Assembly: GCA_017512725.1 (NCBI GenBank)
Contig: JAFWEW010000043.1
Location: forward strand, 96,829 to 160,828
Length of the DNA stretch: 64,000 bases
Reading direction: 5' to 3'
Source of the DNA: Solobacterium sp.
GTDB lineage: Bacteria > Bacillota_I > Bacilli_A > Erysipelotrichales > Erysipelotrichaceae
The position numbers and the translations under genes were made by a program. Of this stretch, positions 1 through 64,000 are shown piece by piece. The notes beneath the pieces are model-generated. The model did not search any database, had not been told where the DNA came from, and worked only from the letters and a program-made list of their open reading frames with translations. The stretch's first letter is position 1; each line of letters opens with the position of its first letter.

Positions 1-1715
1 GCCTCGCTGTCATTGACGCCCCGTTTCTGATTGGTCAGCTTTTCACAGACAGCAGTCGGGTTGACGGTCTTGACCGCAAGCCGGTACATGAGATCGGTAT
101 AGTCCTTGCAGGAGAATTCCTTCAGGATCGCCTCGATCTTCTTTTTTTCCATGTAGGTCTTCGGATCAAAGCCGCGCTTCTTCAGTTCATCGGTCAGAAC
201 CTTTTCGCCGTGTTCGACCATCTGTTCCTTCTGTTCGCTTTCCTTATGCGCGAACCAGGCACGGATCTTATTCTTGGCCTGATTCGTCTTAACGAACTTC
301 AGCCAGTCTTCCGAAGGGCCGGTTCCCTTCATCGTACGGATGCTTACCACATCCCCGGTATGCAGTTCCGTATTGAGCGGAACCATGGCGTCATTGACAA
401 GCGCACCGACTGCGGTATGGCCGACATCGGTATGGATCCGATAGGCAAAGTCGATCGGTGTCGCACCGTTTGGCAGATCGATGACTCTTCCTTTCGGGGT
501 CATGACATAGACGTTTGCCTCAAAGACATCCCGCTGCAGTGTCGCCATATATTCACTGGCAGATTCATCACCGCTGTCACTGGTAAATACGGCAAAATCA
601 CGGAACCAGGAAAGCTTGTCTTCGATTTCCTTCTGTTCCGCTCTTGCGTCATAGTGTCCGCCCTCTTTATAGCGCCAGTGGGCAGCGACACCCCGTTCGG
701 CGATCGCGTCCATCTCTTCCGTACGGATCTGTACTTCAAAGATCTTTCCCTCTTCTCCGACAACGGTCGTATGAAGCGACTGGTACATGTTGGATTTCGG
801 CATCGCAATATAGTCTTTCAAGCGTCCCGGGATCGGTTTGTATTTCGCATGAATATAGCCGAGTGCCTCATAACAGTTCAGCTCGGTTCTCGTTATGATA
901 CGGATCGCAAGCAGATCCAGAATCTCCTCAAAGCGTTTATTTCTTACCACCATTTTGTGGTAGATCGAATACAGATGTTTGGATCGACCGAAAATGCGGA
1001 ACTCAATGTTATGTTCCCGCAGCATATCCGAGATCTCGCGGATCATCTTCTGAACCGATTCATCGCGTTCCTGTTTCCGGTTTTCAACCAGATGCGCGAT
1101 CCGATAATACTCCTTGCGGTTCAGATAATAGAACGAAAGATCTTCCAGTTCGTTCTTGATCGCACTGATACCAAGCCGGTGTGCGATCGGAGCATATACA
1201 TCAAGCGTCTCTGCCGCTATGCGCTTCTGACTGGATTCCGGCTGATACTCCAGGGTCCGCATATTGTGCAGACGGTCGGCCAGCTTGATCAGAATGACGC
1301 GTACATCCTTTGCCATCGCAATGAAGATCTTGCGGTGATTGGCAGCCTGATATTCCGGATCATCCTTTCCCTTGAATTTCAGGGCACCGATCTTGGTGAC
1401 GGATTCCACAAGCTCTGCAATTTCTTCATCAAAGATCCCGGCCAGTTCTTCCTTGGTGATTCCGGTATCTTCGATCGCGTCATGAAGAAGCCCTGCGGCG
1501 ATCGTTTTCGGTCCGACACGCAGGGTCGCTAAAATATAGGCAACATTATAAAGATGTGACGTATACGGTTCGCCGCTTCTGCGAAACTGGCCCGCATGCG
1601 CCTCTGCCGCATAGTTTGCGGCACGGGAAATGAGGTCAAGACTATCCTGGCTGTGAATGTATTCTCTGGCTTCTGTCAGCACATCTTCTGCGCCGGCATT
1701 AAAATACTCTGCCAT
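1..1715 (-). CDS. rel: Bifunctional (p)ppGpp synthetase/hydrolase Rel (C-terminus cut by window edge)
   Basis: RelA/SpoT homologue that makes and degrades (p)ppGpp in the stringent response. About 571 residues are visible. An N-terminal HD hydrolase domain has the metal-binding HDAIED motif near residues 78-83. The synthetase domain contains GRLKDYIA followed by a YQSLHT motif, and the RxKD form is the signature of bifunctional enzymes rather than the ExDD of synthetase-only RelA. A TGS domain (VYVMTPKGRVIDLP) follows. The C-terminal ACT region lies beyond position 1. The start at 1715 is preceded by an AAGGGGG Shine-Dalgarno site. It is the last gene of murL-murD-recJ-apt-rel, and the recJ-apt-rel order is typical of Firmicutes. 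Confidence 0.96.
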   Translation of the reverse strand, partial: MAEYFNAGAEDVLTEAREYIHSQDSLDLISRAANYAAEAHAGQFRRSGEPYTSHLYNVAYILATLRVGPKTIAAGLLHDAIEDTGITKEELAGIFDEEIAELVESVTKIGALKFKGKDDPEYQAANHRKIFIAMAKDVRVILIKLADRLHNMRTLEYQPESSQKRIAAETLDVYAPIAHRLGISAIKNELEDLSFYYLNRKEYYRIAHLVENRKQERDESVQKMIREISDMLREHNIEFRIFGRSKHLYSIYHKMVVRNKRFEEILDLLAIRIITRTELNCYEALGYIHAKYKPIPGRLKDYIAMPKSNMYQSLHTTVVGEEGKIFEVQIRTEEMDAIAERGVAAHWRYKEGGHYDARAEQKEIEDKLSWFRDFAVFTSDSGDESASEYMATLQRDVFEANVYVMTPKGRVIDLPNGATPIDFAYRIHTDVGHTAVGALVNDAMVPLNTELHTGDVVSIRTMKGTGPSEDWLKFVKTNQAKNKIRAWFAHKESEQKEQMVEHGEKVLTDELKKRGFDPKTYMEKKKIEAILKEFSCKDYTDLMYRLAVKTVNPTAVCEKLTNQKRGVNDSE

Positions 1716-1779
1716 GTTTTTTCCCCCTTTCCCCTTTATGTTTGAAAAAGCCGAAGAGAATTCTCTCCGGTCTGATTCC

Positions 1780-2307
1780 TTATTTGTCCGGCAGCTCCAT
1801 AAGAGCACGGACTTCATAGTCCTTCAGGAATTCTCTTCCGTTGAGACCTTCAAGCTCAATAATGAACGCAAAGCCTGCAACAACTCCCCCGAGCTGCTCG
1901 ACCAGATTCGCGGCTGCCTTTGCCGTACCGCCGGTCGCAAGCAGATCATCCACGATCAGAACTTTCTGACCAGGCTTGATGCTGTCTTTGTGCATGAAGA
2001 CTTCGTTGGTTCCGTATTCCAAGGAATACTTGCAGGAGATTGTTTCCCGCGGCAGTTTGCCCGGCTTGCGTACCGGCACAAAGCCGACGCCCATCTCTAC
2101 TGCGACTGGCGCACCAAATACAAATCCTCTGCTTTCCGGGCCGACAATTACATCTGCCTTTAACTCACGGCCGATCTCAGCCAGCTGACAAATAGCTTCC
2201 TTAAATGATTCTCCATTTTCCATCATCGGCGTGACATCGCGAAAGAGCACACCTTCGATCGGATAGTTCGGAATCGTCGCAACATAGTCCTTCAAATCAA
2301 TAGCCAT
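1780..2307 (-). CDS. apt: Adenine phosphoribosyltransferase
   Basis: Cytosolic purine-salvage enzyme converting adenine and PRPP to AMP. The 175-residue length is normal. The PRPP-binding loop [14 protein letters not shown] is near residues 117-130, and the N-terminal [13 protein letters not shown] segment is characteristic of Apt. A GGAGG site lies just before the ATG. It sits between recJ and rel, the conserved Firmicutes arrangement, and is probably co-transcribed with both. Confidence 0.97.
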
Positions 2308-2394
2308 GGTTTATCCTCCGTTTTTCGCATCTATTTTAAAAGAGCGACTGTATGTACTGAGTATATCATTCTTCAAAAGAACCGAACCATTTTT

Positions 2395-3978
2395 TTAATT
2401 TGTATCTTCAAAAGCATCGATTACAAACTGTACGCTGATCCGGTCCCGGAACCGGTTGATACCGGGAGTTCCGATCAGACATCCGATGATATCGTACGCA
2501 GGTGCACTGCCGGAAAACAGGACGCCGTCAAAGCCGTCAAAATGATAACGGGTCACCCGGTCATAATTCTGAACCGACAGCAGATGCGGGGAGCGGATCG
2601 CAGTCTTTGTGATCATCTCCTTCGGGAACGGCCGCAGGCTTTCCAGTTCCATTACCATATCCGCGATCAGATCATCTTCTTTGATCAATACCGCCGGATC
2701 GCTTAACGCTTCCGGATCGACCGGGACCTGTTCCATCTTTTCATTGACGTGCGTGATGAAGTCTGCAAACTTTTCTTCCGGCACCGAGATGCCGACTGCC
2801 ATCGCATGGCCCCCAAAGGCACTGGGTTCCTCAAAATCCCGCAGGAACTCAAACAGATTCATTCCCGGTACGCTGCGCCCGCTTCCCTTATAAACAGATT
2901 CACTGCGGGCAAATACCAGAACTGGTTTCTGCCACTGCCTGGATAATTTCCCGGCCGCAAGACCGACGATTCCTTCCTGGAAGCTTTCTTCAAACAGGAT
3001 CGGAAACGGATCTTCATGCGGGAGCTGTTCTGCTTTTTTTACGGTTTCATCTGAAACACGACGACGCTTATCATTGACCCGGTTGAGCTGTGTGCCGATC
3101 GCCGCGATGTGATCCGGTTTCACGGAAAGCAGATACGGTACAAGGTTATTGACGTTGGAACTGTCATTCATCCGGCCGACGCTGTTGAGCTTCGGTACGA
3201 TCTGAAATCCGACCGTCGTCTCATTAATCTCAGATCCTTTTCTTAGAAGCGGTTCCACCGACGGCAGGGCTCCGCGGGAGATCAGTAGACAGCCGCGCCT
3301 TACGATGCGTCTGTTCTCCTTCCACAGCGGCATGACATCCCCGATCAGGGCGATCGCAGCCAGTGCGATATGCGAGGGAACCTCTCCCAAAAGATTCAAT
3401 GAAATCTGCAGCACCACCCCGGCTCCGGAAAGATAACGATATGGTTCTTCCATGACGCTAGGGTGAACGAGCAGATCACAGGGCACCGGTTCTTCGATCT
3501 CATGATGATCGGTGACGATTATCTCCATGCCGAGTGCGTGGGCGGTTTCAATCGCCTCCATGCATTTGACGCCGTTATCGACGGTAATGATCAGATGGTA
3601 GCCTTTCTCATGGGCTGCCTTTACGGTAGCAGCCGAGAGCCCATAGCCTTCCTTAAAACGGTCCGGTATGTAATAGCCATTCTGGATCCCGAGCCTGTCC
3701 AGCGTATCCTTCATGATTGCGGTGGAACAGATGCCATCGGCATCATAGTCCCCCGCCACAAATACCTTTTCCCCATCCGCCTTGGCTTTCATGATGCGCT
3801 CACAGCAGTGTTCCACGGCTTCGCATCTGCTTTTGGTCAGCTGATCGGAAGTGTTGAACAGATCCTGCAGCTGTTCCTCACTAAAACCGGAAGCCGCAAG
3901 CAGCTTTGCGGTGAGGCGGCCGACGGAGTAGCGTTCCATGATGGAAGAACCGTCTGCTTCAATGATCCGATAGCTCAT
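2395..3978 (-). CDS. recJ: Single-stranded-DNA-specific exonuclease RecJ
   Basis: 5'-3' ssDNA exonuclease of recombination and mismatch repair. The DHH phosphoesterase core is clear: GDYDADGICST around residue 78, a DHHE motif around residue 157, GDVMPL, then the DHHA1 portion with a GGHAMAVG motif. At 527 residues it is shorter than the 560-800 residue RecJ of many Firmicutes, consistent with lacking the extra C-terminal domain. Its ATG overlaps the stop of murD by 4 bp, so translation is probably coupled. Confidence 0.95.
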   Translation of the reverse strand: MSYRIIEADGSSIMERYSVGRLTAKLLAASGFSEEQLQDLFNTSDQLTKSRCEAVEHCCERIMKAKADGEKVFVAGDYDADGICSTAIMKDTLDRLGIQNGYYIPDRFKEGYGLSAATVKAAHEKGYHLIITVDNGVKCMEAIETAHALGMEIIVTDHHEIEEPVPCDLLVHPSVMEEPYRYLSGAGVVLQISLNLLGEVPSHIALAAIALIGDVMPLWKENRRIVRRGCLLISRGALPSVEPLLRKGSEINETTVGFQIVPKLNSVGRMNDSSNVNNLVPYLLSVKPDHIAAIGTQLNRVNDKRRRVSDETVKKAEQLPHEDPFPILFEESFQEGIVGLAAGKLSRQWQKPVLVFARSESVYKGSGRSVPGMNLFEFLRDFEEPSAFGGHAMAVGISVPEEKFADFITHVNEKMEQVPVDPEALSDPAVLIKEDDLIADMVMELESLRPFPKEMITKTAIRSPHLLSVQNYDRVTRYHFDGFDGVLFSGSAPAYDIIGCLIGTPGINRFRDRISVQFVIDAFEDTN

Positions 3979-5276
3979 AACTGTTTCACCAGCTCCTCAA
4001 ACACGGCTCCGCGGTGTTCAAAGTTTTTAAAATGGTCATAACTGGAAGCGGCCGGAGAAAGCAGCACAATATGCCCTTTGCGGCAGAGTGCCTTCGCAGT
4101 TTTCAGTGCACCTTCCAGATCCTCAGCTTCATGCATGTGATCATGAACCATGCCCTTCTGTTTCAGTTCTTCCAATACCCGTTTTCCCGAGGCATACATG
4201 AATACGGTATGCAGTTCTTTCTCCTGAAAGAGATAATCTTCCAGTTCTTCATAATCAATGCCACGATCCATTCCGCCGATCAGAATGACATCCGTTTCCG
4301 GAAGTGCTTTCAATGCGGCAATCGCGGTCTGACCGATCGTAGAGATGCTGTCATTGACATAGGTGATGCCGTCTTTCCCTTCGATCGGCTCCAGACGATG
4401 GTGCAGCGGAACAAATGACTCTGCCCCGCGCCCAAACTGTTCGTCACTGAGGCCAAGCAGCTTCGCAACGGCGTATACGACCGCAAGATTCAGCCGGTTA
4501 TGGGCACCGATCAGCCGGGTCTTCGGTACTGCGATCGATTGATCTTTGAAATGAAGTGTCGATTCATCAGCTGTGATATCCTTTCCGATCAGAATTGCGT
4601 CCGGCCGTTCGGAAACATACGGAAGCGCTTCATGCAGGATCACAGGATCCCCTTCTTTCTGATGCCGGAAGATATTGGCCTTGGCATCGCCGTAAGCCGC
4701 AAAGCTTCCGTAATGATCAAGATGTTCCTCATAGAGATTCAGATATACCGCAATATGCGGACTGTACATGCTGTATTCCAGCTGATGACAGGAAATCTCA
4801 AACGCAACCAGGTCACTGTCCTTCAGCTTTGGAAGAACATCAAAACAGGGAATTCCGATATTGCCGACGAGATGGACCGTATACGCCTGGGAAAGTACGG
4901 CGGCACACAGGGAAGTCGTTGTGCTTTTCCCCTTGGTTCCGGTAATGCCGACGGTCTGGAACCCCTGATGTTTCAAAAACAGCTGGGACTGCTGGGTAAT
5001 ATTGGTCCGGTCCATCCCTTCCGGAATCACGATGCCCGGTGATTTCAGAATCAGGTCATACTCCGAAAAGTCTGTATCCGCTTCGTTCAAAACAGTAATG
5101 CCCGGTTCGTCCGATGCTTTTTTCAGTGCATCGGAACTGCCGGAATCTGCGATCGTTAAAGGAAGATCCGGGCAGAGATCCCGGATCCAGTTCAGCGAAG
5201 ACTGTCCTTCTCTTCCAAAACCCCAGATCAGGATCTTCTTTCCGGCAAATTCCTGTTTCCAGACTTCCCGGTTCAT
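3975..5276 (-). CDS. murD: UDP-N-acetylmuramoyl-L-alanine--glutamate ligase (MurD, possibly L-Glu-specific MurD2)
   Basis: Mur ligase adding glutamate to UDP-MurNAc-L-Ala in peptidoglycan precursor synthesis. The 433 residues include a Rossmann-like N-terminus (ILIWGFGREGQS), the ATP-binding GITGTKGKSTT loop near residue 112, and the C-terminal ligase domain (YVNDSIST, LSPAASSYDHF). Its start overlaps the stop of the MurL-like gene by 4 bp. In Xanthomonas the MurD partner of MurL (MurD2) uses L-Glu rather than D-Glu. Whether this enzyme does so is an inference from the pairing and cannot be read from the sequence by eye. Confidence 0.9.
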   Translation of the reverse strand: MNREVWKQEFAGKKILIWGFGREGQSSLNWIRDLCPDLPLTIADSGSSDALKKASDEPGITVLNEADTDFSEYDLILKSPGIVIPEGMDRTNITQQSQLFLKHQGFQTVGITGTKGKSTTTSLCAAVLSQAYTVHLVGNIGIPCFDVLPKLKDSDLVAFEISCHQLEYSMYSPHIAVYLNLYEEHLDHYGSFAAYGDAKANIFRHQKEGDPVILHEALPYVSERPDAILIGKDITADESTLHFKDQSIAVPKTRLIGAHNRLNLAVVYAVAKLLGLSDEQFGRGAESFVPLHHRLEPIEGKDGITYVNDSISTIGQTAIAALKALPETDVILIGGMDRGIDYEELEDYLFQEKELHTVFMYASGKRVLEELKQKGMVHDHMHEAEDLEGALKTAKALCRKGHIVLLSPAASSYDHFKNFEHRGAVFEELVKQL

Positions 5277-6646
5277 GCGCGCTCCTTTCGTTCCGCGAGC
5301 CAGTTCTTCAGAAGTGCTTTCATCGGCTCCGGTACGAGATTCTCATTCTGGAAAGCATCCCAGTCTACCTGCTTATCTTTGTAGTATTCACGGTATGGGC
5401 TTTCCATATATTTCTGATACAGATACGGAAGCGGCTGGTTATTCTTCAGATGATTATTGATGGACATGTTGATAGCGGTATTCACTTCATCCCGGGTACC
5501 GACGCATTCAAACGGTTTGTCATCGGTGATGCCGGTCAGCTGTGTCAGCAAATCATACATATCCGGGTCATTGAGCATATCCGCATGAAAGATCGATACG
5601 AGCGTTTCATCCGGCAGATAAGCGGAAAGCAGGATACAGACAAACAGGCACTTGGCACAGTGGCCGCACCACTTCTCCTGTTTCTGCCCGACATTGCAGG
5701 AGCGGAAGACCGGAAGATACGCGTCGAGTTCGGAAAACAAACCTGCGATCTGCAGTTCGCTGAGCGGCCGCAGCAGGGAAAAATAATGGACTTCCGGTGT
5801 GATGTACGTATCCATATAATGCTTGAAATCCTGTTCAAACATAAAGGTCTTGGAATACTGATGATTGACGGTGCTTCCCTTGATCGTCGATTCGTTTGCG
5901 GAATCTTCATTGGACAGACAGATGTTCTGAATGCCGTAAATGATTGCCGTAAGCGATGCCGCAAACGCACAGAGTGCAGAGAACGGCGTATGCCCATTCA
6001 GAAAACCACATTTGTTGAATTCCAGCATTCTCGAATCCAGCGTGCGTTCCGCAATGATCAGAGAATCCCCGCGGTAGCCTGCCGCAAATGCCGCATGAAC
6101 AGCAGACATGACATGGTTGATCACAAACGCATAGTTTTCCTCTTTGGAATCCTTCAGCAGCTGCAGGGAAACAAAGGAATCCTTTCCTCCCCCTACCGGG
6201 ATCAGATTGCCGCGGAAAATCCGCTGATCGATCTGGCCTGTGATCACTTCTCCGGTGGAACCAAGGTCCATGAACCCGTCCATATCCGGCTCAATGCCAT
6301 TGCGGTAGAAGAATTCTCCAAGACCATGGAAATACAGCTTCTTCCACCAGCGGATCTGATCATCATTCAGGCTTCCGCATTCTACGGTCACTCTGGGCGC
6401 ACAGGTCAGCTTCCAGTAGGAAATCAGTTCGACCATGCCAAGCGAAAAAGCAGCTTCCCGTACGGAACGTAGATTTCCGAACGTACCGCTGTCCTTTGGT
6501 TTTGGAATGATAAAAACCGGGTTGAAATGACTCAGCCCACCGATTTCAAAATCAAACTGGACCTGGAACTCCTCTTCACTTTCAATCAGGGTAAAATCAC
6601 GATAGTAGAACACCGGATACCGGTTTCGCAGTTCGTTATATTCCAT
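5273..6646 (-). CDS. murL: UDP-N-acetylmuramoyl-L-alanyl-L-glutamate epimerase (MurL)
   Basis: MurL, known from Xanthomonas, epimerises the terminal L-Glu of UDP-MurNAc-L-Ala-L-Glu to D-Glu using ATP (AMP and PPi released), giving a route to D-Glu in peptidoglycan without glutamate racemase. The 457-residue length matches the family. A PP-loop-like PVGGGKDS sits around residue 150, followed by family blocks GHTPFSAL, SNEDSANES, VNHQYSKT, YFSLLRPLSELQIA and a WCGHCAKC cysteine cluster. It leads the operon and overlaps murD by 4 bp. The identification is from remembered family motifs. The alternative, an unrelated PP-loop ATPase, is less likely beside murD. Confidence 0.8.
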   Translation of the reverse strand: MEYNELRNRYPVFYYRDFTLIESEEEFQVQFDFEIGGLSHFNPVFIIPKPKDSGTFGNLRSVREAAFSLGMVELISYWKLTCAPRVTVECGSLNDDQIRWWKKLYFHGLGEFFYRNGIEPDMDGFMDLGSTGEVITGQIDQRIFRGNLIPVGGGKDSFVSLQLLKDSKEENYAFVINHVMSAVHAAFAAGYRGDSLIIAERTLDSRMLEFNKCGFLNGHTPFSALCAFAASLTAIIYGIQNICLSNEDSANESTIKGSTVNHQYSKTFMFEQDFKHYMDTYITPEVHYFSLLRPLSELQIAGLFSELDAYLPVFRSCNVGQKQEKWCGHCAKCLFVCILLSAYLPDETLVSIFHADMLNDPDMYDLLTQLTGITDDKPFECVGTRDEVNTAINMSINNHLKNNQPLPYLYQKYMESPYREYYKDKQVDWDAFQNENLVPEPMKALLKNWLAERKERA

Positions 6647-6739
6647 AAATCACGCACTCTCCGAACTTTCCGGAGAGAAGCTTTGATCACCTCATTTCTG
6701 AATTACTGCAACTAGTATAGCATCATGGTTCTGCGAATC

Positions 6740-6770
6740 AAAAATACGGCAGCCAGGCTGGCTGCCGTAT
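6740..6770 (-). terminator. Rho-independent terminator after secDF
   Basis: A perfect 12-bp stem (6744-6755 with 6759-6770) with a 3-nt loop is followed on the minus strand by a T run at 6740-6744. It lies just past the secDF stop codon and separates the comN/secDF transcript from murL. Confidence 0.9.
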
Positions 6771-6775
6771 CGTGA

Positions 6776-9058
6776 TTATGCGTTGATTCCCTTGATCGTA
6801 TATTCGTCAAGCTGTTCTTTCTGTTCCTTCTTCTTCGTCCGCTGTTTCGGTTTGTAGTTCTCACGGATCCAGCACCACAGACGCGGTGCAACGAAGATCG
6901 AGGAGAAGGTACCGGCAATCATGCCGACCAGCATTGCGAAGGTGAATGTGAAGATCGAACGGCTTCCCAGCAACAGCAGCATGACTACCGGCAGAAGCGT
7001 TGTGATCGAACTGAAGATCGATACGATGAGGGTCTTGTCGAGTGCATCGTTGACGATGCCCTTGTAGTCGATCTTGCCTTTACACTCACGTACGGTCTCA
7101 CGCACACGGTCGAATACGACAATGGAGTTGTTGATGGAATAACCGATGATCGTCAGCAGGACGGAAATAACTTCCGTATTGACTTCGAGACGCAGGATCA
7201 CAAACAGCGACAGCGTGATCAGAACGTCATGGATCAGCGCGACAAGACAGGATACTGCATAGTCCCACTCATAGCGGAAGGCAATATATGCCAGCATCGC
7301 GATCCAGGCGACGATCGTCAGGATGAATGCGTTGCGTACCAGTTCTTTTCCGACGACCGGGGTAACGACGTTGTCACCCGGCTCCTGACCGTACTTCTCC
7401 GAGAACACGGATTTGATTTTCTTGAGTTCATCGACGGTGAGCGAAGTCTTTGTCGTTGCGTAGACTGTGGAATCCCCTGCCGCCTGATACGAGAAGTTCG
7501 TATATCCAAGCTCTGCAAGCTCGCTCTTGACTTCATCGATCGTTACGGTGGTATCGCTTGTAATCGTCAGCTTGGTACCTGCCGCAAAGTCGATGCCGAG
7601 GTTCATGAAGCCCTTACCGCCGACACTGCTGCCGATGCCGACACAAAGTGCCACTGCAAGGATTGCAAGACTGGTACAGATCAGGTATTTCGCATTCTTG
7701 ACATAATCGTATCCGCGGATCCCGTAGTAGAACTGGCTTTCGCCCTTGGAGACATCCGGGATCTGGCTCTTCTTGACACCGAACAGTTCCGGTTTGTCAT
7801 CAACCTTTCCGCTGTTGACGATCTGATTGAGCAGCCATCTGGAGAAGGCAACGTTGACGACAAGGGTCGCTACAACAGTTACCACCAGCATGGTCGCAAA
7901 ACCGCGGACTGCGCCATTGCCCCATATATACATGATGAGACCGGCAATCAGGGTTGTAAACTGTGCATCAAAGATCGCGGAGAAGGACTGTTTCTGGCCT
8001 TCTGCGACGGCCGAGCGGACCGAACGGCCGCGGTAGAGTTCCTGACGGATGCGTTCGTAACTGATGATATTGGCATCGACGGTCATACCGACACCGAGCA
8101 CGAGCGCACCGATCGCAGTCAGTGTGAATACCGCACCCATTAACATGTAGAGACCGAAGATGACCCAGATATAACCCGCAAGCATGATGACGGAAATCAC
8201 ACCCGGCAGACGGTACTGCCAGATCATGAACAGGAGAACCAGCAGAACGCCAAGGAAGCCGGCAAGCGCGGTGCGCTTCAGGGCATCCGCACCGTACTGG
8301 GCGCTGACGACGTTACTGGAGATCTCGGTCATCTTGACCGGCAGTGAACCGGAATTGATCAGTTCTGCCAGTGTGCGTGCTTCATTATCCGTGAAGTTGC
8401 CTTCGATGATGCAGTCGCCGTTGATCGTGCCTTTGACGCTTGCAGCACTGATGTACTTCGGCTCCTCACCTGCGAGGTACTTCTGGTATTCCTCTTTATA
8501 GGTATTGCCCTCTTCCCAGTCAAGCCAGATGATCATGACATTGTCGGCGCCGGAGCGGGACGAAATGTCGGCTGTGATCTCGGCGAACTTCGATTGATCC
8601 GCGATCTTCAGGGAGACGATCGGACGTCCGTCCTGATATGCCAGGGATGCGCCGCCTTCCGTGATGATCGAAGAATCTGCCAGCAGTTCATCATTGGCAT
8701 CGCGGAATGTGAGATTTGCGGTCGTGCCGATCATCTCACGGGCACTTTCCTGATCCGCTACACCTGCCAGCTGGACCCGTACACGGTTGGTGCCTTCCAC
8801 CGTGATCATCGGTTCACTGACACCGAGAACGTTGACACGCTTCTGAATGGAGTTGGTAACCGCATTCATGTCAATCGTCGCTGTCGTGTCCTCATTCAGC
8901 GGAGATACCTCATACAGGATCTCAAAACCGCCGACCAGATCAAGTCCCAGGTTCAGTCCGTTCTTGATGGCCGTAAATGTCGATACGATCAGTACCGCAA
9001 GTACGGCGACAACAATATAGAACGGCGTCAGAGACTTGTTTTGTTTGTTGTTGCTCAT
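6776..9058 (-). CDS. secDF: Protein translocase subunits SecD and SecF, fused
   Basis: RND-type membrane protein that uses the proton gradient to assist Sec-dependent export. The 760 residues comprise a complete SecD followed by SecF. An N-terminal TM helix precedes GLDLVGG, a large extracytoplasmic P1 domain, and the SecD TM bundle (VGMTVDANIISYERIR). A second N-terminal helix and GIDFAAGTKL then lead to the SecF TM bundle (GYSINNSIVVFDRVRE). The fused form is common in Bacillus and relatives. A GGAGG site precedes the ATG. The ComN-like gene is immediately upstream, as in Bacillus. Confidence 0.97.
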   Translation of the reverse strand: MSNNKQNKSLTPFYIVVAVLAVLIVSTFTAIKNGLNLGLDLVGGFEILYEVSPLNEDTTATIDMNAVTNSIQKRVNVLGVSEPMITVEGTNRVRVQLAGVADQESAREMIGTTANLTFRDANDELLADSSIITEGGASLAYQDGRPIVSLKIADQSKFAEITADISSRSGADNVMIIWLDWEEGNTYKEEYQKYLAGEEPKYISAASVKGTINGDCIIEGNFTDNEARTLAELINSGSLPVKMTEISSNVVSAQYGADALKRTALAGFLGVLLVLLFMIWQYRLPGVISVIMLAGYIWVIFGLYMLMGAVFTLTAIGALVLGVGMTVDANIISYERIRQELYRGRSVRSAVAEGQKQSFSAIFDAQFTTLIAGLIMYIWGNGAVRGFATMLVVTVVATLVVNVAFSRWLLNQIVNSGKVDDKPELFGVKKSQIPDVSKGESQFYYGIRGYDYVKNAKYLICTSLAILAVALCVGIGSSVGGKGFMNLGIDFAAGTKLTITSDTTVTIDEVKSELAELGYTNFSYQAAGDSTVYATTKTSLTVDELKKIKSVFSEKYGQEPGDNVVTPVVGKELVRNAFILTIVAWIAMLAYIAFRYEWDYAVSCLVALIHDVLITLSLFVILRLEVNTEVISVLLTIIGYSINNSIVVFDRVRETVRECKGKIDYKGIVNDALDKTLIVSIFSSITTLLPVVMLLLLGSRSIFTFTFAMLVGMIAGTFSSIFVAPRLWCWIRENYKPKQRTKKKEQKEQLDEYTIKGINA

Positions 9059-9061
9059 GTT

Positions 9062-9349
9062 CTATCCTCCAATTAAATCCGCATAATCCGAGAGACTCTG
9101 ATATTTTCCCTCTTCCAGAGCCTTTCGGGCCAGAAATCGTACAACATCCTCCGCCTGTACCGAGATCACGGCAGATGCCGCTTCATGCAGGGAGCGCGGC
9201 GGATGTTTACGGAAGAGATCTTCCGATAGATATGTTTCCAGACTCTGATAAGTCAGAGAATTCAGGCGTTCCCGCTTCAGCTGCTGCAGTTTGATCACCA
9301 TCATCATCTGTACCTGTATATTCTCGATGTCAAACCGTTCCGCATTCAT
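9062..9349 (-). CDS. ComN-like post-transcriptional regulator family protein
   Basis: Small 95-residue helical protein placed directly upstream of secDF with a 3-bp gap. The location and composition match the post-transcriptional regulator (ComN/YrzD) family, whose Bacillus member lies beside secDF. An alternative ATG 42 bp upstream is in frame, but that stretch contains a GAGGAG site and an AT-rich -10-like sequence, so the start at 9349 is preferred. Function here is unknown; the assignment rests mainly on synteny. Confidence 0.6.
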   Translation of the reverse strand: MNAERFDIENIQVQMMMVIKLQQLKRERLNSLTYQSLETYLSEDLFRKHPPRSLHEAASAVISVQAEDVVRFLARKALEEGKYQSLSDYADLIGG

Positions 9350-9438
9350 GAAAAAGCCCGTCTCCTCGTGCAAGTTAATATAATATACCAAATTTGCATT
9401 CCGTGAAACGGGTAATTTTATCCAATTTTAATCAATTG

Positions 9439-10422
9439 TCAGTGCAGGGCAATGTACAGTCCCAGGACCGCGAATACCGCCGCAGCTGTCCATATAATAT
9501 GTACGGTCTGTACTTCCCCAAGGCCGAGACCGTTCTTTTCCTTTGGAAGCACAAAGGAATAATGGATCGGGGTATACGGGAAGACCCGCTTGTGCCGGAG
9601 CTTGACCGATCCGATCTGAATGATGCAGCTGAGCGTATCCAGTACGAATACCCCGCCGATCACGATCAGCGCCAGCTCCTGTTTGAGGATCATCGCACAC
9701 GCCGCAAGCGCACCGCCAAGTGCCAGCGATCCGGTATCTCCCATGAAGATCTTTGCCGGCTTTACGTTGTAGTACAGATAGCCGAACAGCGAACCGATCA
9801 GAGAAGAAAGGAAGACTGCCATAACCGGCTTGCGTTCCATGACCGCAAGGATCAGAAATACCGAGAAGGCACAGACGCTGCATCCTGCCGCAAGACCATC
9901 CATGCCGTCGGTCAGGTTTACCGCATTCGAACTGCCCGCAAACATCAGCAGGATAATCACCGCATAAAGATGGCCAAAGCCAAGCGACGCATTGGTAAAC
10001 GGAATACGGATCGACAGGTTGCCGACACTGGACCGGTAAATCAGATAAATGATCAGGGCCAGTACAATCTGCATGATCAGCTTGTATCTCGGCTTCAGGC
10101 CTTCATTGTCATGGCGGACAACGATCAGCCAGTCATCGATAAAGCCGATGGCTCCATAGCCAAGGAATGCCAGCTGCAGCACCAGTGTTTCAAGACTGAA
10201 CCCCAGGAACAGTTCACTGATGAAGCTTACGATCAGCGGGACGATAATGAAAAGCAGACCGCCCATGATCGGCGTCTTCGCCTTTTCCTTATATTCCTCC
10301 AGGCTGTACTCACTGACGTTCTGATTGAAGCTGATCCCCTTCAGATAGTCGATGAGATACGGCATGAAAAACCATACCGCAGCGAGACTCACAATAAATG
10401 CAATCACACACGAAATAAACAT
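9439..10422 (-). CDS. mraY: Phospho-N-acetylmuramoyl-pentapeptide-transferase MraY
   Basis: Integral membrane enzyme that transfers phospho-MurNAc-pentapeptide to undecaprenyl phosphate to make lipid I. The 327 residues form about ten TM helices. Family motifs are visible: a GFIDDW aspartate pair near residue 96, NLTDGMDGLA, and MGDTGSLALGG (catalytic Asp region). It is the last gene of the mraZ-led cluster. It has no clear Shine-Dalgarno site and is preceded by an unusual promoter/hairpin element. Confidence 0.97.
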   Translation of the reverse strand: MFISCVIAFIVSLAAVWFFMPYLIDYLKGISFNQNVSEYSLEEYKEKAKTPIMGGLLFIIVPLIVSFISELFLGFSLETLVLQLAFLGYGAIGFIDDWLIVVRHDNEGLKPRYKLIMQIVLALIIYLIYRSSVGNLSIRIPFTNASLGFGHLYAVIILLMFAGSSNAVNLTDGMDGLAAGCSVCAFSVFLILAVMERKPVMAVFLSSLIGSLFGYLYYNVKPAKIFMGDTGSLALGGALAACAMILKQELALIVIGGVFVLDTLSCIIQIGSVKLRHKRVFPYTPIHYSFVLPKEKNGLGLGEVQTVHIIWTAAAVFAVLGLYIALH

Positions 10423-10439
10423 ACGCTTTATTAATAAAA

Positions 10440-10478
10440 ACCCTGCAAATTATAATACAGGGTCTTATTCAAACTCAA
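10440..10478 (-). promoter_or_regulatory. Promoter embedded in a hairpin between pbp and mraY
   Basis: On the minus strand, -35 TTGAGT (10478-10473) and -10 TATAAT (10454-10449) are separated by 18 bp. The -10 lies in the loop of a 6-bp hairpin (accctg 10440-10445 with cagggt 10458-10463) followed by a T-rich tract. The same sequence therefore looks like a weak terminator or attenuator for the upstream cell-division transcript and a fresh promoter for mraY. Confidence 0.55.
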
Positions 10479-12654
10479 CAATGATTTCGGTGCCGCGGCT
10501 CACCAGTGTCCCCGGCGAGATATTCTGTTCCACCACTTTCCCTTCTCCATGGAGACGGAAGCCAAACTGGGTAACCTGCCAGAGTGCCGTCACATCTTTT
10601 CTGGTCCAGCCGGTCATATCCGGCATTACAAACGAGTTGGTATCGGTAAGCAGGAACACCCTTCCGCCGTTGAGCGGGATGCCTTCTTCGGGATACTGAT
10701 CAATGATCGTATTGCCTCCGCCAAGCACCAGTACCTTTGCATTGAGGCCGGCCATCTTTTCTCCGGCATAGGTCAGCGTATGGTTGATAAGCATTGGCAT
10801 CTTCCCGTCGGTCAGTTCCCCGCCGGCTTCGATTTCCGCTTCTTCCGGTTCTGCGGTCTCCTGCGGTTCTTCCTGCCCTGCCACATTGGCATAGCCAAGG
10901 CGCATGGCTGTTTTACGAAGCAGATTCTGCACCGCTTCCGTTTTATAGTGGGCATCGTGGTTGTATGGTGCCTCGAAGCAGTAATACACCATGACCTTTG
11001 GGTTGTCTGCCGGCATCGCACTCATGAACGAAGCGATCGTATAACCGGACAGGTAGGAACCGTTGATTGCGACCTGAGTTGTTCCGGTCTTGCCGATGAT
11101 CTCGCATTCCGGGATCCGGTAATACTTGGCGGTACCGTCATCTTCATTGACCGTACGGTAGAGGATCTCCTGTACCTGACGTGCGGTGGCTTCCGTGATC
11201 GGTTCACCGGTCACGCGGGTCTCTGCCTGATAGAGCACGTGGTTGCTGTCATAGGAATCGCGGATCGATTCGACATAATACGGTTTTTTCATCGTGCCAT
11301 CCCCGAAGATCGCAGAGTATGCCTGCAGCATCTGCAGCATCGTCACCGTTGAACCCTGTCCATAGGAGATCGCAATCTTGTCGCTCGGCCAGGTGAAGTT
11401 CAGAATGCCCTTTTCTTCCGGCATGCCGTCGGTCTTGACGGTCTGGAAGAAGCCGAACTTCTTCAGATAGTCGAGGTTGGTCTGTGAGGTAATGAGCTCC
11501 GTCTGAATGGAAGCTGCCACGACGTTGGAGGAATACATCAGGCCATGGTCATAATCGATCACACCGAATTTGTTTCCGGAGGCGTTGGTAATCGGAGCAG
11601 CGGAACTGTAATCGGTCCGGTGCGGATTGCGGTCATTGTCCCAGTTGTAGTAATACTCATTGGCCTCGATCATCGCCGTACCGTCATAGACGCCTTCATT
11701 GATCGCCGCCGCCCAGGTAACCGATTTTAAAGTCGAACCCGGTTCGTACGGGATCTGCGCACCGTAGTTGTTGTAGTCCGTAATTTCAAGCGTATTCGGA
11801 TCAAAGCCCGGATACTGGCCCCAGGCAAGGATCTTGCCGGTGTCGATTTCCATGACTGCACCCCAGATGCGGGTGGCCTTGAATGCCTGTTCCGTCATCA
11901 GGAACGTTTCTTCCAGTGCTTCCTGGATCTCCTGATCCAGGGTGGTATAGACGTTTTTTCCGTTTTCTGCACTCTTGGACTCTTCCTTCATGCCCGGCAG
12001 AATATAACCGTTCTTGTCTGCCTGATAGATGCGGTAGCCGTCATCCCCTTTCAGATAGGTATCCAGATACAGCTCCGTTCCCATGCGGCCGACGGTAGAA
12101 CCGGTCTCATCCGACTGGGCAAAGCCGATCAGATTGGACGCAAAGGTTCCAAGCGGATAAACACGCTGAATACTGTCGGTAAATTCAATGCCCGGCAGAT
12201 TCAGTGCTTCAATTTCATTCTTGGTGGATTCGGAAAGGTTTCTTCCGGCAGTGCCAAGTTCCGTCTGCCAGACATCCTGATTCAGATAGTTCAGGATCGT
12301 TTCCTTGTCCGTCCGCAGGACACGGGCGAGCTCCTTTGCGGTATTCTCCTTATCCTTTACATAGGCAATCTCGTCTTCCCGCGAGAGCCGGTTTTCATCG
12401 AGAATGCAGATGATGTTGTAGGTGCGGTTGTCTTCGGCAATGATCGAACCGGAGCGTGTATAAATGTTTCCGCGAAGCGCCTTGTCCGTTTCCCGGATCG
12501 TATTGGCCGAATCGGCATAAGCGGAAAGATCGGTGCCGCTGCGGAAATGTTTCTTGACGATGGAAACGTAAAAAACATTAGCGGCAAGAAGCGACATTAC
12601 CACTAATGCGGTCAGAAAACTCATAAATACGGCGCGGGTGCCCCGATCCTTCAT
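10465..12654 (-). CDS. ftsI: Division-type class B penicillin-binding protein (FtsI/PBP2B) with PASTA repeats
   Basis: Transpeptidase that crosslinks septal peptidoglycan, anchored by one N-terminal TM helix (residues ~10-30). The 729 residues contain a dimerisation domain, then a transpeptidase domain with PGSTLKS (SxxK, catalytic Ser), YSSN (SxN) and KTGTTQ (KTG). The C-terminus carries two PASTA-like segments (MPMLINHTL..., MPDMTGWTRKDV...) after an acidic linker rich in Glu, Pro and Ala, as in PBP2B/SpoVD. It follows ftsL with a 2-bp gap in the dcw order. Confidence 0.93.
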   Translation of the reverse strand: MKDRGTRAVFMSFLTALVVMSLLAANVFYVSIVKKHFRSGTDLSAYADSANTIRETDKALRGNIYTRSGSIIAEDNRTYNIICILDENRLSREDEIAYVKDKENTAKELARVLRTDKETILNYLNQDVWQTELGTAGRNLSESTKNEIEALNLPGIEFTDSIQRVYPLGTFASNLIGFAQSDETGSTVGRMGTELYLDTYLKGDDGYRIYQADKNGYILPGMKEESKSAENGKNVYTTLDQEIQEALEETFLMTEQAFKATRIWGAVMEIDTGKILAWGQYPGFDPNTLEITDYNNYGAQIPYEPGSTLKSVTWAAAINEGVYDGTAMIEANEYYYNWDNDRNPHRTDYSSAAPITNASGNKFGVIDYDHGLMYSSNVVAASIQTELITSQTNLDYLKKFGFFQTVKTDGMPEEKGILNFTWPSDKIAISYGQGSTVTMLQMLQAYSAIFGDGTMKKPYYVESIRDSYDSNHVLYQAETRVTGEPITEATARQVQEILYRTVNEDDGTAKYYRIPECEIIGKTGTTQVAINGSYLSGYTIASFMSAMPADNPKVMVYYCFEAPYNHDAHYKTEAVQNLLRKTAMRLGYANVAGQEEPQETAEPEEAEIEAGGELTDGKMPMLINHTLTYAGEKMAGLNAKVLVLGGGNTIIDQYPEEGIPLNGGRVFLLTDTNSFVMPDMTGWTRKDVTALWQVTQFGFRLHGEGKVVEQNISPGTLVSRGTEIIVEFE

Positions 12655-12656
12655 AC

Positions 12657-12968
12657 CTAGTCTCCGTCAGTCTTCGTTATCGTTATAATATTATTCTGAT
12701 CAAGACTCAATCCCTTATCCGCCGCGATCGTATTGACCCGTTCCCGGTTATTCAGTGTATTTACTTCAACCGCAACTGCGTCATTGGCTACCTGCAGTTC
12801 GGTGATTTTCGCTTCAATCTCCTGTTTTTTCGAACTCAGAGAGTTGTTGTAGGTTCTCAGAAACAGTGTGGAGCTAAGAAAAAGAACTGACGAAACCAGA
12901 AAGAAAATCACTGAGAAGTTCAGCAGTTTAATATGTTTCTTTTTCTTTTTCTTAATCGTCGCTGCCAT
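12657..12968 (-). CDS. ftsL: Cell division protein FtsL-like
   Basis: Bitopic septal membrane protein of 103 residues. A Lys-rich cytoplasmic N-terminus (KKKKKK) is followed by one TM helix (~residues 15-38) and an extracytoplasmic coiled coil ending in the septum-initiator style [15 protein letters not shown]. It overlaps the end of rsmH by 17 bp and directly precedes the division PBP. FtsL is poorly conserved, so the name rests on topology and synteny. Confidence 0.8.
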
Positions 12969-13917
12969 GTCCGTCTTCTTTCTTTCTGATTCGTTCGATC
13001 ACACGCAGCTTGGCGCTGTGTGCACGATGGTTTTCACTGAGCTCTGTTTCTCCTGCCGTCACCGGATGTCTTGTGACAAGTGAGAAGGAGGCCTGCTCCA
13101 TCTGCGATTCTTTCAGCGGAAGCCTTGGATCCGCAAACGGAGCAGAGGATAGCTCTTTGAACGTTTTCTTCACCAGACGGTCTTCCAGTGAATGAAACGT
13201 GATGACGGCGCATCTGCCGCCGACGGCAAGCAGATCACACGCCTCTTTCAGACCTTCGCTCAGCGCATCCAGCTCGTGGTTTACCTCGATGCGGATCGCC
13301 TGGAACGTCTGTTTTGCCGGATGCCCCTTCTTTCGAAGCACCGCTTCCGGCAGTGCTGAACGGATCACATCCGTCAGCTGTCCGGTTGTTTCAATCGGTT
13401 CCGATGACCTGCGCTTTTCAATCGCTCTTGCGATCTGTTTTGCGCGCGGCTCTTCCCCGTATGCCCGCAGGATCCGGACCAGATCTTCAAACGGGTATTC
13501 ATTGACGACTTCATACGCAGACAATCGCTGGGAGCGGTCCATCCGCATATCAAGCCGGCTGTCAAACCGGTACGAGAAGCCACGTTCGGGGTCATCAAAC
13601 TGGGGACTGCTTACCCCGAGATCCATCATTACGCCATCGACCATTTCCACGCCGTATTCCTTCAGGCATTCCTTCATGTGCCGGAAGTCCGAATGGATCA
13701 GCGTGACCTTATCCGAATAAGACGCCAGTACCTCTCCCGATTCCTTCAGTGCGTTTTCATCCTTGTCAAAGGCATAGAGATGACCGCTTTTCAGCTTTCC
13801 GAGAAGTCTTCCGGCATGGCCGGCTCTGCCCAGTGTCCCATCGACATAGATGCCGTCGGGCTTTACAGCGAGCAGATCGATCGTCTCTTCGAGCAGTACA
13901 CTTCGATGTTCCATCAT
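12952..13917 (-). CDS. rsmH: 16S rRNA (cytosine-1402-N4)-methyltransferase RsmH
   Basis: SAM-dependent methyltransferase acting on C1402 in the decoding centre of 16S rRNA. The 321 residues begin with [13 protein letters not shown]. They carry the SAM-binding [11 protein letters not shown] motif, [19 protein letters not shown] and LDMRMD near the middle, and FHSLEDR near the end, all RsmH signatures. The start overlaps the mraZ stop by 4 bp. Confidence 0.97.
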
Positions 13918-14345
13918 CGCAGGAACTCCGTCAGGGTCTCTGCCGCTTCTTCAAAGGAATCATCCGGGATCTCACTGTAATCCTCCCAGCGTTCCTCGCT
14001 CCAGATTTCCACATGGTCCCCGGTTCCGATCACAACACACTTCTTTGTAATCTCTGCCGCTTTGATCAGTGCCTGTGGCAGCTGGACTCTTCCCTGGCTG
14101 TCCGGTTCACAGGTCACTGCCTTGGAAAGAAAAATACGGGAGAACTGACGGCCGGCTTTGCTCGTCATGGGAATCGCTGCGAGCTTGCTGGTGATCCGTT
14201 CCCACTGTTCCGTGGTATAGACCGTTAAGCATCCGTCCAGATAGCGCGTAATGACAAAAGCATCACCAAGTTCTTCCCGGAACCGTGACGGAATAATGAG
14301 TCGGTTTTTTGCATCCAGGCTGTGCCTGTATTCCCCCATGAACAT
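13914..14345 (-). CDS. mraZ: Transcriptional regulator MraZ
   Basis: AbrB-like DNA-binding regulator of the division/cell-wall cluster. The preferred start at 14345 gives 143 residues beginning [16 protein letters not shown], the usual MraZ opening. A longer in-frame start at 14372 would translate through the GGGGAAGG ribosome-binding region. Two DxxGR-like half motifs are present ([13 protein letters not shown] and DSQGRVQLP). It leads mraZ-rsmH-ftsL-pbp-mraY, and a decameric repeat operator directly upstream suggests autoregulation. Confidence 0.95.
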
Positions 14346-14355
14346 CCTGGATCCT

Positions 14356-14405
14356 TCCCCACTTTCCTCCACTATGTGACACTTTCTACCACAAGTCTAC
14401 CACAG
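14356..14405 (-). promoter_or_regulatory. MraZ operator: five decamer repeats
   Basis: Read on the minus strand, five consecutive 10-mers each carry a GTG core: CTGTGGTAGA, CTTGTGGTAG, AAAGTGTCAC, ATAGTGGAGG, AAAGTGGGGA. The last three match the AAAGTG-type, 10-bp-spaced boxes reported for MraZ in Mollicutes. The array runs from the probable -10 to the mraZ ribosome-binding site, placing MraZ where it would block transcription. Confidence 0.75.
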
Positions 14406-14421
14406 AGTGACCCCAATGCAA
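14394..14421 (-). promoter_or_regulatory. Putative promoter of the mraZ operon
   Basis: Minus-strand -35 TTGCAT (14421-14416) and -10 TAGACT (14399-14394) are separated by 16 bp. The -10 overlaps the two upstream MraZ decamers. Only moderate matches to consensus. Confidence 0.5.
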
Positions 14422-14456
14422 GAAAAAAATGACGTGTTTCCGAAAAAATGAAAATG

Positions 14457-14481
14457 CCCGCAAGTCCTCTGTTCATGCGGG
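14457..14481 (-). terminator. Probable terminator after rpmF
   Basis: Stem cccgca (14457-14462) with tgcggg (14476-14481), followed on the minus strand by a T-rich tract. It lies between rpmF and the mraZ promoter. The stem is short (6 bp). Confidence 0.5.
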
Positions 14482-14571
14482 TTTGATTGGTGTACCAATG
14501 TTTTGGGAGTATAAAAAAACAGGTCTTCCTGCGAAGATCTGCCTCTTGTTTACAATACCTGAAAACCGGGA

Positions 14572-14742
14572 TTATGCCTTTGCTTTCGCACTGCCGGTGG
14601 AACCGCACTGCGGGCAAGCATGATGCGGCTGCTTGAATGCACCGCATTCCGGACACCGTACAAGTGTCGGAGCCGCAAGTTTGTAATGTGTGCGTCTCTT
14701 ATCTCTTCTGGTACTGGAATTTCTTCTCTGCTGTACTGCCAT
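14572..14742 (-). CDS. rpmF: 50S ribosomal protein L32 (zinc-binding form)
   Basis: 56-residue ribosomal protein starting MAVQQRRNSSTRRDKRR, with two CxxC pairs (CPEC and CPQC) forming a zinc ribbon, so this is the Zn-dependent C+ type. AGGAGGTG lies upstream of the ATG and fixes the start. It follows the DUF177 gene by 13 bp, a near-universal pairing. Confidence 0.97.
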   Translation of the reverse strand: MAVQQRRNSSTRRDKRRTHYKLAAPTLVRCPECGAFKQPHHACPQCGSTGSAKAKA

Positions 14743-14755
14743 TGCCTGACACCTC

Positions 14756-15259
14756 CTAATTCTCTTTCCATTCTTTGAGCTTCGCCAGGCGCGGATCAAT
14801 CTCTGCCTTCCGGCTCTTCTCATATTCCTCTTCGCTGATCACCCGCCAGCCGTCGCCGCTCGGGTAATCCTCGGCTGTCGCTTCCGTTGCCTGAAGCGGC
14901 ACTTCCAGCAGAACTGCATCGGTCACTGCAGGAAGGAGGTCGATGACTTCATCGGTAACGATACGGACACTGTCATCGTTGTCTTCTCCGTCTTCGAAGG
15001 AGTAGTATTCCTGGGTATCCGTTTCAAAGGGAACTTCGATTTCCTTGTTGGTGATCGCATCCGGGCACAGCATGATTCCTTCGATATGAATATCGGCATA
15101 GAACCGGTCCGTACCTTCGAGATATCCGCTTCCGCTGACATGCGCAGACTTTACCGAATTGATGCGGGTATTGCCTTTCAATGCCTGCGGATCGATCGTC
15201 ACATCTTCATCGAACTGAACATGCGGATGTTTGATCAGATCAGAGCGCGTCCAAATCAC
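14756..15259 (-). CDS. DUF177/YceD family protein (23S rRNA accumulation protein)
   Basis: 167-residue protein of the YceD/DUF177 family, which is nearly always found upstream of rpmF; the E. coli member is linked to 23S rRNA accumulation. The acidic central part and C-terminal DPRLAKLKEW fit. The start is set at a GTG (15259) with AAGGAG 8 nt before it. An ATG further upstream is in frame but would place that site inside the coding region. Exact biochemical role is unknown. Confidence 0.85.
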   Translation of the reverse strand: MIWTRSDLIKHPHVQFDEDVTIDPQALKGNTRINSVKSAHVSGSGYLEGTDRFYADIHIEGIMLCPDAITNKEIEVPFETDTQEYYSFEDGEDNDDSVRIVTDEVIDLLPAVTDAVLLEVPLQATEATAEDYPSGDGWRVISEEEYEKSRKAEIDPRLAKLKEWKEN

Positions 15260-15324
15260 AATCGAGTCTCCTTTTCTCGTTAGCGTTCTCAATTATAACA
15301 AAGTAAAAACCAAAATCAACAGTT

Positions 15325-16203
15325 TTAAGCGGCGATATTCGTATCGAGCCAGTTTTTGATATCCCTGTAAACCCGCTGAGAATCCGTCTCATTGAGAATC
15401 TCGTGCCGCATTTTCGGATAGAGACGGGTTGAGATGTGCCGGTAGCCGGCATTCTTTAACGTACCGACGGAATCTGCAAATCCTTTCTGCCCGCCGATGC
15501 ACGGATCTTCCTTGCCGGCAAAGAATGCGACCGGCAGTTTCGGCCTGGTGCAGTGATAGCGTTCCACCTGATGCATCTGTTCCATTCCCTCAAGCTCATC
15601 CAGATATCCCTGTACGGTAAAGCCGAACCCGCAGTCAGGATCTTCCAGATACTGCTTCACATTTTCTTCGTTATAGGAAAGCCAGTCTACGCCGGTGGAA
15701 GGATTCTCGACCGACTTGTTGAAGTTTCCGGTAATCAGTTTGTCCATTACTTTGGAAAACCCTTTTTTCCCTTTGACGCTGCGGATCTGTTTGCCAAGTG
15801 CAATGCCGGCCGTAACGGCGCGCTGCCAGTTCGGTGCACCCGAGAGAATCAGGCCGTCGATTTCCGTATCATGATCCTGCAGGTAGCAGCGGGCAATCAT
15901 GGAGCCCATGGAGTGTCCGAACAGTGCGACCTTTACATCCGGAAATTCCGTTTTCGCTCGCCGTACTGCCCGTTCTGCACTTTCCACCAGTGTCTGCCAG
16001 CCGTTTTCGCCAAAGTGCCCCTTTTCTTCCACTGCGCTTTCGCCGTGTCCCGGCAGATCGTAGGTAATCACTCCGTAACCGCTGTCCGCAAGAAATTCAG
16101 CAAAGCCGGCATAGCGCCTGCGGTGTTCCGCCATGCCGTGAACAATGACAACCGCCCCTTTGGTTTTCTCATGCGGGCGAAAAACATTATAAGCAAGTTT
16201 CAT
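15325..16203 (-). CDS. Alpha/beta hydrolase (lysophospholipase/monoacylglycerol-lipase type)
   Basis: 292-residue serine hydrolase. VIVHGMAEHRRRY supplies the oxyanion-hole HG motif, GHSMGS the nucleophile elbow (Ser near residue 90), and MRHEILNE the catalytic His near the C-terminus. This combination matches the Hydrolase_4 monoacylglycerol lipase/PldB group. No signal peptide. The start at 16203 follows a TATAAT at 16232-16237 on the minus strand and a GGGAG site. It is divergently transcribed from tmcAL. The substrate is not predictable. Confidence 0.85.
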   Translation of the reverse strand: MKLAYNVFRPHEKTKGAVVIVHGMAEHRRRYAGFAEFLADSGYGVITYDLPGHGESAVEEKGHFGENGWQTLVESAERAVRRAKTEFPDVKVALFGHSMGSMIARCYLQDHDTEIDGLILSGAPNWQRAVTAGIALGKQIRSVKGKKGFSKVMDKLITGNFNKSVENPSTGVDWLSYNEENVKQYLEDPDCGFGFTVQGYLDELEGMEQMHQVERYHCTRPKLPVAFFAGKEDPCIGGQKGFADSVGTLKNAGYRHISTRLYPKMRHEILNETDSQRVYRDIKNWLDTNIAA

Positions 16204-16270
16204 ACAAGATGATGTCTCCCTGACGTTCACCATTATAATATATTCATCATTGGCAGAAGGAGTACGTCCC
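16204..16270. promoter_or_regulatory. Divergent promoter region between hydrolase and tmcAL
   Basis: 67 bp separate two divergent starts. The minus strand has TATAAT at 16237-16232. The plus strand has an AT-rich tataatatattc stretch followed by a GAAGGAG ribosome-binding site for tmcAL. Confidence 0.5.
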
Positions 16271-17380
16271 ATGAAAGTATGCGCAATCGCAGCAGAATAC
16301 AATCCGTTCCACACCGGTCATGCCTATCAGATCCAGGAAGCGAGAAAACGAACCGGCTGTGATGTCATTCTTGCCGTTATGTCCGGCGACTTTGTACAGC
16401 GGGGCGAACCGGCAGTCGCTGACAAGGTGGTGCGGGCAGTCACTGCCGTCGAAAACGGTGCCGATGTTGTAATCGCTCTTCCCTATATTTACTCGACCCA
16501 GTCTGCGGGATGGTTTGCCCATGGTGCCGTTTCCCTGATGAAGCTGGCGGGTGCTGATTCCATCTGTTTCGGCAGCGAATGCGGCAATCTGGAAAATCTG
16601 CTCGACATCGCTGATACGCCGGTCAATCCCGATCACCTGCAGGAATCCCTGGAGACCGGGATGAGCTATCCGAAAGCCTACAGCCTTCTGACGACCTTCA
16701 TGGCCCCAAATGATATTCTGGCCGTTTCCTATCTGAAAGAGATCGCCGGAACCGGGATCGAACCGGTTCTGATCCAGCGCACCACTAACTACAACGATGA
16801 TGCGCTTCATGAGGTCAGCAGTGCCCTTGCCATCCGCAAAGCCCTTAAAGAACACCGCAGCGTGGAAGGTCTTACCCCGATGAAGGACCTCGATCCGGAT
16901 GACATTCCCTGGATCGAGCAGTACTATCCGTATCTGCGCACCTTTCTGCTGCTTACGGACCGGGATGAACTGGGCCGGTACCAGATGTTTTCCGAGGGAA
17001 TCGAAAACCATCTGCGCACGCAGGCAAAAGCCTGTGATACCTATGAGGATTTCCTGCATTCCTGTGTCAGTTACCGCTATACCGCATCCCGGATCCGCAG
17101 GACCTGCCTTCAGGCAATGATCCAGCTGAAAAAAGAAGAAGTGAAGCGGCTTGGCGAGCCGGACTGCCTGCAGGTACTGGCGTTTAATGACACCGGAAGA
17201 CAGTGGCTCCACGAAATGCGCAAAAAAGAAGTCAAAGTAGCCAGCCGGTTTGCCCGTGTCGACTATCACTGGCGCGAACTCGAATACCGGGCCGCCCTGC
17301 TTTACACGTCGGTAATGAATGAAAAAAAGCGCCGGGAAGTTCTCGAGCGGGAACTCGGCGGCGCCGTGTATGTAAAATAA
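16271..17380 (+). CDS. tmcAL: tRNA(Met) cytidine acetate ligase TmcAL
   Basis: Forms N4-acetylcytidine at the wobble position of elongator tRNA-Met using acetate and ATP (YlbM family). The N-terminal nucleotidyltransferase fold shows AEYNPFHTGH and a later SGDFVQRGEPA block, both diagnostic. The start MKVCAIAAEYNP is preceded by GAAGGAG; an ATG 21 bp earlier is in frame but poorly placed. 369 residues. In Bacillus this gene also lies beside DUF177/rpmF. Its stop abuts the convergent tagD stop with no space for a terminator. Confidence 0.93.
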   Translation: MKVCAIAAEYNPFHTGHAYQIQEARKRTGCDVILAVMSGDFVQRGEPAVADKVVRAVTAVENGADVVIALPYIYSTQSAGWFAHGAVSLMKLAGADSICFGSECGNLENLLDIADTPVNPDHLQESLETGMSYPKAYSLLTTFMAPNDILAVSYLKEIAGTGIEPVLIQRTTNYNDDALHEVSSALAIRKALKEHRSVEGLTPMKDLDPDDIPWIEQYYPYLRTFLLLTDRDELGRYQMFSEGIENHLRTQAKACDTYEDFLHSCVSYRYTASRIRRTCLQAMIQLKKEEVKRLGEPDCLQVLAFNDTGRQWLHEMRKKEVKVASRFARVDYHWRELEYRAALLYTSVMNEKKRREVLERELGGAVYVK

Positions 17381-17782
17381 TCAGATCTTTCTGCCAAGCT
17401 TTTCCAGATCTTCCTTGATCTTGGTGGTGGAGATGCCGGCAGTACGGGGAAGATAGATCACCTCGCATAGTTCTTTCAGCTCATCAAACTTCCCTTCCCA
17501 GTCGTCTCCCATGACAAACGTATCGACCTGGTACTTGACGATATCGCTCTTCTTCTGTTCCCAGGTTTCTTCCGGGATGACCAGATCCACATAGCGGATC
17601 GCTTCAAGCATGGCCTTGCGTTCTTCGTACGGATGATAGGCAGTCTTGTTTTTGCCGGCGTTGAACTCATCGGTGGACAGGGCCACGATCAGATAATCGC
17701 CGAGTGCCTTTGCCCGCTGCAGAAGACGGATGTGCCCCCAGTGCAGCAGATCGTAGGTGCCATAGGTTATTACACGTTTCAT
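17381..17782 (-). CDS. tagD: Glycerol-3-phosphate cytidylyltransferase (TagD/TarD)
   Basis: Makes CDP-glycerol for wall teichoic acid or related glycerol-phosphate polymers. The 133-residue length is standard. GTYDLLHWGHIRLL carries the HxGH motif and RTAGISTTKIKEDL is the C-terminal RTxGISTT signature. AAGGAA precedes the ATG. No other teichoic-acid genes lie nearby. Confidence 0.95.
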   Translation of the reverse strand: MKRVITYGTYDLLHWGHIRLLQRAKALGDYLIVALSTDEFNAGKNKTAYHPYEERKAMLEAIRYVDLVIPEETWEQKKSDIVKYQVDTFVMGDDWEGKFDELKELCEVIYLPRTAGISTTKIKEDLEKLGRKI

Positions 17783-17800
17783 TGATCCAGTTCCTTTCCA

Positions 17801-17825
17801 AAAAAGACAGGATGACCTGTCTTTT
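17801..17825 (-). terminator. Terminator after yebC
   Basis: Perfect 11-bp stem (17801-17811 with 17815/16-17825) with T-rich flanks on both strands. It separates yebC from tagD. Confidence 0.85.
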
Positions 17826-17828
17826 TCA

Positions 17829-18557
17829 TTAAGCCTCGAGTGTAACGTTGGTGTAAACCTTGTTTACATCATCAGCGTCATTGAGCATGGTCATGAGCTT
17901 GTTGTAAGCTTCCACTTCTTCCGGATCGCTCAGTGTGACGTATTCATTCGGCAGCATCGTTACTTCACAGGTCTCGAATTCCACGCCCGGGATCAGTTTT
18001 TCGATTGCGTCCTGTGCCTTTGCAAAATCCGCAAACGCAGTCTTTACCATCATGACACCGTCTTCCACAGACAGATCGCTGACATCGACTTCCGCTTCCA
18101 TCATCGCATCGAGCATGGCTTCTTCATCCTCATACGGGAAATAGAAGAGTCCGCACTGCTCATAGTTGAACGATACCGCACCGGCATTGGCGAGCTTTGC
18201 GCCCTTGCACTTGTTGAATACGGTTTTGACTTCTGTATAGGCACGGTTGGTATTATCGGTCAGACAGTCTACGATTACGGTGCTGCTGCCGGGGCCGAAC
18301 CCCTCGTAACGGCATTCGGTATAGTCTTCTCCTCCGCCGCCTTTTGCCTTTTCAATTGCACGTTTGATAACGTCTGCAGGAACCTGATTGGACTTGGCTT
18401 CCTTGATCTTGCGGGCAAGCGCAAGGTTCATATCGGGATCAGGAACTCCGGATTTCGCAGCGATGTAAAGTTCTTTCCCAAAGCGCGAATACAGTTTCGA
18501 TTTCATTGCCGCTGTTTTGGCCATTGATGCGGCACGCACTTCATGTGCTCTTCCCAT
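17829..18557 (-). CDS. YebC/PmpR family regulatory/translation-associated protein
   Basis: 242-residue cytosolic protein with the family opening MGRAHEVRAASMAKTAAMKSKLYSRFGKE and the AKGGGGEDY block near residue 90. Once called transcriptional regulators, some members have since been linked to resolving ribosome stalling at proline-rich stretches. A GAGGAC site precedes the ATG. Single-gene transcript with its own terminator. Confidence 0.93.
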   Translation of the reverse strand: MGRAHEVRAASMAKTAAMKSKLYSRFGKELYIAAKSGVPDPDMNLALARKIKEAKSNQVPADVIKRAIEKAKGGGGEDYTECRYEGFGPGSSTVIVDCLTDNTNRAYTEVKTVFNKCKGAKLANAGAVSFNYEQCGLFYFPYEDEEAMLDAMMEAEVDVSDLSVEDGVMMVKTAFADFAKAQDAIEKLIPGVEFETCEVTMLPNEYVTLSDPEEVEAYNKLMTMLNDADDVNKVYTNVTLEA

Positions 18558-18647
18558 AATTCTTCGTCCTCTCTAAAAATACCTGTAAATTATAGCAATA
18601 CTTGCGTTTGTTGTGAAGTTGGCTCCATGATACAATCATTCTGTTTT

Positions 18648-19367
18648 ATGTCTACGTACGTTATCAGTGACCTGCATGGCTGCCTTACGGAATTTCAGGC
18701 CATGCTGGAGAAAATCGAATTCAGTGAATATGACGAGATGTACATTGCCGGCGATGTCTGTGACCGGGGAAAAGACCCGATCCCCCTGCTTCAGCTGATC
18801 AAAAGCAGAGGGAACATGCATCTGATTTTCGGCAATCATGATGCCTGGCTGGCAAAATATGCAGAAGATCTGATCAAAGGAAAGACCAGTCAGCCCCACC
18901 TCTATTATCTGGGGCTGGATTTCCTGACCTGGATCCATTTCAACGGAGGGCTGATCACCATGGATCAGTTCATGGACCTCGATCTGCCGGAATGCTATGA
19001 CCTCAAGGAGTATCTCGATAAGCCGGTTTACTATAAAGAGCTTGAGATCGGCGGCAGGAAGTATCTGATCGTTCATGCCGGCGTAGGGAGCTATTGCCGC
19101 TCTGGCGTTCATATTTCCGAAGTGCCGGTCAGTGAACTGCTCTGGTCGCATATCGGCATCGATGACAACCCGTTTGCGGATACAACGATGATCGTCGGCC
19201 ATATGCCGACCTTTCTGTACGGACCGCAGTATGAGGGAACGATCATTCACGGTAAAAATATCCTTCATATCGACTGCGGCTGTGTGTTCGGAAGAGCGCT
19301 TGGCTGCCTGCGGCTTGAGGATATGAAAGAGTTCTATATCAAAAGCACCTGCCCCTATCTCGAATGA
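18648..19367 (+). CDS. PPP-family metallophosphatase
   Basis: 239-residue calcineurin-like phosphoesterase. Metal-site motifs are in order: SDLHGC (~7-12), GDVCDRG (~35), FGNHD (~63), IVHAGV and VGHMP. The pattern is that of the PPP/ApaH-like serine/threonine phosphatase group. The substrate (phosphoprotein or Ap4A) cannot be decided. No Shine-Dalgarno site is seen; an extended -10 (TGaTACAAT, hexamer 18631-18636) lies 11 nt before the ATG, implying a leader of only about 5 nt. Confidence 0.85.
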   Translation: MSTYVISDLHGCLTEFQAMLEKIEFSEYDEMYIAGDVCDRGKDPIPLLQLIKSRGNMHLIFGNHDAWLAKYAEDLIKGKTSQPHLYYLGLDFLTWIHFNGGLITMDQFMDLDLPECYDLKEYLDKPVYYKELEIGGRKYLIVHAGVGSYCRSGVHISEVPVSELLWSHIGIDDNPFADTTMIVGHMPTFLYGPQYEGTIIHGKNILHIDCGCVFGRALGCLRLEDMKEFYIKSTCPYLE

Positions 19368-19390
19368 AAACTGCCTTCCGGCAGTTTTTT
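19367..19390. terminator. Bidirectional terminator
   Basis: Stem ctgcc/ggcag (19371-19375 with 19380-19384) extended by A/T runs on both sides. It lies between convergent genes and can serve both. Confidence 0.85.
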
Positions 19391-19875
19391 CAGTTCACGT
19401 TTTCTTCGATCCACGATTCGATGAGACCGATCATATGGTCACGCTGGGAAACATACGGCTCCGGCACAAAGGTTTCCGCCTGCTTCAGGTATTCATCGAT
19501 CCGGTCAAGGTCCCGCATGTAGATGATGTAGCCCTTGGATTCAAATGCCTCCAGCAGCTGGATCTGGTGATCGTTGACATGTTCCCCATAGGCACTGAGC
19601 CTAGCGGCACCAAGAACGCGCTTGCCCTGCCGGATGCCGGTCATCATCGTGCCGGCCCCGCCATGGGTGATCAGAAGATTTGCGCTGGAGAGGTATTCGT
19701 CAAACTGTTCCCGGTCGATATAATCGATCACTTTCATGACATCACTTTCGTATTTCGTAAAGCCAGCCTGAACAATGACCTCTTCCTGAATGATTCCTTC
19801 TTTTACAGCCCTTTCGACCGCATCGAGCAGTCTAGTAAAGGGCTTGTCATTGGTTCCGAGTATGACGAGTATCAT
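19390..19875 (-). CDS. Alg13/PssE-like glycosyltransferase subunit (GT28 C-terminal domain)
   Basis: 161-residue sugar-nucleotide-binding half of a split glycosyltransferase. It starts MILVILGTNDKPFTRLL and carries ITHGGAGTMM, the donor-binding signature shared with MurG/Alg13. Its ATG overlaps the stop of the Alg14-like gene (TAATG). Split pairs of this kind in Firmicutes (PssD/PssE, Cps14F/G) transfer a second sugar to an undecaprenyl-linked glycan. No other polysaccharide genes are adjacent, so the target is unknown. Confidence 0.85.
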   Translation of the reverse strand: MILVILGTNDKPFTRLLDAVERAVKEGIIQEEVIVQAGFTKYESDVMKVIDYIDREQFDEYLSSANLLITHGGAGTMMTGIRQGKRVLGAARLSAYGEHVNDHQIQLLEAFESKGYIIYMRDLDRIDEYLKQAETFVPEPYVSQRDHMIGLIESWIEENVN

Positions 19876-20357
19876 TAGAAAATAAAACCTCCGTAAACCG
19901 CATTCGGATAGATCTCCAGCATGCTTTTCCACTGTACGATGAAGAGATCCGCGATCGGATAGATCATCTTTCCGGCCATCGTCGGGGTCGTCGCGTTAGC
20001 GATCGTCTCGATCCAGATGACCTTCTTTTTCTGCATATGGGCAATTCTGCACATCGGCACTGCCGTATGGGTACCGGTTGTGATGATCACATCCGGTTTC
20101 CACTTCCGGTAGTAATACAGGCTTTTGAGTATGTTGGCGGAAAAATGAAATACATAGGTCAGCGGCTGGGACTTGGAACCGTATGGAACAAAGGCAACCC
20201 GGTCCGCTCCGTATTTGTCCCGAAGGGTCAGATTGGACGGATTGTCTTCGGTGATGATGCGGTAATCGCAGTGCTCAAACATCGGACTCAGCTGCAGCAG
20301 TTCGCTCAGATGTCCGCCTGTGCTCGATATAAATAAGATTCTTGTGTTTTTATCCAT
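19875..20357 (-). CDS. Alg14/PssD-like membrane-recruiting glycosyltransferase subunit
   Basis: 160-residue partner of the Alg13-like gene. ISSTGGHLSELLQL near the N-terminus and PDVIITTGTHTAVPM are Alg14/PssD hallmarks. The N-terminal half usually binds the acceptor and tethers the catalytic subunit to the membrane. No strong Shine-Dalgarno site is present: the ATG lies immediately after the T tract of the upstream terminator hairpin. Confidence 0.85.
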   Translation of the reverse strand: MDKNTRILFISSTGGHLSELLQLSPMFEHCDYRIITEDNPSNLTLRDKYGADRVAFVPYGSKSQPLTYVFHFSANILKSLYYYRKWKPDVIITTGTHTAVPMCRIAHMQKKKVIWIETIANATTPTMAGKMIYPIADLFIVQWKSMLEIYPNAVYGGFIF

Positions 20358-20389
20358 AAAAAAACCTGAGGTGTATTGCTACACCTCAG
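20358..20389 (-). terminator. Terminator after the Enzyme I gene, touching the next start codon
   Basis: Perfect 10-bp stem (20366-20375 with 20380-20389) followed on the minus strand by seven Ts (20364-20358) that end exactly at the ATG of the Alg14-like gene. A TATAAT sits just upstream of the stem on the same strand. Confidence 0.85.
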
Positions 20390-20404
20390 ATTATAGCGCA
20401 TTGC

Positions 20405-22354
20405 TTAAGCGCTGACGGTAGATTTTACCAGTTCCGCTACTTCCTCGCTGGTATCGCAGTTGACTGCCTTGTCCGCCATTGCCTTCATCTCCTCATAGCT
20501 GAGTGAGTTGATGATCTGACGGGCACGCAGGATCGAGGTTGCGCTCATCGAGAACTCATCGAGTCCAAGTCCGAGCAGTACCGGAGCTGCGAGTTCATCA
20601 CCGGCCATCTCACCGCACATGCCGCACCATTTGCCGTTCTTGTGTGCGCCGTCGATCGTCATTTTGATGAGACGCAGTACCGACGGGTTGAGCGGCTGAT
20701 ACAGATAGGATACCGGTTCACTCATACGGTCCGCAGCCATTGAGTACTGAACCAGGTCATTGGTTCCGATCGAGAAGAAGTCTGCATACTTGGAAAGCTG
20801 ATCTGCCAGAACTGCAGCTGCAGGGATTTCAATCATACAGCCGACTTCAACATCGTCTGCGACCTTGACGCCTTCGCTGATCAGTTCGGCTCTTGCCTCA
20901 TCGTAGCAGGCCTTGGCATTCTTGAACTCGTTGACCGTAGCGATCATCGGGAACACGATGCAGAGCTTGCCATAGACGGAAGCACGCAGCAGTGCTCTCA
21001 GCTGGGTGCGGAACACATCCTTGCGGATCAGGCAGAAGCGGACGGCACGAACACCGAGGAACGGGTTCATCTCTTCCGCAAACTCATAGTACTTCAGCTT
21101 CTTGTCACCGCCGATATCCAGTGTACGGATAACGACCGGCTTGCCATTCATGCCTTCCAGTACCTGCTTGTATGCGGCAAACTGAGTCTCTTCATCCGGG
21201 AAGTCGTCTTCACTCTTCATATAGAGGAATTCAGTACGGAACAGGCCTACGCCCTCACCGCCGTTTTCGTTGACGCCTTCGACATCCTTCGGTCCGCCGA
21301 TGTTTCCGACCAGAAGTACCTTGTGTCCGTCGGTGGAAATGGAAGGCTCATTCTTGAGTGCCTTGAGCGCTTCCTTCTGCTTGCGGTATTCTTCACCCTT
21401 TGCGGCATATTCTGCCTTCTGTTCTTCGGTCGGGTTGAGAATGACTTCACCGCTCAGCGCATCGAGAATCACTTCATCGCCGGCCTTGGCTGCTTCCAGA
21501 ATGCCTTTGACGCCGACAACTGCCGGAATCTCAAGCGAACGGGCCATGATGGCGCTGTGGCTGGTACGGCCGCCGATTTCGGTTGCGAAACCCTTTGCGA
21601 ATGCCTTGTTCAAAGAACCGGTATCACTCGGGGTCAGGTCCTTGGCAATAACAACGACCGGTGTGTCGAGTGTGGCAAGATTCGGAATAATCTTTCCGCA
21701 GAGATTGCACTTCAGACGGAACGTAACATCCTTGATATCCGCTGCGCGCTCTCTCATATAGGCATCTTCCATGGATTCAAAGATCGTTACCATCATGTTG
21801 GCAACCTGTTCGGTTGCGTATTCCGCATTGACCTTGTCGTTTTTGATCATCTCCTCGATCTGACCGCGCAGTTCGGGATCTCCTGCCATCATCAGATGCG
21901 CATCAAATACAGCCAGTTCTTCCGGTGCGAGGCTCTTCGACGCAACTTCCTTGATCTTTTCAATGTCTTCCACCGTCTTGGCAAAAGCACTGTCCAGTTT
22001 CGCGAGTTCCTGGTCCGGATCGGACTCGACCATCTTGATGTCGAGTACCGGCTGCTCAAGCTTGTAAACCTTTGCGATTGCAATTCCCTGTGAAGCGGCA
22101 ATACCTTTAAGCATGATTGCTTCGTCCTCCTTCATGCATTGTGTTATCAGTTCCTCTACATCGCGAATGCAGTTCACAGAAAGAATTTCATCATCACCAG
22201 CGGTAATCCCGAATTTTTCTTCCACATTCAGCATGAAATCCACGACATCATAAGAATCCATTCCGACGGAAGAGAACAAGGTATCTTCCATGATCTCTGC
22301 CGGAAGCCGTGCGTACTTCATAGCCAATTGTTTTAAGAACGCAAACCGTTCCAT
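20405..22354 (-). CDS. ptsI: PTS Enzyme I with N-terminal acyl-carrier-protein-like domain
   Basis: Residues ~81-649 are a full phosphoenolpyruvate-protein phosphotransferase: MLKGIAASQGIAIAKVY opening, GGRTSHSAIMARS with the phosphorylated His, GLFRTEFLYM, SIGTNDLVQYSMAADR and CGMCGEMAGD. EI passes phosphate from PEP to HPr. Residues 1-80 look like an acyl carrier protein, with GMDSYDVVDFML in place of the usual DSL motif (candidate phosphopantetheine Ser34). An AAGGAG site precedes the first ATG. A second, AAGGAGG, lies before the internal ATG at 22114, so free EI may also be made. No ptsH is adjacent. Confidence 0.88.
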   Translation of the reverse strand: MERFAFLKQLAMKYARLPAEIMEDTLFSSVGMDSYDVVDFMLNVEEKFGITAGDDEILSVNCIRDVEELITQCMKEDEAIMLKGIAASQGIAIAKVYKLEQPVLDIKMVESDPDQELAKLDSAFAKTVEDIEKIKEVASKSLAPEELAVFDAHLMMAGDPELRGQIEEMIKNDKVNAEYATEQVANMMVTIFESMEDAYMRERAADIKDVTFRLKCNLCGKIIPNLATLDTPVVVIAKDLTPSDTGSLNKAFAKGFATEIGGRTSHSAIMARSLEIPAVVGVKGILEAAKAGDEVILDALSGEVILNPTEEQKAEYAAKGEEYRKQKEALKALKNEPSISTDGHKVLLVGNIGGPKDVEGVNENGGEGVGLFRTEFLYMKSEDDFPDEETQFAAYKQVLEGMNGKPVVIRTLDIGGDKKLKYYEFAEEMNPFLGVRAVRFCLIRKDVFRTQLRALLRASVYGKLCIVFPMIATVNEFKNAKACYDEARAELISEGVKVADDVEVGCMIEIPAAAVLADQLSKYADFFSIGTNDLVQYSMAADRMSEPVSYLYQPLNPSVLRLIKMTIDGAHKNGKWCGMCGEMAGDELAAPVLLGLGLDEFSMSATSILRARQIINSLSYEEMKAMADKAVNCDTSEEVAELVKSTVSA

Positions 22355-22403
22355 AAAGGAAACTCCTTATAGTTCAGATATTAACACAATTTAGGAAACA
22401 GGA

Positions 22404-22844
22404 CTACACTGACTCCGGCAGATTATACGTCTTGCAGCGACGGAGAAACTCGACCATTGCCGTAAACAGGTGCCTCCGGAACGTTTCCCTGGAATAGAAA
22501 TCCTCATACCAGTTTTCCTCGGATTCCTCAAAGAACTGCCGGCGGATGATCGTCTGGGATTCCGTGCTGCAGGAAAGAATGATATTGTCCACCGTTGAAA
22601 CGAAGCAGCAGTCCTGCAGAAACGCTTCGGAACCCATGCCGTACGCATTTCCGTAAATCGCCAGCTTGATCCGCAGGTTGGCCTTGCGGTAGAGAAATCC
22701 CAGATGCGACATGATTGTCTCCATGTTCTTCATGTTGCTGTCGGAATGATCTCCGTCACCTGGAGCGACGGCAAGTTTCCGTTCCCCGGAAGTTTTTCGT
22801 TTCTTTTTTTCCGGTACCGGTACTGCTTCAATAGTTTGATTCAT
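22404..22844 (-). CDS. Hypothetical protein
   Basis: 146-residue soluble protein that I do not recognise. A Lys/Arg-rich N-terminus (EKKKRKTSGERK) is followed by a mixed domain with YGNAYGMGSEAFLQDCCF and a charged, aromatic C-terminus. The start at 22844 has a perfect AAAGGAGG site; an in-frame upstream extension has none. It lies upstream of and codirectional with the Enzyme I gene, 49 bp apart. Confidence 0.6.
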   Translation of the reverse strand: MNQTIEAVPVPEKKKRKTSGERKLAVAPGDGDHSDSNMKNMETIMSHLGFLYRKANLRIKLAIYGNAYGMGSEAFLQDCCFVSTVDNIILSCSTESQTIIRRQFFEESEENWYEDFYSRETFRRHLFTAMVEFLRRCKTYNLPESV

Positions 22845-22917
22845 AATAAATACCTCCTTTATCATTTTGTATTGTTCATGAATCGGAATTATAAGGGGAA
22901 CCGGCTGAGGTTTTGCC

Positions 22918-22977
22918 TTGCCATTATTTCCGCCTTCACTTAACATATAGGAGTGATTTCGAAAAACTCCTGAAATC
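22918..22977 (+). promoter_or_regulatory. Promoter and overlapping inverted repeats before the membrane-protein gene
   Basis: Plus-strand TTGCCA (22918-22923), 17 bp, TAACAT (22941-22946). Directly downstream are two mutually exclusive inverted repeats: aggagt/actcct (22949-22954, 22966-22971) and gatttc/gaaatc (22955-22960, 22972-22977). They would fall at the 5' end of the transcript. Confidence 0.4.
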
Positions 22978-22992
22978 AGAAAAAAATATTTT

Positions 22993-23652
22993 ATGAAATT
23001 CGTAAAAACAACGACAATGTCGTTTAAACGTATTGTTATCTCTTTATCTATATTTCTGCTCGTCCCGGTGCTGCGTCTTGTTCTCACTCCGTTTACACAC
23101 AGTGAGACGCTTTCACTGATGCTGGCCCTGAATCTCAGCGCATGGATCCTTCTGATCTATGACTGGGAGCTTTTTGGCCTGCACTGGAACCGGGCAAAAA
23201 GTGCGCTTGCAGATTCCATTCTGTATGCCGTAATCGGATTCGTGTTCCTCTTTTTCTGGACACTGTTCAACGCGGCCTATCTGAACGGAAAGATGCTGCT
23301 GCCGGATGAGGCCATCCTGCACAGCTATCCGATTGCCAAGCCGCCGGTGCTGTTTGCCTACAGTATTTCGCTTTCAGTCATCATCAACATTTCCTTCAAG
23401 TGCATTACGGACCGGTTCAAGGTTCATGCCCGGGAAGCCGCGATGATCTTGATGTCCGGATTTGTGTTTGGTCTGATCTATACCATAACAATGACCCCGG
23501 TGCGCCTGCCGTTCCTTCTGCAGACTTACCTGTATAACATGATCACGATTACTGCGCTGTCCTACATGTATAACCAGACGCATTCCTTTGTGCCCGGAAT
23601 GACTGCCCTGGCAGCCGTTCTTCTGATTTGGCAGCTGGTATTCGTCGTGTGA
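22993..23652 (+). CDS. Hypothetical polytopic membrane protein
   Basis: 219 residues with about six hydrophobic helices (for example residues 12-30, 42-58, 75-95, 115-135, 150-168, 195-219) and no catalytic motif I can name. The start is uncertain: neither the ATG at 22993 nor the one at 23017 has a Shine-Dalgarno site. It is a single gene on the plus strand, divergent from the hypothetical gene at 22844 and followed by its own terminator. Confidence 0.65.
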   Translation: MKFVKTTTMSFKRIVISLSIFLLVPVLRLVLTPFTHSETLSLMLALNLSAWILLIYDWELFGLHWNRAKSALADSILYAVIGFVFLFFWTLFNAAYLNGKMLLPDEAILHSYPIAKPPVLFAYSISLSVIINISFKCITDRFKVHAREAAMILMSGFVFGLIYTITMTPVRLPFLLQTYLYNMITITALSYMYNQTHSFVPGMTALAAVLLIWQLVFVV

Positions 23653-23798
23653 GGACGGATCAGGTATCCTCGTCCCAGATCATGACCAGAAAAATACTCA
23701 GCCGGTTCTTTGCATTCATGATTTTTTCCTTGTATGTACTCTTTTAAGAATAGTCATTTTTTTGTAAGAAACCATTCTAAAGATTCATAAAAATGTGT

Positions 23799-23826
23799 GC
23801 CCATAATGAAAGGTTGGGCCTTTTTT
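23799..23826 (+). terminator. Probable terminator of the membrane-protein gene
   Basis: Stem gccca (23799-23803) with tgggc (23815-23819), followed by c and six Ts on the plus strand. Short but GC-rich. The rest of the 300-bp gap between 23652 and 23950 shows only this and the hpf terminator. Confidence 0.55.
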
Positions 23827-23872
23827 ATACACGCATGATCTCTTCCAAATCCGCATAAACATGCGCAAATAA

Positions 23873-23931
23873 GAAAAAGGAGCGTTAACTCCTCCTGCGT
23901 GCATGTGCACCAGTACCGTTAACGCTCCTTT
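23873..23931 (-). terminator. Terminator after hpf
   Basis: Perfect 13-bp stem (23877-23889 with 23918-23930) with a T-rich 3' tail on the minus strand. The loop holds a small gtgca/tgcac palindrome. Confidence 0.85.
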
Positions 23932-23949
23932 GCTCTTTCTGCGAATACG

Positions 23950-24471
23950 CTATTCGGTCTCAATCAGTCCGTACCCGCCATTGTTGCGGCGGTACACCAC
24001 CGAGATCCGATCACTCTCATCATCCGTATAGATGTAGAAATCGTGATTGGAAAGCTCCATCTGCATGATTGCTTCTTCCAGGTCCATCTTTTCCGCGACG
24101 ATCGATTTGGTCTTGACCGGAATATCGACATCCTCTGCTTCTTCCTCCAGGATGAAGGATTCCGCCAGGGAATCACGGTGCCTGCGGTTCAGACGGGTCT
24201 TCTGCCGGCGAAGCTGATCCTCCAACTTGTCCAGGGCGATATCCACTGCGGAGTAGATATCCTGCTGTTCGACTTCGGTTCTGAGAATACCGACTTTGGA
24301 AGGAATGGTCACCTCGATCTTCTGGGTATTCGGATATACCCGTGCCACCACCCGTGCGGTGGTGTCTCCGTCGATCAGAAGATACTTCTGAAGCCCGGAG
24401 AGCTTCTTTTCGATCTTCTCTCTCATCGGATCTGTAATGGTAATATTCTTCCCTACAATCTCAAAACGCAT
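23950..24471 (-). CDS. hpf: Ribosome hibernation promoting factor (long form)
   Basis: 173-residue long HPF. It has an N-terminal S30AE domain (MRFEIVGKNITITDPMREKIEKKL) that blocks the decoding site, and a C-terminal domain (SIVAEKMDLEEAIMQMEL, YRRNNGGYGLIE) that drives 100S dimer formation in Firmicutes. GAGGATATAAT precedes the ATG. Monocistronic with its own terminator. Confidence 0.95.
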   Translation of the reverse strand: MRFEIVGKNITITDPMREKIEKKLSGLQKYLLIDGDTTARVVARVYPNTQKIEVTIPSKVGILRTEVEQQDIYSAVDIALDKLEDQLRRQKTRLNRRHRDSLAESFILEEEAEDVDIPVKTKSIVAEKMDLEEAIMQMELSNHDFYIYTDDESDRISVVYRRNNGGYGLIETE

Positions 24472-24597
24472 ATTATATCCTCACTTTCTGTTTTGAAAAT
24501 GTTCCAGAATGTTTGAATTATATTCGCTTCTCTTTTCTGTCTTTATTATACCGTATTACCATCCCCTTCAACGTCAAAACACAGAATTTTGAGAATC
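24472..24597. other. Upstream region of hpf
   Basis: 126 bp of AT-rich sequence containing the hpf leader. Several A/T stretches could serve as -10 elements; none stands out. Confidence 0.3.
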
Positions 24598-24621
24598 AAA
24601 AAACGCCTCGGTCAGAGACGT
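24598..24621 (-). terminator. Terminator after the DUF2779 gene
   Basis: Stem acgcctc (24603-24609) with gagacgt (24615-24621), one G-U pair, followed by T5 on the minus strand. Confidence 0.75.
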
Positions 24622-24628
24622 CCTTTGA

Positions 24629-26107
24629 TTATGGTTCCTGCGGCTGGGCAAGCTGCTGCAGCCACTGAAATACCGCTGCCGTCGCATAGCTGTCCATGGA
24701 GCAGTAAGCCTTCAGATCCTCAATGATCCGCTGGCGGTCGATTCCCGCTTCTTCCCGGTCGAGATGGCGCCATTCAAAGACCGCTTCCATGCCATGCCGG
24801 ATATCCAGTTCCTGATAGCTGTTTTCTTCCAGCATATTCATGATGGTCTTGAGGGACCAGCTTCCCCGCATCCGCACATCATATACGATGCCGCTGGCAA
24901 ACGGCAGCTGCAGATCCTTCATCCGGCGGTTCAGTCCAAGCAGCCGTTCTGAATATTCCGGCAGAAGCTCCGCAAGTTCACGGATCCGGATCATCTCCGC
25001 ACCATCGGCGTTATATGCCAGGATCGTTCCGTATTCCGGGATATCCTTCAGCAGCGATTCCGCAAGTTCTCTCCGGTCATCGTGCGTGGAAAGAAAGACC
25101 TTGTGGTCCATCGTTCCATCCCGGTGCAGGATATGAATACTGTATTCAAACAGCAGTACATCGTAGGGCCGCATGCCCTTGTATGGCGGGATCGCAAAAC
25201 ATTCCCATTCAAAGTCCAGGAAGGTAACAGGATAGACAATCGAATCGAGCCAGGCATTCAGTGCCATGCGGTCCGCAAACAGACCGCTGTTCTGATCCGC
25301 CCGGATCTGTGCATACTGGATCGGGCTGCCTTCGATCCGCCCGGGATCCGCATCTTTCAGTTCCGTCTTCCCTTCGCTGTTCATGGCATAGCGGTGCTGT
25401 GATCCGCTCAGCGTCAGGATGGAATTATCCGGTATCTCGGATTCATTCGGGAAGCAGGTTTCATAGTAGCGGCATTTCTGCCGGCCGGTACACTTGGGCG
25501 TACGGACCGCTTCCTTCATCGGCTGCTTTACCGCTTCATCCATGGCCCGGACTTCGGCACTGACGTCGGTCATGGAAGCCTTGATCGCTTCCCTGAGCAG
25601 TTTGCCATGGTGCCGCCGGTTATTGTAGAAATACTCGGTCACCACAAACAGCTGTGTGGGATCCAGCGTATCGCCCCGGACATAATCGGCATTGAGATGA
25701 ATCATATAGTAATCGTTCAGCGGGATGCCAAGCGAATTGAGAACCCATACGGTATCGCAGTAGAACTGCATGTCTTCACTGCGCGGAAAGAGACCGACAA
25801 ACAGGAAATACAGATCAAACCCGTTGTCCCGGCGATGCAGGAACGGCACCTTGATCCGCAGGCCTCCGTACTCAAAACGGGCTTTCATCAGCCAATCATA
25901 CTTCAGCAGTGCCTTCATGGCCCGTTCGGGGTCATCTCCCCGTTCCCCGACGAAGTAGTTTTCAGCACCGATCTTCTTTGCGGCCAGTGCAGTCACCTCA
26001 TCGTCGAGACGGATGAAATTCTGAAACGGAACTTTCTCGGAAATCTGATCCAGCAGAAAAATCCGGGGGCAGCGATTGAATTTTTTCAGGTCGGAAATAT
26101 GGTACAT
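24629..26107 (-). CDS. DUF2779 domain protein, predicted nuclease
   Basis: 492 residues starting MYHISDLKKFNRCPRIFLLD, an N-terminal segment like PD-(D/E)xK/Cas4-type nucleases. A cysteine cluster (CTGRQKCRYYETCF) resembles an Fe-S site. The C-terminal half is DUF2779: FLDFEWECFAIPPYKGMRPYD with acidic residues of a DnaQ-like exonuclease fold, later ILAYNADGAE and CSMDSYAT. A GAGGG site precedes the ATG, 7 bp after the peptidase stop; a longer frame lacks one. Family function is unproven. Confidence 0.75.
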   Translation of the reverse strand: MYHISDLKKFNRCPRIFLLDQISEKVPFQNFIRLDDEVTALAAKKIGAENYFVGERGDDPERAMKALLKYDWLMKARFEYGGLRIKVPFLHRRDNGFDLYFLFVGLFPRSEDMQFYCDTVWVLNSLGIPLNDYYMIHLNADYVRGDTLDPTQLFVVTEYFYNNRRHHGKLLREAIKASMTDVSAEVRAMDEAVKQPMKEAVRTPKCTGRQKCRYYETCFPNESEIPDNSILTLSGSQHRYAMNSEGKTELKDADPGRIEGSPIQYAQIRADQNSGLFADRMALNAWLDSIVYPVTFLDFEWECFAIPPYKGMRPYDVLLFEYSIHILHRDGTMDHKVFLSTHDDRRELAESLLKDIPEYGTILAYNADGAEMIRIRELAELLPEYSERLLGLNRRMKDLQLPFASGIVYDVRMRGSWSLKTIMNMLEENSYQELDIRHGMEAVFEWRHLDREEAGIDRQRIIEDLKAYCSMDSYATAAVFQWLQQLAQPQEP

Positions 26108-26114
26108 ATTACCC

Positions 26115-27356
26115 TCAGAACACAAAATTTCCCTTCCGGAATACCGGTACGCGGCGGTTATCGGCAGTGATGCCGTCACACAGCAGATCTTCGGTTCCGA
26201 ACATGAAGTCCACATGAATCGAGCTGGTATTCATGCCGCAGGCACGCAGCTCTTTTTCACGCATTGCGTCACCGCCTGTTCTGGTCGTCGGATACGAAGC
26301 CCCGAGTGCCAGGTGACAGGCCGCATTTTCATCAAACAGCGTGTTGTAGAACAGCAGGTTCAGATTGGAAATATTGCTGTCGAACGGAACCAGTGCGACT
26401 TCCCCAAGCCGTCTGGCGCCATTGTCGCTTTCCAGCAGCATCTCCAGTGCGTCTTTTCCCTTCTTTGCCGAAAACGCCGTCACCTTTCCCTTGTGAAAGG
26501 TAAAGCGGAAGTTTTCAATCAGCGTGCCGCCAAGATTCAGCGGCCTCGATGCGACGACGGTCCCTTCCGTTTTCATCCGGTGCGGGGCAGTAAAGATTTC
26601 CTCGGTCGGAAGGTTCGGATCGAACCACTGCTTTGTGACCGAAGCGAATTCTCTTCCGCCTCCCCAGATATGTTCATCTACCAGCGGTACATGCAGATCG
26701 GTGCCGGCCGCGTTATGGAAATACAGTTCCTTAAAACGATATTCATTCATGATCCGGCAGTGTTCCATGATCGTATCCTGATGTTTCTTCCAGTTGGCTA
26801 CCGGATCGCCTTTGCGGTCGAGATAAACGGTATGGAAGATCGCTTCATACAGGGCTTCCACTGCCTGTTCATCGTTTTTGATCTTCGGGAAAACTTTTCT
26901 TGCCCAGGCAGCGTTCGGCATGGCCGCGACACACCAGGCGCCAAGACTCTTCATCTGATATTCACTGAGATCCTGCAGTGCCTTTCCCCTGGCCTGACGG
27001 ATCCGGCCGATCTTGCGCTCATCCGTGCCCTTCATGAGATCCGGATTACTTGAAACGATCCGCAGAAAGGCAGATCCTTCCTTCTGTTCTTCCATCAGCT
27101 TCATCCGGAGTGATTCCGGAACCGTCGAAAGCCGTTTTTCATCCGCATGGCAATAGCTGATCTTTGCGGATACTTCGTCCTCATAATCCAGTTCGACAAA
27201 TCCGGCACCCGCTTCATAGGCGGTTTCCTGCAGCATCCGTCCAAAGCCGACAAGTTCCACCGGAATTGCGATCACAAGCCGCTGTCCTTTTTTGACATTG
27301 ATCCCTTCTTCAATAATGAGACGGGCATAACGTTTCAGTTGTGTCTGCAGTTTCAT
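26115..27356 (-). CDS. Aminopeptidase of the M29 family (AmpS/PepS type)
   Basis: 413-residue cytosolic metalloaminopeptidase. Family blocks are visible: GINVKKGQRLVIAIPVE, ELYFHNAAGTDLHV, the metal-ligand region with PTEEIFTAPH, and the C-terminal HVDFMFGTEDL preceded by HLALGASYP. M29 enzymes trim N-terminal residues from peptides. Its start overlaps the rimO stop by 4 bp. Confidence 0.92.
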   Translation of the reverse strand: MKLQTQLKRYARLIIEEGINVKKGQRLVIAIPVELVGFGRMLQETAYEAGAGFVELDYEDEVSAKISYCHADEKRLSTVPESLRMKLMEEQKEGSAFLRIVSSNPDLMKGTDERKIGRIRQARGKALQDLSEYQMKSLGAWCVAAMPNAAWARKVFPKIKNDEQAVEALYEAIFHTVYLDRKGDPVANWKKHQDTIMEHCRIMNEYRFKELYFHNAAGTDLHVPLVDEHIWGGGREFASVTKQWFDPNLPTEEIFTAPHRMKTEGTVVASRPLNLGGTLIENFRFTFHKGKVTAFSAKKGKDALEMLLESDNGARRLGEVALVPFDSNISNLNLLFYNTLFDENAACHLALGASYPTTRTGGDAMREKELRACGMNTSSIHVDFMFGTEDLLCDGITADNRRVPVFRKGNFVF

Positions 27357-28654
27357 TCTTCTTCCTTCCCTGTCAGATTCAGTCCTCTGACGCCGGTAAT
27401 CAATACTCTGACAAATTCGCCGGACGGATGCGGTCTCTGTGACTGAAACCGGATACTGCCGTCCACATTATCCGGCGCATGCATGTAAGAGCGTCCGATA
27501 TACATCCCGGTAAGAGGGTCCTGACGTTCGACAAGCACCTCCTGAACCGATCCGACGCAGGCTTCCAGAAGCGCATGGGAGATTTCACTCTGCGCGCGCA
27601 TCAGCTCATCGCGCCGGCGGATCTTCTCTTCTTCCGGAACCGAGTCTTCCAGTTCATAGGCTGGCGTATCCTCTTCCCGGGAGTAGGCAAATACCCCCAG
27701 ATGGTCCCAGTGGATCTCCTTCAGGAGCGAGAGATTTTCTTCGTGTTCCTCCAGGGTCTCACCGGGGAACCCTGCAATCAGCGTTGTCCGAAGCACCGGC
27801 CGTTCAAAGGAAGCCCGCAGTTTCGCACACCGTTCTTTGATCAGTTCCCGGTTCCCCCTGCGGTGCATTTCCCGCAGCATCCTGTCACTGCCGTGCTGGA
27901 TGGGAATATCGAAATACGGCAGTACATGCCGGCACTGCCGGATCGTATCAATCAGATCATCGGGAATCTCATCCGGATACAGGTACAGGATCCGGATCCA
28001 GTGCACGCCTTCAATGGCATCAAGCCGCTTCAGCAGTTCCGACAGCTTCAGTTCCCCATACCGGTCAATGCCGTAACGGCTGGAATCCTGGGCAATCAGG
28101 TTCAGTTCCCGGACGCCCCGTGAAACCAGCTCCTGCGCCTCTTCCACGATGTCTTCCAGCTCCCTTGACACAAAATCACCCCGGATCAGCGGAATCGCAC
28201 AGTAGCTGCAGCGATTGTCACAGCCGTCTGCGATCCGGATATATGCCATCCACGGTTTGGCGGACAGCACCCGGGTGTATTTTCCATATGGATGCCGGAC
28301 AGGTACACCAAGTACCTCACTGAGAATTTCCGGAAGGTGCGGATACTCCGAAATTGCGATGAAACGGTCCACCTCCGGGAGTTCTACTTCCAGCTGCGGT
28401 TTATAGCGCTGTGAAAGACAGCCCATGACAATGAGTTTCTGAAGTCCCTCCTGCTTATAGTCTGCCGCCTCCAGGATCGTATTGATTGCTTCGGTCTTGG
28501 CGCTTTCAATAAATCCACAGGTATTGATAATCACTGCGTCTGCCTCATGGTAGGAAGTCACGGCTTCCAGGCCGTTTTCCTTCAGCAGTCCCAGCAGATA
28601 TTCCGTATCCACAAGATTCTTGGCACAGCCAAGTGAAATCACTCCGATTTTCAT
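27353..28654 (-). CDS. rimO: Ribosomal protein S12 methylthiotransferase RimO
   Basis: Radical-SAM enzyme adding a methylthio group to an Asp of ribosomal protein S12. The 433 residues include an N-terminal UPF0004 domain (ISLGCAKNLVDTE with cluster Cys, INTCGFI), the radical-SAM CDNRCSYCAIP motif and a C-terminal TRAM domain. The start is placed at 28654 (MKIGVISLGC). The ATG at 28663 lies inside a probable extended -10 (TGGTAAAAT). No Shine-Dalgarno site exists for either, so the mRNA may be leaderless. Confidence 0.94.
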   Translation of the reverse strand: MKIGVISLGCAKNLVDTEYLLGLLKENGLEAVTSYHEADAVIINTCGFIESAKTEAINTILEAADYKQEGLQKLIVMGCLSQRYKPQLEVELPEVDRFIAISEYPHLPEILSEVLGVPVRHPYGKYTRVLSAKPWMAYIRIADGCDNRCSYCAIPLIRGDFVSRELEDIVEEAQELVSRGVRELNLIAQDSSRYGIDRYGELKLSELLKRLDAIEGVHWIRILYLYPDEIPDDLIDTIRQCRHVLPYFDIPIQHGSDRMLREMHRRGNRELIKERCAKLRASFERPVLRTTLIAGFPGETLEEHEENLSLLKEIHWDHLGVFAYSREEDTPAYELEDSVPEEEKIRRRDELMRAQSEISHALLEACVGSVQEVLVERQDPLTGMYIGRSYMHAPDNVDGSIRFQSQRPHPSGEFVRVLITGVRGLNLTGKEEE

Positions 28655-28715
28655 CGAAAACATTTTACCAAAAAACAGCGAAAATTCCTTCTCTCACATC
28701 CCGGTTTGAACATAC

Positions 28716-28758
28716 AAAAGACAGCAGATTACCGGGTATATTCCCAAAACCTGCTGTC
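28716..28758 (-). terminator. Terminator after pepC
   Basis: Perfect 8-bp stem (28720-28727 with 28751-28758) plus a small inner gggaatataccc hairpin, followed on the minus strand by TTTTGT. Confidence 0.75.
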
Positions 28759-28781
28759 GGTCCTTTCGAATCGCCTGTTTC

Positions 28782-30101
28782 TCAGTCCGCCAGGGTACCA
28801 AACGGATCCCACGGATTGAGTACTTTCACGCTTCCGATGAGTTCTTTCCGTTGCTTTTCCGTTAAGAAGCTCTTTTTGATCGATGCCTCATACACATAGA
28901 GATCAAACCAGGTGTCCGAACAGATGTAATAGCCTTTGTTGGCGTGCGTGTCACCCCAGGAGTTTTCGATCTTCCACCGGTTCGGCTTTCCATTCACCAG
29001 ATTGACTCCGGTCAAAACCATCGCATGGTTCATGGCACTGTGCCGGCCATCGAGCATCTCTGCCTTGGTCATCTCCAGTTTCATGCCGAAGGTATTGGCA
29101 TAGTCAAATGCCTGATCATCCCAGAGACCGCTTTCCCGGTCACCGTCTTTTCCGCAGTCACAGCCGAACCAGACCGGAATGCCTGCTTTCAGCTGACGGA
29201 TGATGGCTTCCTTGAGATCCTTCATCGGCAGGTTCAGATAACGGATCTCGTTTCCCTTCACCACATTTCCGATGTATTTGACGGTATAAAGCTTATGATA
29301 CGGTTTGTCGGAAGTCGGTGCGTTGATGATGACCGCATAGTCATCCAGATCCTCTTTCAAGAAGTCTTTATAGAACTGCAGCGGCGTGACATGATGGTGC
29401 GCATGATATTTCTTCTTTTCGTCCCGGTACTCAAACGAGAACTCCTCCGGCGGCATGCCAAAGCAGTCGGCAATCAGCCGGTAGCACTCTTCCAGGGTTT
29501 CTTTGCGGAGAGCCTCCCGTTCTTTACTGTCTGTGGCCTTTTTCGCATTGATCACAAACCGGCGCAGACGTTTGTTCAATAGTTCATTCATCGCTCTGGT
29601 ATGGGAACTGGTATAGGTCTCGTTCATCGCCGTCTTTGGGCAGATGCCATACTTCTTAATCAGACTGACGACCATATCCCACTGACCGCCGTCCGAGATG
29701 CCATTGTCGAGCAGCCAGGTCATCGTACGGCTGTTAAGCGGCTCATCTATTTCTTCCAGCGCACAGTTCATGAACCAGTTCACCTTCTCCAGCTTGTCGT
29801 AGAATGCAACATAGTTCTGTGAAAGTTCGAGTGTCTTGATGTGGTACCGCTTCGCGATCAGCTCCCGCATCAGATTCAGTGCTGAAAAGATCCAGCAGCG
29901 GCCGGATGCCATCTGATTGGTAACCGGCATGGTTTCAAGTTCAATCGAAAACAGATTCGGATTGTCATTGACCGCCTCCAATGTACGTGAGATCTTTTCC
30001 ACGCCATGCGTCGTAAGCGCATTGCGGACGATCCGTGTGGAAGGATCCGCCAGATAATTCTTTCGCAACGAAGTAAGCTCCTGCTTCGAAATCGATTTCA
30101 T
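28782..30101 (-). CDS. pepC: Aminopeptidase C (bleomycin hydrolase family, C1B)
   Basis: 439-residue cytosolic papain-fold aminopeptidase. Catalytic residues are in context: QMASGRCWIFSALN (Cys near 70), MNHAMVLTGV (His) and WKIENSWGD (Asn). The length and the C-terminal self-compartment tail fit PepC, which forms hexamers. GGGGG precedes the ATG. Monocistronic with its own terminator. Confidence 0.95.
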   Translation of the reverse strand: MKSISKQELTSLRKNYLADPSTRIVRNALTTHGVEKISRTLEAVNDNPNLFSIELETMPVTNQMASGRCWIFSALNLMRELIAKRYHIKTLELSQNYVAFYDKLEKVNWFMNCALEEIDEPLNSRTMTWLLDNGISDGGQWDMVVSLIKKYGICPKTAMNETYTSSHTRAMNELLNKRLRRFVINAKKATDSKEREALRKETLEECYRLIADCFGMPPEEFSFEYRDEKKKYHAHHHVTPLQFYKDFLKEDLDDYAVIINAPTSDKPYHKLYTVKYIGNVVKGNEIRYLNLPMKDLKEAIIRQLKAGIPVWFGCDCGKDGDRESGLWDDQAFDYANTFGMKLEMTKAEMLDGRHSAMNHAMVLTGVNLVNGKPNRWKIENSWGDTHANKGYYICSDTWFDLYVYEASIKKSFLTEKQRKELIGSVKVLNPWDPFGTLAD

Positions 30102-30130
30102 ATGTGTATTCCCCCTTTATGTAGAAATTG

Positions 30131-30535
30131 TTAACTCTTTACCTCAAATCCTTCTTTACAGGAAGGACAATGGACCTCGATTCTGCCTTTCCCCTTTGGA
30201 ATCCGGCAGATCTGATGACATTTCGGACAGAGCCGGTACGCATGGTCATGGTCTTTCCAGCCCATCCGGATCGCCTTGAAGGTTCTTCTCGGTACAACAG
30301 TCGCATTGCGCCAGGCTTTGTTCTCCGCTGCCCGCTTTGCGATATTTTTGGAAAACGCCCGGTAATTCACAAAAATCAGAAGACCCAGCGAAACACATGA
30401 CAATAAAGGAAATCCGACGATCCCCGCAATCAGCGAGATCACCAGCGCAAGCACCAGAATCGCCATATTCAGTTCATCTGTCCCATACCTGCCATACAGC
30501 CAGCGGGTCAGCTTTTCCGTCAATTTATTCTTCAT
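30131..30535 (-). CDS. Small membrane protein with C-terminal zinc ribbon
   Basis: 134 residues. Two adjacent TM helices (~24-60) are followed by a basic linker and a C-terminal CPKC...CPSC zinc ribbon. No named family recognised. AGAAGG precedes the ATG. Its start overlaps the PAP2-like gene by 11 bp, so the two are likely co-translated. Confidence 0.65.
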   Translation of the reverse strand: MKNKLTEKLTRWLYGRYGTDELNMAILVLALVISLIAGIVGFPLLSCVSLGLLIFVNYRAFSKNIAKRAAENKAWRNATVVPRRTFKAIRMGWKDHDHAYRLCPKCHQICRIPKGKGRIEVHCPSCKEGFEVKS

Positions 30536-31355
30536 TCGTAACCTTCTCCTTTTTCAGCGGCGGAAACAGTTCTCTGCCGCGCTTACGCATATACAGCGTA
30601 TCGATTCCCATGACCAGCAGAAACACGCCGCAGCCGGCCATGACATCCGACACAAAGTGCATACCCGAAAAAATCCGGGTGGCAGCTACAAATGCAGTAA
30701 ACGCCGCACCAATCACCCAGTAATACCAGATGCTCCAGTTTTTTTCCGGGAACAGCCGCGGCAGAAAGACAATCAGAAACATGGAAGCTGCCATCGCCGT
30801 ATGTCCGCTTGGAAACGAGCGGTAGAAATCACTGCGCCATGCAAGTCCGGCAATCTCATACCAGCGCCGGAACCCTACACCAAACAGCTGTATGGCGATA
30901 TAACGGGGTCTTCCCCAGATCATCTTCATCAGCTGTACGATTCCCTGTGATAAAAACGATACGGTAACGGAAAACCACATCACTGTTTCATTGTATTCAC
31001 TGAACTTGGGAATCGGAAAAAACCGCACCAGCGCATAGAGTGCTGCCCAGACGATAATCACCATCAGAATGCCGAGCATCGAACTGAGATCCGGCTTTAC
31101 AACATTGAACGCTCCGACTCCAAGAACCGTAATTGCCACAATCCGAAAGATCCGGTTTTTTTCCCGGTACTCTCCCAGACACAGCAAACACCATGCCGGC
31201 AGGATCGCCGTAGGAAGCGGACCAAACCGGGCACCGATAAAGTTGATCGCAGGTAATGAATGTTTGGTCAGATATTCTGAGATCGGATAATCCCATCGTT
31301 CCACGATCAGGAATATCGCAAGATATACTATACCGATCAGAATCGGTTTCATCAT
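30525..31355 (-). CDS. PAP2-family membrane phosphatase
   Basis: Polytopic membrane phosphatase of the type-2 phosphatidic acid phosphatase superfamily. Its three motifs are present: KMIWGRPRY, SFPSGHTA, and RIFSGMHFVSDV with the nucleophile His. Such enzymes dephosphorylate undecaprenyl diphosphate, phosphatidate or PGP. The frame stays open to 31400, but that would start inside the upstream terminator. GGAG 12 nt before paired ATGs supports 31355 or 31352 (276 residues). It lies downstream of the AMP-ligase/ACP operon but is separated from it by the terminator. Confidence 0.8.
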   Translation of the reverse strand: MMKPILIGIVYLAIFLIVERWDYPISEYLTKHSLPAINFIGARFGPLPTAILPAWCLLCLGEYREKNRIFRIVAITVLGVGAFNVVKPDLSSMLGILMVIIVWAALYALVRFFPIPKFSEYNETVMWFSVTVSFLSQGIVQLMKMIWGRPRYIAIQLFGVGFRRWYEIAGLAWRSDFYRSFPSGHTAMAASMFLIVFLPRLFPEKNWSIWYYWVIGAAFTAFVAATRIFSGMHFVSDVMAGCGVFLLVMGIDTLYMRKRGRELFPPLKKEKVTNEE

Positions 31356-31379
31356 TCGTTTCACGTTCTCCATCATATG

Positions 31380-31409
31380 AAAAAGAACATCGTTTCTCAA
31401 GCGATGTCC
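31380..31409 (-). terminator. Terminator at the end of the ACP/thioesterase operon
   Basis: Stem gaacatcg (31385-31392) with cgatgtcc (31402-31409), one G-U pair, and T5 on the minus strand. Confidence 0.7.
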
Positions 31410-31420
31410 CTAATTCTTTT

Positions 31421-32332
31421 TTATTCCGGGAAGTTAATTCCTTCCAGAAGCTCGTTTTGGTGTTCCTCCAGGAGGATCATCAGGTCAAACACTCCGATAT
31501 CCGGATGTGACTCCATCAAAGCCTTGATCCGCTTCATGACGGTATCCGCCTGCCCTGCCAGCTGATCAAGCTTCTCGGGCGTCGGATCCTTGACATAGTT
31601 TTCCAACCGTCCCTTGGTGTAGTGTCCGTCTTTGATTCCAAGGAACGTCTCCGCCATGGAGAAGTCATACCGGCCGAGCGCCGCATACAGTCCGACTGCA
31701 TCTGCCGCAAGCTCATCAAATACCGCATTGATCTGATCGTGATACAAACGTCTTGCGACAAAGTGGTTGCATTCATGGAATCGGCGGATTGAGTCCGATT
31801 GTTTCAGCCAGGTCTCTTCATCAATCCCAAAGACCTCCGCCTTCACGGCACTGTACGGGCCATAGGAAAGCAGGATCAGTGCTTCGGTGTAATTCTTTTT
31901 ATCCGCGGTAAACCGGCCGAATTCCTCATCCCAGTCATCTGCTGTTTTACAATATTCTTTCTCATGATCTTTGATCTTCTTCCAGCTGATCACCCCGTCC
32001 AGGATCGAAGCACCCTGCGTGGCGGGAATCTCCGTAATACGGCATTTGCTTGCCATACAATGGAGGGCTGTTTCAAAATCCTTCCGCTGATGAAGCGTAA
32101 CGGCACGGACCTGTCCGGCCGGAGTTTCCATCAGCACACAGCTGTCCCGTTCATCCATCACAAAATGAGAAAGGTCTTTTTTCTCCGCATCCTCTCCGGC
32201 CAGTACGATCGACTTATAAGCCGGGTTGCCTTCTTCCGTGGGCTGAAGATAAAGCTGCTGGTACAGTTCTGCAAGATACGGCAGTGTTTCTTTTCCGACT
32301 GCTTCTTTGATTTCATTTGTCATAATCATCAC
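31421..32332 (-). CDS. Unknown protein with HExxH motif (putative metallohydrolase)
   Basis: 303 residues, soluble, not recognised as a known family. The C-terminal half holds RRFHECNHFVARR, an exact HExxH zinc motif near residue 205, and about 22 residues later DELAADAVG, whose Glu and Asp are positioned like the third ligand of gluzincin peptidases. The start overlaps acpS by 4 bp; internal ATGs at 32329 and 32323 are also possible. It is the last gene of the AMP-ligase/ACP/thioesterase/AcpS operon. Protease activity is only an inference. Confidence 0.6.
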   Translation of the reverse strand: MMIMTNEIKEAVGKETLPYLAELYQQLYLQPTEEGNPAYKSIVLAGEDAEKKDLSHFVMDERDSCVLMETPAGQVRAVTLHQRKDFETALHCMASKCRITEIPATQGASILDGVISWKKIKDHEKEYCKTADDWDEEFGRFTADKKNYTEALILLSYGPYSAVKAEVFGIDEETWLKQSDSIRRFHECNHFVARRLYHDQINAVFDELAADAVGLYAALGRYDFSMAETFLGIKDGHYTKGRLENYVKDPTPEKLDQLAGQADTVMKRIKALMESHPDIGVFDLMILLEEHQNELLEGINFPE

Positions 32333-32646
32333 TTCTCTTTTATGATAGCGGCCGCAACCGCATAGCCTCCGTCATGGGAGATACTGACATCGATCTCCGG
32401 ATGATCCTTTACATAGGGTTTTCCTGATTCTCCGGTCAAAACAGAGAGTGACAGAACATCCTGGATACCGCTTGCCTTGAAGATCGCTTCCTTAGCAGCA
32501 AACCGCCCGCCGATATATTCCCGTCTGCGGGAGTCGATCCGCTTCTGCTGATATTCCTGTTCTTCCTCCTCCGTCAGCAGGTGCCTTCGGAAAGATTCGC
32601 TGCTGATGTCAATCCTGGAAAGATCCACGATATCAATGCCGATCAT
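32329..32646 (-). CDS. acpS: Holo-[acyl-carrier-protein] synthase
   Basis: 105-residue phosphopantetheinyl transferase that converts apo-ACP to holo-ACP using CoA. MIGIDIVDLSRI holds the metal-binding Asp and GGRFAAKEAIFKA the catalytic Glu. Slightly shorter than the usual ~120 residues. Overlaps the thioesterase gene by 4 bp. Its placement beside an ACP gene suggests that ACP is one of its substrates. Confidence 0.92.
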   Translation of the reverse strand: MIGIDIVDLSRIDISSESFRRHLLTEEEEQEYQQKRIDSRRREYIGGRFAAKEAIFKASGIQDVLSLSVLTGESGKPYVKDHPEIDVSISHDGGYAVAAAIIKEK

Positions 32647-33371
32647 AGTTTCTTCGTCCTCATGTATGCCGAGAAGATGGTGTGCCCGCTGGCATTGCCG
32701 TCGATCCGGTAAGTTCCCTGACAGTACTCATAGCAGAGCTCGACCTTGTCGCCATACTCCACTTCCTGTACATAGTTGATCTGGAACTGATCGACCCCTG
32801 TGACTTCATGAAAATGCATGTCGAACAGATCATCGATCCAGTCCAGATAGCGGGTATTGTTCATGTGGCCGTTCAGATCGATATTCGAATACAGTGCCTG
32901 GCGGATGCTGGCGGGGTTGTCCGACGGGATATTCTTCAGTCCCATCGGCAGATCGATCCGGTCTTCTTCCTCGATGCCTTCAATCTCAATATTCTCTTTT
33001 TCCGGATTGATCGCTTCCCGGGTATCCATATTGATCAGCGTCCAGAGTGCCGATCCCCGCAGGACCACTTCTCCTTCCGCATCAATGATCGTATAGTACC
33101 GCGGGAAAACCATATGCATGCGTTCTCCCGGTGAAGTGGATACCGTGATCGTTTCTCCGTAGGTGATTGGCCGGTTCATTTCGACCTTCATCCGTGAGAT
33201 CACCCAGAGGAATCCCCGGTCAAGGGTCCTGTCCCGGGTAAGACCGGTCAGCTCCACATCCGTAATGCTCACTTCCTGCAGAATGGAAAACAGCGCCGAC
33301 ATACGAAGGCGCTGAAACCGATCACATTCAGAAGAAGTTACCGTCAGCTGTTTCCGATATGCCTCAGGCAT
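32643..33371 (-). CDS. Acyl-ACP thioesterase (FatA/FatB-like)
   Basis: 242-residue double hot-dog enzyme releasing fatty acid from acyl-ACP. The first hot dog holds DRGFLWVISRMKVEM and RPITYGETI. The second holds SNIDLNGHMNNTRYLDWI, with the NxHxN-type catalytic motif of plant-type thioesterases. The start at 33371 has a GGAAG site and overlaps the ACP gene by 8 bp. In gut Firmicutes such enzymes set free fatty-acid chain length; the substrate here is unknown. Confidence 0.88.
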   Translation of the reverse strand: MPEAYRKQLTVTSSECDRFQRLRMSALFSILQEVSITDVELTGLTRDRTLDRGFLWVISRMKVEMNRPITYGETITVSTSPGERMHMVFPRYYTIIDAEGEVVLRGSALWTLINMDTREAINPEKENIEIEGIEEEDRIDLPMGLKNIPSDNPASIRQALYSNIDLNGHMNNTRYLDWIDDLFDMHFHEVTGVDQFQINYVQEVEYGDKVELCYEYCQGTYRIDGNASGHTIFSAYMRTKKL

Positions 33372-33624
33372 GTGCTGCTTCCTTTTCCGCTTTGCGGATC
33401 GCATCCATGACATCCTGAACCGTCGCAAGATTCGACCAGGTATCTTCCGGAACCCGGATATGGAACCTTCCTTCGATCTTTGTCATCAGCATAATAAAAC
33501 TCATGGAATCCGCTCCGAGATCCCGGTTGATCACTGTTTCCGGCGTAATGTTTTCCGTCTCCGTTTCCGGCAGACATACATGTATGATCTTCAGCAGTTC
33601 ATCCATCATTTCCTGATCGCTCAT
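33364..33624 (-). CDS. Acyl carrier protein
   Basis: 86-residue carrier protein with DLGADSMSFIMLMTKIE, whose Ser receives the phosphopantetheine arm (DSM in place of DSL). Acidic, four-helix pattern. GGAGG 7 nt upstream fixes the start at 33624, overlapping the AMP-ligase stop by 4 bp. Its operon partners (ligase, thioesterase, AcpS) suggest a dedicated carrier rather than the main fatty-acid-synthesis ACP. Confidence 0.9.
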   Translation of the reverse strand: MSDQEMMDELLKIIHVCLPETETENITPETVINRDLGADSMSFIMLMTKIEGRFHIRVPEDTWSNLATVQDVMDAIRKAEKEAAHA

Positions 33625-34958
33625 AAGCATTCCTCCACTTTCCATCGCTTCAGTTTACCAGTTGCAGTACGCGGAAGCTTTCCGGGGATAATCCGGATAT
33701 TCATGATCCGCTTGCCGATCGGCTGTTTCTCATTAAACGCATCGACCGCTTTTTTCACTTCCTGCTCGCTGCGGTCATTCCCCGCAACCAGCGTCAGCGT
33801 GTCATACATGATCACAAGTGCCACTTCATCGCCAAGCTGTTCCGAAAGCGTGGCTTCCGCTTCCGGCAGGTACAGCTTCTCGCCGTTGGAGAGCACAAGC
33901 ACATCATTCTTGCGGCCAAGAAGATGCAGACGGCCCTGTTCATCCAGTCTTCCAAGATCACCGGTCTTAAGAACACCATCTTTCAGTACGCTGGCCGTTT
34001 CTTCCGGCATGTGCCAGTAACCTTCCATCATGCATTCCGTTTCAACGAGTACTTCGCCGTCTTCCGCGATTGTAATCTTCGTATCCGGGCAGAGATCCAG
34101 TGCAGCAGGATCATCCGCACCGACGGAAATCGCCAGTCCGCTGGCGGTTTCACTCAAACCATAGCCATAACTGAGACGGATCCCCATCTGCTTGATGGCC
34201 TTGAATACCCGATCACTGCAGGGTGCTGCCCCCAGCAGTACCGTATGGCATTCCCGGTTAATACTTTCCGTCGCAAAGAGATAATTGAGAAGCGTCGGCA
34301 CCATGACCAGAATCGTCGTTTTATAGGCGGCCGGATCTTCGGTGTAAAAGCGCATCCCGCGTCCGATCCCGACCGTGGCTCCGTAGGACAGTGGCCAGAG
34401 CAGTGTACAGACAAGCCCGAAAACATGGTTCAGCGGCAGCATCGCAGCAACGACATCGTTTACCCCGCAGGCCAGCATCTGCTGGCCGTTCCAGGCAGAT
34501 CTTGCGAGCGCTCTCTGGGAAAGCACAACTGCCTTGTTGGCCGCAGTGGTTCCGCTCGAGAAGATCACGATACAGCCGGGATACTCCGGTTCCTGAGTGC
34601 CAGACGTAACGGTCACAAAGCCGGCAGCGGAAGGCAGCACCTTTTCAATGCCGAACAGTGTGATCAGTTCCTGTGTCTTGTCTCTTGGAAGTGTCGGATC
34701 CAGCAGTACGGTCCGCTTGTCTGCGATCGCAGCCGCAAAAAAATCCGTGATCCATTCCAAGGAGGCACTTCCGTAAATGCCCACACAGGAACAGTTCTCC
34801 TGTTTCAGCTCTTCTGCACGGGCAAGTACCCGGTCACAGAATGCCGCATAGGAAAACGTCTTCACGCTGCCGGAGGAATCAATCATGCTCAGCGCAGGAT
34901 GGTCCCCGAACGAGCGCTTTCCTCCCTCAATGATCTCTTTGAAATTCGTATATATCAT
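33621..34958 (-). CDS. AMP-dependent ligase (acyl-CoA/acyl-ACP synthetase-like)
   Basis: 445-residue adenylate-forming enzyme. The P-loop-like IVIFSSGTTAANKAVVLS (A3), LSYGYGLSETAS (A5), LKTGDLGRLDEQGRLHLLGRKND (A7/A8) and C-terminal LPRTATGKLKRW with the catalytic Lys are visible. It would activate a carboxylate as the adenylate and load the adjacent ACP. Shorter than classical long-chain synthetases. No Shine-Dalgarno site: an extended -10 (TGCTAGAAT) ends 6 nt before the ATG. Confidence 0.9.
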   Translation of the reverse strand: MIYTNFKEIIEGGKRSFGDHPALSMIDSSGSVKTFSYAAFCDRVLARAEELKQENCSCVGIYGSASLEWITDFFAAAIADKRTVLLDPTLPRDKTQELITLFGIEKVLPSAAGFVTVTSGTQEPEYPGCIVIFSSGTTAANKAVVLSQRALARSAWNGQQMLACGVNDVVAAMLPLNHVFGLVCTLLWPLSYGATVGIGRGMRFYTEDPAAYKTTILVMVPTLLNYLFATESINRECHTVLLGAAPCSDRVFKAIKQMGIRLSYGYGLSETASGLAISVGADDPAALDLCPDTKITIAEDGEVLVETECMMEGYWHMPEETASVLKDGVLKTGDLGRLDEQGRLHLLGRKNDVLVLSNGEKLYLPEAEATLSEQLGDEVALVIMYDTLTLVAGNDRSEQEVKKAVDAFNEKQPIGKRIMNIRIIPGKLPRTATGKLKRWKVEECL

Positions 34959-34964
34959 GGCAAC

Positions 34965-34973
34965 ATTCTAGCA
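34965..34973 (-). promoter_or_regulatory. Extended -10 of a probable leaderless promoter
   Basis: TGC immediately followed by TAGAAT (34970-34965 on the minus strand), 6 nt upstream of the AMP-ligase ATG. Transcription would start at or next to the start codon. Confidence 0.5.
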
Positions 34974-34997
34974 CGAATACCGAACTGCCATGCAAAA

Positions 34998-35750
34998 TCA
35001 TATACCGGTACGGTTCTCTTCCATCTGCAGGAATTCGCGGGTACGGTCATACTTAGGATTGGAAAAGAAGGAAGCGGAATCCCCTTCCTCTACGATCACC
35101 CCGTTTTCCATGAAGATCGAACGGGAAGATACATTTTTTGCGAACTCCATTTCATGCGTTACAACGATCATTGTCATGCCCTCTTCGGCAAGACTGCGCA
35201 TAACCGACAGCACTTCTCCGATCAGTTCCGGATCAAGTGCGGAAGTCGGCTCGTCAAAATAAATGATCTGCGGATCAGCGGAAAGCGCCCTCGCGATTGC
35301 GACCCGCTGCTGCTGCCCGCCGGACAGCTGACTGGGGTAATGGGATGCCCGGTCGGCCATGCCGACCTTCTCCAGCAGGCGCATCCCCCGGGCCTCTGCT
35401 TCTTTTTTCTCCATCTTCCGGGCGATGATCAGGCCTTCGGTTACATTCTGAAGCGCCGTTTTGTTCCGGAAGAGATTGTAATTCTGAAAGACAAATCCGG
35501 TGCGCAGCCGGATCGAAGCGATCTCTGCACGGGTGATCGACGAAAGATCATGTGTCACCCCGTCAAAGACCAGCGTTCCGGAATCTGCTTTTTCCAGAAA
35601 ATTGATGCAGCGGAGAAGCGTTGTCTTTCCGCCTCCGGAAGGTCCAAGGACCGCAACGACATCGCCCTTATCGACACTGAGGCTGACGCCTTTCAGCACT
35701 TCGGTTTGTTCAAACCGCTTGTACAGATCATGTACTTCCAGCATTGCCAT
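34998..35750 (-). CDS. Amino-acid ABC transporter ATP-binding protein (GlnQ-like)
   Basis: 250-residue ATPase of a polar amino-acid importer. Walker [10 protein letters not shown] (~residue 34), signature [15 protein letters not shown], Walker [16 protein letters not shown]-loop VVTHEMEFA. Its start overlaps the permease stop (TGATG). No substrate-binding protein gene is adjacent, so the importer presumably uses one encoded elsewhere. Confidence 0.94.
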
Positions 35751-36418
35751 CAGATCTTATTACCTCCATAGGAATTGAGCCGTTTCTCGCCCCATGCCTG
35801 CACACGGGTCAGAACCGTCGAAAACATCAGATAGATAAATGCCAGTTCCAGATAGAGCGTCATAAACTGGTACGTTCTGCCGGCGATGCGCTGTGCCGCA
35901 AAAAACATCTCGGCGACTGTAATATTGGCCGCAAGGCTGGTATCCTTGACCATTCCGATCAGAGAATTGAACAGCGGCGGGAATGCGGTACGGAATGCCT
36001 GCGGCAGAACGATCCGCGTCATGATCTGAACGTAGTTCATCCCGACACAGTAGCCGGCTTCCATCTGTCCGGCCGGAACCGATTCGATCGCAGCCCGCAT
36101 CGTCTCTGCACAGTAGGCGCCTTCATTGATCGAAAATACGATCACGGCAGCCGGAAATGCGTCAACACGGATGCCGACACTGGGCAGGCCGAAGAAGACA
36201 ACATACAGCTGCACCAGCAGCGGTGTGCCGCGGATCACCCAGATGTAGAACCTGGCAAGTTTTCGAAGTACCGGTACATTTGCGACCTGCACCATAGCAG
36301 TAAGGATTGCGATGATCATCGCAAACGAAAATGAAATCACGGTCAGGGGAATCGTCACCAGCAGACCGGGCATTAATATTTTCAGAAATGAATCAACGAT
36401 CAGATCCCAGATATTCAG
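35750..36418 (-). CDS. Amino-acid ABC transporter permease (apparent CTG start)
   Basis: HisM/GlnP-type permease with about five TM helices and the coupling motif [22 protein letters not shown]. The first ATG (36373) would drop the usual N-terminal segment before LLVTIPLT and has no ribosome-binding site. The frame stays open to a TAG at 36445 with no ATG, GTG or TTG. GAGGAG at 36433-36428 lies 9 nt before a CTG at 36418, giving 222 residues beginning with the expected [14 protein letters not shown]. Start codon CTG is inferred; ATT at 36424 is an alternative. Confidence 0.85.
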
Positions 36419-36444
36419 ATAAATCAGCTCCTCTATATTGGACT

Positions 36445-36473
36445 ATTCTACCGGAGTATGACCCGCTTGTCTT
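36445..36473 (-). promoter_or_regulatory. Promoter of the amino-acid ABC operon
   Basis: Minus-strand AAGACA (36473-36468), 17 bp, TAGAAT (36450-36445). The predicted start of transcription lies only a few bases before the GAGGAG site, which confines translation initiation to the region of the CTG codon. Confidence 0.55.
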
Positions 36474-36485
36474 GTCCTGTGCCTG

Positions 36486-36520
36486 AAAAAAACCGGATGC
36501 GGTCTCTCCCCCATCCGGTT
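36486..36520 (-). terminator. Terminator after purC
   Basis: Perfect 9-bp stem (36491-36499 with 36512-36520) followed by a T run on the minus strand. Confidence 0.9.
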
Positions 36521-36526
36521 CGTATC

Positions 36527-37396
36527 TCAGAGTGTTTCTCCGGTCAGAAGCGCATAGGCTTCTTCGTATTTCGCAATCGTCTTGTTAATGACGTCCTGCG
36601 GCAGCGTATATCCGCTGTCCGGATTGGCTTTCAGCCAGTCACGGACAAACTGCTTGTCGTAGCTTGGCTGGCTTTTTCCCGGCTCGTAGCCTTCCAGCGG
36701 CCAGAACCGGCTGGAATCCGGTGTCAGCATCTCATCTCCAATTACCACAGTGCCGTTTTCATCCAGGCCAAACTCAAACTTCGTATCGGCAATGATGATA
36801 CCCTTCTTCAATGCGTATTCCGCACAGGCTTTGTAAAGTGCGATGGACGCATCCCTTATCGTTTCCGCATATTCTCTTCCATGTCCGGGGAACTTCTTTT
36901 CCAGCACTTCAACCGACTGTTCAAACGAGATGTTTTCATCATGGTCCCCAAGCTCTGCCTTGGTGCTAGGCGTATAGAGCGGTTCGGGAAGCTGCTGGCA
37001 TTCCTTCAGGCCTTCGGGTAATGGAATGCCACAGACCATTCCGGTTTTCTGGTAGCTTGCCCAGCCGCTTCCGGTGATATAGCCGCGGACGATGCATTCG
37101 ATCGGCAGCATCCTCAGCTTCCGGCACAGCATGGAGCGCCCCTGGAACGCTTCCGTCTGGAAAAACTCCGGCATATCCTTCGTATCCACACTGATCATAT
37201 GGTTCGGCAGAATGTCTTTTGTATAGTCAAACCAGAACCGTGACATTCCGGTCAGGATCTTCCCTTTCCCGGTAATGCGGTTGTTCAGGATCACATCAAA
37301 CGCACTGATGCGGTCGCTTGCGGCAATGATCAGTTGATCTCCGACATCGTAGATCTCCCTGACTTTTCCGCTGGAAACAGGCTGGTATTCTTTCAT
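36527..37396 (-). CDS. purC: Phosphoribosylaminoimidazole-succinocarboxamide synthase
   Basis: SAICAR synthetase of purine biosynthesis. The 289 residues carry SSGKVREIYDVGDQLIIAASDRISAFDV, IVRGYITGSGWASYQ and IADTKFEFGLDENG, all PurC signatures. GGGAGG precedes the ATG at 37396. It follows the lipid-kinase gene by 32 bp and ends the coaD-led operon; no other pur genes are nearby. Confidence 0.96.
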   Translation of the reverse strand: MKEYQPVSSGKVREIYDVGDQLIIAASDRISAFDVILNNRITGKGKILTGMSRFWFDYTKDILPNHMISVDTKDMPEFFQTEAFQGRSMLCRKLRMLPIECIVRGYITGSGWASYQKTGMVCGIPLPEGLKECQQLPEPLYTPSTKAELGDHDENISFEQSVEVLEKKFPGHGREYAETIRDASIALYKACAEYALKKGIIIADTKFEFGLDENGTVVIGDEMLTPDSSRFWPLEGYEPGKSQPSYDKQFVRDWLKANPDSGYTLPQDVINKTIAKYEEAYALLTGETL

Positions 37397-37428
37397 CTTC
37401 AAAAATCCTCCCGCACTATCGTACACCA

Positions 37429-38397
37429 TCAGAAGAGAAGATTCAGCCTCTCCTTCAGAAGATGGATCGTCACATCACTCGACATACAGGAAACCTCCCC
37501 GTCGGTATGGACCCAGACCGGGCGGTCCGTATGGAAATGGAACTCGGCACACCGCTTCTCAAATGCATGCCGTGTTTCAAACTGTCTGCCTTTATATGCC
37601 TTTGGGAACATCGCAAAGAATTTGAGCGGGGTCACGTCATTGACAGCACAGAGATCGAGGATTCCGTCATCGTTTTTCGCATGCGGCCCGAACATGAACC
37701 CACCACCTTCAAACCGGTGATTCATGAGGGCACAGAAGACACAGCGGTCAAAGGAAAGTGTTTTGCCTTCTGCTTCAATGTCACAGCGGAACGTATTCAT
37801 CGCGAATACCGTGCGGATCGCTTCGGCGATATAGATCAGCTTGCCGAGATGGATCCGGTTGAGCGGCTGTTTCATCGGGGAGATATCGACAGTGCGGCAG
37901 ATCTCCGCATCCCAGCCGATGCCGGCACTGACATTGAACCGCATCCGCTTCTCTTCGCGGATCTCCGTCGGGTCAGCTGCCTTTGTGATGGGATCGATCC
38001 GGCAGGACTGATTGTGAAGTACCACTTCCCCGACATCGATCGAGCGTACGGTCTTCCCCTGCAGGATCGTTTTGATCTGCTGTTCCATTGATTCGTGCAT
38101 GCCGATATCGGCCGCCAGATCATTGGCGGAACCGCAGGGAAGAAGCCCCAGACGGACATGCGAAAAATCCGCGATGCCGTTGACCGCTTCATTCATGGAT
38201 CCGTCTCCGCCGACGATCACCAGATTGACATCCCTGCCCTGACTGGTCAGTTCCTGTGTGATTTCCCGGATGCCGTGTTCTTTCGAGGAAAAATGCACTT
38301 CATATTCTGCGCCGGAAAAGCATGGTTCCCACTGTTTCCAGAACTTGGCGGTCTTACCGCCGGCTCCGGCAGGATTTACGATAATTTCGAATTTCAT
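37429..38397 (-). CDS. Diacylglycerol kinase family lipid kinase (DagK/YegS type)
   Basis: 322-residue soluble lipid kinase. NPAGAGGKTAKFW at the N-terminus, the VIVGGDGSMNEAVNG nucleotide-binding motif (~60-75) and LLPCGSANDLA follow the DAGK catalytic pattern. It probably phosphorylates diacylglycerol or a related lipid in phospholipid or lipoteichoic-acid recycling. Its start overlaps the flavin-reductase stop by 4 bp. Confidence 0.9.
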   Translation of the reverse strand: MKFEIIVNPAGAGGKTAKFWKQWEPCFSGAEYEVHFSSKEHGIREITQELTSQGRDVNLVIVGGDGSMNEAVNGIADFSHVRLGLLPCGSANDLAADIGMHESMEQQIKTILQGKTVRSIDVGEVVLHNQSCRIDPITKAADPTEIREEKRMRFNVSAGIGWDAEICRTVDISPMKQPLNRIHLGKLIYIAEAIRTVFAMNTFRCDIEAEGKTLSFDRCVFCALMNHRFEGGGFMFGPHAKNDDGILDLCAVNDVTPLKFFAMFPKAYKGRQFETRHAFEKRCAEFHFHTDRPVWVHTDGEVSCMSSDVTIHLLKERLNLLF

Positions 38398-38960
38398 GGC
38401 TTCTGGATATACTTCTTTCCGCAGGAGAAAGCATCGGCGACAATCTCTGTGATCAGGCGATAGGTATTGGATGCACTGTCAAAACAGACCGGCTGCAGCT
38501 TGGAGAGATCCACCTGCCCGTCGGTCAGGATGGATTCATCCGCACTCATATTGACTACTTCGCCGATCAGAATGTATCCGGTCTTGTCTTCCTGCAGTTC
38601 CTTGACAGTGCATTCCAGGGTCAGCGGATACTGTTCAATGACCGGGGCATCGACAAATTCACTTCGGACCGCCGTAAAGCCGACCGCCTCGATCTTGTTG
38701 GTCTTATGACCGGATTCGATGCCGAAATAATCCGATTCTTCAACCGTATCTTTTGTCGCAAAGCTCACGGTAAATGCCTTCTTGAGAATCAGATTGTCCG
38801 TTGTCTTGTGCTTTGCAAGGGAGACGAAGATCTCGTTGGAATCATACTGACCGCCCCATGCCGCATTCATTGCGTTGGGGGTCCCGTGTTCATCATACGT
38901 TGCAAGGATCAGCACCGGCAGCGGTGTGATGATGGTTTTCCTGCCAAAATTCTTTCTCAT
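38394..38960 (-). CDS. Flavin reductase family protein (flavoredoxin-like)
   Basis: 188-residue FMN-binding split-barrel protein: LPVLILATYDEHGTPNAMNAAW, SFATKDTVEESDYFGIESGHKTNK. Related proteins are flavoredoxins or NAD(P)H:flavin oxidoreductases; electron donor and partner are unknown. Lies 23 bp after coaD. Confidence 0.88.
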   Translation of the reverse strand: MRKNFGRKTIITPLPVLILATYDEHGTPNAMNAAWGGQYDSNEIFVSLAKHKTTDNLILKKAFTVSFATKDTVEESDYFGIESGHKTNKIEAVGFTAVRSEFVDAPVIEQYPLTLECTVKELQEDKTGYILIGEVVNMSADESILTDGQVDLSKLQPVCFDSASNTYRLITEIVADAFSCGKKYIQKP

Positions 38961-38983
38961 GTTTTTCCTCTTTTCTGCGGCGG

Positions 38984-39475
38984 TTACGATTCCGAAAGTT
39001 CCGCAAGCTTTTCGGCAACCTGATCCAGGATCGCAGGAGGAACCATGCCGGAGATATCACCCCGGTTGATGCCGATTTCCTTGACGACACTGGAACTCAG
39101 GAAGGAATATTCCGGTCTTGCGATCAGCAGCATCGTCTCGATCCGGTCATTCAGATACATATTTGCAGTTGCCTGCAGCAGTTCATATTCATAATCCGAT
39201 ACGGCACGGATGCCCCGCACGATTGCAGAAGCACCGATGGATCTGGCATAGTCGACCGTCAGGCCGGTTCCGATCATGACCGTGATGGTTCCATCCAGGT
39301 CTTTCACAGCTGCTTCGATCATCTCCTTTCGCTCCTCTTCGGAAAAGAGACACTTCTTGGACGGGTTGCGCATGATCAGAACGACAACCTCATCAAACAT
39401 GCGGCCGGCCCGTTCTATGATATCGAGATGGCCTTTCGTAATGGGATCAAATGTACCTGGATAGCACGCTTTCAT
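38984..39475 (-). CDS. coaD: Pantetheine-phosphate adenylyltransferase
   Basis: Penultimate enzyme of CoA synthesis. 163 residues with MKACYPGTFDPITKGHLDIIERA (TxGH), RGIRAVSDYEYE, and the ISSSxVKE-type FLSSSVVKEI. GGAAG precedes the ATG. First gene of a minus-strand operon, divergent from ptb. Confidence 0.97.
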   Translation of the reverse strand: MKACYPGTFDPITKGHLDIIERAGRMFDEVVVLIMRNPSKKCLFSEEERKEMIEAAVKDLDGTITVMIGTGLTVDYARSIGASAIVRGIRAVSDYEYELLQATANMYLNDRIETMLLIARPEYSFLSSSVVKEIGINRGDISGMVPPAILDQVAEKLAELSES

Positions 39476-39507
39476 AAACAGACTTCCTTTTCTTCCTTAA
39501 TAATACA

Positions 39508-39536
39508 TTGTTTCTACTATGTGAATATGTTAACAT
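39508..39536 (+). promoter_or_regulatory. ptb-buk-thl promoter with Rex-like operator
   Basis: Plus-strand TTGTTT (39508-39513), 17 bp, TAACAT (39531-39536). Overlapping the spacer and -10 is ATGTGAATATGTTAACAT (39519-39536), which matches the Rex consensus TTGTGAA/TTGTTAA-n4-TTAACAA at 12 of 14 half-site positions. Rex represses fermentation genes until NADH rises. Confidence 0.65.
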
Positions 39537-39578
39537 ATTAGACGGTTAAAAACGAATGTTAGGAGGATAACCATACGC

Positions 39579-40505
39579 ATGAGCAAATCATTTGATGAAC
39601 TGCTTTCCCGGGTGCGTCAGTGCGACAAGAAAGTTCTTTCGGTTGCCTGCGCTCAGGATGAAGCGGTACTGGAAGCAGTTGAAGAAGCCAGACAGCTCGG
39701 CATCGTCGACGTCATTCTTGTCGGAGATGAGCCGAAAATCCGCCAGCTCTGTGACGGACTGAATATCGATCCGGACAACTTCCGGATCATCCACGAAGCA
39801 GACAATGTAGAGGCAAGTCTGAAAGCAGTCAAACTTGTGCATGACGGTGAAGCAGACATGTACATGAAGGGACTGCTCAACACAAAAGACTTTCTTAAGA
39901 GTGTGCTGAACAAGGAAGTCGGTCTCCGTACCGGCAAGCCGCTTTCCCACGTCTGTGTGTTTGAAATCCCGGGCATCGATCACCTGCTGTTTCTGAGTGA
40001 TGTTGCCTTTATGCCTTATCCGACCCTGGAAGACAAGAAAGCAATCATTTCCTATACCACCGACATCGCACGTGCCTGCGGTGTAGAAAAGCCGCATGTT
40101 GCGGTGCTTGCGGCGGTTGAGGTTGTCAACCCGAAAATGCCGGCTACCGTTGAGGCAGAAGAACTGCGCAGACTCGGAGAAGCGGGTGAATTTGGGGGTG
40201 CCGTCGTTGACGGACCGCTGTCACTTGATATCGCACTCTACGAAGAAGCTGCGATCGAAAAAGGTGCACAGGACAGACCGTGTGCCGGCAAGGCAGATAT
40301 TCTCATCTTCCCGGATATCCACGCCGGAAACCTTGTTTACAAGGCACTGGTCCATATGGTCCCGAACATTAAGAACGGAAACATTCTCACCGGTACGAAA
40401 GCTCCGGTCATTCTGACCAGCCGCAGTGATACGAAAGATGTCAAAGTCAATTCGATCGCACTTGCGGCCGTCGTATCCGAGAACATGAAGAAAAACAACG
40501 GCTGA
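39579..40505 (+). CDS. ptb: Phosphate butyryltransferase
   Basis: Converts butyryl-CoA and phosphate to butyryl-phosphate. 308 residues of the phosphotransacetylase/butyryltransferase family (ADMYMKGLLNTKDFLKSVLN, GGAVVDGPLSLDIA, ADILIFPDIHAGNLVYK). Directly followed by butyrate kinase, which distinguishes it from phosphate acetyltransferase. AGGAGG precedes the ATG by 12 nt. Confidence 0.93.
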   Translation: MSKSFDELLSRVRQCDKKVLSVACAQDEAVLEAVEEARQLGIVDVILVGDEPKIRQLCDGLNIDPDNFRIIHEADNVEASLKAVKLVHDGEADMYMKGLLNTKDFLKSVLNKEVGLRTGKPLSHVCVFEIPGIDHLLFLSDVAFMPYPTLEDKKAIISYTTDIARACGVEKPHVAVLAAVEVVNPKMPATVEAEELRRLGEAGEFGGAVVDGPLSLDIALYEEAAIEKGAQDRPCAGKADILIFPDIHAGNLVYKALVHMVPNIKNGNILTGTKAPVILTSRSDTKDVKVNSIALAAVVSENMKKNNG

Positions 40506-40516
40506 GGAGGTACAGT

Positions 40517-41596
40517 ATGTCGTTTAACATTTTAGCTATCAATCCGGGCTCCACATCAACCAAGATCGCCCTCTTCGAAGACAAAGAAAAAGTATCGGAA
40601 ACCGTTCTCGATCACCCTTCTGCGGAAATGGCAAAATTCCCGAAGACCATCGATCAGCTGGATTTCCGCTACAACGTGATCATGAACTATCTGAAAGATG
40701 TCAATTACGACGTCACCAAACTGGATGCCTGCGTCGGCCGCGGCGGCTATCTGCACCCGATCGAAGCCGGTACCTATCTGGTCAATGATGCGATCGTACA
40801 TGATCTGACCATTGCCCTTCATGGCGACCATGCGGCAAACCTCGGCGGCCTTCTGGCAAAGAAGATCGCAGATCCCCTCGGAAAGCCTTCCTATATCGTT
40901 GATCCGACTGCGGTTGATGAGATCACACCGGTTGCCCGGATCTCCGGCATGGCAGACATTTCGAGACGTTCTTTAATCCACGCGCTGAACATCCGTGCGG
41001 TCACCAGAGAATATGCGGAATCGGTCGGCAAGAAGTTCGATGAAGTCACCTGTGTCGTCGCGCATATGGGCGGCGGCTGCACCACCGTCATTATCAAAGA
41101 AGGCAAGTGCATCGATATGTACAACGGCCTTGACGGAGACGGAGCGTTCTCCCCTACCCGTTCCGGTGCTGTTCCGGTCGGCGATCTGATCCGGCTGTGC
41201 TATTCCGGCAAATATCCGACTGTGGACGACATGATGAAACGGGCAGTCGGCGACGCCGGCATCGTGGCATATCTTGGAACCGCAGATATGCGTGAAGTAA
41301 ACAAGATGATCGAAAACGGCGACGAAAAGGCAAAGATCGTCCGTGAGGCATTTATTTACCAGCATGCCAAAGACATCGCTGCACTTGCGACCGTCAACTT
41401 CGGCAAGATCGACGCAACCATCCTTACCGGCGGCATCGCCTATGACAAAGGCATCGTCCAGGGAATAGAAGAACGTGTCGGCTGGATCGCTCCGGTCGTT
41501 GCGATTCCGGGGGAACGTGAAATGATCGCGCTTGCGCTTGGTGCGCTCCGTGTTCTGCAGGGCGAAGAAGAAGCGAAGATTTACGAAAACGAATAA
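40517..41596 (+). CDS. buk: Butyrate kinase
   Basis: Phosphorylates ADP from butyryl-phosphate, the ATP-yielding last step of butyrate formation. 359 residues of the ASKHA fold: [56 protein letters not shown]. 11 bp after ptb with its own GAGGAGG site. Confidence 0.96.
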
Positions 41597-41607
41597 CAGG
41601 AGAGAAT

Positions 41608-42786
41608 ATGAGAAATGTAGTTATTGCCAGCGCCTGCCGTACTGCAATCGGCAAATTCGGAGGAACCCTGAAGGATGTTCCTGCAGCAGAACTTGGAACC
41701 ATCGTTATCAAAGAAGCCCTGAACCGTGCCGGCATCAAACCGGAGATGGTCGATGAAGTATACATGGGCAATGTCATCCAGGCCGGTACCGGTCAGAACC
41801 CTGCCCGTCAGGCTGCAGTCAACGCCGGGATTCCGGTCGAAGTTCCGGCGATTACGATCAATGTGCTCTGCGGAAGCGGCCTGCACTGCGTCAACCTCGG
41901 CGCAAAGCTGATTGCCATGGGCGACAAAGACATCATTGTCGCCGGCGGTATGGAGAACATGGACATGGCTCCTTACCTGCTGACCAAAGCCCGCTTCGGT
42001 TACCGCATGAATGCCGGAACCGTAGAAGATTCCATGATCAAAGATGCACTGACGGATGCCTTCGGCGGCTACCACATGGGCATCACCGCTGAGAATGTCG
42101 CGGAACAGTGGAACCTCACCAGAGAAGAACTGGATGCCTTCGCGCTGGAGTCACAGACAAAAGCAGAAAAGGCAATCGCAGAAGGAAGATTCAAAGACGA
42201 GATCGTTCCGGTCACCATCAAGACCCGGAAAGGTGATATCGTCTTCGATACCGATGAAGGAAACCGTCCCGGCACCACCATGGAAGCCCTGGCAAAACTG
42301 AAGCCGGCATTCAAGAAAGACGGTGTCGTTACTGCAGGAAATGCCTCCGGCATCAACGACGGCGCGGCTGCCCTCGTAATCATGAGCGAAGAAAAAGCAA
42401 AGGAACTCGGCATCACGCCACTTGCCTACTGGGTAGCGGGCGAGCTTGCCGGTGTCGATCCGAGCATCATGGGCGTCGGTCCGATCTATGCGACCCGCAA
42501 GACCATGGAAAAAGCTGGCTATACCATTGATGACTTTGATCTGATCGAAGCCAACGAGGCATTTGCGGCACAGTCGGTTGCGGTTGAAAAAGACCTGAAG
42601 TGGGATCACTCCAAGCTCAACGTCAACGGCAGCGGCATCGCATTAGGCCATCCGGTCGGCTGTACCGGTGCGCGGATCCTCGTAACCCTGCTGTATGAGA
42701 TGCAGAAGCGGGACTGCAAGAAAGGACTTGCGACCCTGTGTGTCGGCGGCGGCATGGGCTGCGCGGCAATCGTAGAGCGCAGATAA
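41608..42786 (+). CDS. thl: Acetyl-CoA C-acetyltransferase (thiolase), copy in the ptb-buk operon
   Basis: Condenses two acetyl-CoA to acetoacetyl-CoA. 392 residues with the nucleophile Cys in [13 protein letters not shown] (~88), [27 protein letters not shown] (His) and the C-terminal CVGGGMGCA (second Cys). A clear paralogue of the thiolase at 51999-53186. Its pairing with ptb-buk rather than crt-hbd is unusual. Followed by a strong terminator. Confidence 0.95.
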
Positions 42787-42855
42787 TCGTTTCAGGTTAA
42801 AACAATCCTACACTGCAGGAAAGCGCACTCTGAAACATTCAAAAAATTGGTTTAT

Positions 42856-42892
42856 AAAAGGCCGGTAATCGTAAATGGTTATCGGCCTTTTT
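42856..42892 (+). terminator. Terminator after ptb-buk-thl
   Basis: 13-bp stem with one G-U pair (42856-42868 with 42879-42891) ending in TTTTT. No gene is seen between 42786 and 42968. Confidence 0.9.
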
Positions 42893-42967
42893 GTATGATT
42901 TCCAACAAACCTAATAGGTTCCATACGCACCGTGACGGCCGCATTACCGGAAAGGAACACTGACCGG

Positions 42968-44395
42968 TTATTGAATACGCTCAATGTAGTATCCGCTGTC
43001 TTCCGGCATAAACACTTCATCGATCCAGTCGCCTGTATCCGGATCATAAACAAACAGGATATAGCCCGGTTTGTACCACTGATATCTGATCCGGTCACCT
43101 AGCTCTGCCGTCTGAGTGCTGAACGATACTTTGATTTCGGTATCGTACATGCGGAATTCCGCATCGGCTTCCGCCAGTGCCGTTACCTTGCCCTGTTCCA
43201 GACGATAGATCCGGTTCCCGGTGTTATCCAGCTGTGGTTCCGAAAAGCCGGCTTCTTTCATAGAAGCGTCCAGCAGATCATTTTCTTCTTCATTCAGCTC
43301 GGATTTGATGATGACTGCAGAATAATCCTGCCGTGCGATCTCCTGGAAATAATGGTCCGCGCCCATGATCTTTGCAAGATAATCGTTCTTCTTGGTTCGG
43401 GAATACTCTGCCCATCCCTCATAGGCAGGATCATTCCGATGATCCGGAAGATCATAATGCGCAGACAGGTATTCTCCCAGATACATCGCTGTCTTTCGGG
43501 CACCGGACAGATTCAGATGGGAATCATCATACGAGAAATCGGAGGACTCCAGCCCGATTTCCTGATCCAGCTCATTCATATTGATAAAGACCGTTCCGGT
43601 TTCTTCGGCAATCGCCTTTACCGAGTTGTAATATCCCTGCTCGGCTTCCCGCTGTGCAGTCGGCGTGACAACGAGTACCAGATTTGTTCCGTTTTCCCTG
43701 CACAGGGAAATGATTTTGCGAAGATAGGTCTCCTGTTTTTCGGAGAGAGGAGTACAGGCATCGTTTTTCTCATAATCCAGATCAACCACGATATTGGAAC
43801 CGTAAACTGCCTCACCGCCTTTGACATTCACGTAGCGTTTACTCCAGGGATAAAACGAGAAATCGCCTTCCAGCAGTTCGGAAAACCGGTCATGGTAGAT
43901 CGGAAGTCCGAGAAACAGTTCGAGCCAGCGTTCCTTCGGTGAGGATACCAGGATGTTCTGAATCTGGTTCCGGCTGATATTCAGGCCAAGCGTATTGGTT
44001 GCCTGGCGCGCTTCATCGCTGTATTCATCCGATAGAACCGCACCATATACATCCATTACAACGACTATTGGATCCTGTGTCTTCAGCGCTTCCGCAATAA
44101 AGTGGTAAGTGCTCCAGAACGGCTGACTGGATCCCCAGAGCTGATAGAAACTGATTCCATGACGATCATATAGTTCCTCCGCCGCAATGTTGTAGCAGGC
44201 ATGGGAACTGCCTGTAAACAGCACATCGATACTGTTTTGCGGCTGTTCATAGAAAATCTTCATTGAGGTGATGCCGTCTTCCCGCTTCATAACAAGCGTG
44301 TCGCGGACCACAAGCCACAGCGAAAAGACCACTCCGCAGAGGAGAATGATACGAATCGATCTTCGGATAAATACAATACGATCAGAATGCCGCAT
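42968..44395 (-). CDS. DltD/AlgX-like SGNH membrane-anchored acyltransferase partner
   Basis: 475 residues with one N-terminal TM helix and an extracytoplasmic SGNH-type domain. LFTGSSHACYNIAAEEL supplies the Ser block, FINMNELDQEIGLE and YDDSHLNLSGARKTAMYLG the Asp-His block. It overlaps the MBOAT gene by 14 bp when started at 44395 (GGGGA site upstream). By analogy with PatA/PatB or AlgI/AlgJ it would move acyl groups, delivered across the membrane by the MBOAT protein, onto a surface glycan. The target polymer is unknown. Confidence 0.75.
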   Translation of the reverse strand: MRHSDRIVFIRRSIRIILLCGVVFSLWLVVRDTLVMKREDGITSMKIFYEQPQNSIDVLFTGSSHACYNIAAEELYDRHGISFYQLWGSSQPFWSTYHFIAEALKTQDPIVVVMDVYGAVLSDEYSDEARQATNTLGLNISRNQIQNILVSSPKERWLELFLGLPIYHDRFSELLEGDFSFYPWSKRYVNVKGGEAVYGSNIVVDLDYEKNDACTPLSEKQETYLRKIISLCRENGTNLVLVVTPTAQREAEQGYYNSVKAIAEETGTVFINMNELDQEIGLESSDFSYDDSHLNLSGARKTAMYLGEYLSAHYDLPDHRNDPAYEGWAEYSRTKKNDYLAKIMGADHYFQEIARQDYSAVIIKSELNEEENDLLDASMKEAGFSEPQLDNTGNRIYRLEQGKVTALAEADAEFRMYDTEIKVSFSTQTAELGDRIRYQWYKPGYILFVYDPDTGDWIDEVFMPEDSGYYIERIQ

Positions 44396-45794
44396 AAATA
44401 AAATTCCCCGCATCATACGCCGGTCCATACACACCGGCAATCAGAATCACAAAGAACAGCAGAATCAGGATCCCCCATCGTACTACCAGAATCTCATCGG
44501 TAAGAGCCGAGACACGCACGCCCTTCTCGCGGAGCCACGAAACAATCAGGACCGCCTGCAGCGAAAGCAGAAGCACCAGGAAATGTCCATGATCAAGCGC
44601 ATAGGAGAACAGCGTACCGTCAAAGAAGACATGGGCGCTGAAATCGGTAAAGACCTTCTGGATCATGCCTGTGGCTTCACTTACCGAATCCGCCCGGAAG
44701 TAAACCCATGCGGCAGTTACGATCAGAAACGTAAAAATACACTGTAGAAAACGGAATCCCGTCTTGTTCCGGTCAATGTTCAGTCTGCCGCAGAGCGTTT
44801 CCCGGTAAGGAAGCGTAACTTCCCCAGTGATGCGGTACAGGGCATGAAGCAGTCCCCAGACAAGAAAGTGATTGCCGGTGCCGTGCCACAGCGCACTGAC
44901 CACAAACACCGCAAGAATATTCAGGTATTTTCTTGCAGTGCCCTTCCGGTTGCCGCCGAGCGGAATATATACATATTCGGTCAGCCAGGAAGTCAGAGAC
45001 ATGTGCCAGCGCTTCCAGAAGTCTGCGATACTGATGGCAAAGTACGGCTGCCGGAAATTATCTGCCAGACGATAGCCAAATAATAATGCGACGGCACTGA
45101 CCATACAGGTATAGCCATAGAAATCACAGTAGATCTCAAAGGAATACAGGACGGCCGAGAAGAAGATGATCCCTCCTTCATAGTCGGTATAACCGGCGAA
45201 AACAGGACCGGTAAACAGCGCAAGACGGTCCGCAATGACCATCTTCAGAAATACGCCGTAGAGAAACAGAAAAACTGCACTGACTGCGGTCTGATAAGAC
45301 AGGGATTTTTCGTTTTTGATTTCCGGAAGAAACAGCCTGCTTTTCTGAATCGGACCGGAAACAATACAGGGGAAAAACGAAACAAACAGCGCATAATCGA
45401 TCAGGCTGGTTTCCGGAACCGTCTTTCCGTTATGGATGTCAAACAGATAGGACGAACTCTGAAGAATATAAAACGAGATCCCGATCGGCATGACCAGTCC
45501 GGTCTGCGGAAACAGGCGGATGCCGTACTTGAAAAACAGCAGGATGAACAGGTTCGCCGGAACAAAGAACCAGATCCATTTCGGATTCTTTGAAATGACC
45601 TTTCCCCCGCAGTAGGTAAGCAAAATACAGCCGATCAGTACCAGTGCGTACCACCGGCCGAACGACATATAAAACACCATACTGCCCGCCAGCAAAACCG
45701 CATTCTGGACCATATGGTGATTCTTAAGCGCCCAATAGAAAAGAAGCAGCACCGGAAGGAACAGAATCAGAAAACGAGCACTTGTGTAGGTCAT
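44382..45794 (-). CDS. MBOAT family membrane O-acyltransferase (AlgI/PatA/DltB-like)
   Basis: 470-residue polytopic protein with the AlgI-like core: MPIGISFYILQSSSYLFDI, FFPCIVSGPIQKSRLFLPE, DFWKRWHMSLTSWLTEYVYIPLGGNRKGT, and SALWHGTGNHFLVWGLLHALYR with the conserved His. Such proteins pass acetyl or other acyl groups to the outside. A TATAAT (45807-45802) lies 7 nt before the ATG at 45794 and overlaps the longer in-frame ATG at 45803. No Shine-Dalgarno site, so a leaderless mRNA is likely. Confidence 0.88.
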   Translation of the reverse strand: MTYTSARFLILFLPVLLLFYWALKNHHMVQNAVLLAGSMVFYMSFGRWYALVLIGCILLTYCGGKVISKNPKWIWFFVPANLFILLFFKYGIRLFPQTGLVMPIGISFYILQSSSYLFDIHNGKTVPETSLIDYALFVSFFPCIVSGPIQKSRLFLPEIKNEKSLSYQTAVSAVFLFLYGVFLKMVIADRLALFTGPVFAGYTDYEGGIIFFSAVLYSFEIYCDFYGYTCMVSAVALLFGYRLADNFRQPYFAISIADFWKRWHMSLTSWLTEYVYIPLGGNRKGTARKYLNILAVFVVSALWHGTGNHFLVWGLLHALYRITGEVTLPYRETLCGRLNIDRNKTGFRFLQCIFTFLIVTAAWVYFRADSVSEATGMIQKVFTDFSAHVFFDGTLFSYALDHGHFLVLLLSLQAVLIVSWLREKGVRVSALTDEILVVRWGILILLFFVILIAGVYGPAYDAGNFIYAAF

Positions 45795-45840
45795 GGTTAA
45801 CATTATAAACTACGGACTCTGTTTTTCTGAGAAACGGCAG

Positions 45841-45864
45841 CAGAAAAATGTGCAGAAAAATGTG
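45841..45864. repeat. Tandem 12-bp direct repeat
   Basis: Two perfect copies of cagaaaaatgtg in the gap between the SGNH gene and the MBOAT gene, about 35-60 bp upstream of the MBOAT -10 element. Possible regulator site; nothing more can be said. Confidence 0.5.
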
Positions 45865-45911
45865 TTTTAACGGCCGGATCAGCAATATGAATATCCGTTG
45901 CTGTTACGATT

Positions 45912-47102
45912 TCAATCCGCAGTCAGAGACGTGCCGCCGTCTTCCTGTACCGCTGCGATCTGCTGATTCAGAAAACCGGCAAACGCGGTGTTTCCTTCTG
46001 CGCTGAGATGCACGCCATCATACAGGAATTCTTCCGGATCCGGGTTATATTCCGTCACCGGAAGATCCGGCAGCGGTATTTCATCGGAGCGGTCATTGAC
46101 AAGAACCAGCGTATAGGAAGCATCTTCCGATGCTGAAAGGATTGTCTGCAGAACGGAAGGATCCTCTAATGAGGACCGCCCGAAAACCATCAGGATCTTC
46201 TCCGGAAGCATCCCTGCTTCCTTCAGGGAACGCATCCGTTCCGCAATCTGTTCTGTGGTTTCTTCCGACAGCAGGATCGTATCCTCGGCGGAAACCGAAA
46301 GATCACTTACCGTACTGAGAAGATCGTCATCGCCGATCAGGCACAGGCGGTGATCTTCTTTCGCAGGAAGAAGCGAATAATACCGCTCTGTGATCGAATC
46401 GAAAACCAGATCGGTATAGCCCTGCCTTCCTTCTTCGGTCAGGTGAATCTGATCTTCATAGAAATATTCCGGGTGGTCTTTCGAATACGTTTCCCAGTCG
46501 ATGATGGTGAGATTATCAAATTCACTGCCGAGGCTCCAGATCTTCTCGGTATTGTAAAACTGCCAGTTGTTGGTCGTTGTGAGCCAGAATACCTGCCGGT
46601 CCCCGCAGAGCCGCACGATTTCTTCGCATACCGGAACATCCAGCGGAGAATTCGTACCAAGGCCGATCACGACCGGTCCAAACTCTGCACCCCGATCCAG
46701 ATGATCCTGAATGATGTAATAGGCCGGATAATAAGAACGGTTTTCCCGGGCATCCACTTCTCCATTCGGAAACGTACTCAGCATCTTTGCCCGTGCACCC
46801 AGCATGACCGAATCCCCGATCGCTAGCAGCGGCAGCTCAGCCGTATGAACCGTCTCAGCCCGAAAGGCCGGATCGTTCTGCACTGCAGTCAGCTCGGACT
46901 GGACGGCATAATAGCTGTCCTGCAATTCCTTCAGACGTATATGGGCTGACGCCAGACGTTCTTCAAGTTCTGCCTGCTGCGCTTCCTGCAGTTCCCGCTG
47001 TTTTTTCGCATTGCTGGCAGAAATCCCGATCGGTATCAAAATCACAATGCATAAAAGAAGAATGCCGGCGAGGATCAGTTTCTGTTTCAGTTTCCGGATC
47101 AT
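45912..47102 (-). CDS. Secreted tandem SGNH-hydrolase-like protein
   Basis: 396 residues: N-terminal TM helix (~8-28), a Gln/Glu-rich coiled coil (~32-75), then two SGNH-like units. The first has LLAIGDSVMLGA, VIGLGTNSP and DQIHLTEEGRQGY, a complete Ser-Gly-Asn-His set. The second repeats the pattern in degenerate form (LCLIGDDDLLS lacking the Ser, but YDGVHLSAEGN retained). Next to the MBOAT/DltD-like pair it probably handles the same O-acyl groups. The start codon has its GGAGG site 18 nt away, so the exact N-terminus is uncertain. Confidence 0.72.
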   Translation of the reverse strand: MIRKLKQKLILAGILLLCIVILIPIGISASNAKKQRELQEAQQAELEERLASAHIRLKELQDSYYAVQSELTAVQNDPAFRAETVHTAELPLLAIGDSVMLGARAKMLSTFPNGEVDARENRSYYPAYYIIQDHLDRGAEFGPVVIGLGTNSPLDVPVCEEIVRLCGDRQVFWLTTTNNWQFYNTEKIWSLGSEFDNLTIIDWETYSKDHPEYFYEDQIHLTEEGRQGYTDLVFDSITERYYSLLPAKEDHRLCLIGDDDLLSTVSDLSVSAEDTILLSEETTEQIAERMRSLKEAGMLPEKILMVFGRSSLEDPSVLQTILSASEDASYTLVLVNDRSDEIPLPDLPVTEYNPDPEEFLYDGVHLSAEGNTAFAGFLNQQIAAVQEDGGTSLTAD

Positions 47103-47154
47103 ACAAGAAAACGTTACGCTTCCTCCGAGAGAAAATCCATACTCGTTTCCAAAG

Positions 47155-47187
47155 AAAAACGCTGACCCCCTGTTCAGAGATCAGCGT
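47155..47187 (-). terminator. Terminator of the crt-hbd-bcd-etf operon
   Basis: Stem acgctga (47159-47165) with tcagcgt (47181-47187) followed by T5 on the minus strand, just after the etfA stop. Confidence 0.85.
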
Positions 47188-47205
47188 CCTGATAATCCGA
47201 ATTGC

Positions 47206-48258
47206 TTATGCGGCCTTCTTTGCCTTTTCTGCTTTGATCTTATCGGTCAGAAGCGGAACGATCTTGTTCAGATCACCGACGATTCCATAGTCAGCGACAT
47301 CGAAGATCGGAGCATTTTCATCCTTGTTGATCGCAACGATGAAGTCCGACTCTTCCATACCCGCAACGTGCTGGATCGCACCGGAGATGCCGATTGCGAA
47401 ATAGACTTTCGGACGAACGGTTTTTCCGGTCTGGCCGACCTGCATTTCCTTCGGCATCCAGCCGCTGTCAACGACTGCACGCGAGCAGGAAACCGTTGCG
47501 CCGAGTGCTTCTGCCAGATCTTCCAGAAGCTTGAAGTTTTCCTTGGAACCGACACCGCGGCCGCCGGAAACAAGAATCTTGGCATCTGCAATATCCGCAA
47601 TATTGGAGACTTCCTTTACGATGTCGAGAATCTCAACATAGCAGTTGTTCGGGGTGAAGCCCGGGTTGTAGTTAATAACTTCTGCCTTTGCGCCTTCGAT
47701 CGGAGCAATCTTCTGCATGACGCCCGGTCTTACGGTAGCCATCTGCGGACGGTTGTCCGGGCAGGCGATCGTAGCGATCGTGTTGCCGCCGAATGCCGGA
47801 CGGGTCATAAGCAGCTGCTTATGTTTCTGTTCCTGTCCCGGAACCGGTGCGAGCGGGAAATCGCCGATCTCAAGCACGGTACAGTCTGCAGTCAGACCAG
47901 TCTTGACGCGGGCACTGGTGCGCGGACCAAGATCACGGCCGATGGCAGTAGCGCCTACCAGCATGATTTCCGGCTTGTATTCATTGATGACCGATGCCAG
48001 TGCGTGGGTATACGGCTCGGTACGGTAATCCTTCAGTTCCGGATCATCAACAACGATGACACGGTCTGCACCATAGGCAGCCAGTTCATCCACGAGAGAG
48101 CCGACATTGGAACCGATCAGAACGGCTGTCACCTTCTTTTCATCCAGATCTGCCGCAAGATCTTTTGCCTTGCCAAGCAGTTCGAAGGCAATATTGGAAA
48201 GCTTGTTGTCCACCTGCTGTGCGTAAATAAATACGCCCTTATATTCTTCTAATCCCAT
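47206..48258 (-). CDS. etfA: Electron transfer flavoprotein alpha subunit
   Basis: 350 residues. With EtfB it forms the flavoprotein that, with butyryl-CoA dehydrogenase, bifurcates electrons from NADH to crotonyl-CoA and ferredoxin. The C-terminal FAD domain contains [45 protein letters not shown] and [19 protein letters not shown]. Follows etfB by 14 bp. Confidence 0.96.
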
Positions 48259-48272
48259 TCTCCTGGACCTCC

Positions 48273-49061
48273 TTAGATGATGTTCTTCTCAGCGAGCTTT
48301 GCGGCAATTCCGTCGGCAGCTTCCTGAGGAGAATCCGGGGTAACGACTGTTCCCTTGCCCTTGGCAACCTTGTCGCTTGCCTTGGCAATCTTGGTCGGCG
48401 AACCGTTGAGACCGATGTTGGAATCGTCAACATCGAGCTGTGCACGGCCCCATACGGTTACTTCTTTGTCAAATGCATCGAAGATTCCGCCCGGAGTCAT
48501 GTAGCGCGGCTCATTAAGTTCGGAAAGTGCAGTGATCAGGCACGGCATAGCGGCTTTGACCATCATGTATCCGTCATCGAACATGCGCTTTACGGTAACG
48601 GTGTTTCCCTCAACCTTGATCTCTCTTGCATAGGAGATCGTCGGAATTCCGAGGTGTTCCGCGATCTGCGGGCCAACCTGTGCGGTATCACCGTCAATCG
48701 CCTGACGGCCGGTGATGATCATGTCGTATTCCATGTTTTTAAGCGCACCGGCGATCGTACTGGAAGTTGCCCAGGTATCGGCACCGCCAAGTACACGGTC
48801 AGTGATCAGCAGTGCATCATCTGCACCCATCGCGAGCGCTTCCCGCAGAACGGCGTCTGCTTTCGGAAGACCCATGGTAAGAACTGTGACCTTCACGTTT
48901 TCCGGATCCGCATCCTTGATGCGGAGTGCCGCTTCAAGACCTGCCTTGTCATCCGGATTCATGATCGCAAGCATTGCCTGACGATCCAGTGTTCCGTCCG
49001 GTTTGAACTTTACGCCGCCGGCAGTATCCGGAACCTGCTTAATGCAAACTACAATTTTCAT
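48273..49061 (-). CDS. etfB: Electron transfer flavoprotein beta subunit
   Basis: 262 residues starting MKIVVCIKQVPDT, with MNPDDKAGLEAALRIKD, the GADDALLITDR segment and DGDTAQVGPQIAEHLGIP. Partner of EtfA in the Bcd-Etf complex. Lies between bcd and etfA, the usual clostridial order. Confidence 0.96.
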   Translation of the reverse strand: MKIVVCIKQVPDTAGGVKFKPDGTLDRQAMLAIMNPDDKAGLEAALRIKDADPENVKVTVLTMGLPKADAVLREALAMGADDALLITDRVLGGADTWATSSTIAGALKNMEYDMIITGRQAIDGDTAQVGPQIAEHLGIPTISYAREIKVEGNTVTVKRMFDDGYMMVKAAMPCLITALSELNEPRYMTPGGIFDAFDKEVTVWGRAQLDVDDSNIGLNGSPTKIAKASDKVAKGKGTVVTPDSPQEAADGIAAKLAEKNII

Positions 49062-49080
49062 AGTTTCTGATTCCCCTTTC

Positions 49081-50241
49081 TTACTTCAGCAGCGCGCCGG
49101 AGATAACCATGCGCTGAACTTCGGAAGTACCTTCGTAGATCTCTGTGATCTTGGCGTCACGCATCATGCGTTCCACTTCGTATTCACGGATATATCCGTA
49201 GCCGCCCATCAGCTGGACACACTTGGTCGTAACATCCATGGCAGTCTCGGCAGCGAACAGCTTTGCCTGTGCAGCCTCTACGCTGTAGGAAGACTGGGTG
49301 CGCTTTGCCTCAGCAGCCTTGTAGACCAGAAGCTTAGCGGCTTCGATCTCAGTTGCCATGTTGGCAAGCTGGAACTGGGTGTTCTGGAACTGTGCGATGG
49401 AACGGCCGAACTGTTTGCGTTCCTTGACATACTGAACCGTGCGGTCAAGTGCGCCTTCCGCAAGACCAAGAGCCTGTGCAGCGATACCGATACGGCCGCC
49501 GTCCAGCGTATGCATGGCGTTTGCGAAACCCTTGCCGCGGACACCGAGCAGGTTGTCCTTCGGGATCCGGCAGTCCTGGAAAATCAGTTCATAGGTTGCG
49601 GAACCGCGGATACCCATCTTCTTTTCCTTGACGCCGAAGGTGAATCCCGGTGTTCCCTTTTCAACAATGAAGGTTGAGAAACGCTTCTGCTTGCGGCCTT
49701 TCCGGTCTTCAACGATATCGGTGTAGGCAATGACGATGTAGATGTCTGCTTCCTTACCGTTGGTGATGAAGCACTTGGAGCCGTTGAGTACCCATTCCTG
49801 TGTTTCTTCATCAAATACCGCTTTGGTCTGTGCGCCCTGTGCGTCAGTACCGGCACCCGGTTCGGTCAGCGCAAATGCGCCGAGCTTTTCCCCTTTTGCC
49901 AGAGGAACGACATACTTCTGTTTCTGCTCTTCCGTACCATACGTCATGATCGGATCGATGCAGAGCGAGGTGTGGGCACTGATGATAACACTGGTCGTGC
50001 CGCAGACTTTTGCCATTTCCTCAACACACATGACATAGGTCAGCGGATCGCATCCCTGTCCGCCATATTCCTTCGGTACAGGAATACCCATAAATCCATA
50101 CTTCTGAAGCTTTGTGACGGTCTCGCGCGGGAACTGTTCTGTTTCATCCGTTTCAATTGCGAGCGGCTTCACTTCCTTTTCGGCAAATTCACGAAAGAGG
50201 GAACGTGCCATTTCGTGTTTCTGATCCAGTTGGAAATCCAT
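49081..50241 (-). CDS. bcd: Butyryl-CoA dehydrogenase
   Basis: 386-residue acyl-CoA dehydrogenase reducing crotonyl-CoA to butyryl-CoA. FALTEPGAGTDAQGAQTKA, CFITNGKEADIYIV, RKQFGRSIAQFQNTQFQLA and C-terminal MRDAKITEIYEGTSEVQRMVI with the catalytic Glu. The start at 50241 follows GGAGG; the frame is open 57 bp further but without a site. A hairpin separates it from hbd upstream. Confidence 0.96.
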   Translation of the reverse strand: MDFQLDQKHEMARSLFREFAEKEVKPLAIETDETEQFPRETVTKLQKYGFMGIPVPKEYGGQGCDPLTYVMCVEEMAKVCGTTSVIISAHTSLCIDPIMTYGTEEQKQKYVVPLAKGEKLGAFALTEPGAGTDAQGAQTKAVFDEETQEWVLNGSKCFITNGKEADIYIVIAYTDIVEDRKGRKQKRFSTFIVEKGTPGFTFGVKEKKMGIRGSATYELIFQDCRIPKDNLLGVRGKGFANAMHTLDGGRIGIAAQALGLAEGALDRTVQYVKERKQFGRSIAQFQNTQFQLANMATEIEAAKLLVYKAAEAKRTQSSYSVEAAQAKLFAAETAMDVTTKCVQLMGGYGYIREYEVERMMRDAKITEIYEGTSEVQRMVISGALLK

Positions 50242-50278
50242 AATTTCAATTCCTCCAATTATTTGTGTTCGCAGTGAA

Positions 50279-50303
50279 GCCGGGTGCTCTGAAAACACCC
50301 GGC
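50279..50303 (-). other. Intercistronic hairpin between hbd and bcd
   Basis: Perfect 8-bp GC-rich stem (50279-50286 with 50296-50303) in the 72-bp gap. No T run follows in the direction of transcription, so it looks like an mRNA-stability or processing element rather than a terminator. Confidence 0.6.
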
Positions 50304-50313
50304 ATCCCGTTTT

Positions 50314-51189
50314 TTATTTCGCGTCAACGGCTACCTTGCCGCCATCGCTGTAATCATAGAAGCCAATACCCGTCTTGACGCCCAGATGCTTGCCGCGGAC
50401 CATCTTGCGGAGCAGTGTGCAGGCACGGTACTTGCTGTCACCGGTTTCCTTGTAGATAACATCCATGATTGCCAGAACAATATCGAGACCGATATAGTCG
50501 CCGAGTTCCAGCGGTCCCATCGGATGGTTGCAGCCGAGCTTCATGGCAGTATCGATGCCTTCAATGCTGGCAATGCCTTCGCTGTAGACCTGGATGCCTT
50601 CGTTGATCATCGGAACGAGGATACGGTTGACAACAAAGCCCGGAGCCTCTTCAACCTGAACCGGTGTCTTGCCGAGCATCTCGGAAATTTCCTTGACACG
50701 GGCAACGGTTTCAGCCGGTGTGTTGATGCCTGCGATTACTTCGACCAGCTTCATGACCGGAGCCGGGTTGAAGAAATGCATGCCGATGACCGGCTTGGAA
50801 AGACCGGCACCGATCTCTGTAATGGAAAGGCTGGAGGTGTTAGACGCATAAATGCAGTTGTCGTTCTTGACGATTTCGTCCTGGAGCTGTTTGAAGCAGT
50901 CCTTCTTCAGCTGCATGACTTCGAGCGCTGCCTCAACTACGAGATCCGGATCGACTGCCTGATCATTCAGACCGCACTGGATCTTGTCGAGAATCTTATC
51001 TGCGTCTTCCTGAGCCATCTTGCCCTTGGCAATGCGCTTGTCAAATCCCTTCTTGACCATTGCCTTGCCATTGTCCGCAAACTCCTGCTTGATGTCGCAC
51101 AGGTAGACTTTTTCAATCTGATCGCACTGCGCAAATGCCTGCGCAATACCGCGTCCCATTGTGCCGGCGCCGATTACTGCTACTTTCAT
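50314..51189 (-). CDS. hbd: 3-hydroxybutyryl-CoA dehydrogenase
   Basis: Reduces acetoacetyl-CoA to 3-hydroxybutyryl-CoA. 291 residues: N-terminal Rossmann GAGTMGRGIAQAFA, ASNTSSLSITEI, GMHFFNPAPVMKLVEVI (catalytic His) and GFVVNRILVPMINEG. 21 bp after crt. Confidence 0.97.
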   Translation of the reverse strand: MKVAVIGAGTMGRGIAQAFAQCDQIEKVYLCDIKQEFADNGKAMVKKGFDKRIAKGKMAQEDADKILDKIQCGLNDQAVDPDLVVEAALEVMQLKKDCFKQLQDEIVKNDNCIYASNTSSLSITEIGAGLSKPVIGMHFFNPAPVMKLVEVIAGINTPAETVARVKEISEMLGKTPVQVEEAPGFVVNRILVPMINEGIQVYSEGIASIEGIDTAMKLGCNHPMGPLELGDYIGLDIVLAIMDVIYKETGDSKYRACTLLRKMVRGKHLGVKTGIGFYDYSDGGKVAVDAK

Positions 51190-51210
51190 TGTTTTCTTTT
51201 CTCCTCTTTC

Positions 51211-51987
51211 TCAGTTATTTGTAAAGTTCTTCTCTTTGCGCTTCTCCATGAACGCGGTCATGCCTTCCACCTGATCATGGGTTTCGAAGCAGTCTCCGAA
51301 GAGCTTTTCTTCCAGAACGATCGCATCGTCCATCTTCAGTTCCAGACCTTCATTAATGGCCTTCTTGCACTGACGTACCGCAATCGGAGCGTTCTTTGTA
51401 ATGCCTGCCGCAAGTTTCTCCGCGGTCGGCATCAGTTCTTCCAGAGGAACGATCTGATTGACGAGACCGATCCGCAGCGCCTCATCCGCCTTGATGTTGC
51501 GGGCGGTGTAGATCATCTGCTTTGCATAGCCCGGACCGACCAGACGTGCCAGACGCTGTGTGCCGCCGAAGCCCGGCGTAATGCCGAGTCCGACTTCCGG
51601 CTGACCGAATACCGCATTGTCGGAGCAGATGCGGAAATCACAGCTCATGGCCAGCTCACAGCCGCCGCCGAGCGCAAAGCCGTTTACTGCGGCAATCACC
51701 GGGATCGGCAGTGTTTCGATACGGCGGAAGATGTCATTGCCCTTCTTGCCGAACGCTTCGCCTTCTGCCTTTGTGAGGTTTGCCATCTCTTTGATATCTG
51801 CGCCGGCAACGAAGCTCTTTTCGCCGGCACCGGTAATGATGAGGCAGCGAACCGTTTCCAGATCAACCTGATCCAGTGCTGCGGAAAGATCATTCAGCAC
51901 ATTGGAGTCCAGTGCGTTGAGCGCTTCCGGACGGTTCATGGTAAGGATGCCGTAAGCACCTTTATTCTCATAAGATACAAAACTCAT
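51211..51987 (-). CDS. crt: 3-hydroxybutyryl-CoA dehydratase (crotonase)
   Basis: 258-residue enoyl-CoA hydratase/isomerase. NRPEALNALDS, AGADIKEMANL, FALGGGCELAMSCDFRI and QPEVGLGITPGFGGTQRLARLVG contain the oxyanion hole and the two catalytic Glu. Sits between thl and hbd in the butyrate operon. Confidence 0.96.
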   Translation of the reverse strand: MSFVSYENKGAYGILTMNRPEALNALDSNVLNDLSAALDQVDLETVRCLIITGAGEKSFVAGADIKEMANLTKAEGEAFGKKGNDIFRRIETLPIPVIAAVNGFALGGGCELAMSCDFRICSDNAVFGQPEVGLGITPGFGGTQRLARLVGPGYAKQMIYTARNIKADEALRIGLVNQIVPLEELMPTAEKLAAGITKNAPIAVRQCKKAINEGLELKMDDAIVLEEKLFGDCFETHDQVEGMTAFMEKRKEKNFTNN

Positions 51988-51998
51988 GATTCTTCTCC

Positions 51999-53186
51999 TC
52001 AGTCTCTTTCAACGATCGTTGCGCAGCCCATGCCGCCGCCGATGCAAAGTGTCGCAAGACCCTTCTTCGCATCACGCTTGACCATCTCATTCAGCAGGGT
52101 GACCAGGATCCGGCATCCGGATGCGCCGACCGGGTGACCCAGAGCGATCGCACCGCCGTTGACATTGAGTTTGGAGTGATCCCACTTCAGTTCTTTTTCA
52201 ACTGCGACAGACTGTGCCGCAAATGCCTCGTTGGCCTCGATCAGATCAAAGTCATCAACCGACCAGCCGGTCTTGGCAAGAACCTTCTTGGTTGCGGCAA
52301 CCGGACCGACACCCATGATGCTCGGGTCAACGCCGCCAAGTGCACCAGCGACAAAGGTTGCCATCGGTGTAATACCGAGTTCTTTTGCCTTTTCCTCACT
52401 CATGACAACAACGGCAGCCGCACCGTCATTAATACCGGAAGCGTTGCCAGCGGTAACGACACCGCCCTCTTTCTTGCCGGAGCAGCATTTCAGCTTGGCA
52501 AGTGTTTCAACGGTTGTTCCTGCACGGGGGCCTTCATCCGTATCAACGATTGTATCGCCCTTGCGTCCATGAATCGTAACCGGAACGATTTCATCCTTGA
52601 ACTTGCCCTCTGCCATTGCTTTCTCACACTTCTGCTGGCTTTCTGCCGCAAACTCATCGAGTTCCTCGCGGGTCAGGTTCCACTGTTCTGCAACATTCTC
52701 GGCTGTGATCATCATGTGGTAATTATTGAATGCATCCCACAGCGCATCCTTGATCATCAGGTCTACGAGTTTGCCGTCGTTCATACGGTAACCGTAACGT
52801 CCGTTCATAACTGCGTACGGGCCCTGGCTCATGTTTTCCATACCGCCCGCAACAACGATGTCCGCATCGCCGCACTGAATCATCTGTGCAGCCATGTTGA
52901 CACAGTTAAGACCGCTTCCGCATACAACATTGATGGATACTGCCGGGCATTCTACCGGGAGCCCTGCCTTAATGGATGCCTGACGGGCCGGATTCTGGCC
53001 GAGACCTGCCTGAATGACATTGCCCATGTAGACATGATCAACCTGTTCCGGTTTCACGCCTGCGCGGCTGAGTGCCTCTTTGATGACAATGGCTCCGAGT
53101 TCAACTGCGGAAACCGTGCTCAGCGCACCGCCCATTTTTCCAATCGGCGTACGGCAAGCACCTGCTAATACTACCTTCTTTGACAT
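51999..53186 (-). CDS. thl: Acetyl-CoA C-acetyltransferase (thiolase), first gene of the crt operon
   Basis: 395 residues with [13 protein letters not shown] (nucleophile Cys), [29 protein letters not shown] and [12 protein letters not shown]. Very similar to the ptb-linked thiolase, sharing blocks such as [10 protein letters not shown] and QNPARQA. Heads thl-crt-hbd-bcd-etfB-etfA. The promoter region has two adjacent Rex-like sites. Confidence 0.96.
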
Positions 53187-53225
53187 GAATTCTAATTTTC
53201 CTTTCTGTCTGAGTAAGTGTGAGAC

Positions 53226-53281
53226 TTGTTAATTTTTTCTCATACTGTGTTTATTTTAACAAAGGAGCCTTTACTTTTCAA
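53226..53281 (-). promoter_or_regulatory. thl-crt operon promoter with tandem Rex-like operators
   Basis: Minus-strand TTGAAA (53281-53276), 17 bp, TAAAAT (53258-53253). Two 18-bp Rex-like palindromes lie 1 bp apart: CTGTGTTTATTTTAACAA (53245-53262, over the -10) and TTGTTAATTTTTTCTCAT (53226-53243, just downstream of the start), written on the plus strand. Each has one perfect half-site (TTAACAA or TTGTTAA). Confidence 0.65.
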
Positions 53282-53343
53282 TGTACAAAACTGTCAAATA
53301 ATGGCTTAAATAGTGAGTTTTCAGCACTCTTTCACAAAACCGC

Positions 53344-53367
53344 AAAAAAGCCGGATTTTCATCCGAC
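53344..53367 (-). terminator. Terminator after the AlkZ-related gene
   Basis: Stem gccggat (53350-53356) with atccgac (53361-53367), one G-U pair, then T6 on the minus strand. The stop codon of the upstream gene lies within the hairpin. Confidence 0.75.
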
Positions 53368-54057
53368 CAATTGTTCCAAATAATACAGATCCGTCTGCGG
53401 CAATACCCGTTTCAGATGGTTCAGGATCCGCTTTCGCGAGGTTTCCGGTGTACGCGCATACACCTTGTCCGTGAACCGTCTGCCAAGATACTCTTCCGGT
53501 GTTGCATAGCGCGCAATGCCCCATCCGTACGGCTGACCATTCTTTCCGATCTCATATTCAAAATCCGAGGTGATGACATAGCACTGCATCTGCAGTCTCG
53601 TAATGGTTGTGTCAAATCCCTTCCGGGGCTGCCAGTCGTCTCTTCCATTCCCCTTCGGTTTCATATATCCGCCGAGGATCTTGGCATCCTTTGACAGAAT
53701 GGAGTGTCTGGAAGCGATGAGGTTATACAGATATTCCTCTTTATGCGATGCCAGACCGTCTTCAAACCGCGCATCAAAATCATAGCCGTCCCTTCGCACA
53801 TTTGCGAAATCCGGGAACCACCGGTTTGAGACAAAGCCTGCCTTCTTATCGAAGAACTTCCCGTATACGCAGTTTCCTTCGGAAATCACCGGTCCCTTCC
53901 ACTCCCAGGGGCCGCTTTCTTCCGTGAACCAGCGCCTGGCAGGCGTCATTTCTTCAACCGAAAGACCCTCGATTTCATTGGCAAAAAACGGCAGGAACCC
54001 ATAATAGGCGACCGCTTCGATCAGGTCGTTCCGATTGTTCAATACAAATGGTTTCAT
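53359..54057 (-). CDS. AlkZ-related protein (function unproven)
   Basis: 232 residues, soluble, rich in aromatic residues: PWEWKGPVI, YGKFFDKKAGFVS, WFPDFANVRRDGYDFDAR, GFDTTITRLQMQCYV, and GWGIARYATPEEYLG near the end. I recall closely similar proteins in gut Firmicutes labelled AlkZ-related, after the DNA-glycosylase AlkZ winged-helix fold, but no catalytic motif can be pointed to. It follows the glucosidase gene by 9 bp and shares its transcript. Confidence 0.55.
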   Translation of the reverse strand: MKPFVLNNRNDLIEAVAYYGFLPFFANEIEGLSVEEMTPARRWFTEESGPWEWKGPVISEGNCVYGKFFDKKAGFVSNRWFPDFANVRRDGYDFDARFEDGLASHKEEYLYNLIASRHSILSKDAKILGGYMKPKGNGRDDWQPRKGFDTTITRLQMQCYVITSDFEYEIGKNGQPYGWGIARYATPEEYLGRRFTDKVYARTPETSRKRILNHLKRVLPQTDLYYLEQLVG

Positions 54058-54066
54058 ATCAATACT

Positions 54067-55896
54067 TTAATTGTTTATGTGATAAATCACCGCTTCAAGC
54101 GGTCCCAGCACACCCTTTTTGGGATCCGGATCCGTGCTGATCAGAACTTCGGCATTCTCAACGACAGAAGGATCATAAGCCGCCTCTTCCAGAGAGAGAT
54201 TGATCAGAACAACCGACTGTTCCCTGCCGCAGGTGCGCAGATAGGCAAAGATCTGTTCATCTTCATGGAACAGTTCATCATAGGCCCCGATCATGAGCTC
54301 CGGGTGACTCCGGCGCACTTCTCCAAGCTGAATATACCAGTTCAGGATCGAATCCGGATCGGAGCGTTCCGAGGCGACATTATACTCCCGATAATCCGGA
54401 TAAACCGGCAGCCAGAGCGTACCGGAAGTAAATCCGGCATTCTCCGATTCATCCCACTGCATGGGCGTACGGGAACTGTCACGGGCAAACCGGTGAACAC
54501 CGGCAAGCGCCTCTTCTTTGGAATATCCCTGTTCCAGGGCAAAGTCGTAATGGTTTCGGGTGGAGACATCGTTGTAATCATTGATATCTTCCCACTGGAC
54601 ATTTACATATCCCAGCTCTTCCCCTTCCATTATGAACGGCGTGCCGCGCATGGTCAGCAGCAGTACTGCAAGTGCTTTCCCTCCTGCCGAACGGTCCGCT
54701 CCTTCCGGAAGGAAATGACTGATCGAGCGGGGCTGATCATGGTTTTCCAGAAACATCGGGTACCAGCCGCCGATCAGTTCGGTCGTCTGCTGGCTCGCAC
54801 TGAACAGTGCCTTCAGTTCCGGAAGCGTCCAGCTGCGGGTACTGCACCAGTTCATTTCATCGGGCAGATCGATACAGACATGATTGAATTCAAACACCAT
54901 ATCAAATACGCCATCCGGTCCGACCCAGTCGGACAGATCATCTGCCGATACACCATTGGCTTCCCCGACCGTAAAGATATCGGTTCCTTCCTGCACCGCA
55001 GACTTGAATTCATGAAGGTAATCGAGGATCCCGGGGGTATTGGCCGTCATCTCATGAATTCCGACTGTCCCGTCTGCCGCATCTGCCGTGCCGTCCTGAA
55101 ATACTTCCGGCTTTTTGGTATAGGTAATCGCATCAAGGCGGAACCCGCCGACGCCTTTCCCGATCCAGAACTTCGCCACATCCTGCAGTGCCTTTCTTAC
55201 TTCCGGGTTTTCCCAGTTCAGGTCCGGCTGTTCTTTCAGAAAGGTATGAAGATAATACTGGTTCCTGGTTTCATCATATTCCCATGCGGAACCGCCGAAG
55301 ATGCTGCGCCAGTTCGTCGGCGCACTTCCGTCTTCGTTCGGGTCCCGCCAGATATACCAGTCACTTTTTGCATTCTCTTTCCCGCTTCTGGATTCCTTGA
55401 ACCATTCATTTTCATTCGAGGTATGGTTGAACACCAGATCCATGACGATCCGGATGTCCCGTTTCCCTGCTTCTGCGATCAGGTTTTCCATATCTTCCAT
55501 CGTTCCGTATACCGGATCGATATTGTAATAATCCGCAACATCATATCCGTTGTCCGCCTGCGGGGATACATAACAGGGCGTCAGCCAGACCGCACCGACG
55601 CCAAGCTCCTTCAGATGATCGAGTTCCGAAGTAATGCCGTTAAGATCACCGATCCCGTCACCGTTGGAATCCCTGAAGCTTTTGACATAGATCTCATAGG
55701 CAGTCGTCTTCTGCCACCATGCGTAGTCATCCAGAACGGATGCGGCAGTGTCCGTCTCAGTTCCTGCCTGTGCGGAAGGCTCAGCAGGACTGCTGTTCTG
55801 CGGGGTTTTCAGCAGACTGCTGCACAGAAACGCCAGCGCCACGCAGAGGGCTGCAGCCGCAATGATCAGCAGTGTCGTTTGTTTCTTCTGTTTCAT
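54067..55896 (-). CDS. Membrane-anchored GH13 alpha-glucosidase (oligo-1,6-glucosidase type)
   Basis: 609 residues. An N-terminal TM/signal anchor (~7-30) and Ser/Pro-rich linker precede a GH13 barrel: KSFRDSNGDGIGDLNGI, DLVFNHTSN, GGFRLDAI (nucleophile Asp), TVGEANG (acid/base Glu) and FLENHDQPR (third Asp). The QPDLNWENP and VGEANG blocks place it near GH13 subfamily 31, which is usually cytoplasmic, so surface location is notable. No lipobox Cys is evident. AGGAGT before the ATG at 55896 sets the start; a GTG at 55935 is in frame. Confidence 0.88.
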   Translation of the reverse strand: MKQKKQTTLLIIAAAALCVALAFLCSSLLKTPQNSSPAEPSAQAGTETDTAASVLDDYAWWQKTTAYEIYVKSFRDSNGDGIGDLNGITSELDHLKELGVGAVWLTPCYVSPQADNGYDVADYYNIDPVYGTMEDMENLIAEAGKRDIRIVMDLVFNHTSNENEWFKESRSGKENAKSDWYIWRDPNEDGSAPTNWRSIFGGSAWEYDETRNQYYLHTFLKEQPDLNWENPEVRKALQDVAKFWIGKGVGGFRLDAITYTKKPEVFQDGTADAADGTVGIHEMTANTPGILDYLHEFKSAVQEGTDIFTVGEANGVSADDLSDWVGPDGVFDMVFEFNHVCIDLPDEMNWCSTRSWTLPELKALFSASQQTTELIGGWYPMFLENHDQPRSISHFLPEGADRSAGGKALAVLLLTMRGTPFIMEGEELGYVNVQWEDINDYNDVSTRNHYDFALEQGYSKEEALAGVHRFARDSSRTPMQWDESENAGFTSGTLWLPVYPDYREYNVASERSDPDSILNWYIQLGEVRRSHPELMIGAYDELFHEDEQIFAYLRTCGREQSVVLINLSLEEAAYDPSVVENAEVLISTDPDPKKGVLGPLEAVIYHINN

Positions 55897-56014
55897 CGGT
55901 GTACTCCTGTTTGGTCCGGTGTTTTTTTCTGACACTTCGGAAGTTATTCCTTCCCCATTGTATCGGTTTCATCAGACATACGGGAGCGGCCGATGCGTTT
56001 GATCTGTTATCTGA

Positions 56015-57613
56015 TTACAGCTTCTTTGCCAGGACAAGTGCCCTCCGATAACTCAGCCACGCAAAGAACGCTATGATCAGAGTCATTATACCCGTAAGCA
56101 TTCGATGATCGATCCGCATGCCAAGAATCACCATGAGAACCGTAAGTATCATGCACGCAAACATGTTAGGAAACAGATACAGGGTGATTGCAGTTCCTTG
56201 CTTGATGACTTCGATCTCATTTTCCCAGTCCAGCCGCATAAACCGTATTCCGCATACGGCACCCCATGCGGTGGAGAATGCACACAGTGCCGTACCGAGA
56301 ATGACATACAGTAACGTATTGATCAGCGCCACCCGGGCGGAGATGCACATGCACAGGATGCCGAACGTCATAAAAGGAATCGTCAGATACAGGTTGAACA
56401 GCATCTTTCCCTGACAGATCTCTTCCTTCGTTACCGGCAGGCTCTGCAGGATCCAGTAGTTTTTTCCTTCGAGGGAAAACGAGCATGCAGTCGTCGAAAC
56501 CATTCCGATAAAGAAATAGATCAGAAACGGGATCGCCGGCTGCAGGATCGTAACATCGATCGGCGCATCCATCGTTACGGTAAGAACGATCCGTTCAAAC
56601 CCAAACAGCAGCGTCAGAATGCCAAACAGCACTGTCAGAACTTCCCCGACTGCCGCATTGGTCATATAGGCAGAGGAACCGACCAGCCGCCGGTATTCCT
56701 TGAATGCGATTGCCTGCGCAGGACTGTGCTGACTCTGACGCTTCAGTCGGTAGTTTTTATTCGCCGCATGCGACATCAGTGCGGAATTGATCTGACGGTA
56801 CGACCGGCCTACGAAACAGAATACGATCAGTGTCAGGATCAGACTCGTACCGATTAACAGAAGCCCCGGCAGGACGGCAGGTTTGCCTACGGCATCCGCG
56901 AACCACCGGACCGGCGGATACCATTCCGCTGCCTGATCCGTCGTCTGTGCGGTAAGGTTTATTATTTCTTCGACCTGCTCATTTTTCATGACTGAAGTGA
57001 TGATATAGCGGAGTGAAAAGCCAAAGATCACAAGCCCCATCATCAGGATCGTCTGGATCAGATTGGTCTTGCGGAAACCGGAACTGATCTTCGCAATCAG
57101 AAATCCGAGAAACGAAGCGATCACCATCGGAATCAATGGCAGGATCAGCGAGAGTATGATCCAGATCAGATAAACAGCAACTGCCGGTTTGGCGTAATAT
57201 CCGTATCCGATCAGCATGGCAATTGAAATACTGAAATACCATGGCAGGCTTTTGAGATACATGTAGAAGAATTTACAGACTGCTACCGTTCCCGGAGAAA
57301 ACGGCAGTGCCATTAACATGTCATATTCCCTGAAATGGAACAGGTACCCGTTGGTCTTGAACAATGTAAACAGGAATGCCAGCGAACTCAGAATCAACGC
57401 GGTCATCACGGGTATGGATCCCGTCAGGCCAAGTGCACCATAGCCGATGCACATAAGAACACCGTAAGCCATAATCATTCCATAGAGCAGGAAAGCACCG
57501 ATTAAACCGGCAATGATACGTTTCTTTTTCGTCTGATCGGTGGTATAGCGGAAGATGTTGCGCTGGCTGGTCGACAGCAGCAACGTCTTAAGCAGCAGTA
57601 TTGTTTTCTGCAT
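56015..57613 (-). CDS. ABC exporter permease, about twelve TM helices
   Basis: 532-residue polytopic protein with hydrophobic segments throughout and no soluble domain. The FREYDMLMALPFSP block after the third helix is typical of ABC-2-like exporters of Firmicutes (EcsB-like families). Its start overlaps the end of the ATPase gene by 26 bp, so the two form one transporter. The substrate is unknown; such pairs move peptides, lipids or drugs. Confidence 0.82.
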   Translation of the reverse strand: MQKTILLLKTLLLSTSQRNIFRYTTDQTKKKRIIAGLIGAFLLYGMIMAYGVLMCIGYGALGLTGSIPVMTALILSSLAFLFTLFKTNGYLFHFREYDMLMALPFSPGTVAVCKFFYMYLKSLPWYFSISIAMLIGYGYYAKPAVAVYLIWIILSLILPLIPMVIASFLGFLIAKISSGFRKTNLIQTILMMGLVIFGFSLRYIITSVMKNEQVEEIINLTAQTTDQAAEWYPPVRWFADAVGKPAVLPGLLLIGTSLILTLIVFCFVGRSYRQINSALMSHAANKNYRLKRQSQHSPAQAIAFKEYRRLVGSSAYMTNAAVGEVLTVLFGILTLLFGFERIVLTVTMDAPIDVTILQPAIPFLIYFFIGMVSTTACSFSLEGKNYWILQSLPVTKEEICQGKMLFNLYLTIPFMTFGILCMCISARVALINTLLYVILGTALCAFSTAWGAVCGIRFMRLDWENEIEVIKQGTAITLYLFPNMFACMILTVLMVILGMRIDHRMLTGIMTLIIAFFAWLSYRRALVLAKKL

Positions 57614-58331
57614 TGTCCGCCTCCAGGAAGGTCTCTTCCAGGGAATGTCCTTCCGTCAGTTCTTCCATCGTTCCGGATGCGATGATCTTTCCCTTTTTTA
57701 TGATGGCAATCCGGTTGCACAGTTTTTCCGCTACATCCAGCACATGGGTCGAGAAGAATACCGCCGTGCCATTCGCACACATACCATGCATGATCTCTTT
57801 CAGGGTAAATGCGGCTTTGGGATCAAGTCCGACAAACGGTTCATCCAGCACCAGAAGTTTCGGGCTGTGAATCAAGGCGGAGATGATCGCGACTTTCTGT
57901 TTCATGCCATGCGAATAGGAACTGATCAGATCACCAAGCGCTTCGGTGATCTCAAATTGACCGGCATATTTGCGGATCTGTTCTTCCCGTTCTGCAGCAC
58001 TGATCTCAAAAATATCCGCGATGAAGTTCAGGTACTGGATACCGGTCAGGTTTTCATACAGATCCGGATTGTCCGGAATATAGGCTGTGATTTTCTTACA
58101 TGCGATGGGTTCCGCTTTTACGGAATGCCCATCGATGAAAATCTCCCCTTCCTTAAAATCCAGTACTCCGACGACCGCACGGATCGTTGTGGATTTCCCT
58201 GCGCCGTTATGACCGATAAAGCCATAGATATCACCGCGGTTAACCGACAGGCTGATATCATCAACTGCTTTATGACTGCCGCCGTACGATTTTGAGAAAT
58301 TTCTGATTTCAAGCATTGTCTGTTCGCTCAT
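57588..58331 (-). CDS. ABC exporter ATP-binding protein
   Basis: 247 residues. Walker A GHNGAGKST, signature SYSHGMKQKVAIISAL, Walker B LLVLDEPFVGLDP, H-loop FFSTHVLD. The SYSHGMKQK form is typical of ABC-2 exporters. First gene of a two-gene operon with the permease. Confidence 0.93.
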   Translation of the reverse strand: MSEQTMLEIRNFSKSYGGSHKAVDDISLSVNRGDIYGFIGHNGAGKSTTIRAVVGVLDFKEGEIFIDGHSVKAEPIACKKITAYIPDNPDLYENLTGIQYLNFIADIFEISAAEREEQIRKYAGQFEITEALGDLISSYSHGMKQKVAIISALIHSPKLLVLDEPFVGLDPKAAFTLKEIMHGMCANGTAVFFSTHVLDVAEKLCNRIAIIKKGKIIASGTMEELTEGHSLEETFLEADNAENNTAA

Positions 58332-58463
58332 AGTGTTTTTCCTTCTTCTCTGTTGTGGTTCCGCAGAACAGAAGATTCTTCTGTTCCTTACGATATCAAT
58401 ATGATATCACATTGATTTAATGTCAATACCTGAGAGGTCATTCTGATTTTTTTGATTTTTTGC

Positions 58464-58491
58464 TGGACAAACCAGATAAAACTGCTATTAT
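58464..58491 (+). promoter_or_regulatory. Promoter of tRNA-Leu
   Basis: TGGACA (58464-58469), 16 bp, TATTAT (58486-58491), ending 11 bp before the mature tRNA. Confidence 0.65.
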
Positions 58492-58502
58492 AGAAAAGCA
58501 CT

Positions 58503-58584
58503 GCGGATGTGGTGAAACTGGTAGACACGCTGATTTCAGGGGTCAGTGGGGAGACTCGTGCAGGTTCGAATCCTGTCATCCGCA
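58503..58584 (+). tRNA. tRNA-Leu (anticodon CAG)
   Basis: 82-nt class-II tRNA. Acceptor GCGGATG pairs with CATCCGC, anticodon stem CTGAT/GTCAG encloses loop TTCAGGG with anticodon CAG, a long variable arm follows, and the T arm is GCAGG-TTCGAAT-CCTGT. The 3' CCA is not encoded. Confidence 0.95.
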
Positions 58585-58587
58585 CTT

Positions 58588-58621
58588 AAAAACCGTCCTT
58601 CGAATGTTTGGACGGTTTTTT
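58588..58621. terminator. Bidirectional terminator between tRNA-Leu and the HAD gene
   Basis: Stem aaaaaccgtcc (58588-58598) with ggacggttttt (58610-58620) has A and T runs on both sides and serves both convergent units. Confidence 0.9.
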
Positions 58622-58627
58622 CATTGT

Positions 58628-59239
58628 TCAGAAACAGCCGCACATCTTTGTGATCAGCAGAATCAGCAGTACCACCGCAACTCCGATCCAGAGATATTCT
58701 GTAGAAGAAGCGTGATCTTCAATCTGCCGGTCCAGAATCTTTCTTGCCCGTTTGTCACAGACTTCCGTATAACCTTCTTCAAATACCGTCTCAACCGCAT
58801 AGGAAGACAGTTCCTTCATCGGAATATCATCGAGGATCAGAAACGCCGTGATATCCGGATGTTCCTCCAGATACGAAAGGATCTCTTCATGACGGGGTTC
58901 AAAGGAATCCACATCCGTTGTGCCTTCAATGATGACATCCGGTTCAAACCCTGCCTCAAGCAGACTGTTCTGACAGAATTCCACACCCATGGTTCGCCAG
59001 GAAGATGAGATCACGACGGACAGCTGGTAATCATGGATCAGCCGGTTGAGCCGTTCTGTGATCTCCGGACGGAAGAAATCATAAACTCCGCGTGCCATGG
59101 CATCGTCATATTCCGGTGTCCCGTACTGATACGGGACATTTACGACGCCGTCAAAATCCAGGAACAGCACGCGGTGGTTCCCGCCTGCTTTCCGGTTTTT
59201 GCGCATCCGCTGTTCAATTGCAGATAGCCGATGTGACAC
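58628..59239 (-). CDS. HAD-fold protein (Swiss-Army-Knife type) with C-terminal TM anchor
   Basis: 203 residues, GTG start. LFLDFDGVVNVP holds the nucleophile DxD of HAD phosphatases, VVISSSWR motif II, and ITAFLILDDIP motif IV. This arrangement resembles the HAD domain of Swiss-Army-Knife RNA-repair proteins. The last ~22 residues (YLWIGVAVVLLILLITKMCGCF region) form one TM helix, making it tail-anchored, which is unusual for this family. It follows the SMI1/KNR4 gene by 2 bp. Confidence 0.75.
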   Translation of the reverse strand: MSHRLSAIEQRMRKNRKAGGNHRVLFLDFDGVVNVPYQYGTPEYDDAMARGVYDFFRPEITERLNRLIHDYQLSVVISSSWRTMGVEFCQNSLLEAGFEPDVIIEGTTDVDSFEPRHEEILSYLEEHPDITAFLILDDIPMKELSSYAVETVFEEGYTEVCDKRARKILDRQIEDHASSTEYLWIGVAVVLLILLITKMCGCF

Positions 59240-59241
59240 CG

Positions 59242-59730
59242 TTATTCATCCGTTCCTTCGTGAAGTTTGTCCAGGAACTCCTGAAACGTGTCTGCGATCT
59301 TTGTGATCCGGTAGTCAAATTCCTGATCGATCAGTACGACCGCCGGTTCTCCCATCGGGCCGCACTCCCGGTAGTCCAGAAAAAACATGTCATGTCCGGC
59401 CGACGGGGTGTCCGCAAATGCGATTCCGACATCTGCGGGATACTCCCACTCTTCGATCCAGAACTTACTTCCGAATTTTTCACTCAGCATGGAATTATTT
59501 ACTTTCGGGTCAACTCCGTAAAGACCTTCCGCGTAATAATCGGTATCGTCTACGGTAATGGCACAGGCTTTCAGGATCCCTCCGTTATGTTCCATCAGAA
59601 GCTTTTTATAGGCTTCCGGAAGTTTGTACCCAAGGATCTTTTCCGCCGCCCAGAGCCCTTCTTCCGTAACCGGTCTGCCAATGTAATTCTTCTGTGAATA
59701 ATCACAGTCATCCCAGATATTATCGTACAT
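59242..59730 (-). CDS. SMI1/KNR4 family protein
   Basis: 162 residues with the family opening (EEGLWAAEKILGYKLPEAYKKLLMEHNGG) and FADTPSAGHDMFFLDYRECGPMGEPAVVLID. In bacteria many such proteins are immunity proteins of contact-dependent or polymorphic toxins, others are housekeeping. No toxin gene is seen here. The start at 59730 has GGAG 10 nt upstream; the frame is open further up without a site. Confidence 0.85.
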   Translation of the reverse strand: MYDNIWDDCDYSQKNYIGRPVTEEGLWAAEKILGYKLPEAYKKLLMEHNGGILKACAITVDDTDYYAEGLYGVDPKVNNSMLSEKFGSKFWIEEWEYPADVGIAFADTPSAGHDMFFLDYRECGPMGEPAVVLIDQEFDYRITKIADTFQEFLDKLHEGTDE

Positions 59731-59829
59731 ATGCTTTACGCTCCATCTGATTCCATAGTAGCACACGCATCCCCTGTCTCCCTTTGAAAAACCAGATAGG
59801 CCATATACGCAGGCATTCATTCGGTCAAC

Positions 59830-59869
59830 AAAAAAACCGTCATATCGCATAACCATGCGTTTCTGACGG
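59830..59869 (-). terminator. Terminator following tRNA-Phe fragment 1
   Basis: Stem ccgtca (59837-59842) with tgacgg (59864-59869), inner cgcat/atgcg pairing, T7 on the minus strand. Probably the native terminator of the former tRNA-Phe gene. Confidence 0.75.
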
Positions 59870-59923
59870 CTTTACCAATGGTGGTTCCAGCCAGAATTGA
59901 ACTGACAACACACGGATTTTCGG
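59869..59923 (-). repeat. tRNA-Phe 3' fragment, copy 1 (attachment-site scar)
   Basis: Minus strand carries the 3' half of a tRNA-Phe(GAA): from the GAA anticodon, through GTCAG-TTCAATT-CTGGC (T arm) to GGAACCACCA. The 5' half is missing. About 54 bp are shared with copy 2 (60738-60793) with three substitutions, including ten bases past the CCA. Fits the distal scar of integration into the 3' end of a tRNA-Phe gene. Confidence 0.8.
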
Positions 59924-60035
59924 TTCTTCATAGAATGCATATTCATGTGTTCAATGCATTCCTTTGAAATATCGTGTAAGCATTCGGTTACTGCAATAAG
60001 GTCTCTGTTTCTACCATGACTGATGTGACGGGCAA

Positions 60036-60088
60036 AGAAAAAACGGCACAATCTTCCAGCCTGTCAGACGATTGGAAAACTGCGCCGT
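60036..60088 (-). terminator. Long-stem terminator after the 93-residue gene
   Basis: About 16-bp stem with several G-U pairs (60043-60058 with 60073-60088) followed by T6 on the minus strand. A second hairpin (60120-60130 with 60149-60159) lies between it and the gene. The 59924-60177 gap holds no other feature. Confidence 0.7.
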
Positions 60089-60177
60089 AAAAACCCCGTA
60101 TGATTCAGAAATGAAGAACAAGCAGTCTGTTATCACACCCCGGCCTTCACAGACCGCTTTTCTTTGATGCAAGCAGA

Positions 60178-60459
60178 TTATTCGTAGAGCTTCACAACCA
60201 TGTACGGATATTTCCATCCGATTTTTCTCAGGCGTACACGGGTTCCCTGCGGAATTTCTCCTTTTTTCATGGACGGATAAAGTTCACACATAATGATTTC
60301 GCCGTTTTCAAGCCGCACTCCGACTTCCTCTTTTGTAGCAAACTGTTTATATGGAATTGCGACTGTACCGTCTAAATACATCGGTCCTTCTTCTTCGCCT
60401 TCACCGCCTGCTGCTTTTTCCAGTTCTTCTTCACTGCATACAAATTCGTTCTTTTCCAT
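60178..60459 (-). CDS. Small protein with double-glycine-leader-like N-terminus
   Basis: 93 residues, unknown family. The N-terminus MEKNEFVCSEEELEKAAGG resembles the leaders of double-glycine peptides (ELxxVxGG). The remainder is a folded-looking, beta-rich, basic-ended domain (EEVGVRLENGEIIMCELY, GTRVRLRKIGWKYPYMVVKLYE), far larger than a bacteriocin core. GGGAGG 9 nt upstream sets the start. A TATAAT lies about 50 bp upstream. It is the only gene between the two tRNA-Phe fragments. The leader resemblance may be chance. Confidence 0.6.
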   Translation of the reverse strand: MEKNEFVCSEEELEKAAGGEGEEEGPMYLDGTVAIPYKQFATKEEVGVRLENGEIIMCELYPSMKKGEIPQGTRVRLRKIGWKYPYMVVKLYE

Positions 60460-60696
60460 GTAGTCATCCTCCCTGGGATTGCCATTTTGCACCCATAAAT
60501 CTTGACACTATATTATACGAACCAGCTTCCGCAAAACCACGCTTTTCCAGATCTAATTTTCTGATATCCGGTTTTGACCAATACCGTTTAAATCAGTTTT
60601 CATTTGCGGCTATCGTAGATTCATCAGATGAATCAAACTGTATTCCGCTATATGATTCCGATCATAATAAATCAGTTCAAGTTCTTCTTAGAAAAC
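60460..60696. other. Noncoding stretch upstream of the 93-residue gene
   Basis: About 240 bp of AT-rich sequence. On the minus strand it holds a TATAAT near 60511-60516 that could drive the small gene. I see no further gene, tRNA or repeat. Confidence 0.4.
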
Positions 60697-60738
60697 AAAA
60701 AAAACTCCGAAAGCCTTAATTTATAAGCTTTTTCGGAG
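60697..60738 (-). terminator. Terminator following tRNA-Phe fragment 2
   Basis: Perfect 8-bp stem ctccgaaa/tttcggag (60705-60712 with 60731-60738) with a T run on the minus strand, placed as after copy 1. Confidence 0.8.
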
Positions 60739-60793
60739 CTTTACCAATGGTGGTCCCAGCCAGAATTGAACTGGCGACACACGGATTTTCAGG
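60738..60793 (-). repeat. tRNA-Phe 3' fragment, copy 2 (prophage attachment site)
   Basis: As copy 1 but with an intact-looking T arm (GCCAG-TTCAATT-CTGGC) and acceptor end GGGACCACCA. It starts at the anticodon loop (TGAAAATCC), the usual crossover point of tRNA-targeting tyrosine recombinases. A cryptic ATGCG/CGCAT inverted repeat lies just beyond. Marks the left end of the prophage; the intact tRNA-Phe should lie to the right of the window. Confidence 0.8.
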
Positions 60794-60895
60794 CTTTCCT
60801 AAAAATGCGTAATTTCCGCATAAATAAGCCATTTTTGCCAATTCACAAATAAAATTGACCATCATTTGACCACTTTAACTTATTAATACTTTCCA

Positions 60896-60929
60896 ATAAA
60901 AAAACGCCCTCCAGCCGAAGCCAGAGGGC
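60896..60929 (-). terminator. Terminator at the end of the prophage lysis module
   Basis: 10-bp stem with two G-U pairs (60906-60915 with 60920-60929), on the minus strand closed by a UUCG tetraloop and followed by a T run. Confidence 0.9.
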
Positions 60930-60943
60930 AAGTTATATCCTTA

Positions 60944-61381
60944 TTATAAAAAGGAGTTTTTTCGTTTGCATTCGTCGTAACACATGACCACATTTCTGAT
61001 TGCTGACTCTGCACATTTATTTTTGAAATGTGTGTGAGTGTCACAATATGTCTCATAAAAATCAATATCCCGGAGAATATCTTCAAAGAAGTCTTTGCTG
61101 TGCTTCACTTCCATCCGGAGTTCATCGTCGGCACGGAGAATCCTGCGCCTGGCTGCCTTAGCTTCTCGCTCCTCATCTTCCTCATTCTTTTTTAAGAATG
61201 CCTTCTTCAGAAAATCAATTTCCTTCCCTTGAACATCTAACTTTTCCCCCACTTCAGACATAGAAGTACGCTTGGTTCCGGTCAGAAGATCATGGATGTT
61301 CTGGATGAGTATTTTAATGACTTCCCATAATCCAGGAGCGGTAACTGCAGCCACCAGTATCGGTATATATTCAGATTTCAT
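60944..61381 (-). CDS. Prophage protein with N-terminal TM segment
   Basis: 145 residues: a hydrophobic N-terminus (IPILVAAVTAPGLWEVIKILI), a charged coiled coil (~45-80), then RRRILRADDELRMEVKHSKDFFEDILRDIDFYETYC, a block I associate with proteins found near the lysis genes of Firmicutes prophages. Function unknown; a holin-accessory role is possible. Its ATG overlaps the stop of the preceding small gene (TAATG). Confidence 0.65.
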   Translation of the reverse strand: MKSEYIPILVAAVTAPGLWEVIKILIQNIHDLLTGTKRTSMSEVGEKLDVQGKEIDFLKKAFLKKNEEDEEREAKAARRRILRADDELRMEVKHSKDFFEDILRDIDFYETYCDTHTHFKNKCAESAIRNVVMCYDECKRKNSFL

Positions 61382-61551
61382 TATTCTGTCCTCCTGAGCT
61401 TTTCCAGCTCCGCCTGTAGCTGATGATTCGCCTTCCGGATCAAGGCATTCTCTAGTTTCACATCTGCAAGATCTTTAAGGAGCTGGCGATTAAGCTTCTT
61501 AAAAAGCTCTATATCCATTTCCAGCTCCTTCATCTGCTGTTCGGCTGTCAC
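61381..61551 (-). CDS. Small coiled-coil prophage protein, GTG start
   Basis: 56 residues. GTG start overlaps the lysin stop (GTGA), with GAAGGTG as ribosome-binding site inside the end of the lysin gene. An internal ATG at 61533 has no site. The whole length is a Leu/Lys/Glu heptad pattern (MKELEMDIELFKKLNRQLL and onward), predicting a single coiled coil. Likely translationally coupled on both sides. No family recognised. Confidence 0.65.
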   Translation of the reverse strand: MTAEQQMKELEMDIELFKKLNRQLLKDLADVKLENALIRKANHQLQAELEKLRRTE

Positions 61552-63068
61552 AGTTTCACCTTCGCTTTTCCGGTTTGATACCCGAAATAGAATATGATCA
61601 CATACGTTGATGTCTGATAGAACTTCTCATCAATCTGCATCTGATTAATTGTCAGATAGCAAAGCGTATATATGAGCATGAATGTGATAAAGGACTTCAG
61701 ATCGATAAGATCCGCAAACTTGCTCAGAATTTTGACAACAGCTCCTTTGATTGTCTGCACATCATAGTTTTCTCCAGCTACTGCAGCCGCCGGTGTAGGT
61801 TGCTGCTGCTCTGGTGTCATTTCAGGAACAGTAACCACTTGTTCGCTCATAGATTCGTCCTCCTCTGGTATTTCAATAGGTTCAGGAACAACAATCGGGA
61901 CTTCTTCCGGCTCCTGAATGATTTCTGCCGGGGCATCCGGACCGTCAATGATCTGGGCGATAACTAACACGTTTGGAAGCTTCCGCTCTGTATACAGCTT
62001 CTTTTCCATAGACATTGTTGAGTTATTCCATGCCAGCATCTGTGTACTGCCGCCTGAATCCATCAGGATCAGCTCCTCGACTCCCCGGAACGCATCAAAA
62101 AACGTCACCGTATCACGCGGACAGATCTTGTCCGGGAATACAGCAACGGCCCAGTCTCCATTATCGAATTTCACAGCGGCTGTCTGTGTGTTCGGCTCAT
62201 CGTCTTTATCACCGTAATTCACAGATCTTCCGAATACTTTCTGCCCCTTATGGATCCTTACCGCATACGGGGTAATCGCAAAATTGACGTCTTCCGGACT
62301 GCCGAAATACTGATCAGCAGTCATGTACTCGCAGTTTCCGTCATGGTCCTCATAGTATGCCAGGATCCCGGACTGCTTTGGCGCCTGGGTGTAGCTGTTC
62401 CCTGCAGCCGCATCTTGCTCCACCCCGTAATGTCTTCCGTATGGATCCGGTTGATCATTCTTGAATTGAAAATAGCCGCCATTCACAACAGCGGCTTTGC
62501 GGACCTTATCCGTATCAAATTTTGTGATATCGTACAGTGCTGTTTCCCCATCGGCGGAAAGCACATGCAGGGAATAACCGGCGGCTCTGTTGCCCCGGTA
62601 AACCATTGCCGTAATTTTATTACGGATAAGCTTGGAATACCCATAGGGAAGCTCTTCACCTTCCCACACCTTCCATCTGAGCGCACCAAGCGCATCAGAC
62701 CAGTCTGTATTTTTCAAACATGCGGGTTTCTTTCCCTGATTTGTACCGAATTCCTGTCCGTTGTAATAAAAACACACATGGCTATCCGGATGTGTCCATC
62801 CGCCGCGTGCCGCGTGCGGAAACAGTACCATATCGCCGTTCTGGAATCCCTGTGATTTATCGATCAGGGAATACCATTTTGCCCAGCGGCTTCTGTTGTA
62901 CCAGATCTGATCAGAATACCCATCGCCACCAATAGCAGTGGACCAGTCCGGAACTCCCGCAAGCCGGAAATGCTCTTTGGCAAGATCTACGCACTGGATC
63001 CCGGCGGCGCCGTCAACATCTTTGGCCCATCCGGTATATGCGTTTATAAATTGATCTACTGTCAGCAT
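61548..63068 (-). CDS. Prophage endolysin: CHAP-like + NAGPA domain + holin-like C-terminus
   Basis: 506 residues in three parts. Residues ~1-135 look like a CHAP hydrolase (IQCVDLAKEHF with catalytic Cys, HPDSHVCFYY with His). Residues ~145-375 resemble a phosphodiester-glycosidase/NAGPA domain (AAVVNGGYFQF, ELILMDSGGSTQMLAW). After a Glu/Pro-rich linker, residues ~407-506 contain two TM helices and a basic tail like a holin. GAGGAGG before an internal ATG at 61850 suggests that the last 100 residues are also made separately. AAAGGAG precedes the main ATG. Confidence 0.82.
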   Translation of the reverse strand: MLTVDQFINAYTGWAKDVDGAAGIQCVDLAKEHFRLAGVPDWSTAIGGDGYSDQIWYNRSRWAKWYSLIDKSQGFQNGDMVLFPHAARGGWTHPDSHVCFYYNGQEFGTNQGKKPACLKNTDWSDALGALRWKVWEGEELPYGYSKLIRNKITAMVYRGNRAAGYSLHVLSADGETALYDITKFDTDKVRKAAVVNGGYFQFKNDQPDPYGRHYGVEQDAAAGNSYTQAPKQSGILAYYEDHDGNCEYMTADQYFGSPEDVNFAITPYAVRIHKGQKVFGRSVNYGDKDDEPNTQTAAVKFDNGDWAVAVFPDKICPRDTVTFFDAFRGVEELILMDSGGSTQMLAWNNSTMSMEKKLYTERKLPNVLVIAQIIDGPDAPAEIIQEPEEVPIVVPEPIEIPEEDESMSEQVVTVPEMTPEQQQPTPAAAVAGENYDVQTIKGAVVKILSKFADLIDLKSFITFMLIYTLCYLTINQMQIDEKFYQTSTYVIIFYFGYQTGKAKVKL

Positions 63069-63086
63069 ATCTATCTCCTTTCCATA

Positions 63087-63160
63087 CTGCCGATTGAAGG
63101 AGTCGAACCCTCATTGGATACTTACAAGGCATCTGTCTTGCCAGTTAAACGAAATCGGCA
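63087..63160 (-). tRNA. Prophage tRNA-Thr (anticodon TGT)
   Basis: Acceptor TGCCGAT/ATCGGCA, anticodon stem GATGC/GTATC (one G-U) around loop CTTGTAA, T arm GAGGG-TTCGACT-CCTTC. There is one extra base between acceptor and D stem and the D stem is weak (GTTT/AGAC). CCA is not encoded. It lies between a terminator and the lysin gene. Confidence 0.75.
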
Positions 63161-63161
63161 T

Positions 63162-63186
63162 AAAAAAAGCCGGCATTTCTGCCGGT
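63162..63186 (-). terminator. Terminator upstream of the tRNA-Thr
   Basis: Stem ccggca/tgccgg (63070-series: 63170-63175 with 63180-63185), T7 on the minus strand ending at the tRNA 5' end. Confidence 0.75.
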
Positions 63187-63231
63187 TCAAAATGAATTAA
63201 ACTTTATGTTGCTTTCCTAAGAGATTGCAAC

Positions 63232-63450
63232 TTAATCTGAAGTGATTTCTGCAAAATAGTTCTGTTCTAACGCTTGTTTATACTCTTGCGCTTTCCTTTC
63301 GTGGTAATCAATCGGAATTGTATATTCCAATTCTTTCAAAGCACCGGTAGCACAATCAATAGCATCATGCAGTTCTGGCATATATACCTGTGACCAATCA
63401 TCTTGTACTTTGAAATCTTCAAGGATTCTGATTGCTTCTTTTCTGTTCAT
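63232..63450 (-). CDS. Hypothetical prophage protein
   Basis: 72 residues starting MNRKEAIRILEDFKVQDD, acidic and helical, ending NYFAEITSD. AGAGG 6 nt upstream fixes the start; the longer frame has no site. No motif recognised. Confidence 0.55.
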   Translation of the reverse strand: MNRKEAIRILEDFKVQDDWSQVYMPELHDAIDCATGALKELEYTIPIDYHERKAQEYKQALEQNYFAEITSD

Positions 63451-63473
63451 AAATACCTCTAAGAGATTTCGAA

Positions 63474-63764
63474 CTAACCCGCCAACCAATAGAGCAATAA
63501 TGCTATTGCATAATGCGTTATCTGGTCTGCCGTATAAGTTATGCGCTTGTACTTCGCTTTCTGTAAATCGACCATAACGTGTGATATGAATAGCGGTATC
63601 AATCGCCAGTTATACCCGAATATGATATAGAATGGCAAACAATACAAAGCACAATGCACGAACATGTGATACAGATTTTCGCCTTTTGTCTTTGCTATAA
63701 AGTCAATCTGCAAAACATAATCACCTATCAGATGGCAGAATATGATTTTTAATATCGTTTCCAT
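63474..63764 (-). CDS. DUF3307-like prophage membrane protein
   Basis: 96 residues with about three TM helices. CHLIGDYVLQIDFIAKTKG followed by a HMFVHCAL block matches the DUF3307 pattern seen in phage and bacterial membrane proteins of unknown role. TGA of the 24-residue gene directly precedes its ATG. Confidence 0.65.
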   Translation of the reverse strand: METILKIIFCHLIGDYVLQIDFIAKTKGENLYHMFVHCALYCLPFYIIFGYNWRLIPLFISHVMVDLQKAKYKRITYTADQITHYAIALLLYWLAG

Positions 63765-63839
63765 TCAGCGAACTTTATAAATCACCGCAATGAGTATACA
63801 AGCCACAAATAAAGCAAAGATCATTCGCTTTCCCGTCAT
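63765..63839 (-). CDS. 24-residue single-TM prophage peptide
   Basis: MTGKRMIFALFVACILIAV and five more residues: a basic N-terminus followed by one TM helix. It is wedged exactly between the stop of the 49-residue gene and the start of the DUF3307-like gene. Possibly a small holin-related or spanin-like peptide; coding is supported only by the tight packing. Confidence 0.45.
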   Translation of the reverse strand: MTGKRMIFALFVACILIAVIYKVR

Positions 63840-63989
63840 TTAGTGAACTATCACAGTACCGTCATCCAGGATCTCACATCCTCTGCGGAGCAGCTCCGCA
63901 CGGACAGCTTCTTTATACTTTGCCGGTACATCATTAAACGTCTTTGTAGTTCCAGGAGTCATGAGTGTTCTTACCCAAAGATTAACCAT
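63840..63989 (-). CDS. Small prophage protein (CD1375-like)
   Basis: 49 residues: VNLWVRTLMTPGTTKTFNDV, then PAKYKEAVRAELLRRG and GTVIVH. Resembles the short CD1375-type proteins encoded after phage tail genes, with the DVPxxYxExV core. GAGG 7 nt before the ATG. The tail genes expected upstream lie outside the window. Confidence 0.6.
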   Translation of the reverse strand: MVNLWVRTLMTPGTTKTFNDVPAKYKEAVRAELLRRGCEILDDGTVIVH

Positions 63990-64000
63990 GTCTTATCCTC

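Follow-up and report, generated by a model that had tools for sequence, protein, structure and literature searches.

The window analysed here is a stretch of 64,000 nt from Solobacterium sp., a member of the Erysipelotrichaceae. On its minus strand, between positions 31421 and 34958, lies an overlapping run of five genes for a ligase, an acyl carrier protein (ACP), a thioesterase of the FatA/FatB type (TE), a phosphopantetheinyl transferase (AcpS) and an HExxH protein. All five are real ORFs and each matches a Pfam family. The stop-to-start overlap described for this region in an earlier note is confirmed, albeit with two corrected starts. According to the homologues, the ACP gene starts at 33624 (MSDQ...) instead of 33645, and the TE gene at 33371 (MPEAY...) instead of 33428. 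With these starts, the ligase and ACP genes overlap by 4 bp (ATGA) and the ACP and TE genes by 8 bp; TE and AcpS overlap by 4 bp (ATGA), and AcpS and the last gene also by 4 bp, provided that the GTG at 32332 is used as start. None of the five proteins had a match in PADLOC, and an anti-phage role was dropped for this reason.

The first gene (33621..34958) encodes a stand-alone AMP-forming ligase of 445 aa (LIG; PF00501, 123.9 bits). Its scores are far below the cut-offs of all named NCBIfam ligases against which it was compared, for example MenE with 129 of 330 bits. The motif residues TGD, GR and GK(435) are invariant across 18 homologues. We propose that LIG is an acyl-ACP ligase, which would transfer the acyl group from acyl-AMP to ACP instead of CoA. 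The second gene (33364..33624) encodes a discrete ACP of 86 aa with the phosphopantetheine motif GADSM (PF00550, 32.5 bits), the binding serine of which (DSM) is conserved in every ACP of this kind that was examined. No other discrete ACP was found in the genome of the window; further carrier domains are present there in three NRPS proteins and in an ACP-like segment preceding ptsI. Since the DltC-type carrier model gave 14.8 bits at a cut-off of 68, D-alanylation by a DltA/DltC pair was ruled out. An MBOAT/SGNH pair located nearby (42968-45803 of the window) is not kept with these genes in relatives.

The third gene (32643..33371) encodes a double hot-dog thioesterase of 242 aa. The N-terminal and C-terminal halves of TE scored 82 and 65 bits with the respective Acyl-ACP_TE families (PF01643 and PF20791), both over the cut-offs, and its predicted model (pLDDT 92) matches the fold of 2ess (E 2e-21, TM 0.85) and also those of 5x04 and 2own. 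TE has the double hot-dog fold and the D-x-N-x-H...E motif in common with these plant and bacterial FatA/FatB enzymes. The residues D165, N167, H169 and E203, invariant in 19 sequences, are presumably the catalytic D-x-N-x-H and E, in accordance with work on FatB. Sequence and predicted structure point to a FatA/FatB-type enzyme with predicted acyl-ACP hydrolase activity.

AcpS (32329..32646) is a short 4'-phosphopantetheinyl transferase (PPTase) of 105 aa consisting of a single PF01648 domain (47 bits). It scored 57 bits with TIGR00556 and 49 bits with TIGR00516 (acpS), the latter under the cut-off of 59.8. It gives the single PF01648 match in the genome of the window, in which no other PPTase was found. 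The suggestion that it is the dedicated activator of the ACP encoded beside it did not hold, since this sole PPTase shares the genome with three NRPS-type carrier proteins. The last gene (31421..32332) encodes a DUF7005 protein (PF22541, 158 bits), in which the motifs HExxH and DExxAD are invariant in nine sequences. With a view to a possible zinc metallopeptidase of zincin fold, its model was predicted (pLDDT 94) and compared with known folds; the fold search ended without a confident match (best Z 4.5 with VIA-align, a tie of unrelated rows).

The genes that belong together were determined in a sample of 244 genomes of the family Erysipelotrichaceae, which were screened for a close TE. A close TE is present in 21 of them. 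Nine additional genomes with weak TE matches (23-30% identity) were left out of this count; in the mapped loci there is neither a ligase nor an ACP beside these matches. The order LIG-ACP-TE is constant in the 21 genomes, in some of which a contig end truncates the locus, and it is found again in G592, a genome from another family. In all 21, ACP adjoins TE or LIG, and all three genes are present unless the contig ends. Recurrence of the same order in these genomes argues that the arrangement is not due to chance. The distances of LIG and TE among the genomes correlate at 0.92. The conserved unit is ligase-ACP-thioesterase, hereafter the module, which in the subgroup of the window is situated at the purC-rimO locus. 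AcpS directly follows TE in the genome of the window and in four relatives (G181, G198, G239 and G240), and in G212 and G218 it follows the CrtI and FDR genes described below; it is a regular neighbour of the module only among close relatives. DUF7005 proteins are found in 11 of the 244 genomes in unrelated settings, in three relatives (G165, G198 and G210) elsewhere in the genome. DUF7005 is missing from the operon in all module loci examined except that of the window. We therefore dropped the HExxH gene as a component and judge it to be an operon passenger, a member by position alone. Of the proposed conserved neighbourhood, the three-gene core stood the comparison, AcpS did so among close relatives only, and the HExxH gene did not.

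Eighteen of the 21 genomes belong to one genus, and a scan of 392 genomes of the phylum for the ligase returned only the genome of the window and G592; the Lachnospiraceae form part of a different GTDB phylum. A scan of named genomes yielded one module locus, in a Solobacterium MAG from roe deer omasum, the TE of which is 64% identical.

FatA/FatB thioesterases usually terminate de novo fatty acid synthesis, but the genome of the window lacks a fatty acid synthase. In its assembly of 2.72 Mb (97% complete) the only match to ketoacyl synthase (KAS, PF00109) is a 27-bit fragment within a thiolase, and none of the 21 module genomes contains a true KAS. This rules out a remnant of fatty acid synthesis, and it bears out the view of a self-contained acyl-carrier module without ketosynthases. 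It also answers the objection that the ACP might simply be that of fatty acid synthesis: this was looked for and, with no KAS present, is not so. PlsX was found neither in the genome of the window nor in any genus-mate searched, with or without the module, and a PlsX-coupled supply of phospholipid precursors is ruled out as well. A PPTase is detectable in 19 of the 21 module genomes versus 109 of the 223 others (p 2e-4); the two module genomes without a match, G187 and G004, are 92% and 87% complete. There are also genus-mates without any PPTase match, such as G031, a single contig with a completeness of 99%.

A hint at the role of the module came from genes that accompany it. A 451-aa FAD protein, which in phmmer matches the polyunsaturated fatty acid isomerase of Propionibacterium acnes (PAI; 2b9w) over its full length with 495 bits, has homologues of 72-100% identity in 21 of the 244 family genomes, and these coincide exactly with the 21 module genomes. 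The co-occurrence is highly significant across the family (Fisher 9e-31) and within the genus (3e-12), neither value being corrected for shared ancestry. Since 18 of the 21 genomes represent one genus, it comprises few independent events. The PAI gene is divergent from and adjacent to LIG in 14 module genomes. In the subgroup of the window it lies away from the module, both being retained; in the genome of the window itself it is located on a different contig (C29:10351-11703), and in G218 module and PAI lie at contig ends, making adjacency there only likely. The distances of LIG and PAI correlate at only 0.44. There are 25 genomes, all of them without the module, that encode a PAI of another subfamily (about 57% identity). 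Both subfamilies retain Arg88 and Phe193, which in P. acnes PAI form the carboxylate gate for the free fatty acid. P. acnes PAI alone, expressed in other bacteria, was reported to convert added linoleic acid (PMC2885616). Together with the retained gate residues, this suggests that PAI need not require an ACP and could well have the free acid as its substrate.

The second kind of partner is a FAD protein of the CrtI family, a superfamily that includes enzymes reducing conjugated double bonds, e.g. retinol saturase. It is present in 18 of the 21 module genomes (17 at 71% identity or more, G148 at 55%) and missing in G172, G187 and G206. A FAD/NAD/2Fe-2S reductase (FDR) is encoded beside it wherever the locus is covered far enough, the genome of the window included (C41), and in several genomes, again including that of the window, a GntR/FCD-type regulator gene is divergent from the CrtI gene. 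In G592, LIG-ACP-TE, CrtI, FDR and an Sfp-type PPTase form one cluster, and a search for PAI in this genome found none. Therefore, the module travels with two kinds of unsaturated-fatty-acid enzyme, PAI and CrtI-FDR, each of which is dispensable somewhere.

These observations probably reflect an undescribed pathway for the processing of dietary unsaturated fats. That LIG-ACP-TE, with AcpS as primer, loads unsaturated fatty acids of exogenous origin on the ACP and releases them again in Erysipelotrichaceae devoid of fatty acid synthesis is, in our estimate, an evenly balanced proposition. AcpS would convert ACP to its holo form, and LIG would use ATP to place a fatty acid from the gut or rumen, presumably an unsaturated C18 acid, on this ACP. 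The PAI-type isomerase would process the acid while it is carrier-bound or just before loading; the CrtI-family oxidoreductase, fed by FDR, would then reduce a (conjugated) double bond, supposedly on the acyl-ACP, and TE would hydrolyse the modified acyl-ACP to release the product. Because LIG would be the only source of acyl-ACP in a genome without fatty acid synthase, the substrate of TE would have to be the ligase-loaded chain. This makes sense only if a change occurs on the carrier or if the release is regulatory. The earlier note had pointed out that ligase and thioesterase acting on one carrier would form a futile cycle unless a third party used the acyl-ACP. With modification of the acyl chain before its release, the cycle would not be futile, and co-occurrence now offers concrete candidates for the third party, namely the PAI-type isomerase and the CrtI oxidoreductase. 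As to which of them uses acyl-ACP, we infer that it is more likely CrtI-FDR, or else the entire module, and that the free acid is perhaps the substrate of PAI before loading, since PAI keeps Arg88 and Phe193 and its P. acnes counterpart was reported to convert linoleic acid on its own (PMC2885616). In its most specific form, the proposal is that dietary polyunsaturated acids are isomerised and hydrogenated in ACP-bound form: LIG would load linoleate or its conjugated product (CLA), CrtI and the flavin reductase would saturate a double bond, and the FatA-type TE would release the chain. We put this version forward tentatively, as somewhat less probable than the loading and release role in general.

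Three other roles were considered, all of them with low probability. The first, an unlikely one, is salvage for membrane lipids, in which the ligase would make acyl-ACP for phospholipid acyltransferases, TE would trim the excess, and the link to PAI and CrtI would reflect a shared handling of host fatty acids. Indeed, without KAS fatty acids must be imported, and there is a precedent in Lactobacillus johnsonii: fatty acid synthesis is lacking there, yet AcpS is retained together with an AcpB-type ACP encoded next to plsX, for which a part in the PlsC step was proposed (PMC6509188). However, the lack of PlsX throughout the genus-mates searched speaks against such a role, as does the hydrolase encoded in the same operon, and genus-mates such as G031 imply by their lack of a PPTase match that membranes in this genus need no holo-ACP.

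Slightly less probable still is the provision of acyl groups for an amide or lipopeptide, in which a condensation domain would receive its acyl group from ligase and ACP, as in gut fatty acid amide (FAA) clusters and lipo-NRPS systems, and TE would be an editing enzyme. A free-standing ligase, an ACP and a condensation domain yield fatty acid amides in Coprococcus (PMC13142362), and the three NRPS proteins of the A-T-C type in the genome of the window depend on the sole AcpS. Yet Pfam detected no condensation domain in the five genes of the operon, those of the genome being inside NRPS proteins on other contigs, and none was seen beside the module in the examined loci of relatives, where the assignment of neighbours relied on similarity and the N-terminal sequence, and only in part on Pfam. 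Moreover, the invariant third gene encodes a thioesterase instead of a condensation domain, and the steady partners are an isomerase and oxidoreductases. Equally improbable is a buffer for detoxification or sensing, in which linoleate would be bound as acyl-ACP so that the membrane is shielded or a regulator receives a signal, with TE resetting the pool and PAI and CrtI acting in parallel on the free acid. The regulator gene divergent from CrtI and the retained free-acid site of PAI are in line with this idea, and for E. faecalis it was proposed that acyl-AcpB acts as a ligand in regulation (PMC6509188). On the other hand, the module itself contains no regulator, the amount of ACP required for a stoichiometric trap would far exceed what the substrate flux allows, and TE would reverse the trapping.

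If loading, reduction on the carrier and release indeed take place, they would constitute an ACP-dependent biohydrogenation pathway in gut and rumen Erysipelotrichaceae with candidate genes for a CLA reductase. The role proposed for the module would also account for the retention of ACP, TE and AcpS in a genome without fatty acid synthesis. According to a study from 2023, knowledge of the species behind trans-10 biohydrogenation of fatty acids is limited, t10,c12-CLA is linked to low milk fat, and the PAI-bearing genomes named there belong to Lachnospiraceae and Oscillospiraceae, with four genomes unclassified (PMC10019597). Full-length PAI homologues can now be placed in Erysipelotrichaceae as well, one of the relatives being the Solobacterium MAG from roe deer omasum. 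Further, the gene set proposes a carrier-bound step and provides candidate reductase genes which can be expressed directly.

In a literature search, covering mostly open papers and few subscription ones, no report of PAI or CrtI combined with an ACP module was found. The isomerase of P. acnes, which forms t10,c12-CLA, is matched by the module partner over its full length and in Arg88 and Phe193, but it is described as a single enzyme acting on free linoleic acid, and the open literature examined mentions no ACP module in connection with it. AcpB of Lactobacillales resembles the module ACP in being an ACP for exogenous fatty acids where fatty acid synthesis is reduced or absent; however, it is charged via FakAB and PlsX, whereas the genome of the window lacks PlsX and has a ligase gene in one operon with that of the ACP (PMC6509188). 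The earlier statement that the module has no precedent was too strong, since the FAA clusters of gut Firmicutes contain pairs of a ligase and an ACP for the loading of exogenous fatty acids. In the oaa cluster of Coprococcus eutactus (OaaA, OaaACP and OaaC), as in the module, a stand-alone adenylating enzyme and a discrete ACP handle the exogenous fatty acid and are encoded by separate genes (PMC13142362). The two systems differ in what follows: the last component of the FAA clusters is a free-standing condensation domain and their product is an amide, while the third gene of the module encodes a FatA/FatB-type thioesterase and its partners are PAI and the CrtI/flavin reductase pair.

An iron-sulphur/FAD protein of about 935 aa is encoded next or close to the gene for a homologue of the P. 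acnes polyunsaturated fatty acid isomerase (PAI) in the window's own genome, G000 (locus L093, 5806-8616, contig C29). Its centre resembles the small subunit of glutamate synthase, and an unassigned stretch of about 300 aa forms the N-terminal part. The protein was further found at L101, L102, L104, L106, L108, L111, L054, L055 and L061, and in the loci read it accompanies, adjoining or close by, PAI of either subfamily. It is adjoined by hypA-like genes in L101 and L104, and in L101 also by a hypB-like gene. We regard it as a candidate electron carrier or second reductase. In the related genome G210, the PAI gene (L097, contig C57; open frame of 418 aa) carries a single in-frame TAG, reflecting either an assembly error or recent decay.

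The CrtI-family FAD oxidoreductase and FAD/NAD/2Fe-2S reductase genes of G000 are adjoined by genes for HgdB/BcrB-like proteins (an HGD-D match was confirmed for one), a BadF-like activator and an ArsA/CooC-like ATPase (L125, 502-7607, contig C41), none of which was seen beside them in the relatives' loci read.

At 20405-22354 on the minus strand of the window, the reading frame of PTS Enzyme I is preceded, without a break in frame, by a segment that resembles an ACP; this segment has a GMDSYD motif and scores 28 bits against PF00550. Since ptsI has kept its own Shine-Dalgarno sequence (AAGGAGG) 5' of MLKGIAASQG, the sequence would allow both fused and separate products. The segment is likewise joined to Enzyme I in G198 (L044); in G165 (L047, 17181-17441) a TGA closes the ACP-like ORF and the serine is lost. 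The same strand encodes an MBOAT acyltransferase with an SGNH/GDSL-like partner (42968-45803), a pair resembling those for O-acylation of cell wall or polysaccharide.
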